Below the pieces are notes generated by a model, which saw only the letters and a list, made by a program, of their open reading frames with translations, had not been told where the DNA came from and ran no database searches. A stretch of DNA of 51,204 nucleotides. Origin: Caulobacter sp. S45 (GTDB lineage: Bacteria > Pseudomonadota > Alphaproteobacteria > Caulobacterales > Caulobacteraceae). The translations under genes were made by a program, and so were the position numbers. Below are positions 1-51,204 of this stretch, piece after piece. The stretch is from NCBI RefSeq assembly GCF_903642205.1, contig NZ_CAHJWH010000004.1:1-51204 (forward strand), given 5' to 3'. How positions within the stretch are numbered: position 1 is the stretch's first letter; every line of letters begins with the position of its first letter.

Positions 1-603
1 GAGACCGGCGCCGGCAACCTCGCCGCCACCCTGCTCATCACGACCATCAAGCCCCCCGCCGAGGCCGCCGAGATCGCCTTCGTGGCGGCGCTCGCGGTGG
101 CGGACTTGGCCTTAACCCAAGTCCCAGACGCCCTGGTGCGGCTGAAGTGGCCGAACGACGTGCTGGTGGCCGGGCGCAAGGTCTCCGGGGTGCTGATCGA
201 ATCCGGCATGAGGTCTGACGGCCGCTTGTGGCTGGCGGTCGGCGTCGGTGTGAACCTGCAGAGCGCGCCGGTGGCAGCCGACCGGGCCGCCACCACCCTG
301 GCCGACCACCTGCGCGCCGACGTGGCCGCGCCGTTGTCGCCCGCCGCTGCGCTGGAGGCGCTGGCCCACGCTTTCGACATCAGGCTCGCCACCTGGGAGA
401 CCTACGGCTTCGAGCCAATCCGCACCGCCTGGACCGCCCGCGTCGATGTCGGGCGGGCCTGCCAGGTACGGCTGGACCACGAGACGTTGGAGGGCGTCAC
501 GGAGGCGTTGGAGGCGGATGGCGCGCTGAGGCTGAGACTGGTCGATGGCGGTGTGCGCCGCATTACCGCCGGTGATGTCTTCTTCCATGGCGAGGCGAGA
601 TGA
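1..603 (+). CDS. birA: Biotin--[acetyl-CoA-carboxylase] ligase, 3' part
   Basis: The reading frame is open from the first base, so the gene enters from the left and only the last 200 residues are present. The protein attaches biotin to the carrier domain of acetyl-CoA carboxylase and related carboxylases through biotinyl-AMP. Visible signatures are the [10 protein letters not shown] segment at the window edge, the KWPNDVLV motif near residue 49 of the visible part and the KVSGVLIES stretch after it, followed by the small C-terminal domain. The N-terminal part is outside the window, so it cannot be said whether a DNA-binding domain is present. It is followed after 25 bases by coaX on the same strand, a usual alphaproteobacterial order. 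Confidence 0.93.
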
Positions 604-628
604 CGGCCTTCCACCCCGAAGGCCGCCC

Positions 629-1408
629 ATGCTGCTAGCCGTCGAGCAGGGCAACACCAACACCACCTTTGCGCTCCACGACGGGGCGCGGTGGATCGCC
701 CAGTGGCGCACCGCCACCGACCCCGCCCGCACCGCCGACGAGTACGCCGTGTGGCTGCACCAGCTGCTTTCCATGCAGCAGATGACCCTGGGGGCCATCG
801 ACGACTGCATCATCTCCAGCGTCGTACCCCAATCGGTGTTCAATCTCCGCAACCTCGCCCGCCGCTACCTCAAGGTGGAGCCGATGGTGGTGGGGGAGAA
901 CGTCGAGCTCGGCATCGACATCCGCATCGACAAGCCGTCCGAGGCCGGCGCCGACCGGCTGGTCAACGCCATCGGCGGTTTCCTGAAGTACGGCGGCCCG
1001 CTGATCCTGATCGACAGCGGCACGGCCACCACCTTCGACGTGGTGGGCGCCGACGGCGGCTTCGAAGGCGGCCTGATCGCGCCGGGCATCAACCTCTCCA
1101 TGCAGGCCCTGCACAGCGCCGCCGCGCGTCTGCCGCGCATCGCCATCGCCCGCCCCGCACACGTGATCGGCCGGGGGACTGTCGAAGCGATGCAGTCCGG
1201 TGTATTCTGGGGCTACGTCGCCCTCATCGAGGGCCTGATCGACCGCATCCGCGCCGAATACGGCGCACCGATGCAAGCGATCGCCACCGGCGGCGTAGCC
1301 TCCCTCTTCGAAGGCGCAACGACCAGGATCGACGCCTTCGATCCCGAATTGACCCTCAAGGGCCTGCTGGAAATCGTACGCCGCAATGGCAAATTAAGGA
1401 CTAGATGA
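629..1408 (+). CDS. coaX: Type III pantothenate kinase
   Basis: Phosphorylates pantothenate in the first step of coenzyme A synthesis. The ATG at 629 gives a 259-residue protein starting [12 protein letters not shown], the normal length for CoaX; the longer upstream frame overlaps birA and adds no family residues. The phosphate-binding motif reads EQGNT rather than the usual DxGNT, a variant I recall from Caulobacter-type enzymes. Other family signatures are [19 protein letters not shown] and the [10 protein letters not shown] segment. The stop TGA overlaps the ATG of the RNase J gene (ATGA, 1405-1408), which implies translational coupling. Confidence 0.94.
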
Positions 1409-3084
1409 ACACCTCGACCAACGAAGACCTCGTCTTCCTGCCGCTCGGCGGCTCCAACGAAATCGGGATGAACCTGAACCTCTACGGGTTCGGACCGCCC
1501 AGGGCTCGCAAGTGGATCATCGTCGACCTCGGCATCACCTTCGGCGACCAGACCACGCCGGGAGTGGAGATCATCACCCCCGACCCGGCCTATCTGGAGA
1601 CGATCCGCAAGGACATCCTGGCCATCGTGCTGACCCACGCGCACGAGGACCACATCGGCGGCCTCGGCTGGCTGTGGCCGCGCATCAAGGCGCCGGTCTA
1701 CGCCACGCCGTTCACCGCCTTCCTGGTGCGCGAGAAGCTGCGTGAGAAGGGCCTGCTGGACAAGGTCTCGATCACCGAAGTTCCGCTGTCGGGCAAGGTG
1801 CAGATCGGCCCCTTCGGCATCGACTTCATCAGCCTGACCCACTCGATCCCCGAGCCGAACGGCATGGCGATCACCACGCCGTTGGGCACCATCCTGCATA
1901 CCGGCGACTGGAAGCTCGACGCCGACCCGGTCCTGGGCGCCCCTACCGACATCGCCAAGCTGCAGCGCATCGGCGACGCGGGCGTGCTGGCCATGGTCTG
2001 CGACAGCACCAACGTGTTCCAGGAGGGCGTGGCCGGCTCCGAAGCGGACGTGCGGGTCGCGCTCACAGCCCTGATCCGTTCGCTCAAGGGCAAGGTGGCG
2101 GTGGGTTGCTTCGCCTCCAACGTGGCGCGGATGGACAGTGTGATCCGGGCGGCGGAGGCGAGCGGGCGGCGCGTCTGCCTGCTCGGCCGCTCCATGCACC
2201 GCATGACCGCGGCGGCCCACTCGGTGGGCATGCTGGAGAATGTCCAGCCCTTCGTGCCCGACACCGAGGCCAAGCATTTCCCCAACGACCACATCCTGTT
2301 CCTGTGCACCGGTAGCCAGGGGGAGGAGCGCGCGGCCCTGTCGCGTATCGCCAGCGGCACCCATCCGCACCTGAAGCTCGGCGCCGGCGACAGCGTGGTC
2401 TTCTCCTCCCGCGTGATCCCGGGCAACGACATCCCGATCCGCAACCTGCAGAACGGCCTGTCGGACCGGGGCGTGCGCATCTACACCGACCGCGACCACC
2501 CGGGCATCCACGTCTCCGGCCACCCCTGCCGCGACGAGCTCTCCCAGATGTACCGTTGGGCGCGGCCCCAGATTGCGGTGCCGACCCACGGCGAGCGCCG
2601 CCACCTGATCGAGCACCTGGCCTTCGCCCGCGAGCACGGCGTGCCCGACGCCATCGCGCCCCGCAACGGCGAGGTGATCCGGCTGGCGCCCGGGCGGCCC
2701 ATGATCATCGAGGAGGTGCCGTCGGGGCGTCTGTTCCTGGACGGCAACGTGCTGACGCCGGAGAACAGCGAGCCCTTGCGCGAGCGTCGCCACGCCGCCG
2801 CCAACGGCGTGCTGATGGTTGCGGTGACGCTCGACAAGAAGAACAAGCTCGCCGCCGACGCGGAGGTCCGCGCCATCGGCCTGCCAGCCGACATCGGCGA
2901 CTCGATGGCCGACCTGCTGGACGACTTGGCCGAAGATGCGGAGGACGCGGTGGAGGACCTGAGCGTCGATGACCGCGGTGACGATGTGGCGGTGCGGAAG
3001 GCCGTGGGCCGGGCGCTGAAGCGGGCGTCGCAGCGGATTTGGTCGCGGCGGCCGGTGGTGGAGACGCTGGTCACGCGGCTGTAG
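1405..3084 (+). CDS. rnj: Ribonuclease J
   Basis: A 559-residue metallo-beta-lactamase/beta-CASP nuclease of the RNase J family, which in alphaproteobacteria carries out 5'-to-3' and endonucleolytic RNA processing in the cytoplasm. The zinc motif HAHEDH is at residues 78-83 (His78, His80, Asp82, His83). Further family features are the LHTGDWKLD motif (motif III region), the CDSTN segment, the beta-CASP VSGHP motif and a PTHGE motif. The length matches the family. It starts on the ATGA overlap with coaX. Pairing with coaX and birA is typical of Caulobacterales. Confidence 0.94.
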
Positions 3085-3127
3085 GCTGCAGTAAGACGAA
3101 ACTCTCTGCCGCACTTTGAGGTGTCGG

Positions 3128-3508
3128 ATGACCGAGGTAGAGCCAGGAAGCTCCTTTAAGCGAAACTCTAATTTAGCTTATCGACAGGCAGAAGTAGCTT
3201 ACCCCTACAAGTGCTGTGTAGTGTGTGGATTGCAGATTGCCCTTGCTGTCGCTCACCTCGATCATGCTGCGGGGAACAATGATCCAGACAATTTGGCCTA
3301 TCTCTGTCATACCCATCACGTGATGTTCGACTCCGGCCTATACCCCATAGAAGCAATCAAACTCATGATAGCGCATTGGCAAGTTACCAAGGGACTTCCT
3401 GACCATGCTCCTAGGATGAAGGATGCTGGGCCGAAGGCGGCGGCTACACGGAAACGGCGTGCTGCGGCCCGAAAGGCTTGGGTCACCCGCCGAGCTACAC
3501 CAATTTAA
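3128..3508 (+). CDS. Small HNH endonuclease-like protein
   Basis: A 126-residue protein if the ATG at 3128 is used; a TTG 12 bases upstream is an alternative. It carries a CxxC pair (CCVVCG) followed by AHLDH, NDPDNLAYLCHTHH and MFD, which together have the look of a zinc-ribbon HNH nuclease core. The C-terminus is a Lys/Arg-rich tail. The gene and its flanks (about 3085-3540) are visibly AT-richer than neighbouring genes and sit between rnj and the methylmalonyl-CoA epimerase gene, which are adjacent in the gene order I expect for this group. I infer a recent insertion. A role in DNA cleavage or mobile-element biology is plausible but not shown; no phage or restriction partner is next to it. 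Confidence 0.72.
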   Translation: MTEVEPGSSFKRNSNLAYRQAEVAYPYKCCVVCGLQIALAVAHLDHAAGNNDPDNLAYLCHTHHVMFDSGLYPIEAIKLMIAHWQVTKGLPDHAPRMKDAGPKAAATRKRRAAARKAWVTRRATPI

Positions 3509-3542
3509 GGTCGATGGCTGAAGTGGAGATAGGAGTATATCT

Positions 3543-3965
3543 ATGGTTGGCAAGCTGAACCACGTGGGCGTCGCCACGCCCTCCATCGCGGAGTCCCAGG
3601 CCCTCTACCGCGACCTGTTCGGCGCCGCCGACATCACACCGCGCACCGCCCTCCCGGAGCAAGGCGTGTGGGTCAGCTTCGTCAACCTGCCCAACGCCCA
3701 GATCGAGCTGATCGAGCCCTACGGCGAGGCCTCCCCCATCCACGCGTTCCTCTCCAAGAACCCCAAGGGCGGTCAGCACCACGTCTGCTTCGAGGTGCCC
3801 GACATCCTGGCCGCCCGCGACGAGATGCGGGCCAAGGGTGCAGCAGTGCTTGGGACCGGAGGGCCCCGAACGGGAGCCCATGGCGTGCCGGTGATCTTCC
3901 TGCATCCCAAGGACACGGGCGGCGTGCTGGTGGAACTGATGCAGGAACCCGCCGCCGGCCATTGA
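3543..3965 (+). CDS. mce: Methylmalonyl-CoA epimerase
   Basis: A 140-residue vicinal-oxygen-chelate protein that interconverts the 2R and 2S forms of methylmalonyl-CoA in propionate degradation. It begins MVGKLNHVGVAT, with the first metal ligand His7. The GGQHHVCFEV stretch near residue 80 and the terminal VLVELMQE with its Glu supply the remaining ligands expected of the family. A GGAG ribosome-binding site lies about ten bases before the ATG. The length is normal. The neighbouring DUF1467 and proS genes fit a conserved alphaproteobacterial order. Confidence 0.92.
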   Translation: MVGKLNHVGVATPSIAESQALYRDLFGAADITPRTALPEQGVWVSFVNLPNAQIELIEPYGEASPIHAFLSKNPKGGQHHVCFEVPDILAARDEMRAKGAAVLGTGGPRTGAHGVPVIFLHPKDTGGVLVELMQEPAAGH

Positions 3966-4022
3966 GTCCCCCGGGCGTCATCACGGCTTGATCCTCGGCG
4001 CTGGAGAGCGCGTAAGAACGCC

Positions 4023-4277
4023 ATGGGACCGATCTGGACGATCTCGGTGTACTTCGTGGTGTGGTGGACGGCGCTGTTCGCCATCCTGCCGCTCGGCTCG
4101 CGCAGCCATTCGGAAGCCGGCACTCACGTCTCCGACGGCGGCGATCCCGGCGCGCCGGTCAACCCCAACCTGAAGAAGAAGGCGTTCACCACCACCTGGG
4201 TCGCCGCCATCATCACCGCCCTGATCTGGGTGGTGATGCAGTACGGCCTGATCCCGATCCCGCAACTGCCGCAGTAG
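4023..4277 (+). CDS. DUF1467 family small membrane protein
   Basis: An 84-residue protein with two predicted membrane segments: residues about 3-20 (WTISVYFVVWWTALFAIL) and about 57-78 (TTWVAAIITALIWVVM). The polar linker between them contains a GxPVNPNLKKKA-like stretch typical of this uncharacterised family. It lies between mce and proS, where alphaproteobacterial genomes commonly carry it. The function is unknown. Confidence 0.85.
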   Translation: MGPIWTISVYFVVWWTALFAILPLGSRSHSEAGTHVSDGGDPGAPVNPNLKKKAFTTTWVAAIITALIWVVMQYGLIPIPQLPQ

Positions 4278-4298
4278 GCGCCGCCCTGGGCGGCGCCT
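4276..4298 (+). terminator. GC hairpin after the DUF1467 gene
   Basis: A perfect 10-bp stem (AGGCGCCGCC / GGCGGCGCCT) with a 3-base loop starts inside the stop codon of the DUF1467 gene. There is no U-tract after it, so it may only be an RNA-stabilising hairpin or a Rho-assisted stop. Confidence 0.5.
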
Positions 4299-4438
4299 CG
4301 CCTACTCGAGCCTCAAAACGAGGCGCCCGGACGATTTCCGTTGGCGGCGTACATGCTACTCGCGACAATCGACCCTGGCGGAGTGATCATCCTCTCGACA
4401 GCTGTGATGGTTGTCGTTCGAGTGGCCCGATCGACTTC

Positions 4439-4471
4439 AGAGCCGCGCGATCATCCGCGCGGCTCTTTTTT
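4439..4471 (+). terminator. Strong intrinsic terminator upstream of proS
   Basis: A perfect 11-bp stem (AGAGCCGCGCG / CGCGCGGCTCT) with loop ATCATC is followed directly by six T. It lies 140 bases past the DUF1467 hairpin and 80 bases before proS. The stretch 4299-4438 between the two hairpins holds no gene I can support. The terminator therefore either ends read-through from the mce operon or ends a small RNA made from that stretch. Confidence 0.82.
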
Positions 4472-4551
4472 CGCCACCAGCTTTCCCTTTGATGCGCAAG
4501 GCATGGCGGCTAGAAGTCGGCTCCTCGACTCAGAGCCTCCCAAGGTCACCC

Positions 4552-5871
4552 ATGCGCCTGTCGCGCTACTTCCTGCCCGTGCTGAGGGAGACACCCTCCG
4601 AAGCCCAGATCGTCTCCCACCGCCTGATGCTGCGCGCCGGCATGATCCGCCAGGAGGCCGCGGGCATCTACGCCTGGCTGCCGCTGGGCCTGCGGGTGCT
4701 GCGCAAGATCGAGCAGATCGTGCGCGAGGAGATGGACCGGGCCGGCGCCATCGAGCTGCTCATGCCGACGCTGCAGCTCGCCGACCTGTGGCGGGAAAGC
4801 GGGCGCTATGACGACTACGGCCAGGAGATGCTGCGCATCACCGATCGGCACGAGCGGGAACTGCTCTACGGCCCAACCAACGAGGAGATGATCACCGAGA
4901 TCTTCCGCGCCTCGGTAAAGTCCTACAAGGACCTGCCGAAGAACCTCTACCACGTGCAGTGGAAGTTCCGCGACGAGCAGCGGCCCCGCTTCGGCGTGAT
5001 GCGCGGGCGCGAGTTCCTAATGAAGGACGCCTATTCCTTCGACGTGGACGAAGAGGCGGGCCGGCGCAGCTACAACCGCATGTTCGTGGCCTATCTGCGC
5101 ACCTTCGGCCGCATGGGGCTGAAGGCCATCCCCATGCGGGCGGAGACGGGGCCGATCGGCGGCGACCTCAGCCACGAGTTCATCGTCCTGGCCGAGACCG
5201 GCGAGAGCGCGGTCTATTGCGACCAGGCGGTGCTCGACCTGCCGATCCCGCCGGCGGACGTGGACTATGCCGGCGACCTGACGCCGATCCTGGACCAGTG
5301 GACCGCCCCCTACGCCGCCACCGAGGACGTCCATGACGCCGCCCGCTTCGAGGCCGAGACGCCGCAGGACCGCCGCATCGCCACCCGGGGCATCGAAGTC
5401 GGCCAAGTCTTCTTCTTCGGCGACAAGTATTCCAAGCCCATGCGGGCGGTGGTGGCGACACCGGACGGTGGCGAGACGCCGGTGCAGATGGGCTCCTACG
5501 GCGTGGGCGTCTCGCGGCTGCTCGGCGCCATCATAGAGGCCAGCCATGACGAGGCCGGGATCATCTGGCCCGATGCGGTGGCGCCCTTCGGCGTCGCGGT
5601 CGTCAACCTGCGCGCGTCTGATCCGGAGGTGAACGCCGCCTGCGAGCAGGCCTACGCCGCCCTCTCCGCCGCCGGCAAGGAGCCTCTGCTGGACGACAGC
5701 GACGAGCGTCCCGGCGCCAAGTTCGCCACCATGGACCTGATCGGCCTGCCCTGGCAGCTGGTCATTGGTCCCAAGGGGCTGAAGGACGGGGTGGTGGAGC
5801 TGAAGCGCCGGGCGACGGGCGAGAAGCAGAGCCTGCCGTTGGCGGAGGCGCTGAAGGCGTTGGGGGCGTGA
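4552..5871 (+). CDS. proS: Prolyl-tRNA synthetase, short bacterial type
   Basis: Charges tRNA-Pro. The ATG at 4552 gives a 439-residue protein starting [15 protein letters not shown], the usual start for the alphaproteobacterial short ProRS that lacks the editing insertion. The upstream extension of the frame runs through the terminator and is rejected. Class II motifs are visible: [11 protein letters not shown] and the TNEE motif, motif 2 with [18 protein letters not shown], and motif 3 with [12 protein letters not shown]. The C-terminal anticodon-binding domain covers roughly residues 340-439. The gene has its own terminator-insulated upstream region. Confidence 0.95.
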
Positions 5872-5885
5872 GGCGGGGTGCGTTC

Positions 5886-6004
5886 GCCTCGTCCTTCGAC
5901 AAGCTCAGGATGAGGCGAAAGGCTGGTGACGCGGGATACTCGAATGGCGGCTTCGCGGACACGCCCGCCATCAGCCTCATCCTGAGCCCGTCGAAGGACG
6001 AGGC
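5886..6004. repeat. Inverted pair of a REP-like intergenic repeat
   Basis: Two copies of a roughly 30-base element lie head-to-head in the proS-lolC gap: 5886-5916 (gcctcgtccttcgacaagct...) and, in reverse orientation, 5973-6004, separated by 56 bases. Each copy is itself partly palindromic (GCCTC...GAGGC ends). This is the dispersed repeat that I recognise from caulobacterial and sphingomonad genomes. A related pair is present at 20657-20738. Confidence 0.8.
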
Positions 6005-6025
6005 TGACGCAGGACGCCCACCCTC

Positions 6026-7297
6026 ATGACCGACGCCCCGCCCTTCGGCCTGTGGGAACGCACGCTCGCCTACCGATACCTCCGGGCCAAGCGCAAGGAG
6101 GGCGGGGTGGCGCTGGTCTCCATCATCTCCTTCGTCGGAATATTGCTGGCGGTGGCCACGCTCATCATCGTCATGAGCGTGATGAACGGCTTCCGCACCG
6201 AGCTGGTCGGCCGGATGCTGGGCTTCAACGGCGACGCCTTTGTCACGGGCCCGGCCATCAACGGCCCCGGCCGGCCGGCTCTGCTGCAACGCCTGCGCGC
6301 CATCCCCGGCGTCACCCAGGTGCTGCCGGTGGTGGAGGCCCAGGCTCTGGTGCAGGGGCCCGACCAGGTCTCCGGCGCCATCGTGCGGGGCATCACCGCG
6401 CCGGACCTGAAGGCCACCACCATCGTGTCGGGCAATGTGAAGACCGGCTCGCTCAACGGCTTCGGCGACGGTGACTACGGCGGCGACCTGATTCTGGCCG
6501 GCTCGCGCCTCGGGGAGCAGATAGGGGTCAAGCCGGGCGACAGCCTGACGCTGATCTCGCCGAACGGCGCCGACACCGCCTTCGGCTCCGCCCCCAACCG
6601 CAAGGTCTACACCGTCGATGGCCTCTTCACCGTAGGCATGAGCGAGTACGACCAGAGCTTCATCTACATGCCGCTGCCTCAGGCCCAGCTGTTCTTCGGG
6701 CGCGGCGATACGGTGGACACCATCGAGGTGAACATCGACAACCCCGACCATATCGAGCGCATCCGGCCCCAGATCGAGCAGGCCGCCGGCCCTGCGGCCA
6801 TCGTCACCGACTGGCGAGACCGCAACAAGAGCTACTTCAACGCGCTTGAGGTCGAGCGCGCGGTGATGCGGCTGATCCTGATGCTGATCGTGGCGATCGC
6901 GGTGATGAACATCATCTCAGGCCTGGTCATGCTGGTGAAGAACAAGGGGCGCGACATCGCCATCCTTCGCACCATGGGCGCCAGCCAGGGCTCGATCCTG
7001 CGGGTCTTCTTCCTGTGCGGGGTGCTGATCGGCACCTCGGCCACGGTGGTGGGCCTGGTGCTGGGCTCGCTGTTCTGCATCTTCATCGACCCGATCCAGT
7101 CGCTGGTGGAGGCGATCACCCACCGTTCGCTGTTCAGCGCCGACACTTATTTCCTCTCCCGCATACCTGCCCGGATCGACTGGAGCGAGGTGGCGCTGGT
7201 GATCTTCTGGTCGCTGCTGATGAGCTTCATCGCCACCCTGCCGCCGGCCTGGCGCGCCTCGCGCCTCGATCCGGTGGAGGCGCTGCGGTATGAGTGA
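6026..7297 (+). CDS. Lipoprotein-releasing ABC transporter permease (LolC/LolE type)
   Basis: A 423-residue inner-membrane permease that, with LolD, extracts outer-membrane lipoproteins from the inner membrane and hands them to LolA. It shows the short N-terminal RYLRAKRKEGG stretch, a first membrane segment at about residues 28-52, a large periplasmic domain to about residue 270, and the FtsX-type C-terminal block of three membrane segments ending PAWRASRLDPVEALRYE. Only one permease gene is present, so it probably works as a homodimer, as in other alphaproteobacteria; I leave the C/E symbol open. It overlaps lolD by eight bases. Confidence 0.92.
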   Translation: MTDAPPFGLWERTLAYRYLRAKRKEGGVALVSIISFVGILLAVATLIIVMSVMNGFRTELVGRMLGFNGDAFVTGPAINGPGRPALLQRLRAIPGVTQVLPVVEAQALVQGPDQVSGAIVRGITAPDLKATTIVSGNVKTGSLNGFGDGDYGGDLILAGSRLGEQIGVKPGDSLTLISPNGADTAFGSAPNRKVYTVDGLFTVGMSEYDQSFIYMPLPQAQLFFGRGDTVDTIEVNIDNPDHIERIRPQIEQAAGPAAIVTDWRDRNKSYFNALEVERAVMRLILMLIVAIAVMNIISGLVMLVKNKGRDIAILRTMGASQGSILRVFFLCGVLIGTSATVVGLVLGSLFCIFIDPIQSLVEAITHRSLFSADTYFLSRIPARIDWSEVALVIFWSLLMSFIATLPPAWRASRLDPVEALRYE

Positions 7298-7988
7298 GAC
7301 GCCGCCGGTCCTCTCGCTTCGCGGCGTCACCCGCACCTACACCACCGGCGCCGGGCGCGACCTGACGGTGCTGAAGGGCGTGGACATCGATGTGCACGCC
7401 GGTGAGATCGTCGGCCTGATCGGGCCGTCCGGCTCGGGCAAGTCGAGCCTGCTGCACGCCGCGGGCCTGCTGGAGCACCCCACCGCCGGCCAGGTCGCCG
7501 TCACCGGTGTGGACTGCACTCATTTGAACGACCGGGCGCGCTCGCGCCTGCGGCTGGGCGCGATCGGCTTCGTCTACCAGTTCCACCACCTGCTGGCGGA
7601 GTTCACCGCGCTCGACAACATCGCGCTCCCTCAGATGATCAACGGCGCGCGCCGCCCCGCCGCCCGGGAGCGGGCGCGGGAGCTCCTGACCCAGCTAGGC
7701 CTCGGCGACCGGCTGGACCACCAGCCGGCCCAGCTCTCCGGCGGCGAGCAGCAGCGGGTGGCCATCGCCCGCGCGCTCGCCAACCAGCCGCGCCTGCTCC
7801 TGGCCGATGAGCCCACCGGGAACCTGGACCCGACCACCTCGGGCGCGGTGTTCCAGAGCCTGTTCGACCTGGCGCGGCTGCGCGGCGTGGCGTGTCTGAT
7901 CGCCACCCACAACCTGCATCTGGCCGACTTCATGGACCGGGTGTTCGCGCTGGAGGACGGACGGCTGGTGGAGCAGCGCCGCGCATGA
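7290..7988 (+). CDS. lolD: Lipoprotein-releasing ABC transporter ATPase LolD
   Basis: A 232-residue cytoplasmic ATPase that drives the Lol lipoprotein extractor. Walker A is GPSGSGKSS, the Q-loop region is VYQFHHLLAEFTALDN (the FHHLL stretch is typical of LolD), the signature is LSGGEQQRVAIARAL, Walker B is LLLADEPTGNLD and the switch His lies in IATHN. The start lies inside the 3' end of the permease gene and its stop forms ATGA with the next gene, so three genes are translationally coupled. Confidence 0.95.
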   Translation: MSETPPVLSLRGVTRTYTTGAGRDLTVLKGVDIDVHAGEIVGLIGPSGSGKSSLLHAAGLLEHPTAGQVAVTGVDCTHLNDRARSRLRLGAIGFVYQFHHLLAEFTALDNIALPQMINGARRPAARERARELLTQLGLGDRLDHQPAQLSGGEQQRVAIARALANQPRLLLADEPTGNLDPTTSGAVFQSLFDLARLRGVACLIATHNLHLADFMDRVFALEDGRLVEQRRA

Positions 7989-9184
7989 CCGGCTTCATGT
8001 TCGCCACGGGCGTGGAGAACAGCGCGCCGGTGGTCGCCAGCGGCAAGCGGCTGGATGAGCTTGAGGCCTGCGGTCACTACGCCCGCTGGCGCGAGGACTT
8101 CGACTGCGTGCAGGAGCTCGGCCTGCAGTACCTCCGCTACGGCCCGCAGCTGTTCTCCACCTTCCAGGGCGAGGGCCGCTACGACTGGAGCTTCGCCGAC
8201 GAGACCTTCGGCGAGCTGAGGCGGCGCGGGATCACCCCCATCGCCGATCTGTGCCACTTCGGCGTGCCGGACTGGATCGGCGACTTCCAGAACCCGGACT
8301 TCCCGCGTCTGTTCGAGGGCTATGCGCGGGCGTTCGCGCAGCGCTACCCCTGGGTGCAGCTCTTCACGCCGGTGAACGAGATGTACATCTGCGCCAAGTT
8401 CTCGGCCCTCACCGGCTGGTGGAACGAGCAACTGACCGGCGACCGCAGCTTCGTCACCGCGCTGAAGCACATGGTGCGCGCCAACGTCTTGGCCATGCGC
8501 GCGATCCTGGAGGCGCGCCCCGACGCCATCTTCGTGCAGAGCGAGTCCTCGGAGCACTACCACGCGGTGCTGCCGTCGGCGATCGAGCGCCAGGACTTCC
8601 ACAACCGCCACCGCTTCCTGTCGCTGGACCTGAACTATGGCCACCAGGTGGATGCGGGCATGTACCAGTACCTGCTCGACAACGGCATGACGTGGGAGGA
8701 GTACGACTTCTTCCAACACAATACGACCAAGTCCCGCTGCATCGTCGGCAACGACTACTACCCCGTCTCCGAGCAGTGGGTGCTGCCGGACGGGAGCCTG
8801 GAGAGTGCGCCGGACGTGCTGGGCTACAGCGAGATCACTCGCCAGTACTTCGACCGCTACCGGCTTCCGGTCATGCACACCGAGACCAACTTCGCCGAGG
8901 CCGGCGACGGCGCGGCGGTCCGCTGGCTCCGCAAGGAATTCGCCAACGTGCTCCGCGTGCGCGAGGCGGGCGTGCCGATCCTGGGCTTCACCTGGTACTC
9001 GATCACCGACCAGGTGGACTGGGGCATCATGCTGCGCGAGGCGAGGGGCGTGGTGAACGCCCTGGGGTTGTTCGACCTGAACCGGAAGATCAGGCCGGCG
9101 GGGCAGGCCTACAAGGAACTGGTGGCGGGGTGGCGAGAGCTAACGCCGGTGCAGACGGGCGTGCTGAAGATGGCGACGGGGTGA
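7985..9184 (+). CDS. Glycoside hydrolase family 1-like protein
   Basis: The ATG at 7985 overlaps the lolD stop (ATGA) and gives a 399-residue protein. It reads as a (beta/alpha)8 glycosidase of clan GH-A. Strand 4 ends in TPVNEMY with the probable acid/base Glu132, and strand 7 carries HTETN with the probable nucleophile Glu300. Other GH1-like segments are RYGPQLF, LCHFGVPDW and FTWYSITDQVDWG. There is no signal peptide, so it should be cytoplasmic. Coupling to lolD is odd, because no lipoprotein-export link to a cytosolic beta-glycosidase is known to me. The substrate cannot be read from sequence. The motifs deviate from canonical NEP and ENG, so the family call is good but the activity is uncertain. 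Confidence 0.78.
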   Translation: MTGFMFATGVENSAPVVASGKRLDELEACGHYARWREDFDCVQELGLQYLRYGPQLFSTFQGEGRYDWSFADETFGELRRRGITPIADLCHFGVPDWIGDFQNPDFPRLFEGYARAFAQRYPWVQLFTPVNEMYICAKFSALTGWWNEQLTGDRSFVTALKHMVRANVLAMRAILEARPDAIFVQSESSEHYHAVLPSAIERQDFHNRHRFLSLDLNYGHQVDAGMYQYLLDNGMTWEEYDFFQHNTTKSRCIVGNDYYPVSEQWVLPDGSLESAPDVLGYSEITRQYFDRYRLPVMHTETNFAEAGDGAAVRWLRKEFANVLRVREAGVPILGFTWYSITDQVDWGIMLREARGVVNALGLFDLNRKIRPAGQAYKELVAGWRELTPVQTGVLKMATG

Positions 9185-9251
9185 CCGCGCGCCCTGCAGG
9201 ATGTGGTGACTGCCAGCTCCAACCCAGGATGGGGGCGGTTTTTTGAGCTTT

Positions 9252-10385
9252 CTAAGCCGGGCAGATCGGACGAGGAAAGTCGCCCTTGACTGCCTGGTCC
9301 AGCAAGGAGACAAACCTTGAGGTGTCTGCAAAATAATTTGGATAGGCACGGTACAGGGCAGAAAGAGAGTCAACTGAGAGCAGAACGACTTGAACATCGT
9401 CTTCTTCTACTAATTCTGACTCGATCCGGTCACGCCACAGATTAGCAGTTCTAGACTGCTTAGGTCCGAATGATTGCAATCTGACGTTTTGATTTTTAAT
9501 GTCGAGTCTAAGCACAAAAAACTTGTACTCGCGCATGTCACGAACGCCCTCTAGAGTAGCTTTATACGCACCCAGAGTATTCTTTACCCTTAAGAGGTCT
9601 GATAGCTCTCGTATTTCACTCACCGGTTCATCTCTATTTTGCGGTGTACCTTCGACTGTGACACAACCTTCGATCGACGCAATTGCTGCACTCATCAGCG
9701 CAAAAAATCGTCTCCAATCCCTTTCTCCACGGTTAGACTTTATCGCTTGTTTTGTAAAAAGATCGACGGTCTCTACCGCTGTTGCCCAGGCGTGTTGTAG
9801 TTCCGTTCGAAGCTGCACCTCAATCCTAAGCCCATCGTAGCAAGCAGTTTTATCTTTACCCTTAAAGCTATAAACTAAGCGCAATGATCTATATCCATCC
9901 GGCTTAGGTTCGTTCATATAGTCATTCACTTTGTGGAGCGTGTGCGCAAATATGCTTTTATCATATCGATCGCGCATATTTTGCAGAGAGTTAATAGAGG
10001 AGAGAACTGCTCTACATCCTCCAATATCCTGCATCTGCACAAGTCGCATTGTGTCCTTGTATACCAGCTTGCGGTGTATAGACTCAATTCTCTTGATCCT
10101 TTGAGCTACTGTCACCTCAGCCTCTACGTGACGAACCTTCCGTCTGAGGTCGATCTGCATAGCGTTCAGCGGAAAGCTGTGTGCTGAACGCCACCTGTTA
10201 ACGAGGTCGTAGTCTGGGCCGGCAGGAAGCGGCAATGGAGACGTCCGCAATGAGCGGGCAGCAACATTAACTGCTTTTATGTCAGTGGGAGGGGTGGTCC
10301 AGTTCGCCATAACGTCATTGCCACTAGCCAATCGCGGCCTAATGGAACTGATGTTATCACTCCAGTCAACGCTTGGGTATGCCAT
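9252..10385 (-). CDS. Orphan RelA/SpoT-domain protein
   Basis: A 377-residue protein whose residues about 60-210 form a RelA/SpoT nucleotidyltransferase domain. The motifs in order are VAQRIKRIESIHRKL, QMQDIGGCRAV (metal-binding Asp120), KPDGYRSLR (164-169) and RIEVQLRTELQHAWATAVE (catalytic-type Glu189). Where the family normally has GYRSLH, this protein has Arg at 169. No HD hydrolase, TGS or ACT domain is present, so it is not a housekeeping Rel. Residues about 211-377 are a C-terminal extension with no motif I recognise. The gene is much AT-richer than its surroundings, which suggests transfer. It may make (p)ppGpp-type alarmones, or be a toxic small alarmone synthetase that pyrophosphorylates tRNA; sequence alone does not decide. 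No separate antitoxin gene is visible. Confidence 0.85.
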   Translation of the reverse strand: MAYPSVDWSDNISSIRPRLASGNDVMANWTTPPTDIKAVNVAARSLRTSPLPLPAGPDYDLVNRWRSAHSFPLNAMQIDLRRKVRHVEAEVTVAQRIKRIESIHRKLVYKDTMRLVQMQDIGGCRAVLSSINSLQNMRDRYDKSIFAHTLHKVNDYMNEPKPDGYRSLRLVYSFKGKDKTACYDGLRIEVQLRTELQHAWATAVETVDLFTKQAIKSNRGERDWRRFFALMSAAIASIEGCVTVEGTPQNRDEPVSEIRELSDLLRVKNTLGAYKATLEGVRDMREYKFFVLRLDIKNQNVRLQSFGPKQSRTANLWRDRIESELVEEDDVQVVLLSVDSLSALYRAYPNYFADTSRFVSLLDQAVKGDFPRPICPA

Positions 10386-10491
10386 CTAGATGTCGCCCAA
10401 TCCGGGGCAGACCATAGCGGCAGCTGCCAGCTGGTGTGGCGTGGATAGTTGGGTCTGGACCGGCCAAAATTGGAGGTCGGCGTGCGATCCT

Positions 10492-10507
10492 TAACTTTGT
10501 CAAGTTA
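10492..10507 (-). promoter_or_regulatory. Palindrome containing a TTGACA hexamer
   Basis: On the minus strand this reads TAACTTGACAAAGTTA, a 6-bp inverted repeat around a four-base centre that contains a perfect -35 hexamer (complement of 10498-10503). It is 107 bases upstream of the RelA/SpoT start codon and just downstream of aspS. I see no convincing -10 at 17 bases, so it may be an operator, part of a non-standard promoter, or a weak hairpin. Confidence 0.35.
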
Positions 10508-10558
10508 GCGCCATCCTGGCTTACGGATTGCTAGAACAAAAAGGCCGCTCGCCGCCGC

Positions 10559-12340
10559 TCAGCCCTTGATCGGCGCGGCGACATGGATGTGCAGTTCCTT
10601 CAGCTGGGCGTCGCTGACGGGGGCGGGGGCTTGCATCATCAGGTCCTGGGCCTGCTGGTTCAGGGGGAAGGCGATGACTTCGCGGATGCTGGCGGCTCCG
10701 GCCAGCAGCATGACGATGCGGTCCACGCCCGGCGCGATGCCGCCGTGGGGGGGCGCGCCGTAGCGGAAGGCGTTCAGCATGCCGCCGAAGCGAGCCTCGA
10801 CTTCGCTCGCAGGATAGCCGGCGACCTCGAAGGCCTTGAGCATGATCTCGGGCTTGTGGTTCCGGATCGCACCGGAAGACAGCTCCACCCCGTTGCAGAC
10901 GATGTCGTACTGATAGGCCAGGATGTCGAGCGGGTCCTGGGAATCCAGCGCCGACATCTCGCCCTGCGGCATGGAGAAGGGGTTGTGGGAGAAGTCGATT
11001 TTCTTGTCGTCTTCGTTCCACTCGTACATGGGGAAGTCGACGATCCAGCAGAACTTGAACTGGTCCTCGTCCACAAGACCGAGATCGGTGCCGACCTTGG
11101 TGCGCGCCAGGCCTGCGAACCGGTAGAAGGCGTCCGGCTCGCCCGCGGCGAAGAACACCGCGTCGCCGGCTCTGAGGTCCAGCTGGGCGCGCAGCGCCTC
11201 GGTGCGCTCGGGGCCGAGGTTCTTGGCCACGGGCCCTGCGCCGGCGTCCTCGCCTTCACGCCAGAAGATGTAGGCCAGGCCCGGCTGGTCCTCGCCCTTG
11301 GCCCAGTCGTTCATGCGGTCGCAGAAGGCGCGCGATCCGCCGCCGGGGGCCGGGATGGCCCAGATCTCCGCCTTCGCGTTCTCCAGGATGCGGGCGAAGA
11401 CGCCGAAGCCGCCGCCGCGAAAATGCTCCGACACCTCGGCCATCTCGATGGGGTTGCGCAGGTCCGGCTTGTCGGAGCCGTACTTGCGCACCGCCTCGCG
11501 GAAGGGGATGTGCGGGAAGGGGCCGACGGTGGCGCGCTTGCCTTGGCCGAATTCCTCGAACACGCCGCGCATCACCGGCTCGATCACGTCGAACACGTCC
11601 TGCTGGGTGACGAAGCTCATCTCCATGTCGAGCTGGTAGAACTCGCCGGGCGAACGGTCGGCCCGGGCCGCCTCGTCCCGGAAGCAGGGTGCGATCTGGA
11701 AGTAGCGGTCGAAGCCCGAGACCATCAGCAGCTGCTTGAACTGCTGGGGCGCCTGGGGCAGGGCGTAGAACTGGCCCGGATAGAGCCGTGACGGCACCAG
11801 GTAGTCGCGCGCGCCTTCGGGCGAGGAGGCGGTGAGGATGGGCGTCTGGAACTCGGTGAAGCCCTGCTCGATCATGCGGCGGCGCAGGCTCGCGATCACC
11901 TGGGAGCGCAGCACGATGCTTCGATGTAGCGTTTCGCGGCGCAGGTCGAGGTAGCGGTACTTCAGCCGCAGCTCCTCGGGGTAGTCCGGCTCGCCGAACA
12001 CCGGCACCGGCAGCTCGGCGGCCTCGGAGAGCACCTCCAAGGCGGTGACGCGAATCTCGATCTCGCCGGTCGGCAAGCTGGGGTTCACCGTCTCGGGCGT
12101 GCGCGCCACCACCTCGCCGTCGACCCGGATCACACTCTCCGCCCGCGTGCGTTCGGCGGCGGCAAAACCGGGCGTCGTGGGCGACAGCACCAGCTGGGTG
12201 ACACCGTAATGGTCGCGCAGGTCGATGAACATCAGCCCGCCGTGGTCGCGCTTCCTGTGCACCCAGCCGGACAGGCGCACGGCGCGCCCCACGTCGGAGG
12301 CGCGGAGCGCACCGCAGGTGTCGGTACGATAGGCGTGCAT
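10559..12340 (-). CDS. aspS: Aspartyl-tRNA synthetase
   Basis: Charges tRNA-Asp. The ATG at 12340 starts [18 protein letters not shown], directly before the OB-fold anticodon domain, and gives 593 residues, the bacterial norm; a longer frame to 12415 is rejected because the extra residues are not family-like. The bacterial-type core shows [21 protein letters not shown], motif 2 with [19 protein letters not shown], and motif 3 with [16 protein letters not shown] near the C-terminus. The GAD insertion domain lies in the middle. Whether it also charges tRNA-Asn cannot be told from the window. It is divergent from hdaA. Confidence 0.95.
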
Positions 12341-12509
12341 GGCGGGGCTTTCGGCGGCCCCGGGGCTATGGCGCGACCGAGGGCGGATCAGGATACGAAG
12401 GCGGGGAAGGGCCATGGGGCCTCCACCATGTCAAGCTTGCCCCCATCGCGGGTGACGCCTCCGCGGCCCTCTGCTAGGCTCGCTGCATGTGCGAAACCGG
12501 AGCCCCTGC

Positions 12510-13169
12510 GTGTCGGCTCAGCTGCGCCTGAGCTTGGAGCGCGCGCCCGACCATGCGCGGGCCGCCTTCGTCGTTTCCGACTCCAACGCTTTGGCCGTGC
12601 AGACGCTGGACAGCTGGCCGGACTGGCGAGGTGGAGCTTTGACACTGGTCGGACCTCTTGGCTCGGGCAAGACCCACCTCGCAGCGATCTGGGCTGAGCG
12701 CGTAGGCGCGGCGGCCTTTCCGGTGGACGGCGTGGACATGGTGGGCGAGGGCCCGGTTCTGGTCGAGGACGCCGAGGGCCGCCTGCCCGACGAGACCCTG
12801 TTCCACCTCCTGAACGTCTCGGCGCGCCCGGGCGGCGGCCTGCTGCTCACCTCCCGCGTCGCTCCGAGCCTTTGGCCCGTGCGCCTGCCCGACCTCCGCT
12901 CGCGCCTGAACGCCCTGCCGACCGCACGGATCGAGGAGCCGGACGACACGGTGTTGGGCGCCATGCTCGACAAGTTCTTCTTCGAGCGGAACATCCGCCC
13001 GAGCGCGGAGCTTCTCGCCTACCTCGTCCGGCGCATCGAGCGCTCGGCCCAGAGCGCCCAGTCGGTTGTCGCGCGCCTGGACGAGGCGGCCGACGCCACC
13101 GGCCGCCGGGTCTCCCGCAGCCTGGCGCGCCTGATGCTCGGCGAGGAACAGGTCGAGGCCGTCCCATGA
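12510..13169 (+). CDS. hdaA: DnaA-related regulatory ATPase HdaA
   Basis: A 219-residue DnaA-like AAA+ protein. In Caulobacter HdaA, with the DNA-polymerase sliding clamp, promotes hydrolysis of DnaA-bound ATP and so limits replication initiation. I choose the GTG at 12510 because it places a QLRLSL clamp-binding-type motif at the very N-terminus and has GGAG seven bases upstream; a GTG at 12489 is in frame but lacks a binding site. Walker A is [11 protein letters not shown] at about residues 47-57. The Walker B region (GPVLVEDAE) and the segment [16 protein letters not shown] match Hda proteins. The position just upstream of ppk1 matches the Caulobacter order. Confidence 0.88.
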
Positions 13170-13221
13170 GGCGGCTTCAGTTCATGAAAGGGTCGCGTCA
13201 AGCGGCATAAATGCTTTGGAT

Positions 13222-15444
13222 ATGAGCGAGATCGTCCACCTGGAGCCCGAGGCGGCGCCTGCGCCGCCGGCGCCGAAGTCGGCTGAGCCGCGGCTCGACG
13301 TCGCCCTGCTGAATTCTACAGAGCGCTTCTTCAACCGCGAACTCTCTTGGCTGCGCTTCAACGAGCGGGTGCTGGAGGAGAGCGAGACCAAGCGCCATCC
13401 GCTGTTGGAGCGACTGCGGTTCCTCTCCATCTCGGCCAGCAACCTGGACGAGTTCTACATGGTGCGCATCGCGGGCCTTAAGGGTCAGGTGCGCGAGGGC
13501 GTGCGGGTGGTGAGCCAGGATGGGCTGACCCCCTCCGAACAGCTCACCCGCGTCAGCGCCGCCGCCACCGAGCTGATGAGCGCCCAGAGCCGCATCTGGC
13601 GCACGCTCCGGGGCGAACTCGCCCGCGAGCGGCTGCACGTGGTGGAGCTGGGCGGGATTACGCCGGCTGACCGGGAGGGGCTGGAGCCGGTCTTTTCCAC
13701 CCAGCTCTTCCCTGTGCTCACGCCGCTGGCCATCGATCCGGCGCACCCCTTCCCCTTCCTGCCGAACCTTGCCTTCGCCCTCGCCTTGAAGCTGAAGCGG
13801 GCCAGCGACGGCAAGACCTTTTTCGCGCTCGTGCCCATGCCGAACCAGGTGCGCCGCTTCTGGCAGCTGAAGCACGGCGAGGCGCGCAAGTCCCCACGTG
13901 CGGAGCGCCGTTTCGTGCCGCTGGAGACCCTGGTGGCCCTGTTCCTGGATCGCCTGTTCCCGGAATGCGAGGTCCAGGCCCAAGGCGTCTTCCAGATCAT
14001 CCGCGATAGCGACGTGGAGTTGGAGGAGGAGGCCGAGGACCTGGTGCGCGAGTTCGAGGCCCTGCTGCGCCAGCGCCGCCGGGGCTCGGTGGTGCGGATC
14101 GCGCTGGAGGCATCCATGCCGCAGGAGCTGCAGGACCTGATCCTGCGCAACCTCCAGTGCCATCCGGAGGAGGTGGTGGTGACCGAGGGCCTGCTTGGCC
14201 TCTCCCAGCTGTCCGAGCTCATCCCCGCCGGGCGCGCCGACCTGAAGTTCACGCCCTACGAGCCCCGCTTCCCCGAACGCGTCCTGGAGCACGGCGGCGA
14301 CTGCTTTGCGGCCATCACCGAAAAGGACATCCTGGTCCACCACCCCTACGAGAGCTTCGATGCCGTGGTGCAGTTCCTGCGCCAGGCCGCGGCCGACCCC
14401 AACGTGCTGGCCATTAAGCAGACGCTCTACCGGACCTCGTCTGACAGCCCCATCGTCGCCGCCCTGATCGACGCCGCCGACCGCGGAAAGAACGTGACCG
14501 CGCTGGTGGAGATCAAGGCCCGCTTCGACGAGGCCAACAACCTGAAGTGGGCGCGCGACCTGGAGCGCGCAGGCGTCCACGTCGTCTTCGGCTTCATCGA
14601 GTACAAGACCCACGCCAAGATCAGCATCGTGGTGCGGCGCGAAGGCGAGGCCCTGCAGACCTACTGTCACTTCGGCACCGGCAACTACCACCCGATCACC
14701 GCGCGTGTTTACACCGACCTGTCGCTGTTCACCTGTGACCCCGCCATGGCGCGAGACGCCAGCAAGATCTTCAACTTCATTACCGGCTATGCGCGCCCCG
14801 AGGGGCTGGAGAAGCTCGCCATCTCGCCCATCAGCCTGAAGGCCTCCCTGTTGGCCCAGATCGCGGCCGAGGCCGAGAACGCCAGGTGCGGCAAGCCCGC
14901 GGTGATCTGGGCCAAGCTGAACTCGCTGGTGGATCGCGAGATTATCGATGCGCTTTACGTCGCCAGTCAGGAAGGGGTGCGGATCGACCTGGTGGTGCGC
15001 GGCATCTGCTGCCTGCGCCCCGGTGTGCCGGGCTTGTCGGAGAACATCCACGTCAAGAGCATAGTCGGCCGCTTCCTGGAGCACGGCCGCGTCGTCTGCT
15101 TCGCGAATGGCCGGCCCATGCCTAGCCCAGAGGCGCGGGTCTTCATCTCCTCGGCGGACTGGATGCCGAGGAACCTGGACCGTCGGATCGAGACGCTCGT
15201 GCCCGTGGAGAACCCGACCGTCCACCAGCAGGTGCTGAACCAGATCATGGTCGCCAACCTGAACGACGAGGCCCAGACTTGGCTTCTGGGCTCCGATGGC
15301 GCCTACAAGCGCTACGACACCGCGGGCGTGCGCAAGCCCTTTTCCGCCCACGACTACTTCATGACCAACCCCAGTCTCTCGGGTCGCGGGAAGAACGGAA
15401 AAATCCTGCCGCGGGCGTTCGACCACGTAGGACCACGGCGATAG
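13222..15444 (+). CDS. ppk1: Polyphosphate kinase 1
   Basis: Makes polyphosphate from ATP reversibly. With the ATG at 13222 the protein has 740 residues; a TTG six bases earlier would add two. The N-terminal domain contains [18 protein letters not shown], typical of Ppk1. The autophosphorylated His lies in [11 protein letters not shown] (His483), followed by [11 protein letters not shown]. The second catalytic phospholipase-D-like domain contains [16 protein letters not shown] and, in the C-terminal part, [16 protein letters not shown]. The ppx gene follows on the same strand after a 243-base gap, so synthesis and breakdown of polyphosphate are encoded together. Confidence 0.96.
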
Positions 15445-15687
15445 GATGCTTCGCCGCTGGGATGTCCGCTTTGGATCGAGCGGCGAAGACGTCCTCATCT
15501 CCACCTGCGCAGCGTGGGTAGGGAGCCGCGCGCAGCCTGGTGAGGAAGGCGTCGCCGCCGCTGCCGCTGCCTCGACAAGCTGGCGAGTGCAGCAGCTGCA
15601 ACGCCCCCGCCGTCACGGTGCTTCGCGCGCCGCTCCCCCCGCTCTGCAGGGGAGGAGACAAACGGCCCTGCAGGCGAGACGCCGCGC
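15445..15687. repeat. ppk1-ppx gap with a degenerate intergenic repeat
   Basis: No gene can be supported here. The stretch contains segments such as ctcatctccacctgcgcagc near 15495 and gctccccccgctctgcaggg near 15634, each of which can fold on itself. They resemble the long intergenic repeats found in Caulobacteraceae. This is recognition by eye of a degenerate copy, not a measured match. Confidence 0.35.
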
Positions 15688-17181
15688 GTGATCTCGTCCG
15701 ACGAGCGCGCCACACGCGACGTCGCCGTGATCGACGTCGGCTCCAACTCCGTGCGTCTGGTGCTCTACCGGCTGGAGGGCCGGGCGATCTGGCAGGTCTA
15801 TAACGAGAAGGTGCTGGCGGGCCTTGGCCGCGATCTCGCCGAGACCGGGCGGCTAGCGCCAGAGGGCGTGGTCGCCGCCATGGCGGCGCTCCGACGATTT
15901 CGCGCCGTGCTGGATGGCGCAGGCCTGGCCCAGGTGTTCTGCGCCGCCACCGCCGCGGTGCGTGAGGCGCGCGATGGCCGGGTCTTCGTGGATCGCGTGC
16001 GCGCCGAGACCGGCTTGGTCATCCGCGTGCTTTCCGGCGAGGAGGAGGCGCACTGTTCTGCGCTCGGCGTCATCGCAGGCCAGCCGACCGCGGAGGGCGT
16101 GGTGGGCGATCTCGGCGGCTCGAGCCTGGAGCTGGTGCGTATCACCGATGGGCGACCGGGCTCGGGGACCACCCTGCCGCTCGGTCCTTTCGCGCTCGGA
16201 GCGCCCGGCCCGATCGACGCACCGGCGCTCAGCCGCACCATCCGCACGCGCTTGGCGGGAGCGGCTCCCGCCTACTCCGCCGCCTGCCTGCATGCGGTGG
16301 GCGGCGCCTGGCGCAACATCGCGCTGATCCACATGGACGCCACCCGCTATCCCCTGCGCATCGTGCATCAGTACGAGATGACCGGGCGCGAGGCGCTGGA
16401 GGCGGCCCGCTTCGTGGCCCAGCAGTCGCGCGCCTCGCTGGAGCGAATGCCGGGCGTCACCAGGAAGCGGGCGGAGACGCTGCCCTACGCCGCGCTCGTC
16501 CTTGAGGCCATGGTGGACACGCTGGGCTTTGCGCGCATCTCCTTTTCAGCCTTCGGCTTGCGTGAGGGCCTGCTGCTGGACGCCATTCCGGCCGACATCC
16601 GCGGGCGCGACCCCTTGGTGGAGGGTTGCGCCGCCATCGGCGTGCGCCAGGGGGCGGCCGAGCACCTGGGGCCGGTGCTGCACGCCTGGCTTGAGCCCAT
16701 GTGGGCGAGCTTGCCGCCGCTGTTCGAGGCCGGACGCGACGCGGTGCTGCTGGCGGCGGCCTGCCGGCTGGCCGACATGGGGGCGCGCCTGCACCCCGAT
16801 CATCGTGCCGATTTGGCCCTCGACCAGGTGCTGCGCGCGCCCACGCCGGGCCAGACCCATGCGGAGCGCGCCTATCTGGCCGCCGCCGTCTTCTCGCGCT
16901 TCACGGCGGCCCAGCCATCGCATCCCTGGCTGGAGCGGTTGCTGTCGCCTGAGCGGGTTCGGCGGGCCCGCGTGCTTGGCGCCGCCATCCGGCTCGGCTG
17001 CGACCTGTCGGGCCGCAGCGCGGGCCTGCTGTCCCAGTCCCGCTTGGCGCTGGATGGCCTCGGCCTGCTGCTCAGCGTTGAGAAGGGCGCGCAGGACCTG
17101 ACGCTGGGCGAACAGACCCGCAAGCGCCTGGCCAGCGTAGCCGGCGTGCTCCAGGTCGAGCCCCGCATTGAGGTGGTCTGA
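15688..17181 (+). CDS. ppx: Exopolyphosphatase, Ppx/GppA family
   Basis: A 497-residue ASKHA-fold phosphatase that degrades polyphosphate and may also act on pppGpp. It begins from a GTG at 15688. The phosphate-binding motif is IDVGSNSVRLVLYR near residue 14, followed by LSGEEEAHCSALG and GVVGDLGGSSLELVRI, the latter being the second phosphate loop. The C-terminal half (about 310-497) corresponds to the HD-like helical domain of longer Ppx proteins. It ends five bases before the convergent pentapeptide gene. Confidence 0.93.
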   Translation: MISSDERATRDVAVIDVGSNSVRLVLYRLEGRAIWQVYNEKVLAGLGRDLAETGRLAPEGVVAAMAALRRFRAVLDGAGLAQVFCAATAAVREARDGRVFVDRVRAETGLVIRVLSGEEEAHCSALGVIAGQPTAEGVVGDLGGSSLELVRITDGRPGSGTTLPLGPFALGAPGPIDAPALSRTIRTRLAGAAPAYSAACLHAVGGAWRNIALIHMDATRYPLRIVHQYEMTGREALEAARFVAQQSRASLERMPGVTRKRAETLPYAALVLEAMVDTLGFARISFSAFGLREGLLLDAIPADIRGRDPLVEGCAAIGVRQGAAEHLGPVLHAWLEPMWASLPPLFEAGRDAVLLAAACRLADMGARLHPDHRADLALDQVLRAPTPGQTHAERAYLAAAVFSRFTAAQPSHPWLERLLSPERVRRARVLGAAIRLGCDLSGRSAGLLSQSRLALDGLGLLLSVEKGAQDLTLGEQTRKRLASVAGVLQVEPRIEVV

Positions 17182-17186
17182 GCCGG

Positions 17187-17981
17187 TCAGAAGCCCCGGG
17201 GCGACGGAGGCGCGGGCGGCGCAGGCGGGCTGGGCGGCGCCGGCGGCCGGCTCACCACGAGGTGCATGTGGCCCGGACGGCATCCGCCGCCATGCAGGCC
17301 GGCCGGCAGACGCACGTGCGGGTCGGTGCAGGCGTCGTCGAGCTGGTCCTGGCTCAGGCCCCGCACCTGCGACCAGTCCGTGCCGCGCATGTCGGCGCCG
17401 GTCAGTTCGGCGTTGTGGAAGTCCGCCCCGGTCAGGTCCGTCCCGCCGAAGCCGACGCCCTGCAGCTCCGCGTTGCGGAAGCTGGCGTGCGCGAAGCGGC
17501 CGCCCTTCAGCACCGCGCCCTGCATCTCAGCCGCGGTGAAGTCGGCGCCCTGCGCACTTACGCCTGACAGGTTGGCGCCCTGGAGTTCCGCGCCCTTCAG
17601 CTGGGCGCCTGTCAGATTCGCCCGGCTGAAGTTGGCGCCTTGCCCCTCAAGCCCGCTCATAAGGGCGTTGTTGAAGGCCGACCCCTCAAAGTCCGATCCC
17701 AGCACCCTGCCCCCCTGGAGGTTGGCCCGGCTGAAGTCCGACCAGGAGAAGTCGGAACCGACCACCGAGGCGCCGCGCAGGTCCGCGCCGACCAGGGCCG
17801 AATGGTCGAAGTCGGCGCCGGCGAAGGTCGCGCCGACAAGCTGGCGGCCTGAGAACTGGCAGCGCTGGCAGGAGCCGCCGAGCGCCACCCGGCGCGCCAC
17901 GTCCTTGTCGGCGGCATGAACGCCGCTGCCAGCCCCCAGCAGCGCCAAAGCAGATAGTAAGACTAGGGTACTCTGCCGCAT
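17187..17981 (-). CDS. Exported pentapeptide-repeat protein, 264 residues
   Basis: The ATG at 17981 gives MRQSTLVLLSALALLGAG with an Ala-His-Ala cleavage-like site near residue 24, so the protein should be exported to the periplasm. After a CQRC motif near residue 38, about 150 residues consist of A(D/N)LxG-type pentapeptides (ADFDHSALVGADLRGASV and so on) expected to form a right-handed beta-helix. A domain containing two Cys follows, then a Pro-rich tail of PPAPPSPPAPPAPP type. No enzyme motif is seen. The next gene upstream is a shorter paralogue. The function is unknown; a scaffold or binding role is an inference from the fold. Confidence 0.85.
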   Translation of the reverse strand: MRQSTLVLLSALALLGAGSGVHAADKDVARRVALGGSCQRCQFSGRQLVGATFAGADFDHSALVGADLRGASVVGSDFSWSDFSRANLQGGRVLGSDFEGSAFNNALMSGLEGQGANFSRANLTGAQLKGAELQGANLSGVSAQGADFTAAEMQGAVLKGGRFAHASFRNAELQGVGFGGTDLTGADFHNAELTGADMRGTDWSQVRGLSQDQLDDACTDPHVRLPAGLHGGGCRPGHMHLVVSRPPAPPSPPAPPAPPSPRGF

Positions 17982-18082
17982 TGACCTGATACTCCGGGCC
18001 CAGCACACCCGGCCGGTTGGAGCAGATGTGGGGCGAGGGGACCCCGGCCGCCACTTAATTCGTGGTAATCAAGCCTGCCGCC

Positions 18083-18574
18083 TCAACGGCAGAGCGGCAG
18101 GTGAAGGCCGGGCGGTGCGGTGGTCGCGGCATCGCCGCAGGCCAGGGCCAGCTGGCTCTGGGTCAAGCCCACCGCCCGGTCCATCTCCGCGCCGGAGAAG
18201 TTAGCCCCCGCCAGGTGCGCGCCGCGGAAATTGGCGCCCTGCAGGTAGGTCCCGACCAGGCTGGCGTTGACAAGGTTGGCCCCGGCGAAGTTCGAACCGC
18301 CCAGCACCGCGCCGTAGGCGTTCAGGTCGCGAAGGTCGGAGCCGGCGAAATCTGTGTGGGTGATCTCGGCGGTGGACATGTCGGCTTGGCGCAGGCGCGC
18401 CCCGGCGAAGTCGCGGCCCTTCATCTGCACGTTGGAGAAGTCGGCCTGGAACAGGTTGCAGCGCGGGCAGCTCGCGCCGGCCTTGGCATGCTCGATCTGC
18501 ACCGGACTCTGGGCGAAGGCCGGGACGGCGGCGAAGACCAGCACCGCGGCGAGGGCGAAGGCGGAATGTCTCAT
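18083..18574 (-). CDS. Exported pentapeptide-repeat protein, 163 residues
   Basis: A signal peptide (MRHSAFALAAVLVFAAVPAFAQ) is followed by CPRCNLFQADF, the same CxxC-then-repeat arrangement as the 264-residue neighbour, and then by about 85 residues of pentapeptide repeats (GSNFAGANLVNASLVGTYLQ). The C-terminus has SQLALACGD...LPLC, again paralleling the neighbour's second Cys pair (DQLDDACTD...GGGC). The two genes are in tandem on one strand with 101 bases between them and arose by duplication. The function is unknown. Confidence 0.85.
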   Translation of the reverse strand: MRHSAFALAAVLVFAAVPAFAQSPVQIEHAKAGASCPRCNLFQADFSNVQMKGRDFAGARLRQADMSTAEITHTDFAGSDLRDLNAYGAVLGGSNFAGANLVNASLVGTYLQGANFRGAHLAGANFSGAEMDRAVGLTQSQLALACGDAATTAPPGLHLPLCR

Positions 18575-18663
18575 CTTGGCGCAGGTCCACGCATTGCGGC
18601 GATCCGACCTCTAAGCGTGCAAGCTTAAGACCGCGTGTCTCCGTCTTCTCGCAAGGAAGGAGA

Positions 18664-19572
18664 TCACGCCCCCAGGATCCAGCCTTCTTCCCGCTCCACC
18701 TGCTCGCGGAGCGCCTCGTCGGCGTCGCGCGGGGCGGCGAACGCCGCGCCCAGCCGGCCTTGCTCGTCCATCTTGGCGAAGTGTTCGCAAAGGGTGCGCA
18801 CCTGGGCGCGGTCGGCGATCTCGCCGGGTTCTGGCTTGGCGGGAACCAGGGCGGGATAGACCTCGGCCACGACAGCCTCCAGCGGATGCACGTCCAGAGG
18901 GGTCAGCTCGCGCCAGCCGATCTGGAACGGCCAGACCTGCGCCTTGTCGCTCATCGCCCCAAGGTAGCGGCGCACGGCCGGAACGCCCACCAGGGTCTGG
19001 CTGCCCACCGTACCGTTGCCGAACAGCTGCCACACGCTCTTGGCCGCCGCCTTGCCGACGCCCTGGGTGGCGATCTCCGCCTGGCGCAGGTTGGCCAGGG
19101 GGAAGTCGGCCGGTATGGTCGGCTTGGTGGAGGTGAGCCAGCGCTGGGTGTCCTTGGGCGGCGCGCCCCAGAACGGCCAGGGCTGGTCGGTCATCAGCCG
19201 GTTGATCTTGGCGGCCACGGCGAAGCGGTTGTTGGTGTTGTCCGCCTTGTCCACCACGTTTGTGGCCAGGAAGGCCCACATAGCCTCCCAGGTGGGCGCC
19301 TTCAGCTTCAGCATTTCGGCGGTCCCCGCCGGGTAGCCGAGGGAGAAGTCGAAGCCGATCAGCGACTTGTCGTTGCGCCGCCGCAGGTCGGCCATGACTT
19401 CCAGCAGCTGCTTCTCCGCCGCGGCTCGGGTGGGCGGGTTGAAGGCCTCGAAGGTGGGGCGGAAGCGGATGTCGCGCTTCAGCACCCCGATCCAGATCGA
19501 ATCCTTGCCGGTCTTGGGCGAGCCCGCGGCGCTCCAGTCCACCATGACATAGGCGTTGAACAGGCGGGTCAC
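18664..19572 (-). CDS. Uncharacterised RNase H-fold-like protein (DUF429-like)
   Basis: I take the GTG at 19572, which has GAGG about ten bases upstream and starts just before the conserved region; a frame reaching 19668 exists. The 302-residue protein begins VTRLFNAYVMVDWSAAGSPK, then TGKDSIWIGVL and GFDFSLGYPAG. The Asp-containing VDWSA and GFDF motifs on beta strands look like an RNase H/ASKHA-type core. Homologues I recall are labelled cobalamin protein CbiG in some genomes, but nothing here supports a cobalamin role and no cob genes are nearby. The substrate is unknown. Confidence 0.75.
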   Translation of the reverse strand: MTRLFNAYVMVDWSAAGSPKTGKDSIWIGVLKRDIRFRPTFEAFNPPTRAAAEKQLLEVMADLRRRNDKSLIGFDFSLGYPAGTAEMLKLKAPTWEAMWAFLATNVVDKADNTNNRFAVAAKINRLMTDQPWPFWGAPPKDTQRWLTSTKPTIPADFPLANLRQAEIATQGVGKAAAKSVWQLFGNGTVGSQTLVGVPAVRRYLGAMSDKAQVWPFQIGWRELTPLDVHPLEAVVAEVYPALVPAKPEPGEIADRAQVRTLCEHFAKMDEQGRLGAAFAAPRDADEALREQVEREEGWILGA

Positions 19573-19726
19573 TGGAGTAGTCCTCGTGGTCGGCGCGAAC
19601 TCGGCGCGCCCGGCTTCTAGCTGCATCAGGCGACGGGATGAAGGCCGGCGCGGCGAGTTGGGGGACAAAGCCCCTGACCGACGCTAGAAGGCGGCGCTCC
19701 GGATGGAGCCGCCAGGGCTGAGTTCA

Positions 19727-20638
19727 ATGACCGATCTAAAGGCCGGCGTCGTCGGCGCCGGCGTCTTCGCCGGCTTTCATGCCCGCAAGTACGTCAGCCT
19801 GCGCGAGGTGACGCTGGCCGGCGTCTATGACCCCGACACCGCGCGGGCGCGGGCGCTCGCCGCCGACCTCGGCGTACGCGCGTTCGACACCCTGCAGGAC
19901 CTGCTGGACGCCTGCCAAATGGTGACGGTCGCCAGCCCCGCCTCGACCCACGCCGAGGTGGCGGAGCAGGCCGTCGCCGCCGGCCGCCATGTCTATGTGG
20001 AGAAGCCGCTCGCCCGCACGCTCGAAGCTGGCGCAGCGCTGGTGGAGCACGCCGCCCTGCGCCGCCTGGTGCTCGCCTGCGGCCACCAGGAGCGGGTGGC
20101 GTTCGCCGCCATGGGCCTGCTCGACACGCCCGAGCCGCCGCGCCGGCTGGAGTCGGTGCGCCGTGGCCTTCCAGGTCCCCGCTCGCGCGATGTCTCCTGC
20201 GTCCTGGACCTGATGATCCACGACCTGGATCTGGCCCTCCAGCTCGCCGGCGACGACATCCTGTCGGTTACAGCGTCTGGCGAGTTCGACGAGGTGCGCG
20301 CCGAAATCGTCTTTCGCGGCGGCCTGCGTGCAGTCCTGCAGGCGTCGCGCATCGCCAGCGCCCGCGAGCGCACCATGCACCTGCAATACTCGTCCGGCGC
20401 GGTGGCCGTGGACTTCCTCACCCCGTCCTTCGCCAACTCCGCTCCCTTCGCCCTCGACCCGCTGTTCGCCGTCTCGCCGGAAGGCCGCGATCCGCTAGGC
20501 GCGAGCGTCGGCGGCTTTCTGTCGGCGGTGCAGGGCAGGACACGGCGACCGGTCGTCACCGGGGAGGAGGGGTTGGCCGCCCTGGCCCTGGCCCTTAGCG
20601 TTGAGCGAGCCGCCGGTCTTCAGGCCGGCTTGGTCTGA
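19727..20638 (+). CDS. Gfo/Idh/MocA-family NAD(P)-dependent oxidoreductase
   Basis: A 303-residue dehydrogenase. The Rossmann motif is GVVGAGVFAGFHARKY near residue 7, followed by VASPASTHAEVAEQAVAAG and the EKPLA motif that positions the catalytic Lys. The C-terminal half is the alpha/beta sheet domain with DLMIHDLDLAL, whose HD pair is typical of sugar-nucleotide dehydrogenases. It resembles UDP-GlcNAc 3-dehydrogenases used in lipid A synthesis, but the partner aminotransferase is not in the window, so the substrate is left open. ATG at 19727 is preferred over an upstream start at 19703. Confidence 0.83.
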   Translation: MTDLKAGVVGAGVFAGFHARKYVSLREVTLAGVYDPDTARARALAADLGVRAFDTLQDLLDACQMVTVASPASTHAEVAEQAVAAGRHVYVEKPLARTLEAGAALVEHAALRRLVLACGHQERVAFAAMGLLDTPEPPRRLESVRRGLPGPRSRDVSCVLDLMIHDLDLALQLAGDDILSVTASGEFDEVRAEIVFRGGLRAVLQASRIASARERTMHLQYSSGAVAVDFLTPSFANSAPFALDPLFAVSPEGRDPLGASVGGFLSAVQGRTRRPVVTGEEGLAALALALSVERAAGLQAGLV

Positions 20639-20656
20639 ACGCAGACGCCAGCCGTC

Positions 20657-20738
20657 GCCTCGTCCAGGGCCTGTCGAAGGCCGAGGCGGCTGACTGCGGC
20701 GGAGCGGCGCCGTCCTTCGGCAGGCTCAGGAGGAGGCC
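20657..20738. repeat. Second inverted pair of the REP-like repeat
   Basis: Copies at 20657-20687 (gcctcgtccagggcctgtcg...) and, in the opposite orientation, 20709-20738 are diverged versions of the elements at 5886-6004, here 21 bases apart. They occupy the 265-base gap between the oxidoreductase gene and tRNA-Trp. The rest of that gap holds no gene I can support. Confidence 0.65.
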
Positions 20739-20903
20739 GGATGGAACGTGCGCGATCCAGCTCCACCGCTGACCCGTTGCGCCATGGCCCGGCCGCTGGT
20801 ACATCCCCGCCCTCGGCCATAACCGAGTGCGCCGGCGGCTTGTCGTCTCCGGCGTCCTCGGCATTGGCGGAGGTCGGCGCTCCCACCGGGCTTCGGCCGG
20901 CTT

Positions 20904-20979
20904 AGGAGTGTAGCTCAGCTGGTAGAGCATCGGTCTCCAAAACCGAGGGTCGTGGGTTCGAGTCCCCCCACTCCTGCCA
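20904..20979 (+). tRNA. tRNA-Trp (CCA anticodon)
   Basis: A 76-base cloverleaf. The acceptor stem AGGAGTG pairs with CACTCCT, the D-loop is TAGCTCAGCTGGTAGAGC, the anticodon CCA is at 20937-20939 in stem CGGT/ACCG, the T-arm is GTGGGTTCGAGTCCCCC, and the CCA end is encoded. It precedes secE-nusG-rplK-rplA, the standard bacterial arrangement. Confidence 0.97.
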
Positions 20980-21075
20980 TCTTGTCCATCCCACCTGCGG
21001 CGCTGACGTTTCTGCGACGCGGGCCCATATGGGGGTCTCGATCCCCTCTCGAGCGTAGGATTTGCGAGCCGTCCG

Positions 21076-21396
21076 ATGGCTAAGGATCAAGGCGTGAAGA
21101 CGCCGGCCAAGACGCCGGCCCCCAAAGCTCGGGCGACCGCCGTCGCCAAGCCGGCCGTCCCTGCGCCTGCGGCGGCCAAGGTCGTGCCCGCCGCCCCCAA
21201 GACGCGCACCAGCCCTCAGCAGTTCTGGCGGGAGGTGCAGGTGGAGGGCCGCAAGGTCACCTGGACGCCTTGGAAGGAGACCTGGATCACCTCGGTGATG
21301 GTGGCCATCATGGTGGTGATCACCGCGATCTTCTTCTCCGTCGTGGACGGATCGCTCAACTTCCTGATGCAGCAGTTCCTCCGGCTCGCGAGCTGA
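21076..21396 (+). CDS. secE: Preprotein translocase subunit SecE
   Basis: A 106-residue subunit of the SecYEG channel. The N-terminal 45 residues are a Lys/Pro/Ala-rich cytoplasmic extension common in alphaproteobacteria. The core then has FWREVQVEGRKVTWTPWKET, the amphipathic helix signature, and one membrane segment at about residues 74-97. It is followed by nusG after 13 bases. Confidence 0.95.
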   Translation: MAKDQGVKTPAKTPAPKARATAVAKPAVPAPAAAKVVPAAPKTRTSPQQFWREVQVEGRKVTWTPWKETWITSVMVAIMVVITAIFFSVVDGSLNFLMQQFLRLAS

Positions 21397-21409
21397 GGAC
21401 TTAAGAAAC

Positions 21410-22000
21410 ATGACCAGCACAACGACCGCCGCCCCGCACCTGCCTCCGGGTCCTCCGACCAACCCGCACCACAAGTGGTACATCGTCCACGCCTACTCCA
21501 ACTTCGAGAAGAAGGTGGCCGAGGCGATCCGGGACCAGGCCAAGCAGCAGGGGATCGGGGATCATTTTTCCGAGATCGTGGTCCCCACCGAGGACGTGGT
21601 GGAGATCCGGCGGGGCCGGAAGTTCAACTCCGAGCGCAAGTTCTTCCCCGGCTACGTGCTGGTGCGCATGGAGCTGTCGGACGAAGCCTATGTGCTGGTT
21701 AAGAACACCCCCAAGGTGACCGGCTTCCTGGGCTCCCAGTCCAAGCCCGCGCCGGTCTCCGAGAAGGAGGTGCAGCGCATCCTGGGCGCGGTGGAGGAGG
21801 GGGTGGAGCGGCCGAAGCCCACCATCCGCTTCGACATCGGCGAGCAGGTCCGTGTCACCGACGGCCCGTTCCAGAGCTTCGTCGGCTCGGTGGAGCAGGT
21901 GGACGAGGACCGTGCGCGGTTGCGCGTCACCGTCTCCATCTTCGGCCGCGCCACGCCGGTCGAACTCGAATACGGCCAGGTGGAGAAGGGCGCGGGCTGA
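21410..22000 (+). CDS. nusG: Transcription antitermination factor NusG
   Basis: A 196-residue elongation factor that binds RNA polymerase and links it to Rho or the ribosome. The NGN domain starts KWYIVHAYSNFEKKVAEAI at about residue 22 and includes ERKFFPGYVLVRMEL. The KOW domain is at about 145-190 (GEQVRVTDGPFQSFVGSVEQVD). The N-terminal 20 residues (Thr/Pro-rich) are longer than in many NusG proteins, but GAGGA lies nine bases before the ATG at 21410. Confidence 0.95.
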   Translation: MTSTTTAAPHLPPGPPTNPHHKWYIVHAYSNFEKKVAEAIRDQAKQQGIGDHFSEIVVPTEDVVEIRRGRKFNSERKFFPGYVLVRMELSDEAYVLVKNTPKVTGFLGSQSKPAPVSEKEVQRILGAVEEGVERPKPTIRFDIGEQVRVTDGPFQSFVGSVEQVDEDRARLRVTVSIFGRATPVELEYGQVEKGAG

Positions 22001-22048
22001 GCCCCGCTCCACCATCTGACCGGAGCGACGGAATCATCCGCCGCAAAC

Positions 22049-22078
22049 CCGTGGGAGGGGCGTCACCCCGCACCACGG
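22049..22078 (+). promoter_or_regulatory. Structured leader upstream of rplK
   Basis: In the 119-base nusG-rplK gap a composite hairpin can form: outer stem CCGTGG/CCACGG and inner stem GGGG/CCCC. Ribosomal protein L1 represses the L11-L1 operon in other bacteria by binding its mRNA leader, so this is a candidate site for that control. The L1-binding consensus was not checked. Confidence 0.35.
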
Positions 22079-22119
22079 CTCACTGGCGGGGCTAATCCCG
22101 CGCAAGCCAGGAGGAGATC

Positions 22120-22548
22120 ATGGCTAAGAAGATACTGGGCTACGTCAAACTGCAGGTGAAGGCCGGCTCCGCCACGCCCTCGCCGCCGATCGGGCCGGCG
22201 CTCGGCCAGCGCGGCGTGAACATCATGGGCTTCTGCAAGGAGTTCAACGCGCGCACGGCCGAGATGGAGAAGGGCACGCCCCTTCCCACCGTCATCACCG
22301 TCTACCAGGACAAGTCGTTCACCTTCGTCACCAAGACGCCGCCGGCGACCTTCTTTCTGAAGCAGGTCACGGGGCTGAAGTCCGGCGCCAAGAACACCGG
22401 CAAGGAAGTGGTCGGCAAGGTCACCCGCGCCCAGTGCCGCGACATCGCCGAGAAGAAGATGAAGGACCTCAACGCCGCCGACATGGACGCCGCCTCCAAG
22501 ATCATCGAGGGCTCGGCGCGGTCCATGGGCCTGGAAGTGGTGGACTGA
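22120..22548 (+). CDS. rplK: 50S ribosomal protein L11
   Basis: A 142-residue protein of the GTPase-associated centre. It shows [37 protein letters not shown], with the proline-rich loop that binds thiostrepton-type inhibitors with 23S rRNA, and the C-terminal RNA-binding domain with [13 protein letters not shown] and [16 protein letters not shown] lies just before the ATG. It is two bases from rplA. Confidence 0.97.
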
Positions 22549-22549
22549 C

Positions 22550-23257
22550 ATGGCCAAGCAAGTTCAAGCCAAGCTGACCAAGCGCGAACAGGGCTGGACC
22601 GTGGAGCGCGACAAGCTCCATGGCGTGGAGGAGGCCATCACCGCAGTGAAGGCCAACGCCCGGGCCAAGTTCGACGAGTCGGTGGAGATCAGCGTCAACC
22701 TCGGCGTCGATCCCCGCCATGCGGACCAGCAGGTCCGCGGCGTCGTCAACCTGCCCTCGGGCACCGGCCGTGACGTCCGCGTCGCCGTCTTCGCCCGCGC
22801 CAACAAGGCGTCCGAGGCCACCGCGGCGGGCGCCGACGTGGTTGGCGCTGAGGACCTGGTCGAGCGCATCCAGGGCGGTTTCCTGGAGTTCGACCGGGTG
22901 ATCGCCACCCCGGACATGATGGCCCTGGTCGGCCGTCTGGGTAAGGTGCTGGGTCCGCGGGGGCTTATGCCCAACCCCAAGGTCGGCACCGTCACCCCCA
23001 ACGTCGCCCAGGCCGTCAAGGACGCCAAGGGCGGTGCGGTGGAGTTCCGGGTCGAGAAGGCGGGCATCGTGCACGCCGGCATCGGCAAGGTCAGCTTCAC
23101 CGACGACGCCCTGCTGGCCAACGTGCGGGCCATGGTCGACGCCCTGTCCAAGGCCAAGCCCTCGGGCGCCAAGGGCCAGTACATCAAGAAGATCGCGCTC
23201 AGCTCCACCATGGGGCCGGGCGTGAAGGTCGAGCCGTCGACGGTGGCTCAGGCCTGA
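22550..23257 (+). CDS. rplA: 50S ribosomal protein L1
   Basis: A 235-residue protein of the L1 stalk. The signatures are [30 protein letters not shown] split across the first domain, the central [17 protein letters not shown], and the C-terminal [24 protein letters not shown]. It is probably the autoregulator of the rplK-rplA operon, as in other bacteria. A strong terminator follows. Confidence 0.97.
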
Positions 23258-23308
23258 TTATCTTCGCTCGCCTCGCCTTTCGGAGGTGAGGCGTCTTAGA
23301 GATACGAG

Positions 23309-23336
23309 GGGCGGGTCCGTAAGGTCCCGCCCTTTT
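23309..23336 (+). terminator. Intrinsic terminator of the rplK-rplA operon
   Basis: The stem GGGCGGGTCC / GGTCCCGCCC has one T-T mismatch and a GTAA loop and is followed by TTTT. It ends five bases before the stop of the convergent lipB gene. Confidence 0.85.
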
Positions 23337-23340
23337 CGCG

Positions 23341-24105
23341 TTAATCGAGGTCTGGCGTGCCCGCTTCGGTGACGGCCCCAAACACCCGCTCGAAGCCCGC
23401 CTTCAGCGCTGCGTCCGCCTCGTACAGGGTGACCGGAAAGCCGAGGTCCACCAGGCTGGTGACGCCGTGCTCGCGCAGGCCGCAGGGCACGATGCCGTCG
23501 AAGTGGGCGAGGTCCGGCGCCACGTTCAGGCTGATCCCGTGGAAAGAGACCCAGCGGCGCAGGCGCACGCCGATGGCGGCGATCTTGTCCTCCCGCGGTG
23601 GGCCGCCCGCGGCCGTGCGATCCACCCACACCCCCACGCGGCCGGGCCGCAGCTCGCCCTTGACGTTGAAGGCGGCGAGCGCGTCGATGATCCAGGCCTC
23701 CAGCGCGCGGACGAAGGCGCTCACGTCGCGTCTGCGCGCCGTCAGGTCCAGCATGACATAGCCTACGCGCTGGCCAGGCCCGTGGTAGGTGTACTGGCCT
23801 CCGCGCCGACTCTCGAACACCGGTAGCGCGCCTGGCGCCAGTAGATCAGCGGCCTTGGCCGAGACGCCGGCGGTGTAGAGCGGCGGGTGTTCCAGCAGCC
23901 AGACCATCTCGCCCGCACGGCCTTCCGCTATGGCCAGCGCCCGGGCCTCCATGACGGCGACGGCGGCGGGGTAGGGGACCTGCTCCGTCGAGACCGCCCA
24001 CTCGGTTTTTGCTCCGTCCGTGCGCCGCATGCCGAAGCGATCGGGAACCCCTCCGGCCTCCGAAGGCGCCTGCGGCAGCGGGCGACTTAACGCCGAAGTC
24101 ATCAT
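23341..24105 (-). CDS. lipB: Octanoyl-ACP:protein octanoyltransferase
   Basis: Transfers octanoate from acyl carrier protein to lipoyl domains, the first step of lipoate assembly. Motifs are [37 protein letters not shown] (with the catalytic-type Lys region later), [22 protein letters not shown], and [12 protein letters not shown] with the catalytic Cys. The start is uncertain: tandem ATGs at 24105/24102 give about 254 residues, but the conserved region begins near residue 33, and the ATG at 24030 would give a more standard length. The upstream choice leaves only 15 bases to the divergent FliN-like gene. Confidence 0.93.
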
Positions 24106-24120
24106 GATCGGGCACTTTGG

Positions 24121-24414
24121 ATGTGCGGCTCGCCTGTGCAAGGGCTGCACGGGGATGTCGCGCGTTTGAGCCAGATCGAGTCGGTACAGGTCGAAATCTC
24201 GGTGCTGCTCGGTCGCAGCACCTTGCCCATGCAGCAGTTGCTGCGCATGGGCCGCGGTGCAGTGATCGCGCTGGACGCCCGGGAAAACGACGAGGTCTGG
24301 ATCCTGGCCAACAACCATCCTGTGGCCCGCGGCGAAATCCACATCAACGAGGACAAGATCGCCATCAGTGTGACCCGCGCCGCCAACGTCTACGACTTCA
24401 TGGCCGGGGGCTGA
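24121..24414 (+). CDS. FliN/SpoA-domain flagellar switch-like protein
   Basis: A 97-residue protein made almost entirely of one SpoA domain: [31 protein letters not shown], then [23 protein letters not shown]. This is the C-ring/type III secretion fold of FliN. There is no N-terminal extension as in standard FliN, and no flagellar gene is nearby. It may be a second FliN copy, or a SpoA protein serving another complex. A TTG at 24166 is an alternative start. Confidence 0.78.
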
Positions 24415-24482
24415 GTCCTCCGCATCGGCGCGCCCCCTTCACAGGGCGGCCGGCGTTTGCTAGGTCCGCGCCTCCAAAGCGA

Positions 24483-24568
24483 GCGGTCGTGGCGGAATGG
24501 TAGACGCGCAAGCTTGAGGTGCTTGTGGGGTAACACCCGTGGAAGTTCGAGTCTTCTCGACCGCACCA
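24483..24568 (+). tRNA. tRNA-Leu (GAG anticodon)
   Basis: An 86-base class II tRNA. The acceptor GCGGTCG pairs with CGACCGC, the anticodon stem CAAGC/GCTTG encloses TTGAGGT with anticodon GAG at 24516-24518, a long variable arm (TGGGGTAACACCCG) follows, and CCA is encoded. Confidence 0.95.
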
Positions 24569-24605
24569 AGCTGAAGGGGTCGTCGGCCCTGCCTACATCG
24601 TCGTG

Positions 24606-25241
24606 ATGAGCCCGTTTGTCGCCTTCGCAGCAGCCCTCCTCGCCCTGTCCGGCGTCCAGCCGGATACCGCACCGGCGAGCCGCGCCGACGAGGTCGTGGT
24701 CAAGGCCCGCAAGACTGTCGTGGTCGTCGCCAACGTCTGCCCAGCCCCAGATCCGGTCCGGTATCGGGCCGAGCAGTCACCGCGGGTCCTGGATAGCCAT
24801 CCTGCCCAAGGTGGCGTGACCGCCCCTGGCTTCGTGCGTGTCCGGGTGAGCTTCGACGCTCCCATGAGCTGCTTTTCGGAGGTGACGTCGGACGGCGGCG
24901 AGAGCGACCCTTGCCAACCCGATGGTACATGGGAGCTTCCGGGACGCCGCAGCTTCGTCATGCAGTGTCGGCTGGAGCCGTCCACCGACTATCGGATGCG
25001 GTTCAGGCGAGCCGAAGGCCAGGGTTTTGTCGGCCTGTCCGGCCGGCCCGCGGAGCCCTTCGACCTCAGCTTCAGCACATCCTCAGGGCCGTCGGTCACT
25101 TCGCCCGAGCAGGCCGTCAGCCTTGATCCCGGCGCGCCCGGTGAGCGTGGTGTATCTGCGTATGTCATCTGCGGGAACAGACCCAGCCCCGCCGGGCGGC
25201 GGGATTGCCAGCGTACGATGCTGATCCCGCCGGCCCACTAG
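24606..25241 (+). CDS. Exported protein with an Ig-like region, unknown function
   Basis: About 211 residues from the ATG at 24606 (a GTG at 24603 directly precedes it). The N-terminus MSPFVAFAAALLALSGVQPDTAPASRA looks like a signal peptide. The middle (about residues 75-165) reads as a beta-sandwich: VRVRVSFDAPMSCF, then SFVMQCRLEPSTDYRMRF and PFDLSFSTS, the order of strands in bacterial Ig-like domains with a PM-S motif. Six or so Cys residues suggest disulphides. It lies between tRNA-Leu and convergent mfd. I do not recognise a named family. Confidence 0.7.
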   Translation: MSPFVAFAAALLALSGVQPDTAPASRADEVVVKARKTVVVVANVCPAPDPVRYRAEQSPRVLDSHPAQGGVTAPGFVRVRVSFDAPMSCFSEVTSDGGESDPCQPDGTWELPGRRSFVMQCRLEPSTDYRMRFRRAEGQGFVGLSGRPAEPFDLSFSTSSGPSVTSPEQAVSLDPGAPGERGVSAYVICGNRPSPAGRRDCQRTMLIPPAH

Positions 25242-25260
25242 CCAGGGCCAACGCCCTGGC
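25241..25260. terminator. Hairpin between convergent genes
   Basis: A perfect 8-bp stem GCCAGGGC/GCCCTGGC with loop CAAC fills the gap between the secreted-protein stop and the mfd stop. It has no U-tract on either strand. It could serve both directions. Confidence 0.5.
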
Positions 25261-25262
25261 CG

Positions 25263-28200
25263 TCAGTCCCCCAGCTCTTCCAGCAGCGTCATCAGGGCAT
25301 CGAGCCGATCCGGGCCGAGCGGGGTGTTGAGCTTCCAGACCAGCCGCGCGTCGCGCAAGGTCAGGTCAGGACGGCCCTCCGCCGCTCTGCCGGCGTCGTG
25401 GGCGTCAACGAAGTCCAGCGCCACGCCCTTCGGCCCGACGGACAGCCGGGTCAGACCGAGCTCTCGCGCCCGCCTGCCCAGCGCCGCCAGGGCGAGCAGG
25501 GTTTGAGCCTCCTCCGGCGGCGGTCCGAAGCGGTCCTCCAACTCGTGGGCGAAAGCGTGCACGGCCTTGGGCGTGTGCAGCCGGCTGAGCTTGGCGTACA
25601 GGTTGAGCCGCACCTCCGCGTCGGGGATGTAGCTTTCCGGCAGGGCGCCTACCTCGTCCAGGGCGAGGTCCGGGTCGGGCCTGTCGTCCACCGCCTCACG
25701 CCGGGCCTGGCGCACCGAACGTTCGAGCAGCCACTGGTAAAGGCCGACCCCGATCAGCTTCAGGTGACCCGCCTGATCCTCGCCCACCAGGTCGCCCGCG
25801 CCGCGGATGTCCAGGTCGCGGGCGCTGATGGCCAGCCCCGCGCCCAGGCGGTCATAGGCGACCAGGGTCTCCAGTCGGCTCCGCGCAGCGTCGCTCATGG
25901 GATGGGCGGGGTCGTAGAGCAGGTAGGCGCTGGCCTGTACGCGCCCGCGCCCCACCCTGCCGCGCAGCTGATGCAGCTGGGCCAGGCCGAACTGGTCGGG
26001 ATGATGCACCAGCATGGTGTTGGCGCGCGGGACATCCAGACCACTCTCGATGATGTTGGTCGCCAGGAGTACGTCGCCGTCTCCATCGGCGAAGCGGACC
26101 ATGACCTCGTCCACCTCCTGCGCCGGGAGTTCGCCGTGCGCGACGAGCAGACTGAGCTCGGGCACGAGATCGGCCAGCTGAGCGCGCAGGTCCTCGATGT
26201 CTTCGATACGTGGCGTGACCACGAAGCTCTGGCCGCCGCGCGCCTGCTCGCGTTGCAAGGCGGTGCGGATGGTGGCCGGGTCGAAGGGAGACAGAAGGGT
26301 GCGGACCGGGCGTCGCCTCGCGGGCGGCGTGGCGATGACGCTGATGTCCTGCAATCCCACCAGCGCTGCCTGGAGCGTGCGTGGAATGGGCGTGGCGGTG
26401 AGGGTCAGGACATGGGCGTCCGGCGCCAATGCGTGCAGGTCGGCTTTCAGCTTGGCTCCGAAACGCTGCTCCTCGTCGACGATCAGCAGGCCCAGGTCCT
26501 TGAACGCCAGGTCCTTGGCGGCGACTGCATGGGTGCCGACCACTAGCCCGATCTCGCCGCTTGCGAGCCCCTCCCGGGTCGCCTTCGCCTCGGCGGGCAT
26601 GGCGAGACGTGAGAGATGGCCGATCTGCACGCCCGTTCCGGCGAAGCGTCGTTGGAAGGTCAGCAGGTGCTGTCGGGCCAGCACCGTGGTCGGCGCGGCC
26701 ACGACCACCTGGCGTCCCGTCAGCGCCACGGCCGCCGCCGCGCGCAGGGCGACCTCGGTCTTGCCGAAGCCCACGTCGCCGCACACCAGCCGGTTCATGG
26801 GACGGCCGGCGCGGAGGTCTTTCATGACCGCGTCGATGGCGGCGCCCTGGTCGCGGGTGAGCGGATAGGGGAAACGGCTGAGGAAGCGTTCGTAGCCCTG
26901 GCGAGGCGCGGAGATTTCGGGGGCGCGGGTCTCATCACGCACCTTGGCTAGCGAGACCAGTTCACGGGCCGTGTCGGCAATGGCGGCCTCAACCTCGGCG
27001 CGGCGCTTGGCCCAGCCCCTCGTGTTCAACCTGTCCAGCGGAACGACATCGGCCTGGGCGCCGTATCGCCAGACCTTTCGCAGCTCGTCTGCAGGCACGA
27101 GCAGGGCTGCACCGTCGTGATATTCGAGGCGGGCGGTGAGCCGCGGCTTGTCGTCCGCCGTCACGGTCTCCAGAGCCCGCAGCACGCCAACGCCGTGATC
27201 CTCGTGGATGACCAAGTCGCCGAAGCGGAGGTCCGGTTCAACCTGCAGCCCGCTGGCTTGCGTCTGGCGGCCGGAATGGTGCGCTCTCGCGCCCAGCACG
27301 TCGTGCGCGGTGATCACGCAGATGCGCGGGCGCTTTAGCTCGAACCCGCGCCCCAGATCGACGGAGAGGCCGAGTAGGGCGCCGCCCTGCGCCTTTCGTA
27401 CCGAACGCCAGTCTGTCGCCGTCACGCAGCTTCGGCCGCTGCGCCGCTCCACTTCGCGGGTCAGCCGATCAAGGTCGGGCTTGACGCCCGCCAGCACCGC
27501 GACGCCCTTGTCACCGAGGACCGACGCGATGCGGTCCACCGCCTCCTGCAGCGGCCGTGCGGCCAGGGCGAACAGCGGGGTCTGAAGAGCCTCCGGCGTC
27601 AGGTCCAGCTGGTCGCGCCTGTCCATTTCCGCATCGAGCGCGCCAGCGTAGAGCGACTCGGGTCGAGCAGGGGCTGGTCGTGTCCGGTCCACCGCCGCCG
27701 CCTGAGCCGTCTCAAAGGCGAGGATAATCTGGTCCGACAGCCCCTTCAGCCGCTGACGGGCGCCTGTCCCGAAGCTCAACGCGGCCCCAGCGGCGTGATC
27801 GAGCAGGGAGACGAGCGGTCCGCTGAGCCGGGACAGGTCGTGTTCAACGCCAGGGGGCCTGGGCGCCTCGGGGGGAAACACATCTGGATCGGCGCCTTCC
27901 TGCGGCGCGATCAGTTCGGATGCAGGCCCCAAGGTCAGGCGCTCCAGGCTCCCCGTGGAAAGCTGGGTCAGGGGATCAAACGTCTGGAGCCCCGTCACCC
28001 GGCCGCCCTCGATCAGAAGTCGGCATGGCTGGGGCAGGGACGGCGGGAAGATGTCGAGCACCTCGCCCCGCAGGCAGACATCGCCGGGCTCGGCCACTTC
28101 CTCCTGCACGCGATAACCCGTCCGGTAGGCGAAGGCCGTGATCTCCGCCACCTCGTCATCGCGGTCGACGGCCACCTCGTGCTCGACCGAGGCGAGCGCG

Positions 28201-28595
28201 TCGGGCGCCAGGGTCAGCTGGATCAGCGCCTCCGGCGAGGTCAACACCAGGCAGGGCGACTGTCGCTGACGATGTAGAGCGAGCAGGACGCCCATGCGCG
28301 CGCCCATGCTGGCGGCGGAGGGCGAAGCGCGGTCGTAGGGCAGGCAGTCCCAGGGCGGGAAGATCAGCACCTCGGCATCGGGGGCGAAGGCCTGCACCAA
28401 CGGCGCCAGCTCGTCGGCTTCGCGTTCGTCCGTCGCGACGTGGATCAGATCGCTTCGAGCGTCGTCCATCGTTTCCGCCAGCGCCGCCGCCATGGCGCCG
28501 ATGGGCGGCGATCCGAACGCTTCCGCGTCTTGCGGCTCCTGCGTCGTGAGCGCGCCCTCTGCGCTCCCGGGCGGCTGCGGCGGCGGCTTGTCCAT
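25263..28595 (-). CDS. mfd: Transcription-repair coupling factor
   Basis: A 1110-residue translocase that removes RNA polymerase stalled at DNA damage and recruits UvrA. The N-terminal UvrB-like region covers about residues 40-330. The CarD-like RNA-polymerase-interacting domain contains LVIHEDHGVGVLRALETV near residue 460. The helicase motor has Walker A CGDVGFGKTEVALRAA near 607, DEEQRFG, LTATPIPRTL and RGRVGRGRVQASAYLLYDP. The TRCF C-terminal domain begins near 970 (YIPDAEVRLNLYAKLSRL). The length is slightly below 1150 but all domains are present. It is transcribed toward the secreted-protein gene. Confidence 0.96.
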   Translation of the reverse strand: MDKPPPQPPGSAEGALTTQEPQDAEAFGSPPIGAMAAALAETMDDARSDLIHVATDEREADELAPLVQAFAPDAEVLIFPPWDCLPYDRASPSAASMGARMGVLLALHRQRQSPCLVLTSPEALIQLTLAPDALASVEHEVAVDRDDEVAEITAFAYRTGYRVQEEVAEPGDVCLRGEVLDIFPPSLPQPCRLLIEGGRVTGLQTFDPLTQLSTGSLERLTLGPASELIAPQEGADPDVFPPEAPRPPGVEHDLSRLSGPLVSLLDHAAGAALSFGTGARQRLKGLSDQIILAFETAQAAAVDRTRPAPARPESLYAGALDAEMDRRDQLDLTPEALQTPLFALAARPLQEAVDRIASVLGDKGVAVLAGVKPDLDRLTREVERRSGRSCVTATDWRSVRKAQGGALLGLSVDLGRGFELKRPRICVITAHDVLGARAHHSGRQTQASGLQVEPDLRFGDLVIHEDHGVGVLRALETVTADDKPRLTARLEYHDGAALLVPADELRKVWRYGAQADVVPLDRLNTRGWAKRRAEVEAAIADTARELVSLAKVRDETRAPEISAPRQGYERFLSRFPYPLTRDQGAAIDAVMKDLRAGRPMNRLVCGDVGFGKTEVALRAAAAVALTGRQVVVAAPTTVLARQHLLTFQRRFAGTGVQIGHLSRLAMPAEAKATREGLASGEIGLVVGTHAVAAKDLAFKDLGLLIVDEEQRFGAKLKADLHALAPDAHVLTLTATPIPRTLQAALVGLQDISVIATPPARRRPVRTLLSPFDPATIRTALQREQARGGQSFVVTPRIEDIEDLRAQLADLVPELSLLVAHGELPAQEVDEVMVRFADGDGDVLLATNIIESGLDVPRANTMLVHHPDQFGLAQLHQLRGRVGRGRVQASAYLLYDPAHPMSDAARSRLETLVAYDRLGAGLAISARDLDIRGAGDLVGEDQAGHLKLIGVGLYQWLLERSVRQARREAVDDRPDPDLALDEVGALPESYIPDAEVRLNLYAKLSRLHTPKAVHAFAHELEDRFGPPPEEAQTLLALAALGRRARELGLTRLSVGPKGVALDFVDAHDAGRAAEGRPDLTLRDARLVWKLNTPLGPDRLDALMTLLEELGD

Positions 28596-28669
28596 CGAAG
28601 ATCCCTGAAATGGACCCGGTCAACCGCAGGGGAGCGTCGGTGTTCCGCCTTCGCCGCGGCCTTGGATCG

Positions 28670-29812
28670 CTAGGTCGGGGCGTCCCGGACGGGCTGCGCC
28701 TCTTCCGAGGTTGGGTTGATCGGGCCGCGCATGCTGCCCACCCATTCGCGCCAGAGCAGGATCAGGGCCGCCAGCACCGCAGGCCCGATGAACAGGCCCA
28801 CCAGCCCCCATCCCTCCACCCCGCCCAGGATGCCGAACAGCACCCAGACGAACGGCAGCTTGGTCGCGCCTCCGATCAGGACCGGACGGATGAAATGGTC
28901 GGCGACGAAGGTCACCATCAGGCCGAACACCACCACCACCACCGCCGCAATGACCTTATTGACCGCCAGCAGCGCCACCGCCGCCACTGCGATGGCGATG
29001 GCCGCTCCGAAGGGGATCATGGCGAGGAAGGCGGTGAACAGCGCAAACAGCGTGGCGTGCGGAACGCCCGCGATCATGTAGGCGATGCCGATGATCACGC
29101 CCTCGCCCAGTCCTACAAGCACCAGCCCGTTCACCGTGCCGTGGATGGACAGGATCATCTGCCGCGCCACGTCCTCCCCGGCCGGTCCGAAGGTGCGTCG
29201 GCTGGCCACACGGAGCTGATCGACGACCCCGTCCACGTCGCGCAGCAGGAAGAACAGGGCAAGCAGCATGAAGCCCAGCAAGACCACCCGGTGCAGCGCC
29301 TCCGCTCCGAAGCGGCGCCCGAACTGCAGCAGCCCACCCTGCATGGCATGGGTGGTCAGGTCGGAGATGGCGCCCGGCTCGCCGATCCGGCTCCGCCAAA
29401 GGTCGGTCAGCTTCTGCCCCTCGGGTAGGTTCTGCAGGAAGGGAGGAGGCGGAAGCCCGTTGGTGCGCACCTGCTGCATCCATTGGGCCATGGAGTGGGC
29501 GTCCGTGGCCGCGGGCACCGCCACCAGTGTCAGCGGGATGACGAAGATCAGCAGGATGGCCAGGATCACCAGACCTGGCAGAAGCTCGCGCCTGTGGTTC
29601 GGCCAGCGCCGGGCGAGGCGGTGGAAAAGCGGCCAGACTGCGATGGCGATCACCACCGCCCAGACCAGGGCGGGCAGGAAACCGCCGAGCGTGTGCAGGC
29701 CCGCCAGCAGCAGCAGCCCTGCGGCGATCAGGCCGGCGGTGAGCTGGCCCCTTGACATGGCCGTGGGCGCATCCCTGACCCATGTCCCGGGCTTCGCCTC
29801 GTCCTCGGCCAT
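28670..29812 (-). CDS. AI-2E family transporter (PerM-like)
   Basis: A 380-residue inner-membrane protein with about eight hydrophobic segments: two N-terminal (LTAGLIAAGLLLLAGL, ALVWAVVIAIAVW), one near residue 75, and a cluster from about 195 to 350. Conserved family elements include VVLLGFMLLALFFLLRDVD, the GLVLVGLGEGVIIGIAYMIAGVP loop and PFVWVLFGILGGVEGWGLVGLFIGPAVLA near the C-terminus. Family members transport varied substrates, including autoinducer-2 and Na+/H+; none can be assigned here. It starts from ATG at 29812. Confidence 0.87.
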   Translation of the reverse strand: MAEDEAKPGTWVRDAPTAMSRGQLTAGLIAAGLLLLAGLHTLGGFLPALVWAVVIAIAVWPLFHRLARRWPNHRRELLPGLVILAILLIFVIPLTLVAVPAATDAHSMAQWMQQVRTNGLPPPPFLQNLPEGQKLTDLWRSRIGEPGAISDLTTHAMQGGLLQFGRRFGAEALHRVVLLGFMLLALFFLLRDVDGVVDQLRVASRRTFGPAGEDVARQMILSIHGTVNGLVLVGLGEGVIIGIAYMIAGVPHATLFALFTAFLAMIPFGAAIAIAVAAVALLAVNKVIAAVVVVVFGLMVTFVADHFIRPVLIGGATKLPFVWVLFGILGGVEGWGLVGLFIGPAVLAALILLWREWVGSMRGPINPTSEEAQPVRDAPT

Positions 29813-29889
29813 GATCTCTGCCCCTTAAAGGATTATCTAAGGCCCACTGCCAAGGTCGGTTGCATAGGCCAGGGATCGGCCGGGAAAAC

Positions 29890-30477
29890 TCAGGCCTCCA
29901 GCTCGATGTCCCAGTAGAGGTAGTCCACCCAGCTCTCATGCAGGAAGTTGGGTGGGAAGCGTCGGCCGAGGTCCTGCAGCTCGTACATCGTGGGGCGGCG
30001 GACGTGACGGCCGGGATGCATGCCGGCCTCCTTGGGCGTGCGGCCGCCCTTGCGCAGGTTGCAGGGCGCGCAGGCCGTGACGATGTTATCCCAACTGGTC
30101 CGGCCGCCTCTGGAACGTGGCAGGATGTGGTCGAAGGTCAGGTCCGCCTGTGAGCCGCAATACTGGCAGGTGAAGGCGTCGCGCAGGAACAGGTTGAAGC
30201 GGGTGAAGGCCGGGGGCCGGTCCTGGGCTATGTAGCTCTTCAGCGCCACCACGCTCGGCAGCCGCATCTCGAACGACGGGGAATGGACCTTGACGTCGTA
30301 GGAGGACACGACCTCGACCCGCTCCAGGAACACCGCCTTGATCACCTCCTGCCACGACCACAGCGACAGCGGATAGTAGGACAAAGGCCGGAAGTCGGCG
30401 TTCAGCACCAGGGCCGGCCAGCCCGAGGGCGGTCGCTTGAGCACCTGCATGGACGCCTGGCGCGCCGCGGCCCGCAT
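29890..30477 (-). CDS. HNH endonuclease family protein
   Basis: About 195 residues from ATG 30477; ATG at 30450 is also possible. The C-terminal half has FTCQYCGSQADLTFDHILPRSRGG and NIVTACAPCNLRKGGRTPKEAG, a complete zinc-supported HNH core (DH, N, CxxC). The N-terminal half (ALVLNADFRPLSYYPLSLWSWQEVIKAVFLERVEVV) is the extension seen in a chromosomal HNH family widespread in alphaproteobacteria. Base composition matches the neighbours, unlike the HNH gene at 3128, so this is probably a resident gene. Its substrate is unknown. Confidence 0.87.
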   Translation of the reverse strand: MRAAARQASMQVLKRPPSGWPALVLNADFRPLSYYPLSLWSWQEVIKAVFLERVEVVSSYDVKVHSPSFEMRLPSVVALKSYIAQDRPPAFTRFNLFLRDAFTCQYCGSQADLTFDHILPRSRGGRTSWDNIVTACAPCNLRKGGRTPKEAGMHPGRHVRRPTMYELQDLGRRFPPNFLHESWVDYLYWDIELEA

Positions 30478-30623
30478 GTTCGAGGCTTCGATGCGGCTGG
30501 AGCTTACAGCTTGACTGAAGACCGACCTCCTTTGATCAAGGACGGTGTGTCGCCACTCGCCGGCCCACGTCAAGGCTTAAGCGATTCTCCGCGACAGCCT
30601 AGTGACGCTCGCGGGCGCCGCCC

Positions 30624-31877
30624 TCACTGCATCAGCTGGACGTTCTGGCGCTGATTCCCGACACCGGTCGGCACTGGGACAGGCGAGATGGAGTAGTTGG
30701 CGTTAATCACAAGCTGCGCTCCGCCGTTCACCGTGAAGCCCTTTGCGGCGATCACCGTCCAGGGCGATGTAGCACCGGATTTGGCGGTGCCCTGCACGGC
30801 TAGAGTGGCCGTCGGCACGTAGACGGTGCCGGTCAGGCCTGTGATGAAGTCGCTCTGGAGGGAGAAGGTGGGGGTAGTGTAATTGCGGTCAGCGATGATG
30901 ACGAATCCAGCAAGTGGTCCGCTCTGGCGACCACTCAGGTTCACCGCCGTGCCGCTTCCCGACAGGCTCATTCCTGCGGCTGAATCGAATATCACATCCA
31001 CGTCCGTTCCCGTCACTGTCGACCCGCCGCTGACCGTCAGCGTCTGGCAGAAGTAATGGTCGCCGGCGCCAAGTGTCAGCTTGCTGCCTCCCGTTACAGA
31101 AACGGGTCCGGTGTGGATGCCGGCGGCCAAGGTCTGGGCGGCTCCCCCTCTGATGTTGGTGGGCGTCGCCGTTCCTGAGCATGAACTCGGATTGACGTTC
31201 AGCCCGGCGAAGGGGTCCGCGATGACCGGTGCGAGCAGGTTGGCCGCCGGCGTGATCGGCCCGGTGGCGACCGTGCCCGCCTCGCTGGCCGAGGTGAGGA
31301 TGGAGGCGGCCGGATCGGCGACTAGCGACTGGTTGGAATGCACCAGGCATTGGCCGGCCTGGAGCTGGCTCGTCCCGGTGACGTGGACGGTGTCGGACAG
31401 GGCGGGGGCGATCCCCAGTACGCAGAGCGGGACCGTGTTCACGCCCCTGGCGGTCGAGGTCGAGTGGGTGTGGAAGCCACCGAGCGGTAGCAGGTTGCCG
31501 AAGAAGGAGACGCGCTGGGTGTCTATGGCCACCGTCATGGTGTTGTTCTGGCCGACGGTGGCTGCGACCGTGACCGTCGCATTGGCGGCGATGTCCGCCA
31601 GCTGGGCCTGGGCGTAGTTCTGTGTCCGCTGGTCGGCGCCGACGGGAGTGACGCCAAGTTGCGAAGCGCCCATCAGGGCGGCGGAATCGGCCACGTCCTG
31701 GGTCCGCTTCCTGTCCGCCAAGACCTGGTTCAGCTGGACTGCGCCCAGGCCCGTCACCAGCAGGACTGGCAAGGTGAGGGCGAAGATCATGGCTACGTTG
31801 CCGCCTTGGGCGCTGATGCCGCTGAGCTTGAGTTCCCGCACCCCGTTCCCGGCGCGGGTCAGGCGCCGGAGAGCCAT
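30624..31877 (-). CDS. TadG-like Flp pilus assembly protein
   Basis: About 417 residues from ATG 31877 (a GTG at 31880 immediately precedes it). The N-terminal GNVAMIFALTLPVLLVTGLGAVQLNQVLADRKRTQDVADSAAL is the TadE/TadG-type membrane anchor and pilin-like helix. The remainder is a Ser/Thr/Gly-rich exported region with TVYVPTATLAVQGTAK near the end and several Cys residues. Proteins of this type are surface or periplasmic parts of Flp pili. The start overlaps the stop of the response regulator (TGATG), so the two are translated as a unit. No other tad gene is in the window. Confidence 0.8.
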   Translation of the reverse strand: MALRRLTRAGNGVRELKLSGISAQGGNVAMIFALTLPVLLVTGLGAVQLNQVLADRKRTQDVADSAALMGASQLGVTPVGADQRTQNYAQAQLADIAANATVTVAATVGQNNTMTVAIDTQRVSFFGNLLPLGGFHTHSTSTARGVNTVPLCVLGIAPALSDTVHVTGTSQLQAGQCLVHSNQSLVADPAASILTSASEAGTVATGPITPAANLLAPVIADPFAGLNVNPSSCSGTATPTNIRGGAAQTLAAGIHTGPVSVTGGSKLTLGAGDHYFCQTLTVSGGSTVTGTDVDVIFDSAAGMSLSGSGTAVNLSGRQSGPLAGFVIIADRNYTTPTFSLQSDFITGLTGTVYVPTATLAVQGTAKSGATSPWTVIAAKGFTVNGGAQLVINANYSISPVPVPTGVGNQRQNVQLMQ

Positions 31878-32518
31878 CACGCGGGGTGTCTCGAAGATGG
31901 AGGAGGATCGACTGTCTCCGCCAGCAGCATGGCGTATCGCAAGGCGGCCTGGCGGAGTTCCGGCGAGCCTCCAACCGCCTGGCGGACCAGTTCCGCACCC
32001 TCGTGCGCCAACTTCCGCAGGCCCGCCTGGAGCGCCGTCGCCTTCGGCGATGGAGCGTTGGAGCCGCTGTCGCCCCGGCCCGCCCTCATCACATAGCGGA
32101 TCTGGTAGCTCAGCAGGCGCCAGTTGATCGGCTTGACGAGGAAGGAGGTCGCACCGGCCTCGAACGCCCGGTCGATGGCGCCCACGTCCTCACGACCGGT
32201 GACGACGATCACCGGCAGCTCTCGCGTTTCCGGCCCGGCCCGAAGTTTGGCGAGCACCTCGAACCCGTCAAGCCGCGGCATCTCCAGGTCAAGCAGGACG
32301 ATGTCGGGGTGGAGCGCCGCGACTCCCTCCAGGGCTTCCACGCCATCGCAGGCGAGGGTCACCTGCGCCTTGTCGGTGGACAGGTGGACCATCGCGAACT
32401 CGCGCATGATCGGGTCGTCGTCGACGAACAGGATGTGGACGGCGTCTTGCAGGACGTAGAAGAACGAGCTGCTGTCCGCGCGATCCTCCACGTCTTCACC
32501 ACCCCTCTGATCCGACAC
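31877..32518 (-). CDS. Response regulator with a CheY-like receiver
   Basis: A 213-residue protein. The receiver starts HILFVDDDPIMREF at residue 28; the phosphoacceptor is Asp77 in LLDLEMPRLDG, the switch Thr lies in IVVTGRED, and the conserved Lys in FLVKPINW. About 65 residues follow (alpha-helical, rich in Ala and Leu) with no DNA-binding motif. It is coupled downstream to the TadG-like gene and divergent from the large hybrid kinase 81 bases away. I infer it may receive phosphate from that kinase or its HPt domain. Confidence 0.85.
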   Translation of the reverse strand: MSDQRGGEDVEDRADSSSFFYVLQDAVHILFVDDDPIMREFAMVHLSTDKAQVTLACDGVEALEGVAALHPDIVLLDLEMPRLDGFEVLAKLRAGPETRELPVIVVTGREDVGAIDRAFEAGATSFLVKPINWRLLSYQIRYVMRAGRGDSGSNAPSPKATALQAGLRKLAHEGAELVRQAVGGSPELRQAALRYAMLLAETVDPPPSSRHPA

Positions 32519-32599
32519 TCTCCCGCCTTAAGCCCGCAGTCATTAATCACGGGTAACCCGGTAACCACGTCCGCAGAGTCCGCGGGCCGTGGAGTGGAC

Positions 32600-35500
32600 A
32601 TGGGCGGCTCTACGGACGCGAAGCTGAAGCGCATTCCCGTCCGCAGGCGACGCACCCTGCGGGGCAAGCTGAGCTTCCTGGTGGTTTCTTCGGTCGGAGT
32701 GGCGGTGGCCCTGGTGGCCGGCGTTTCGGCCTGGCGGGACGGTCAGCGCGATGCGGCCATGCAGGTCGACCGCCTGCGCGCCACAGCCACCGTGATGAGC
32801 TCCCTGTCCGCCGAGGCCACCGCCGCCGGCGACCGGACCCGGGGCTTCGAGGTCATCCGCTCCATCTCCCGCATGCCGGGTATCTTCTACGCCAGCATCG
32901 AGCAGTCGGACGGACGCGTGCTGGTGCAGACCGGCTCGGGCGCGCGGCTCACCAGCGATGTCTCCCTGAACGCCGAGGGCCATGAGCGGCCGAGCCTGGC
33001 CTCCCAGCTGCAGAGCCGCACGGTGGAGGTCTCCGCCCCGATCCGCTCCGGCGTCCATGTCGTCGGCCGGCTGGTCCTGGTCAGCCGCACCGAGGGCGTT
33101 CTCGGACGGCTCACCTCCAGCCTGCAGGTCAGTCTGTTCGCCGCCGCCGCGGCCCTCCTGATGGGGCTGATGGTGGCCTGGCGGATGCAGCGCGGGATCA
33201 CCACCCCCGTGCTGGCGCTCACCCGTTCCATGGACCAGGTGCAAAAGGACCACGACTTCAGCGGCAGCGTGCAGGTCCAGGCCGACGACGAGATCGGCGA
33301 GCTGGTCGCCGGCTTCAACCGCATGCTGGGGGAGATCCAGACCCGCGACGCCTCCATCGCCTCTCACATGGCCGGCCTGGAAGGGGAGGTCGCCGCCCGT
33401 ACCGCCGACCTGCGCGTCGCCAGGAACGTGGCCGAGCAGGCCAACAGCGCCAAGTCCGACTTCCTGGCCACCATGAGCCATGAGATCAGGACGCCTATGA
33501 ACGGCATCATGGTGATGGCCGAGATGTTGGCCGCGGGCGAGATGCCGCCCCGCCAGCGCCGTTTCGCCGAGGTGATCGCCAAGTCCGGCTCAAGCCTGCT
33601 GGCCATAATCAACGACATCCTGGACTTCTCCAAGATCGAGGCCGGCAAGATGGACCTGGAGTCCGTGCCGGTGGACCTGGCGGACGTGGTCGAGGACGTC
33701 TGCTCGCTGTTCTGGGAACGCGCTGCCTCCCGCGGGCTGGACCTGGCGTCCTACGTCGATCCAGCGACGCCTCGGCTCGTCGCCGGCGACCCGGTGCGCC
33801 TTCGCCAGGTGATCGGCAACCTGACCAACAACGCCATCAAGTTCACCGAGGCCGGCGGCGTCTTGATCGAGGTGGAGCCCGACACGCCGAACTCCGTGCG
33901 CATCAGCATCCACGACACCGGCGTCGGCATCCCCAAGGACAAGATCGGCAGCGTCTTCGGCGCCTTCAGCCAGGCCGACCAGTCCACCACCCGCAAGTTC
34001 GGCGGCACGGGGCTGGGCCTGGCCATCTGCAAGCGGCTGGTGGACGCCATGGGCGGCCGCTTCCACGTCACCAGCGACGTGGGCCGCGGCTCCACCTTCG
34101 CCTTCCGCCTGCCGGTGCAGGCGCTGGAGGCCGCCGCCCCCTGGCCCAAGCCCCGGCGTTTCGGCGAGAAGGTGCTGCTTGCGTCCGCCGGCCTCTCAAG
34201 CCGCCGGGCCATGGCGCGGTATCTGTCCCGGGCCGGCTACAGCCTGGCCAGGCAGGGAGACGAGCCCGTCCTGGTGGTGGGCGATCCGGCGGCCCTGCGC
34301 GAGCCGATCGACGGTGATGCGCCGAGGGTCTGCCTGGCGGCTTATGGCGACTCCGCTCCCCATGAGTTGCAGCGGGCGGGCCTCGCCCACGCCGTCCTGA
34401 TCCAGCCTTTCCGCCGCCGCGACATCGAGGCGGTGCTCCGTCAGCTGCAGGCGGGCGAGATGCTGAACGACCCGCAGGCGGACGCCGGGTCCACCCCGCA
34501 GGCCGAGACCTTGCCTAGCTTCGTCGGCGCCCGCGTGCTGGTCGCCGACGACAGCGCGGTGAACCGCGAGGTCGCCCAGGAGGCGCTGAGCCGGCTTGGC
34601 GTGGAGGTCAAGCTTGTCAACGACGGTCGCGAGGCGGTGGACGCGGTCTTCGCCGAGTCGTTCGACTTGGTGCTGATGGACGGCTCCATGCCCGAGCTGG
34701 ACGGCTACGACGCCACCCGCGAGATTCGCGCACGGGAAAGCGAGATCGTGCGTCCGCGCGTGCCCGTCGTCGCGCTGACGGCCCATGTGGTGGGCTCCGC
34801 GGCGGACGCCTGGCGAGGCGCCGGCATGGACGCGGTGCTGCACAAGCCTTTCACCCTCGCCTCCCTGGCCAAGATGCTCGGCCAATTCCTGAATGCCAGC
34901 GCACCCATGCAGGTCGTCACCGCCGCACCTCAAGCTGTGCCGGAACCCATCCTTCCGCCGCCGCCCAAGACAGGACCTGCGCTCTACGGTGGCGAGCCGC
35001 TCATCGACGAGGAGATCGCCGCCCAGCTTCTCGCCATGGCGGCCGCTGGGCGCACTGAGTTCGTCGACCGCGTGCATGGCCTGTATCGCGACAATGCGCC
35101 GGAGAGCGTCGCCAGGCTCGCCGAGGCGGTGAGCGCCCGCGACGCCGCCGCCGCCGCCAAGGCCGCCCATGCCCTGAAGTCCATGAGCTACAACGTGGGC
35201 GCACGCATCGTGGCGCGCATGGCGGGCGACATGGAAGCCTCCGCACGGGACGGCCGCCCGCCCGCGCTCCAGGCGGTGGAGGAGCTGAACCGGGTGCTCG
35301 GGCGCACCCTTTCGGCCATCACCGAACGGGGCGGTAGCGAAGTCGCCGACGCCGAGTTCGACGAGACCTTGTCGCCGAAGGACGCCGAGCTGCTGCGCGA
35401 CCTGAAGGAAGCGCTGGCGCTTGATCATCTCACCCTGGCCTACCAGCCCCAGGTGGATCGCGAGGGAGAGACGATTGTCGGCGTCGAGGCGCTGCTCCGC

Positions 35501-36148
35501 TGGACTCACCCCATACGCGGCCCGATCAGCCCCGCCCTCTTCATCCCCCTGGCCGAGCAGGCCGGGCTGATCGGGCGCATCACCACCTGGGTGGCGGACC
35601 GGTTGCTGGCCGAGACGCGCTATCTGAACGGCCTGCAGGTGGCGTTCAACGCCTCGGCCATCGAGTTCGCCGACCCGGGCTTCGTGGACCGGCTCTACGG
35701 CCTGATCCAGCACCACGGCTATGACCCCCGCCGCCTGGAGGTGGAGATCACCGAGACCGCCATCCTGCAGAACGAGGAGCACGTCCGAAGGAACATAGAC
35801 AAGCTGCGCGCGCTCGGCATGAAGGTGGCGCTGGACGACTTCGGCGCGGGCTATTCCAGCCTCGGACACCTACGGCGCTATCCGTTCGACAAGCTTAAGA
35901 TCGACCGGGAGTTCATCACCGACTGCTCGCGCGACATGCAGGCGGCCACCATCGTGCACGCGGTGGTCTCCATCGGCCGGGCGCTGGGCATGAAGGTCAT
36001 CGCCGAGGGGGTGGAGACCGAGACCCAGCGCAAGTTCCTGAAGGTCGCCGGCGTCCACGCCATGCAGGGCTTCCTGTTCGGCAAGGCGGTGGGCATAGAC
36101 GAGCTGACCCGCATGCTGGCGCGCCCGATGCAGAGGGCGAGCGCTTAG
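32600..36148 (+). CDS. Hybrid histidine kinase with receiver, HPt and EAL domains
   Basis: The ATG at 32600 (GTG at 32594 possible) gives 1182 residues; a longer open frame overlaps the divergent regulator gene and is rejected. Domains in order: membrane segment at about 25-45, periplasmic sensor to about 175, membrane segment at about 176-195, HAMP, HisKA with SHEIRTPMNG (His294), HATPase with NNAIKF, DTGVGIP and GGTGLGLAI (to about 510), a degenerate receiver without phospho-Asp (about 520-615), a receiver with Asp694 in LVLMDGSMPELDG, HPt with His857 in AHALKS, and EAL from about 943. The EAL residues look intact: EALLRW (963), FNASA, VEITE, LDDFGAGYSSL, KLKIDREF, IAEGVE and MQGFLFG. It should therefore cleave c-di-GMP under control of its own phosphorelay. 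Confidence 0.92.
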   Translation: MGGSTDAKLKRIPVRRRRTLRGKLSFLVVSSVGVAVALVAGVSAWRDGQRDAAMQVDRLRATATVMSSLSAEATAAGDRTRGFEVIRSISRMPGIFYASIEQSDGRVLVQTGSGARLTSDVSLNAEGHERPSLASQLQSRTVEVSAPIRSGVHVVGRLVLVSRTEGVLGRLTSSLQVSLFAAAAALLMGLMVAWRMQRGITTPVLALTRSMDQVQKDHDFSGSVQVQADDEIGELVAGFNRMLGEIQTRDASIASHMAGLEGEVAARTADLRVARNVAEQANSAKSDFLATMSHEIRTPMNGIMVMAEMLAAGEMPPRQRRFAEVIAKSGSSLLAIINDILDFSKIEAGKMDLESVPVDLADVVEDVCSLFWERAASRGLDLASYVDPATPRLVAGDPVRLRQVIGNLTNNAIKFTEAGGVLIEVEPDTPNSVRISIHDTGVGIPKDKIGSVFGAFSQADQSTTRKFGGTGLGLAICKRLVDAMGGRFHVTSDVGRGSTFAFRLPVQALEAAAPWPKPRRFGEKVLLASAGLSSRRAMARYLSRAGYSLARQGDEPVLVVGDPAALREPIDGDAPRVCLAAYGDSAPHELQRAGLAHAVLIQPFRRRDIEAVLRQLQAGEMLNDPQADAGSTPQAETLPSFVGARVLVADDSAVNREVAQEALSRLGVEVKLVNDGREAVDAVFAESFDLVLMDGSMPELDGYDATREIRARESEIVRPRVPVVALTAHVVGSAADAWRGAGMDAVLHKPFTLASLAKMLGQFLNASAPMQVVTAAPQAVPEPILPPPPKTGPALYGGEPLIDEEIAAQLLAMAAAGRTEFVDRVHGLYRDNAPESVARLAEAVSARDAAAAAKAAHALKSMSYNVGARIVARMAGDMEASARDGRPPALQAVEELNRVLGRTLSAITERGGSEVADAEFDETLSPKDAELLRDLKEALALDHLTLAYQPQVDREGETIVGVEALLRWTHPIRGPISPALFIPLAEQAGLIGRITTWVADRLLAETRYLNGLQVAFNASAIEFADPGFVDRLYGLIQHHGYDPRRLEVEITETAILQNEEHVRRNIDKLRALGMKVALDDFGAGYSSLGHLRRYPFDKLKIDREFITDCSRDMQAATIVHAVVSIGRALGMKVIAEGVETETQRKFLKVAGVHAMQGFLFGKAVGIDELTRMLARPMQRASA

Positions 36149-36168
36149 CTCCTTCATCCGTGAAGGAG
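36149..36168. terminator. Hairpin between the kinase and DUF2721 genes
   Basis: The perfect stem CTCCTTCA/TGAAGGAG has a TCCG loop and sits directly after the kinase stop codon. The DUF2721 gene ends convergently at 36175. There is no long U-tract. Confidence 0.5.
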
Positions 36169-36174
36169 AGGGGG

Positions 36175-36639
36175 CTACCCCCCGTGCCGTTGCGCCCGGG
36201 CGCGCAGGCCGCGGCTGGCCAGCAGCATCTCATAGCAGAAGCAGCCCAGCGCCCCGATAGTGCACAGGATCGCCGCTCCGAACAGGCAGAACAGCAGCAG
36301 ACCCGCGCCGCTGTTTCTGATCGCTCCCAGGAACAGTGTCAGCGTCGCGCCTGAGGTGGCGGTGCCGCCAACCGCCCCCAGGATCACAGCCGCATCCAGC
36401 ACCCGCGAGCGGTGCCGCAGATAGGCGAGCTGGTGGCGGTAGGCCGACTCCCCCGGGTTCATCTCGGCGTCGAGGCGGGCGCTGACCGCATCCACCTGAT
36501 CCGCCACCCGCCCCAGCCGCGTCGAGAAGACGTTCAGCAGCGCCGCGATGCCGGAGAGCAGGAAGACCGGCGTCAGCGCCAGCTGGATGATGTGGGCCAC
36601 GGTCTCCAGCGAGCTGGTCTGTGCGGTCAGGCTCTGCAT
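36175..36639 (-). CDS. DUF2721 family membrane protein
   Basis: A 154-residue protein with three membrane segments: about 14-37 (VAHIIQLALTPVFLLSGIAALLNVF), 83-106 and 112-137. The Arg-containing STRLGRVADQVDAV motif after the first segment is the family hallmark. The function is unknown. The family is common in proteobacteria. No clear ribosome-binding site precedes the ATG at 36639. Confidence 0.85.
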   Translation of the reverse strand: MQSLTAQTSSLETVAHIIQLALTPVFLLSGIAALLNVFSTRLGRVADQVDAVSARLDAEMNPGESAYRHQLAYLRHRSRVLDAAVILGAVGGTATSGATLTLFLGAIRNSGAGLLLFCLFGAAILCTIGALGCFCYEMLLASRGLRARAQRHGG

Positions 36640-36681
36640 CGTGCGGGCTCTAGAAGCTTCGGTGAGCGACGGGCAGCCTCC

Positions 36682-36870
36682 TCAGGCCTTCGCATCCGAG
36701 CGCTCCTGCGCCTCCTCCTCGAACACGATTTCCATCACCTCCTTGACCGACGTGTTGGTGAACCGGGCTTCGCGGAAAGCCCGGTTGATCCGCTTGATGG
36801 CGCGGACCTGGTCCTCGTCCATCCGGGCCAGGGCGTTCACGTGCTCCAGGTGCACCTCGTCCTTGGTCAT
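36682..36870 (-). CDS. Small acidic protein, 62 residues
   Basis: MTKDEVHLEHVNALARMDEDQ starts from an ATG with GAGGAG eight bases upstream, one of the clearest ribosome-binding sites in the window, so I accept the gene. The protein is highly charged, predicted mostly helical, and ends FEEEAQERSDAKA. I do not recognise a family. It is divergent from the small HTH gene. Confidence 0.6.
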   Translation of the reverse strand: MTKDEVHLEHVNALARMDEDQVRAIKRINRAFREARFTNTSVKEVMEIVFEEEAQERSDAKA

Positions 36871-37000
36871 GCTGTCGGCTCCTCAAGGTCTGCACATGGC
36901 GGCGCCGTCTCTCATGACAAGGCCGGGAGATCGGATGACACCCGCATCAAAACCTGCAAGCCTCACGTCAACAAAGATAACGAATAGGGAGATTAGGGCC

Positions 37001-37255
37001 ATGATCCTCGAATTTCCATCGCGCGACCCCCAGGGACAGGCGCTGGGCGAACGGCTGCGCGGCGCGCGGGAGGCGCGGGGCGCGAGCCTGGAGAGGCTGT
37101 CGGCGGCGATGCGGATCAGCCCTGACAAGCTCCGCCGGGCGGAAGCGGGCCGCGAGCGTCTGAGCGGCTCCGAGCTCTACGGAGCCATCCTTGAGCTGCA
37201 TCTGCCAATGGACCTGCTGTTCAAGGCGCGCAGCCCGCCTTCCTCCGTGACCTGA
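37001..37255 (+). CDS. Small XRE-type helix-turn-helix protein
   Basis: An 84-residue protein from ATG 37001. Residues about 14-70 (LGERLRGAREARGASLERLSAAMRISPDKLRRAEAGRERLSG) match the XRE/Cro helix-turn-helix layout with the typical Glu/Ala-Gly-Arg segment after the recognition helix. The C-terminus LELHLPMDLLF is common in regulators of this size. The target is unknown; the divergent 62-residue gene 130 bases away is one candidate. Confidence 0.78.
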   Translation: MILEFPSRDPQGQALGERLRGAREARGASLERLSAAMRISPDKLRRAEAGRERLSGSELYGAILELHLPMDLLFKARSPPSSVT

Positions 37256-37325
37256 GCCCGTCCAAACGGCTCGAACGAAGCCGGCGCCAGGACGTTGAAG
37301 CCTCCATCTCCAGCGAAGGTGCGCC

Positions 37326-37769
37326 ATGACGCCTGACGAACGCAACCTGCTGCAGCGATTCCTCTCGGATCTTGAAGCCACCCGCGGCGCGTCCAAGGAC
37401 CCGGACGCCGATGGCCTGATCAACGTCGCCCTGCGATCGAACCCCGACGCCCCCTACCTGCTGGTCCAGCACGCCATCTTGGCCGACCAGGCTTTGCAGG
37501 TTGCCCAGCAGCGGATCGAGGCGCTTGAACAGCAGCAGGCGCCTGCCAGGGCGCCGGTCTCTTTTCTCGGCGGCGGCGGCCAGCCGGTCCAGCCCCAGCC
37601 GCAGAGCGGGTACTGGAACCAGCCGCCGCCCCAGCCGCAGAGCCCGCTGTCGCCGGGAAGCGGCCTGGGCGGGTTCCTGCGCAGCGCGGGGACGCTCGCG
37701 GCCGGCATGGCCGGAGGCGAGTTCCTGGCCCAGGGCCTGTCGAACCTGTTCTCGCCGCGCGACTGGTAG
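37326..37769 (+). CDS. DUF2076 family protein
   Basis: A 147-residue protein. The N-terminal 70 residues (MTPDERNLLQRFLSDLEAT and NPDAPYLLVQHAILADQALQ) are the DUF2076 helical region. A Gln/Pro-rich linker follows (QPVQPQPQSGYWNQPPPQPQ), then a Gly/Ala-rich C-terminus (GGFLRSAGTLAAGMAGGEFLA). Family members are predicted periplasmic or membrane-associated, but I see no signal peptide. The function is unknown. Confidence 0.82.
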   Translation: MTPDERNLLQRFLSDLEATRGASKDPDADGLINVALRSNPDAPYLLVQHAILADQALQVAQQRIEALEQQQAPARAPVSFLGGGGQPVQPQPQSGYWNQPPPQPQSPLSPGSGLGGFLRSAGTLAAGMAGGEFLAQGLSNLFSPRDW

Positions 37770-37846
37770 CGGAGCATGAAAGACCGGCGCCTGGACGAGC
37801 CGCCTCAACACGCTTAACCCGGAACGGCGCCTCCAGGGGAAGTGAC

Positions 37847-38467
37847 ATGAGCGGTCCAAGTCTGCCGTTCGGAGCGACGGTCCTGACCCTGCTCCTGATG
37901 TCGAGCGGCGCGCAGGCCCAAGCGCCGGCCAAGGATGCGAGCCTGTCCGCCCCTGCCGCGCCCGCATCGCCGGCGTTCACCGCTGCGCCCATCACCAGCC
38001 CCGACCTGGACGATGTGCCGGCCGCCGCCGCCTCGCCCAATCCCGCCGCCGAGTACGAGAAGCGCGTGGTGATGATCCCCATGCGCGACGGGGTGAAGCT
38101 CTACACCGTCATCATGGTCCCAAAGGGCGCGCACGATGCGCCCATGATCCTGACCCGCACCCCCTACAACGCCGCCAAGCGGGTGCAGCGCACCGACAGC
38201 CCGTCGCTGCTGGCCAGCCTTTCCCAGGGCGACGAGGTGTTCGTGCGCGCCGGCTACATCCGCGTCTTCCAGGACATCCGCGGCAAGTACGGCTCCGAAG
38301 GCGCCTACGTCATGACCCGGCCGCCGCGGGGGCCGCACGACCGCAACCCCCAGACCTATGTGGACAACATCTTCTTCGCCAAGCCGCAGGACTACGTGGC
38401 GTCTACCCAGAAGGTGTTCCACGCCTGGGCGCAGGCTAGCGCGGTATGGCTGCCGGTCACGCCCTGA
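37847..38467 (+). pseudogene. CocE/NonD-family hydrolase with the middle deleted
   Basis: The 206-residue frame starts with a signal peptide (to about residue 24) and a normal CocE/NonD N-terminus: VVMIPMRDGVKLYTVIMVPKG, LTRTPYNAAKR, and GYIRVFQDIRGKYGSEGAYVMTRP to about residue 165. It then jumps to NIFFAKPQDYVASTQKVFHA and ends, which looks like the extreme C-terminus of the same family. Full members are about 600-650 residues, so the catalytic Ser, Asp and His and the jelly-roll domain are missing. The junction is in frame. It cannot be an active esterase or peptidase. Confidence 0.75.
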
Positions 38468-38515
38468 GTCGCTTAATGTCTTCGACTCGAATTCGACAAA
38501 CAAGGAGGAGGGCAG

Positions 38516-38899
38516 GTGTTCAGTCACATCATGATCGGTAGTAACGATATCGCGCGCTCGAAGCAGTTCTATGACGCGCTGTTTGCGGCCACCGGGGGCA
38601 AGCCCGGCAAGATCGACCCGAAGGGCAGGCTGGTCTACGCCAAGGACGGCGGCCGGCTGATGGTGACCAAGCCCATCGACGGCGGGTCTGCGACCTGCGC
38701 CAACGGCGCCACCATCGGGTTCGCAATGGCCAGCCCTGAGCAGGCCGACGCCTGGCACAGGGCCGGGGTCGAGAATGGCGGCGAGTCCGTCGAAGACGCG
38801 CCCGGCGAGCGCCAGGGTCCCGCCGGCCCGTTGTATCTCGCCTATCTGCGCGATCCGGACGGCAACAAGCTGTGCGCCTTGCATCGCATGGCGGCCTGA
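38516..38899 (+). CDS. VOC family (glyoxalase/bleomycin-resistance fold) protein
   Basis: A 127-residue protein from GTG 38516 with a GGAGG site just upstream. It has the paired beta-alpha-beta-beta-beta modules of the family: FSHIMIGSNDIARSKQFYDALF at the N-terminus and GPLYLAYLRDPDGNKLCALH at the C-terminus. Metal-type residues His4 and the late segment are present. The substrate is not predictable. It is convergent with the EPSP synthase gene eight bases away. Confidence 0.88.
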   Translation: MFSHIMIGSNDIARSKQFYDALFAATGGKPGKIDPKGRLVYAKDGGRLMVTKPIDGGSATCANGATIGFAMASPEQADAWHRAGVENGGESVEDAPGERQGPAGPLYLAYLRDPDGNKLCALHRMAA

Positions 38900-38906
38900 C
38901 CGCCCG

Positions 38907-40166
38907 CTAGGCCTGGAGGATGTCGAGCTCCACGCCCAGGCTCGCCAGTGTGTCCCAATAGCCGGGGAAGGTCTTGGCCACGCAGCCGGGGTCCTCGATG
39001 GCGACGTTCTCCAGGCGCAGGCCGAACAACGCCAGGCTCATGGCCATGCGATGGTCCTTATAGGTCCGTAGCCGGATGAGCCCGGTGGGCGGTGGAAGGT
39101 CCGGGGCCCCCAGCACGACCAATGCGTCACCCTCCTCGCGCGCCAGCCCGGCACGCAGGCTTTGCAGCTCAATCGACAGCGCGCTGAGCCGGTCGCATTC
39201 CTTCACCCGAAGGTTTGCCAGGCCTGTGAACCGCACAGGCGTGGCGTTGAAGGCCGCCAGGACCACGAGCGTCGGCACGGCGTCCTGCATCTGCGATCCG
39301 TCGATCATCGCAGGCATGTGCGGGAAGGCGGCGATGAGGGCGTAGGCCGATGCGTCGGGCTGGGTGAAATCTTGTGACGGCAGGCCGACGTCGATGCGTC
39401 CACCGGTAAGCCGTTCGGCGGCCCACATGTAGGTGGCGGCGGAGGCGTCGGGTTCGATTGCGAGGTCGCAGGGGCGGTAGCCGGTGGGCTGAACCCGCCA
39501 GGCGCCGGGGCCGGTCGCCTCCGCCGTCGCGCCGAAGCGCTCCATGGCGGCTAGCGTCAGTTCTACATAGCCCCGGGCGCCGATGTCGGCGCCCGTCAGC
39601 GCCACCTCCACCGGTTCGCGGGCGCAGGCGGCGAGCATCAGCAGGGCGGAGACGTACTGGCTGGACAGGCCCGCATCCACCTCGACCCGGCCGCCCTCCA
39701 GACCGCCTCGACCCAGGATGCGCACGGGCGGACAGCCGGTGGGAGCCTCGGCCTTCACCCCCAGCGCGTCCAGCGCCTGCAGCAAGGGGCCGATCGGGCG
39801 GCGGCGCATGTGGGAGTCGCCGTCGATCACCACTTCACCCTCTGTGAGGGCGGCGGCTGCGGTCAGGAAGCGCGTGGCCGTGCCGGCGTTGCCGAGGAAG
39901 AGCGGCCCGGTGGGCGCAAGCAGACCACCCCGGCCGGTCACCTCGAAGGTGGTGGCGTCCGGCTCGTCCACCGTCACGCCCATCGCCCGAAGGGCCTGGG
40001 CCATGTAGCGGGTGTCGTCGCTCTTCAGCGCGCCGGTGAGCCGGCTGCTTCCCCGCGCTAAGCCAGCCAGCAGCAGGGCGCGGTTGGTGATCGACTTGGA
40101 GCCCGGCAGTTTCACCTGCCCAATCAGCGCGCGGCCAGGGGGGCGGACCCCCAGCACCTGGCTCAT
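38907..40166 (-). CDS. aroA: 3-phosphoshikimate 1-carboxyvinyltransferase (EPSP synthase)
   Basis: A 419-residue enzyme of the shikimate pathway that joins phosphoenolpyruvate to shikimate-3-phosphate. It shows LPGSKSITNRALLLAGLA at the N-terminus, LFLGNAGTATRFLTAA, DGDSHMRRRPIGPLLQAL, LTGADIGARGYVELTL-type and RVKECDRL segments, and TYKDHRMAMSLAL at the C-terminus. The substrate loop has NAGTATRF rather than the NAGTAMRP of the E. coli type; position P101 of the E. coli enzyme is Phe here. Caulobacter-type genomes I know carry a different class of AroA, so this may be an additional copy. It is coupled to the hydrolase upstream by TGATG. Confidence 0.9.
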   Translation of the reverse strand: MSQVLGVRPPGRALIGQVKLPGSKSITNRALLLAGLARGSSRLTGALKSDDTRYMAQALRAMGVTVDEPDATTFEVTGRGGLLAPTGPLFLGNAGTATRFLTAAAALTEGEVVIDGDSHMRRRPIGPLLQALDALGVKAEAPTGCPPVRILGRGGLEGGRVEVDAGLSSQYVSALLMLAACAREPVEVALTGADIGARGYVELTLAAMERFGATAEATGPGAWRVQPTGYRPCDLAIEPDASAATYMWAAERLTGGRIDVGLPSQDFTQPDASAYALIAAFPHMPAMIDGSQMQDAVPTLVVLAAFNATPVRFTGLANLRVKECDRLSALSIELQSLRAGLAREEGDALVVLGAPDLPPPTGLIRLRTYKDHRMAMSLALFGLRLENVAIEDPGCVAKTFPGYWDTLASLGVELDILQA

Positions 40167-41113
40167 CAGAGCATCGCCAGCAGGACGCGGAGCGCCGCCA
40201 CAGTGGCGAGCGGCTGGTCTAGGAAGACGTGGTGGGCCGCATCTGGGATCGAGGCGAACAGGGAGCTGTCCGGCGCGACCTCGCGTGTGTGAGCCAGGTT
40301 GTCCGGTCGCACGATGGCGGAGCGGTCACCATACAGGAAGGCCAGGCGACAGCGGGCGCTACGCGCGGCCGTTTCCGCGTCCTCCTGCGCGGAGCCTGAG
40401 AGCTTCTGGAAGACGTAAGGGTCCGATCGCCAGGTCCAGCGTTCCGGACTGTCTGCCGTCTTGATCCGCTTCAGGGACTGGCGGCCGATGTGGTCCACCA
40501 CATAGAGGTTGTCGCAGGTCTGATAGGGCATCAGCCGAAAGCGGGACAGAGCCTCATCGAAAGTGGCGTAGGTGCGGTGCGGACGGGTGTCCAGCGTGGA
40601 CGTCGACTGAGCCTTGGGGAGCGATATGGCGGCGTCCAGCACCACAGCCGCCCGAAGTTTCAGCTCCGGGTTGGCGGCGGCGTTCAGCAACGGGCGGCTG
40701 CCGAAGGAGTGGGCTACAAAGACCGGCGGCCCCGCCTCATGCAGGCCCGCGGCCATGGCCACAGCCGCCATCTCGCGGGCGAACTGCGCCACATCATAAT
40801 GTTCACGCCAGCTGGACCGGCCAGCCCCGGACATGGACAGGGCGGCTACCCGGTGGGTCTCGGCGAAAAAGGGGGCGATATGGTCGAACCAGTCGGCGCT
40901 CGCCATGCCGCCATGCAGGAAGAGCAAACCCGGTTGACCGCGCTCGCCCCAGGTGAGGATCTCGATTTCGGCGCCCTCGACGGATGTGACGCTGCGCTCG
41001 GGCTGGTGGGCGATGGCGGCGTCAAACCATTCCGGTGCGGGCGGCCGATCCCCCTGGAAGGCGGCCAGTGGCGTGCGCAGGCGCCGATCGAGGTCTAGCA
41101 CGGGATCGGACAT
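40166..41113 (-). CDS. Alpha/beta hydrolase
   Basis: A 315-residue protein. The oxyanion HGG motif is LLFLHGGMASADWFD near residue 82, the nucleophile elbow is VAHSFGSRPLL (Ser near residue 146), and the catalytic His is probably in DAAHHVFLDQP near residue 297. There is no signal peptide. The stop overlaps the aroA start by one base (TGATG), so both are read from one transcript. No shikimate link is evident. The substrate is unknown. Confidence 0.87.
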   Translation of the reverse strand: MSDPVLDLDRRLRTPLAAFQGDRPPAPEWFDAAIAHQPERSVTSVEGAEIEILTWGERGQPGLLFLHGGMASADWFDHIAPFFAETHRVAALSMSGAGRSSWREHYDVAQFAREMAAVAMAAGLHEAGPPVFVAHSFGSRPLLNAAANPELKLRAAVVLDAAISLPKAQSTSTLDTRPHRTYATFDEALSRFRLMPYQTCDNLYVVDHIGRQSLKRIKTADSPERWTWRSDPYVFQKLSGSAQEDAETAARSARCRLAFLYGDRSAIVRPDNLAHTREVAPDSSLFASIPDAAHHVFLDQPLATVAALRVLLAML

Positions 41114-41223
41114 GGACGGCGGCTCTCTAGCGATGCGAGCGCTGGCCTCGCCCGGCTACGGGCTAGCGCCCGAGCCGCGCTGCAGCAACGGTCCGGGTCG
41201 CAAATCGCGCCATCCGAGATGGA

Positions 41224-41531
41224 TCAGCGCCCGGTGAAGCTCGGACGGCGCTTCTCCACGAAGGCGTCGACGCCTTCGCAATGATCGGCTGTCTCGTGCG
41301 CCATGGCCTGGAAGGCGGCCAACAGCTTCAGCGTCTCGGCCAAGGTGGCGGGCTGTGCCTTGCGCAGCAGCAGCTCGCTCAGCCGCACCGCCCGGGGCGG
41401 GTTCCGCCGCAAGGCAGCGGCGAGGTCCTCGCATAAGCGCGCTCGGTGATGGCGTTGCGGGTCTGCGGCCGGTTCAGCTTCACGCTAGCGACGCGGCCGT
41501 CGACGGCGTCGGTGGTGAAGGCGGCGCTCAC
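41224..41531 (-). pseudogene. Enoyl-CoA hydratase with internal deletion and frameshift
   Basis: The start, from GTG 41531, reads as a normal crotonase N-terminus (DGRVASVKLNRPQTRNAITE). About 30 residues in, the frame changes and the same strand continues in another frame as EDLAAALRRNPPRAVRLSELLLR, ending with TADHCEGVDAFVEKRRPSFTGR, the standard crotonase C-terminus. About 170-180 residues with the oxyanion-hole and catalytic Glu positions are missing. The break is near 41430. The remnant is inactive. It sits between the hydrolase and ABC exporter genes, on the same strand. Confidence 0.8.
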
Positions 41532-41559
41532 AGGATCGGCGTCTAGTCCGCAAGGGTCA

Positions 41560-43425
<1,866 letters not shown>

Positions 43426-43498
43426 AGGTCCTTAACCGTACGGGGAGGGCCGGGCCTTGTGGAAAGCGGGACAGTTGATGTATGGACGGCGGCTGCGT

Positions 43499-43520
43499 AG
43501 CCCGCCCATCCCGGCGGGCT
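43499..43520 (+). promoter_or_regulatory. Hairpin in the rpmE upstream region
   Basis: A perfect 8-bp stem AGCCCGCC/GGCGGGCT with loop CATCCC lies 38 bases before the rpmE ATG, between two divergent genes. A terminator is unlikely at this place, so a leader structure controlling L31 is the better guess. A possible promoter lies just upstream but is weak. Confidence 0.4.
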
Positions 43521-43557
43521 TCGCCATTTTCCACGCCTCACGTCGGTGTCCACCTCC

Positions 43558-43782
43558 ATGAAACAAGACATTCACCCCGACTATCACTTCATCAACGTGA
43601 CGATGACCGATGGGTCCACCTATCGCACGCGTTCCACCTTCGGCAAGGAAGGCGCGAACCTGGCGCTGGACATTGACCCGCGCACCCACCCGGCCTGGAC
43701 CGGCGGCTCCTCCACCCTGCTTGATCGCGCCGGCCGCGTCTCGCGCTTTTCCGCCAAGTTCGGCGGCTTCCTGAAGAAGTAG
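43558..43782 (+). CDS. rpmE: 50S ribosomal protein L31
   Basis: A 74-residue protein starting [21 protein letters not shown], with THPAWTG and FSAKFGG near the C-terminus. The Cys residues of zinc-binding L31 are absent, so this is the zinc-independent form. A GTG at 43546 would add four residues. There is no strong ribosome-binding site before the ATG. Confidence 0.92.
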
Positions 43783-43785
43783 TCT

Positions 43786-43805
43786 GCGGGCGGCTCAGAG
43801 CCCGC
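43786..43805. terminator. Hairpin between rpmE and folD
   Basis: GCGGGC pairs with GCCCGC around an eight-base loop in the gap between the convergent rpmE and folD stops. There is no U-tract, so the assignment is tentative. Confidence 0.4.
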
Positions 43806-43848
43806 TATCCAGGTAGGCCTCGTTCGGAGGTTGGCGAAGGTCGGTGAC

Positions 43849-44718
43849 TCAGCTTTCCACGCGACGTCGATAGGCCGTCAGCGTGTTCTCCAGCAGGCAT
43901 GCGATGGTCATGGGGCCAACGCCGCCGGGCACCGGCGTGATCGCACCGGCCACCTCCACCGCCTCCTCGAACGCCACATCGCCCACCAGGCGTGAGCCGC
44001 CGTCCGCCTTGGCGACGCGGTTGATGCCCACGTCGATCACCGTTGCGCCGGGCCTGATGAACCCCGCCGTCACCAGGTTCGGCACGCCCACCGCGGCCAC
44101 CAGGATGTCCGCCCGTCGGCAGACCTCCGGCAGGTCGCGGGTGCGTGAATGAGCGATGGTGACGGTGCAGTTGGCGGCCAGCAGCAACTGGGTCATGGGC
44201 TTGCCGACGATGCCCGATCGGCCGATCACCACCGCGTCCATTCCGCCGATGTCGCGCCCGGCCTCCACGATAAGCTTCATGCAGCCTCGTGGCGTGCAGG
44301 GGACCAGCCCCGCCTCGCCGCCCCAGAGCCGGCCGACATTCAGGGCGTGGAAGCCGTCCACGTCCTTGTCCGGATCGATGGCCGCGAGGACCTTCTCGGA
44401 ACGGACTTGAGGAGGAAGGGGTAGCTGGACGAGGACGCCATCCACGGCGTCGTCGGCGTTCAGCCGGGCGATGAGGGCGAGCAGCTCTGTTTCTTGCACG
44501 TCATCGGGCAGGCGGTGCTCTACGGACACCATGCCGGCTTTGCGCGTGGCGACGCCCTTGTTGCGGACATAGACCTGGCTGGCCGGATTGTCGCCCACCA
44601 GAACCACGGCAAGCCCTGGAGCGCGGCGCTGCAGGGTGGTCAGGGCCGCCACCTGCTCGGCGATCTCGGCGCGCAGGCGAGCGGCGACGGACGAACCATC
44701 GAGGATGCGGGCGGTCAT
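43849..44718 (-). CDS. folD: Methylenetetrahydrofolate dehydrogenase/cyclohydrolase
   Basis: A 289-residue bifunctional enzyme of one-carbon metabolism. It has [17 protein letters not shown] (Tyr and Lys of the active site), GVLVQLPLP, the [16 protein letters not shown] stretch, PCTPRG, the Rossmann [10 protein letters not shown], and the C-terminal [23 protein letters not shown] is six bases before the ATG at 44718. The 265 bases upstream to tRNA-Val hold no gene; a 10-base direct repeat (gcgtggaggc) is at 44903 and 44925. Confidence 0.95.
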
Positions 44719-44983
44719 GTAGGGCCTCCAACCTCAAGGGATCGCCAGTGCGGAAAGCCTGCAAATCATACCGGTGGCCGGGCCGCCTCTAACGAGGTTT
44801 GTGTGTCGCCGTCGTGTTCAGCGGTCAAGGCGGTATCATTGCCCGGTCGCCCCCGAGCTGGTGTGGCCGCATACGATGAGGGGCCAGGGGCTCCGCCGAA
44901 AAGCGTGGAGGCGTTGGTCGGGAGGCGTGGAGGCTGCGTCTTGACGCCTGAGCGGATTGCCGTCAGTCACTGGTCCCGCCGAC

Positions 44984-45060
44984 GGGCGGCTAGCTCAGCT
45001 GGTCAGAGCGTCTGGTTTACACCCAGAAGGTCGCGGGTTCGAACCCCTCGCCGCCCACCA
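44984..45060 (+). tRNA. tRNA-Val (UAC anticodon)
   Basis: A 77-base cloverleaf. The acceptor GGGCGGC pairs with GCCGCCC, the D-arm is TAGCTCAGCTGGTCAGAGC, the anticodon TAC is at 45018-45020 in stem TCTGG/CCAGA, the T-arm is GCGGGTTCGAACCCC, and CCA is encoded. A TTGACG hexamer is 38 bases upstream of the gene. Confidence 0.96.
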
Positions 45061-45162
45061 GTGCTTGTGCGGGAGCGTCGAGCCGTTTCCACTGCAACGC
45101 GAAGATGTGCCAATTGCGAGCGGCTTGCCCCAGCGGAGGCCATCGGCTACCACCCTGGCGAG

Positions 45163-45236
45163 GGCCTGGTGGCGGAGAGGCTACGCAGCGGACTGCAAAT
45201 CCGTGTACTCGGGTTCGAATCCCGACCAGGCCTCCA
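45163..45236 (+). tRNA. tRNA-Cys (GCA anticodon)
   Basis: A 74-base cloverleaf. The acceptor GGCCTGG pairs with CCAGGCC, the discriminator is T as in tRNA-Cys, the anticodon GCA is at 45195-45197, the T-arm is CGGGTTCGAATCCCG, and CCA is encoded. It is 102 bases after tRNA-Val. The 246 bases from here to the glycosyltransferase gene hold no gene I can support. Confidence 0.96.
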
Positions 45237-45482
45237 GCAGCCGGGGCGCTGGCTTGCCGGTGAATTTAGCTACCGAAGACCGGCCCCAGTCGTGTCCTGC
45301 GGAGCGTGAAGCTTGGATCCGACCGCTGGCGCCTCCGCCGGGCCAGATGACGCGTCTAGGACATCGGAGTGGCTGACCGGCCACTCGCTGGGCGATCCGT
45401 TGGATTGACAAGCCGAGCGGAAGTTCACCGTATGCACCAGGCTGGCCTATTCCCGCACCTTGCAACTCGCGCCCCCTGATCG

Positions 45483-47726
45483 ATGAGCATCACTCTACCG
45501 GACGGCCGGCTTCGCAAGTCACGCCCCCGAGCGGACCAGGAGCCACCCCCTTATCCGCCTCTGGTTGAGGAAAGGCTGCGAGCTCGACCGCTTCTGATCG
45601 CCGTACCGTTGTATCGCCGTGCTGATCTTGCACGTCAGGTGATCCAATCGATCGCCGACTGCGCGGAGGAAATCTCGAAGCTCGATGGTGAGGTGATCCT
45701 CTACAACGACTCGCCTGGCGATGCGGCGCTCGACAAGGCTTTGGCGGATGTAACGTCAAAGCCGCACCCCAACCTTGCTATCCGGGTGGAGTGCAATCCA
45801 GAAAACGTCGGGTTCGTCCGTACGGCCAATCGCGCCATAGCGGACGCCACCCGTCTGAAGCGCGACCTGGTGCTGCTGAATTCTGACACGGTCCTCACGC
45901 CCGGCGCGCTGACCGAGATGGCCCGGGTCGCTCTGGCTGATCCCATGATCGGCTTCGTCAATCCAAGATCGAACAACGCCACTCTCGCGTCTCTGCCCTA
46001 CCAGGCGCGGTTTCGGAGGTCGCCGCCCGATGCGGCGTGGTCCGCTTGGGCAGCGCTCGCGCCCCGGCTGCCGCAGTTCAGCTATGTGCCGACCGCCAAC
46101 GGCTTCTGCATGCTGATCCGCTGGGTCGTTCTCGCTCAGCTGGGCGGCTTCGACGAGATCTACGGCCGAGGCTACAATGAGGAAAACGACCTCGTCATGC
46201 GCGCTAGCCGGCGAGGCTACCGGGCGGTGCTCGCCAACCATGCGTTCGTCTGGCACCAAGGCTCCGCTTCCTTCAGCCTTGGACGAGAAGAAGACACTCT
46301 GGAGCGCCGCAACCGCGAGATCCTCGTCAGGCGCTACCCCGAATATCCTCGCCTTACAGCCGCATATTTCTCGTCGGCGGAGCAGAGGGCCGAGCTGTTG
46401 CTCGGTACGCTGATCCCTGACGGGACGGGCCGCCTCAACGTCGCGCTGGATTTTTCGAGCTTCGTAGCTGCTCACAACGGCACCTTCGTCGCCGGCTTGC
46501 AACTGCTCGCCAAAGCCGCCGAGGTCTGGTCGGATCGATACAACCTCGTGGTGCTCTGCGCTCCTGAGACCTACGCCTTTCACGGGATGGCCCGCTTCGG
46601 CACTGAGCGACGCGACCCGCACGGCCCCGAGCTGTATTCGGCCATCTTCCGCGTCGGGCAGCCGTACGACTGGAGTGCGGTCGAGCGCATGTCGCTGAAA
46701 GCGGCGAGCGTAGGCGTGTTCATGCTCGACACGATCTCGCAGGACTGCGCCCAGCTCTATGATCCAGAAGTAGGCAGGCTCTGGTCGTGGACGCTGGAGC
46801 ACTTCGACCTTGTGGCCGCCACAAGCGCACTGACCGAGGGCCAGCTCTCCCGACGCTTCGCGTTCGGCCCGGGCGTGCGCCGCGTGCGGAGCCTGCACTC
46901 GCTCGATCTGAACGACTACACTCATCCCCGTCCTGAGGCGGAGGACGTGCTGATCCCCCCGGGCTACATCTTCGTGGTCGGCAATCACTACGAGCACAAG
47001 GATGTGGCGCTCACGGTCAACGCACTGGCGGAGGCCGACCCTAAGCGGACCATCGTCGCCCTCGCGGGTGAGTGGCGAGCAGCCGCGCCGGCCGATAAGG
47101 GCGCGTACGCCCCCCGCCCGATCGAGCCACGGGCCAACGTGCTCCAGCTCAACGCGGGGCAGCTCACGCCCAGACAGCTGAGCGCTCTTTATCTAGGCGC
47201 CGCCGCCGTCGTATCGCCGAGCCATTACGAGGGCTTCGGCATGGCGGTGCTGGATGCGTTGGCGGCGCGTCGGCCGGTGTTTGTTCGTCCCTTGCCAGCG
47301 ACGGCGGAACTCTGGAGCGAACTCGGAGGTGACGACAACGTCCACTTCTTCCTGACCACCGCCGACCTGAACCGTGATCTCGCGAGGCCACCCGCCTGGA
47401 GCGACGCGGGCGCCTCCACCGGGCGTCCAGGCGACGCTGCCCGGGCGGCGGCTGATATCGGCCGCGCGGTAGATGAGATGATCGCAGGCGTTGATTACGG
47501 ACGCATCGTTCGCAGGCTCGCCAGCCTGTCGCGCCAGCTTGCGCCGCCTCCCGCCGAACCGCCCGCCATCGCGCCGACGACTCCGGAAGCCTTCGTCGCC
47601 CAAAAGATAGGCGCGCGGACGGAATACATCATGACCCGGATGCTGACGCTGCCAGGCGTCTTCCCGGTCCTGCGAAGCATGGCGCGGACAGGACGACGTG
47701 TCAGGAGCTTTATCCGTAAGCCCTGA
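45483..47726 (+). CDS. Two-domain glycosyltransferase (GT2 plus GT4-like)
   Basis: A 747-residue protein. The N-terminal domain is GT-A: PLYRRADLARQVIQS at about 40, NPENVGFVRTANRAI, LLNSDTVLTPGAL (metal-site Asp near 134), and GGFDEIYGRGYNEENDLVMRA. The C-terminal domain (from about 310) is GT-B: GNHYEHKDVALTVNALA and SPSHYEGFGMAVLDALAARRPVFVRPLPA with the nucleotide-sugar Glu motif near 580. The last 25 residues are basic. No signal peptide. It should assemble a surface polysaccharide or glycosylate a surface protein. Gene context, between tRNA-Cys and the autotransporter, suggests a cell-surface function; acceptor and sugar are unknown. Confidence 0.87.
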   Translation: MSITLPDGRLRKSRPRADQEPPPYPPLVEERLRARPLLIAVPLYRRADLARQVIQSIADCAEEISKLDGEVILYNDSPGDAALDKALADVTSKPHPNLAIRVECNPENVGFVRTANRAIADATRLKRDLVLLNSDTVLTPGALTEMARVALADPMIGFVNPRSNNATLASLPYQARFRRSPPDAAWSAWAALAPRLPQFSYVPTANGFCMLIRWVVLAQLGGFDEIYGRGYNEENDLVMRASRRGYRAVLANHAFVWHQGSASFSLGREEDTLERRNREILVRRYPEYPRLTAAYFSSAEQRAELLLGTLIPDGTGRLNVALDFSSFVAAHNGTFVAGLQLLAKAAEVWSDRYNLVVLCAPETYAFHGMARFGTERRDPHGPELYSAIFRVGQPYDWSAVERMSLKAASVGVFMLDTISQDCAQLYDPEVGRLWSWTLEHFDLVAATSALTEGQLSRRFAFGPGVRRVRSLHSLDLNDYTHPRPEAEDVLIPPGYIFVVGNHYEHKDVALTVNALAEADPKRTIVALAGEWRAAAPADKGAYAPRPIEPRANVLQLNAGQLTPRQLSALYLGAAAVVSPSHYEGFGMAVLDALAARRPVFVRPLPATAELWSELGGDDNVHFFLTTADLNRDLARPPAWSDAGASTGRPGDAARAAADIGRAVDEMIAGVDYGRIVRRLASLSRQLAPPPAEPPAIAPTTPEAFVAQKIGARTEYIMTRMLTLPGVFPVLRSMARTGRRVRSFIRKP

Positions 47727-47886
47727 CTTTGTCGAACGACCACGATTGCCGTCGCACGGCGTCCGCGCGCTTCCGAGCACCCATTTTCCGGCTAAGTGGC
47801 CCAACGCTCGCCTAAGCCTCGTGACGCGGCGTCGCAGGCACGGGCGCCGCTTGACCCGCAGCTTCGCAGGCGACAGTACGGCCAAT

Positions 47887-47899
47887 AAAAAAAGGGGGG
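47887..47899 (+). promoter_or_regulatory. A7G6 tract forming the ribosome-binding site
   Basis: Seven A followed by six G lie immediately upstream of the autotransporter start, with the G run seven bases before the GTG at 47907. The G run is the only plausible ribosome-binding site. Homopolymer runs of this kind can change length by slippage. Confidence 0.6.
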
Positions 47900-47906
47900 A
47901 TGATAC

Positions 47907-49832
47907 GTGATCCGTTTACTGCTGGCGGCGAGCACGCTGGTCGGGACGCTGGCCTTCGCCGGTAAGGTTCAGGCGGCCGCGCCCAGCCCGTTCTCAGGCG
48001 AGACGGTGTTCGGCGACAGCCTGAGCGACGGCGGCAACTTGTCGATCTACGCCGGGCTGCCCACCCTCATGCGCTTCACCACCAACCCGGGCCTGACCAC
48101 GGTCGAGGACGTTGCGAGCGCCTACGGTCTGCCGCTTACGCCCTCGCTGCAAGGGGGGACCAATTTCGCATACGGCGGCTCCGGCGTGAACACCAACGCG
48201 CCCGGCACTCCCGTCGGCGTACCTACAATAACCCAGCAGGTAGAGACCTACCTTGCGGCCGGTCCAAAGCTCAGCGGAAGCGAACTCTACACCGTCTTCG
48301 GCGGCGCAAACGACATCTTCTACCATGCGACGGAGGCGGCGCTCTACCAGGTGACGGCAGGGGGAAAGTCCCCAGCCACCGCCGCGCTAGAGGCGTTCGA
48401 GGGGGTGTCGTCCGTCGAGAGCGCCACCTCCGCCACCTCTGCGATCCAGGCGGCCGCCGCGCAGGAGCTCAGCCTGATCGGCGCCCTGCAGAAGGCGGGT
48501 GCGCACTACATCGTGGTGTTCAACCTGCCCGACATCGGACGCACACCTGAAGCCGCCGCCGACGAGACGCTCGTTCCTGGATCCAAGGCCGCGCTGACCG
48601 GCTTCTCGAACAGCTTCAACGCGGTGCTGAACGCCGGCTTGGCGTCTACAAAGGTCGGAATCATCCCCGTCAACACCTTCGCGCTCCTCAATGAGGTGCT
48701 GGCTGACCCCGCTGAATACGGCTTCGTGAACAGCACCACGCCGGCCTGCACCACCTCAAGCTCGTTGAACTGCACCCGCGCCACATTGGTGACGCCGACG
48801 GCTTACACCAACTACGTCTTCGCCGACGGAGTGCACCCCACCACCACCACCCACGCCCTGTTCGCTCAGGTGGTGGAGAGCGAGATCGCCGCGCCGCAGC
48901 AGATGTCCCTGCTGGCCGAGGAGCCCCTGGCGACGCTGGAAGCGGAGCGCGACGCGGTGGGCGGCCAGCTGCTCTCAGACCAGCGCGACGACTCGACGGG
49001 AGTTCGGCTGTTCGCCACTGGCGGCTATGTGCGCCAGCATTTCTCCAGCCAGTCGGCCACGCCCTCAGCCCACGACGATGACGGCCTGATCACCGCAGGC
49101 GTCGACTACAGGATCACTCCACAGGTCAGCATCGGCGGCGAGCTGAGTGGGGGAGCGGCCAGCGAGGCGCTCGACGGCGAGCTGCGCCGCTTCCACACCG
49201 ACAGCATCATGGGTTCCGTCTTTGGCCAGTACGTGCGTGGTCCCGCCTATGTCACGGGGCAGGGTGGCCTCGGCGTGGTGAAGTTCGACGACATCCAGCG
49301 CATGTTCGCCATCGGCCCGGCGACCCGGGTGGAGAACGGCTCGGTGGATGGCGAGACCTACTCCGTCAGCGGCTCGGCCGGCTATTGGTTGGGCCAGCCG
49401 ACGCTGCGCGCCGGCCCCTTTGTCGGTCTCGCTTACGAGCACGTCCACGTCGACCACTATGGAGAGGACGGTTCTGACAGCACCGCCATGATGTTCGGCG
49501 AACAGGACCGCGAGTCGCTGATCAGCGAGGCAGGCGCACGGATACAGGGCGCCGTCGTTCTAGACGGCTTTAGACTTCGGCCGTTCGCGGAACTCGCCTA
49601 CGCCTACGATAGCATGGCCCGCACCCGCGATGTGCTCGCGGGGCTCAACACCATGAACGGGGTGTTCGCCATTCCCGGCTTTGCGGGAGATCGCCAGTGG
49701 GGCGAAGCCCAGGCCGGCCTGGAGACGGAGCTGAACGGCGGCTGGAGCGCCTACGTCTCCTACGAAGGCCGGTTCGCCGGGGCCTCTTCGAGCTACGATG
49801 GGGGTCGCATCGGCGTGCGATACGCCTTTTAG
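47907..49832 (+). CDS. GDSL-family autotransporter esterase
   Basis: A 641-residue outer-membrane protein from GTG 47907. A signal peptide (MIRLLLAASTLVGTLAFAGKVQA) is followed by a GDSL lipase passenger. Block I is VFGDSLSDGGN with nucleophile Ser38, block III is FGGANDIF near residue 131, and block V is DGVHPTTTTH near residue 307, giving the catalytic Asp and His. From about 360 to the end is an autotransporter beta-barrel with the aromatic C-terminus RYAF. The layout is that of EstA-type autotransporters, whose passenger stays on the cell surface and hydrolyses acyl esters. Only the acyl substrate is open. Confidence 0.9.
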   Translation: MIRLLLAASTLVGTLAFAGKVQAAAPSPFSGETVFGDSLSDGGNLSIYAGLPTLMRFTTNPGLTTVEDVASAYGLPLTPSLQGGTNFAYGGSGVNTNAPGTPVGVPTITQQVETYLAAGPKLSGSELYTVFGGANDIFYHATEAALYQVTAGGKSPATAALEAFEGVSSVESATSATSAIQAAAAQELSLIGALQKAGAHYIVVFNLPDIGRTPEAAADETLVPGSKAALTGFSNSFNAVLNAGLASTKVGIIPVNTFALLNEVLADPAEYGFVNSTTPACTTSSSLNCTRATLVTPTAYTNYVFADGVHPTTTTHALFAQVVESEIAAPQQMSLLAEEPLATLEAERDAVGGQLLSDQRDDSTGVRLFATGGYVRQHFSSQSATPSAHDDDGLITAGVDYRITPQVSIGGELSGGAASEALDGELRRFHTDSIMGSVFGQYVRGPAYVTGQGGLGVVKFDDIQRMFAIGPATRVENGSVDGETYSVSGSAGYWLGQPTLRAGPFVGLAYEHVHVDHYGEDGSDSTAMMFGEQDRESLISEAGARIQGAVVLDGFRLRPFAELAYAYDSMARTRDVLAGLNTMNGVFAIPGFAGDRQWGEAQAGLETELNGGWSAYVSYEGRFAGASSSYDGGRIGVRYAF

Positions 49833-50079
49833 GGAGCCATTCACGAGATCGGACCGGGCGTTGAAACGCGCGTTATCGCCATCTGGATCGGTTTGTCTGG
49901 AGTGCGGTCAACGGGCGCCGGAGATTATCGCCCGCCAACCCGAGTGGAACATCAGCCGAGAATGGCCGAGATGGGCTAAGGCGGCCTCAAGAACACGGAG
50001 TGCAAGGCCTCACCGTTGACCGGTGCTTCGGCGCAGGGTCTGCTCACGCGTGAGCCGGCCGGCGGTCTTTGGAGACGCC
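49833..50079. other. Gap with a possible Cys-rich relic reading frame
   Basis: No full gene fits in these 247 bases. A frame from about 49800 to 50019 contains ALKRALSPSGSVCLECGQR, which faintly recalls the start of the zinc-finger region of Ros/MucR regulators, but the expected His pair does not follow. No ribosome-binding site was found. Treat as relic or chance. Confidence 0.25.
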
Positions 50080-51012
50080 ATGTGGCGCGTTAAGTCGCTC
50101 GATCAAATCCTGGCCACCGCCGAGAAGAGATCGCTCAGTCGTTCGCTGGGCGCCATCCAGCTCACCCTGCTGGGCATCGGGGCGGTGATAGGCACGGGCA
50201 TCTTCGTTCTCACGGCCGCGGCCGCCCAGAAGGCTGGGCCGGGAATGATGGTCTCCTTCGCCATCGCGGGCGCGGTGTGCGCCGTCGCCGCGCTCTGCTA
50301 CTCCGAGCTGGCCGCCATGGTGCCGGTCGCCGGCTCCGCCTACACCTACTCGTACGCCGTGCTGGGCGAGTTCGTGGCCTGGCTCGTCGGCTGGGCGCTG
50401 ATCATGGAGTATGCTCTGGGGGCGAGCGCGGTCGCCGTCGGCTGGTCTGGCTACACAACGGGGCTGCTCCACAACTTCGCCGGCCTGACCATACCCGCCG
50501 CCCTGGCTGCGGGGCCTGATGGGGGCGGGGTGATCAACCTTCCCGCGGTCGTGATCACGGCCGCGGCGACGGGCCTGCTGGTGATCGGCACCAAGGAGAG
50601 CGCGACGGTCAACGCCGTCCTGGTGACGGTGAAGATCATCGCCCTGGCGGCCTTCGTCGCTCTGACACTCCCGGCCATGCACCTGCACAACTTCACGCCG
50701 TTCACACCGAAGGGATGGGGCAATCCTCTGGGATCAGGCGGCGCCGGCGTGCTCGGGGCCGCAGCGTCGATCTTCTTCGCCTACGTCGGTTTCGACGCCG
50801 TCTCCACCGCCGCGGAGGAGACACGGAACCCGCAGCGCAACGTTCCCATCGGGCTGATCGGCTCGCTGGTCATCTGCACCATCTTCTACCTGCTTGTGGC
50901 GGGAGGCGCCGTCGGCGCATACGGCGGTCGCTGCATGACAAGCTGGCGGCCGCTCGTCAGCCCTGAGAACAACATAACCCTCGACGACCTACGAAGGCGA
51001 TCCATTAAATGA
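50080..51012 (+). pseudogene. APC-family amino acid permease, C-terminal half lost
   Basis: The ATG at 50080 (GGAGA close before it) starts a normal basic amino acid/APC permease: SLSRSLGAIQLTLLGIGAVIGTGIFVLTAAAA, VAGSAYTYSYAVLGEF, GTKESATVNAVLVTVK and FFAYVGFDAVSTAAEETRNPQRN, with about eight membrane segments up to residue 283 (near 50928). The last 27 residues are unrelated and the frame stops at 51012. Full members have 450-540 residues and 12-14 segments. Transport function is almost certainly lost. The break lies about 200 bases from an IS630-type element. Confidence 0.82.
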
Positions 51013-51129
51013 TAACATGTATTGCTTTTGAAATGACAGACTACAAGTGGAACACTTCACCCGTAGCCACGCTTGAAGTAAGTGTAAGTGTAAGTTCGGC
51101 TATCGGCTTCTGGCGTTTGATGAGGGACT

Positions 51130-51204
51130 AGAGCGTGACCGGATCAGTTTGGAGCGTATCCTGAGTTGACGAGGTAGTTGGCGCACTCCTGGGGGCTGAA
51201 GTGA
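51130..51204 (-). mobile_element. IS630-family element end with transposase C-terminus
   Basis: On the minus strand, entering from the right edge, the last 19 codons of a transposase read HFSPQECANYLVNSGYAPN, followed by TGA (51144-51146). This FSPxECxNYxxxxGY tail is characteristic of IS630-type transposases. The sequence outside the stop, to the TA in ctagagcg near 51129, is the probable inverted-repeat end. IS630 elements insert at TA. Only the tail is visible, so completeness cannot be judged. Confidence 0.7.

Follow-up and report, generated by a model that had tools for sequence, protein, structure and literature searches.

The stretch of DNA analysed here, called the window in the following, comprises 51,204 nucleotides of Caulobacter sp. 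S45. On its minus strand, flanked by aspS and by a gene for a family 1 glycosyl hydrolase, lies an intact open reading frame (ORF) with a GC content of 47.8 %, as against 68.1 % in the remainder of the window. The features of the locus are:

9252..10385, minus strand: intact CapRel-like fused toxin-antitoxin ORF, 377 aa from the first ATG
9252..10310, minus strand: probable actual coding sequence, starting at Met26 and encoding about 352 aa (starts of relatives and low pLDDT)
9666..10208, minus strand: toxSYNTH-like catalytic part, residues 60-240 (Pfam, AlphaFold, VIA-align)
9879..9896, minus strand: G-loop motif GYRSLR, residues 164-169; Y165 corresponds to Y155 of CapRel-SJ46 and R169 replaces H159
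9255..9668, minus strand: C-terminal region, residues 240-377, with connecting helices, a three-stranded pseudo-zinc-finger-like antitoxin/sensor domain and a C-terminal anchor
9333..9344, minus strand: YPNY, the YXXY neutralisation motif, residues 348-351 (alignment)
9168..10551, no strand: segment absent from the same-genus genome G001, which has 145 bp between the same flanks

Translation probably begins at Met26 (codon 10310-10308), because the starts of the relatives cluster near the residue aligned with it and because residues 1-21 are of low confidence in the AlphaFold model (nearly all with pLDDT below 50). One promoter-like site was found at the locus where 1.1 are expected, and four terminator-like sites where 1.7 are expected (standard deviation 1.4). 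Short repeats occur on both sides of the gene and may have arisen by chance; examples are a direct repeat of 9 nt without mismatch (9210-9218 and 10424-10432) and an inverted pair of 12 nt that match imperfectly (9221-9232 and 10511-10522). Since the flanks contain only such short repeats, no tRNA gene adjoins the gene and an Rfam scan of the locus gave no match, a mobile element was rejected as a description of the segment. A polyphosphate kinase gene followed by an exopolyphosphatase-like gene (13216-15444 and 15688-17181), situated near the insertion, look like ordinary core genes.

The sole Pfam match of the protein above the cut-off is RelA_SpoT (residues 95-202, E 2.3e-15), and no HD, TGS or ACT domain was matched. 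The first-pass annotation had described an AT-rich lone RelA/SpoT gene, and this description holds. The C-terminal extension which it reported is present as well, but it amounts to about 175 residues after the Pfam match, not the roughly 165 claimed.

Compared with solved structures by phmmer, the protein matches the CapRel entries 7ztb and 9erv over residues 58-363 (E 1.9e-41), a similarity of that length and strength being beyond chance, while small alarmone synthetase structures match the synthetase part alone. Among the PADLOC models the phage defence candidate PDC-S33 is matched over residues 29-366 (E 9.7e-110), followed by two Csx1 models at E of about 0.02; CapRel-SJ46 and four other members tried likewise match PDC-S33 alone at E <= 0.01. 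The AlphaFold model of the whole protein (pLDDT 89.3) agrees with these assignments in the structural comparison which the first-pass annotation had recommended: 7ztb is the best match by VIA-align (Z 26.6 over 279 residues, rmsd 3.4, residues 31-368 aligned), compared with Z of about 15 over 175 residues for the next family, RelQ/RelP. In the VIA-align comparisons of the whole model and of the C-terminal part, FaRel2/ATfaRel2 chains reach no more than Z 6.7 and 3.5. The whole-chain superposition by Foldseek has an rmsd of 9.8, and the model shows the YPNY segment as partly helical (349-352); both fit a domain arrangement that differs from the open crystal, perhaps a closed state.

The catalytic part, which is 49-57 % identical to the seven nearest rows among the matches listed, keeps most of the residues known from CapRel-SJ46, whose functional roles are taken from the available parts of PMC9712102. 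According to the alignment, the arginine pair of the ATP site (R96 and R125, equivalent to R79 and R116), the metal residues (D120 and E189, equivalent to D111 and E180) and the G-loop tyrosine (Y165, equivalent to Y155) are conserved, and A94 aligns with A77. Thus the earlier statement that Asp120 and Glu189 are kept and that the motif reads GYRSLR with Arg169 is correct. Residue 109 is a tyrosine, whereas 65 of 80 rows have an arginine there and 15, the query included, do not. Tyr109 was considered as a second damaged active-site residue and rejected, since four of the six nearest rows also lack the arginine; judged from the sequences, it looks like a trait of the clade.

The C-terminal part is recognisable in its own right. 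When its 138 residues were modelled alone (pLDDT 85.8), CapRel chains were the sole three matches at E <= 0.001, with a VIA-align Z of 9.3 over 127 residues. Both tyrosines of the YXXY motif are kept (Y348 and Y351, equivalent to Y352 and Y355 of CapRel-SJ46), as are the interface residues V334, L335 and A347 (V338, L339 and A351); A341 of CapRel-SJ46 is replaced by Ser337, serine being the commonest letter of the family in that column. Identity to the seven nearest rows among the matches listed is 53-67 % in the neutralisation segment and 25-34 % in the sensor part (266-330). The low value of the latter agrees with PMC9712102, the consulted sections of which describe the pseudo-zinc-finger domain (pseudo-ZFD) as the least conserved region of CapRel.

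In summary of this comparison, the protein shares with CapRel-SJ46 of Salmonella phage SJ46 (7ztb, 9erv; PMC9712102, PMC11578894, as far as these papers were available) the combination of toxSYNTH and pseudo-ZFD in a single ORF, the ATP-site arginines, the G-loop tyrosine, the metal residues, the YXXY motif and the fold. It differs from it by an overall identity of only about 31 %, by Arg169 in place of H159, and by its setting as a lone gene amid core genes, whereas the SJ46 gene is located on a P1-like phage. With FaRel2/ATfaRel2 and other split toxSAS pairs it has the catalytic fold in common, and with FaRel2 in particular the YXXY blocking logic, but in the excerpts of PMC11782079, PMC11559606 and PMC8832971 consulted the antitoxin of those pairs is a separate protein. 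A split pair of the FaRel2 or PhRel type was therefore rejected: the neighbours are the glycosyl hydrolase gene and aspS, and the antitoxin part resides within the same ORF, as the first-pass annotation had proposed when it saw no separate antitoxin gene. Its suggestion of a single-gene fused toxin-antitoxin system is borne out by the CapRel homology, the PDC-S33 match, the fold and the YXXY motif. ORF 9252-10385 is probably a full-length, horizontally acquired relative of CapRel, a phage-sensing fused toxin-antitoxin.

That the gene encodes a housekeeping or stress (p)ppGpp synthetase, with which it has the RelA_SpoT domain in common, has a next to negligible probability. The fold speaks against it, and the NCBIfam models stay far below their cut-offs: the small alarmone synthetase model GTPPhKinYjbM reaches 38.4 bits (cut-off 320) and spoT_relA 34.6 bits (cut-off 499.2). 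A small alarmone synthetase of the RelP/RelQ type, which would not account for the C-terminal CapRel domain, and a long RSH protein (Rel/RelA/SpoT), with RelA_SpoT as the only domain above cut-off, were both rejected. Furthermore, the genome has one further RelA_SpoT match, a separate one of the long RSH type in an 825-aa frame at C131, while the CapRel-like gene is present in a single copy and is found in few genomes of the family.

These counts, each of which includes the own genome and which come from overlapping genome samples, are 13 of 390 genomes in the family, 6 of 398 in the order and 4 of 385 in the class at E <= 1e-15, and 12 of 378 in the phylum at E <= 1e-20. No CapRel match was found in two other genomes of the genus, G001 (85 % complete) and G002. 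In G001 both flanks are conserved (with 91 % identity over window 7725-9167 and 85 % over 10552-13436, corresponding to the glycosyl hydrolase gene and aspS), and the insertion site carries a palindromic repeat which also occurs at window 5876-6005; the 13-kb stretch compared in G002 matches aspS alone. This palindromic repeat, which resembles CTTCGACAAGCTCAGGATGAG, is dispersed and was seen at window 5876-6005 and 20715-20735, and at 1465-1585 of the locus L127. The foreign GC content and the absence from the same site of a same-genus genome identify the gene, on sequence grounds, as horizontally acquired.

The distribution of the relatives points in the same direction. CapRel-like matches were found in 98 plasmid records and 3 phage records, as well as at 20 viral-contig loci, several of which represent the same SJ46-type protein. 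Of the 76 loci that have 3 kb or more of flanking sequence, 67 carry a gene whose GC content is more than 3 points below that of its flanks and none carries one more than 3 points above, as for a gene that moves horizontally. The query falls into a clade of eight rows (SH-aLRT 97) with Caulobacter, Brevundimonas, Sphingobium, Sphingomonas, Pseudomonas and two further rows, and such a mixture of classes fits horizontal transfer; the tree is a quick tree with SH-aLRT support only, from which L032 and L116 were left out. The nearest named rows among the matches listed, 45-49 % identical, are from Caulobacter segnis (L031), Brevundimonas (L064/L026 and L036), Sphingobium (L034), Pseudomonas schmalbachii (L033) and a Sphingomonas bin (L035), and they too are AT-richer genes in GC-rich hosts. 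L026, a protein from a genome of the same family and one of the two further rows in the clade of the query, is identical to the protein of Brevundimonas sp. SH203 (L064). Interrupted CapRel-like genes also exist: L032 from a Gemmobacter bin consists of two ORF fragments, and L132 (G1361) has an internal TAG.

Archaeal titles, mostly of DPANN bins, are attached to 18 loci among the best 80 of at least 569 (L048, L058, L067, L073, L075, L081, L082, L084, L085, L090, L092, L096, L098, L103, L105, L108, L109 and L110), which share a single starred clade of 24 rows with six bacterial or Patescibacteria rows. One of them, L092 (Aenigmatarchaeota), has its CapRel-like gene about 3 kb away from a gene for ATP synthase subunit A of the archaeal type, whose TIGR01043 score of 971.5 bits falls just short of the cut-off (972.15); a gene for a BbrUII/HgiDII restriction enzyme is found at a distance of 1.4 kb. 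In L081, L058 and L075 seven neighbours were scanned, none of which is specifically archaeal, and mis-binning may account for these loci; the CapRel phyla named in the accessible portion of PMC9712102 are bacterial only.

A location within a defence island, as envisaged in the first-pass annotation, did not find support. Only 2 of the 42 other ORFs of the window match a PADLOC model at E <= 1e-10, in both cases mad3; as these are ABC-transporter ATPase genes (7290-7988 and 41560-43425), the matches are no sign of defence. Neither a prophage nor clear defence neighbours were seen at the locus. Among 87 ORFs around the six nearest named relatives, 18 PADLOC models were matched, each by a single ORF; to judge by their names, most of these are presumably helicase models, and the Pfam families (25 of 47 listed) belong mostly to metabolic or core genes, apart from two ORFs with IS1595-type transposase domains. 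A defence-island setting was thus rejected, a result that applies to the window and to these surroundings and not to enrichment across the family.

For the characterised relatives it is described, in the sections of the papers at hand, that the C-terminal domain of CapRel keeps the enzyme autoinhibited at its ATP site, that release is brought about by a phage protein, in CapRel-Ebc by one bound to FtsZ, and that the released enzyme pyrophosphorylates tRNA and translation arrests (PMC9712102, PMC11578894, PMC13423816, PMC11782079, PMC11559606). The same autoinhibition logic is supported for the Caulobacter protein by its sequence and model: before infection the C-terminal domain would block the ATP site. 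By analogy we infer the phage trigger, the tRNA activity and the phage protection. A phage protein would bind the fast-changing C-terminal domain and pull it off; the opened enzyme would then pyrophosphorylate uncharged tRNA at its 3' CCA end, with ATP as the donor, and translation and infection would stop.

The one feature which departs from this design is Arg169. In this column 121 of the 123 compared rows, CapRel-SJ46 included, have histidine, and arginine occurs in the query alone. The remaining row, with aspartate, is L114 (G649, same family), a diverged CapRel-like protein of another clade. The 123 rows consist of 108 with a letter in the column (106 His, 1 Arg and 1 Asp; 109 rows aligned, with L032 entering as two fragments) and of 15 further genes, all with His; 17 such genes were read, of which L131 and L147 were dropped as repeats of L006 and L013, the latter being CapRel-SJ46 itself, as its gene record was compared and found equal. 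The relatives from genome contigs in the residue counts are the best 80 of at least 569, and the counts cover part of the CapRel family. No relative with Arg was found in the 378 phylum genomes or in 7 genomes of the family of G958, nor among the five plasmid and one phage matches read from those listed. The check proposed in the first-pass annotation, whether Arg169 is conserved in close homologues, comes out negative: the nearest named rows all have His. The histidine, situated four residues after the G-loop tyrosine, is therefore near-invariant across the rows and absent here, and it does not appear as a defining feature of CapRel in the portions of the literature consulted; no study of the G-loop histidine in CapRel was found in the literature searched.

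Arg169 is thus a private change, reflecting either recent damage, a tolerated substitution, a base error or a selected, retuning one. By position, as G-loop tyrosine plus four, residue 169 corresponds to His312 of RelSeq, whose G-loop tyrosine is Tyr308 (PMC7983052, as available), and His312 is listed among the residues interacting with the phosphate groups of pppGpp in the part of PMC13299517 consulted, so that the activity of the CapRel-like protein may be weakened. On this basis, and given the private nature of R169, it is conceivable but unlikely that the gene is a CapRel by descent which lost all or part of its activity through a recent H169R change and is now silent or attenuated. The end branch of the query (0.85 changes per site) is the longest of its eight-row clade, and its number of changes at conserved columns is above the median: it differs at 2 of the 46 columns conserved at 95 % or more (169 and 336; tied rank 6 of 80 rows, most of which have 0 or 1 change) and at 4 of 57 at the 90 % level (tied rank 8 of 80). 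However, about 26 changes would be expected at the 46 columns on such a branch without constraint, which argues that selection maintained the gene during most of the time since it diverged, and the ORF is intact. A pseudogene is accordingly disfavoured, even though few of the 80 rows have more changes of this kind. Moreover, arginine can itself bind phosphate.

An error in the assembly, with CGC read for CAC by one transition and an ordinary His CapRel as the real protein, is improbable as well, slightly more so than damage; it would be compatible with a fused CapRel. The two codons are one base apart, the assembly has 265 contigs and no other compared row has Arg, but the ORF shows no stop or frame break.

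A selected Arg169 that alters the pyrophosphate acceptor, towards another set of tRNAs or a nucleotide, has very little probability. With a basic residue in it, the acceptor site could hold the phosphate of another acceptor, and the other catalytic residues checked are kept; on the other hand, no second member with Arg exists among the compared rows, so there is no sign of a maintained Arg variant. The first-pass annotation had suggested that the His-to-Arg change might cause a choice of tRNA instead of GDP or GTP. This is not supported, since histidine is the norm in the family and is also present in CapRel-SJ46, which modifies tRNA, so that a preference for tRNA is not accounted for by the arginine. 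It is equally a long shot that Arg169 is functional in a broader sense, as part of a CapRel without the G-loop histidine whose acceptor choice or catalytic tuning is unlike that of the studied enzymes, perhaps kept for evading a phage counter-measure such as phage-borne tRNAs.

The CapRel-like protein adds one member to a family with a known mechanism, and its design is ordinary apart from Arg169. A complete CapRel-type switch with a fast-diverging sensor part is thereby seen in a core region as one foreign gene, with no phage or defence island evident around it, and the private Arg169 offers a simple test of the role of the near-invariant histidine in tRNA-modifying toxSAS enzymes.
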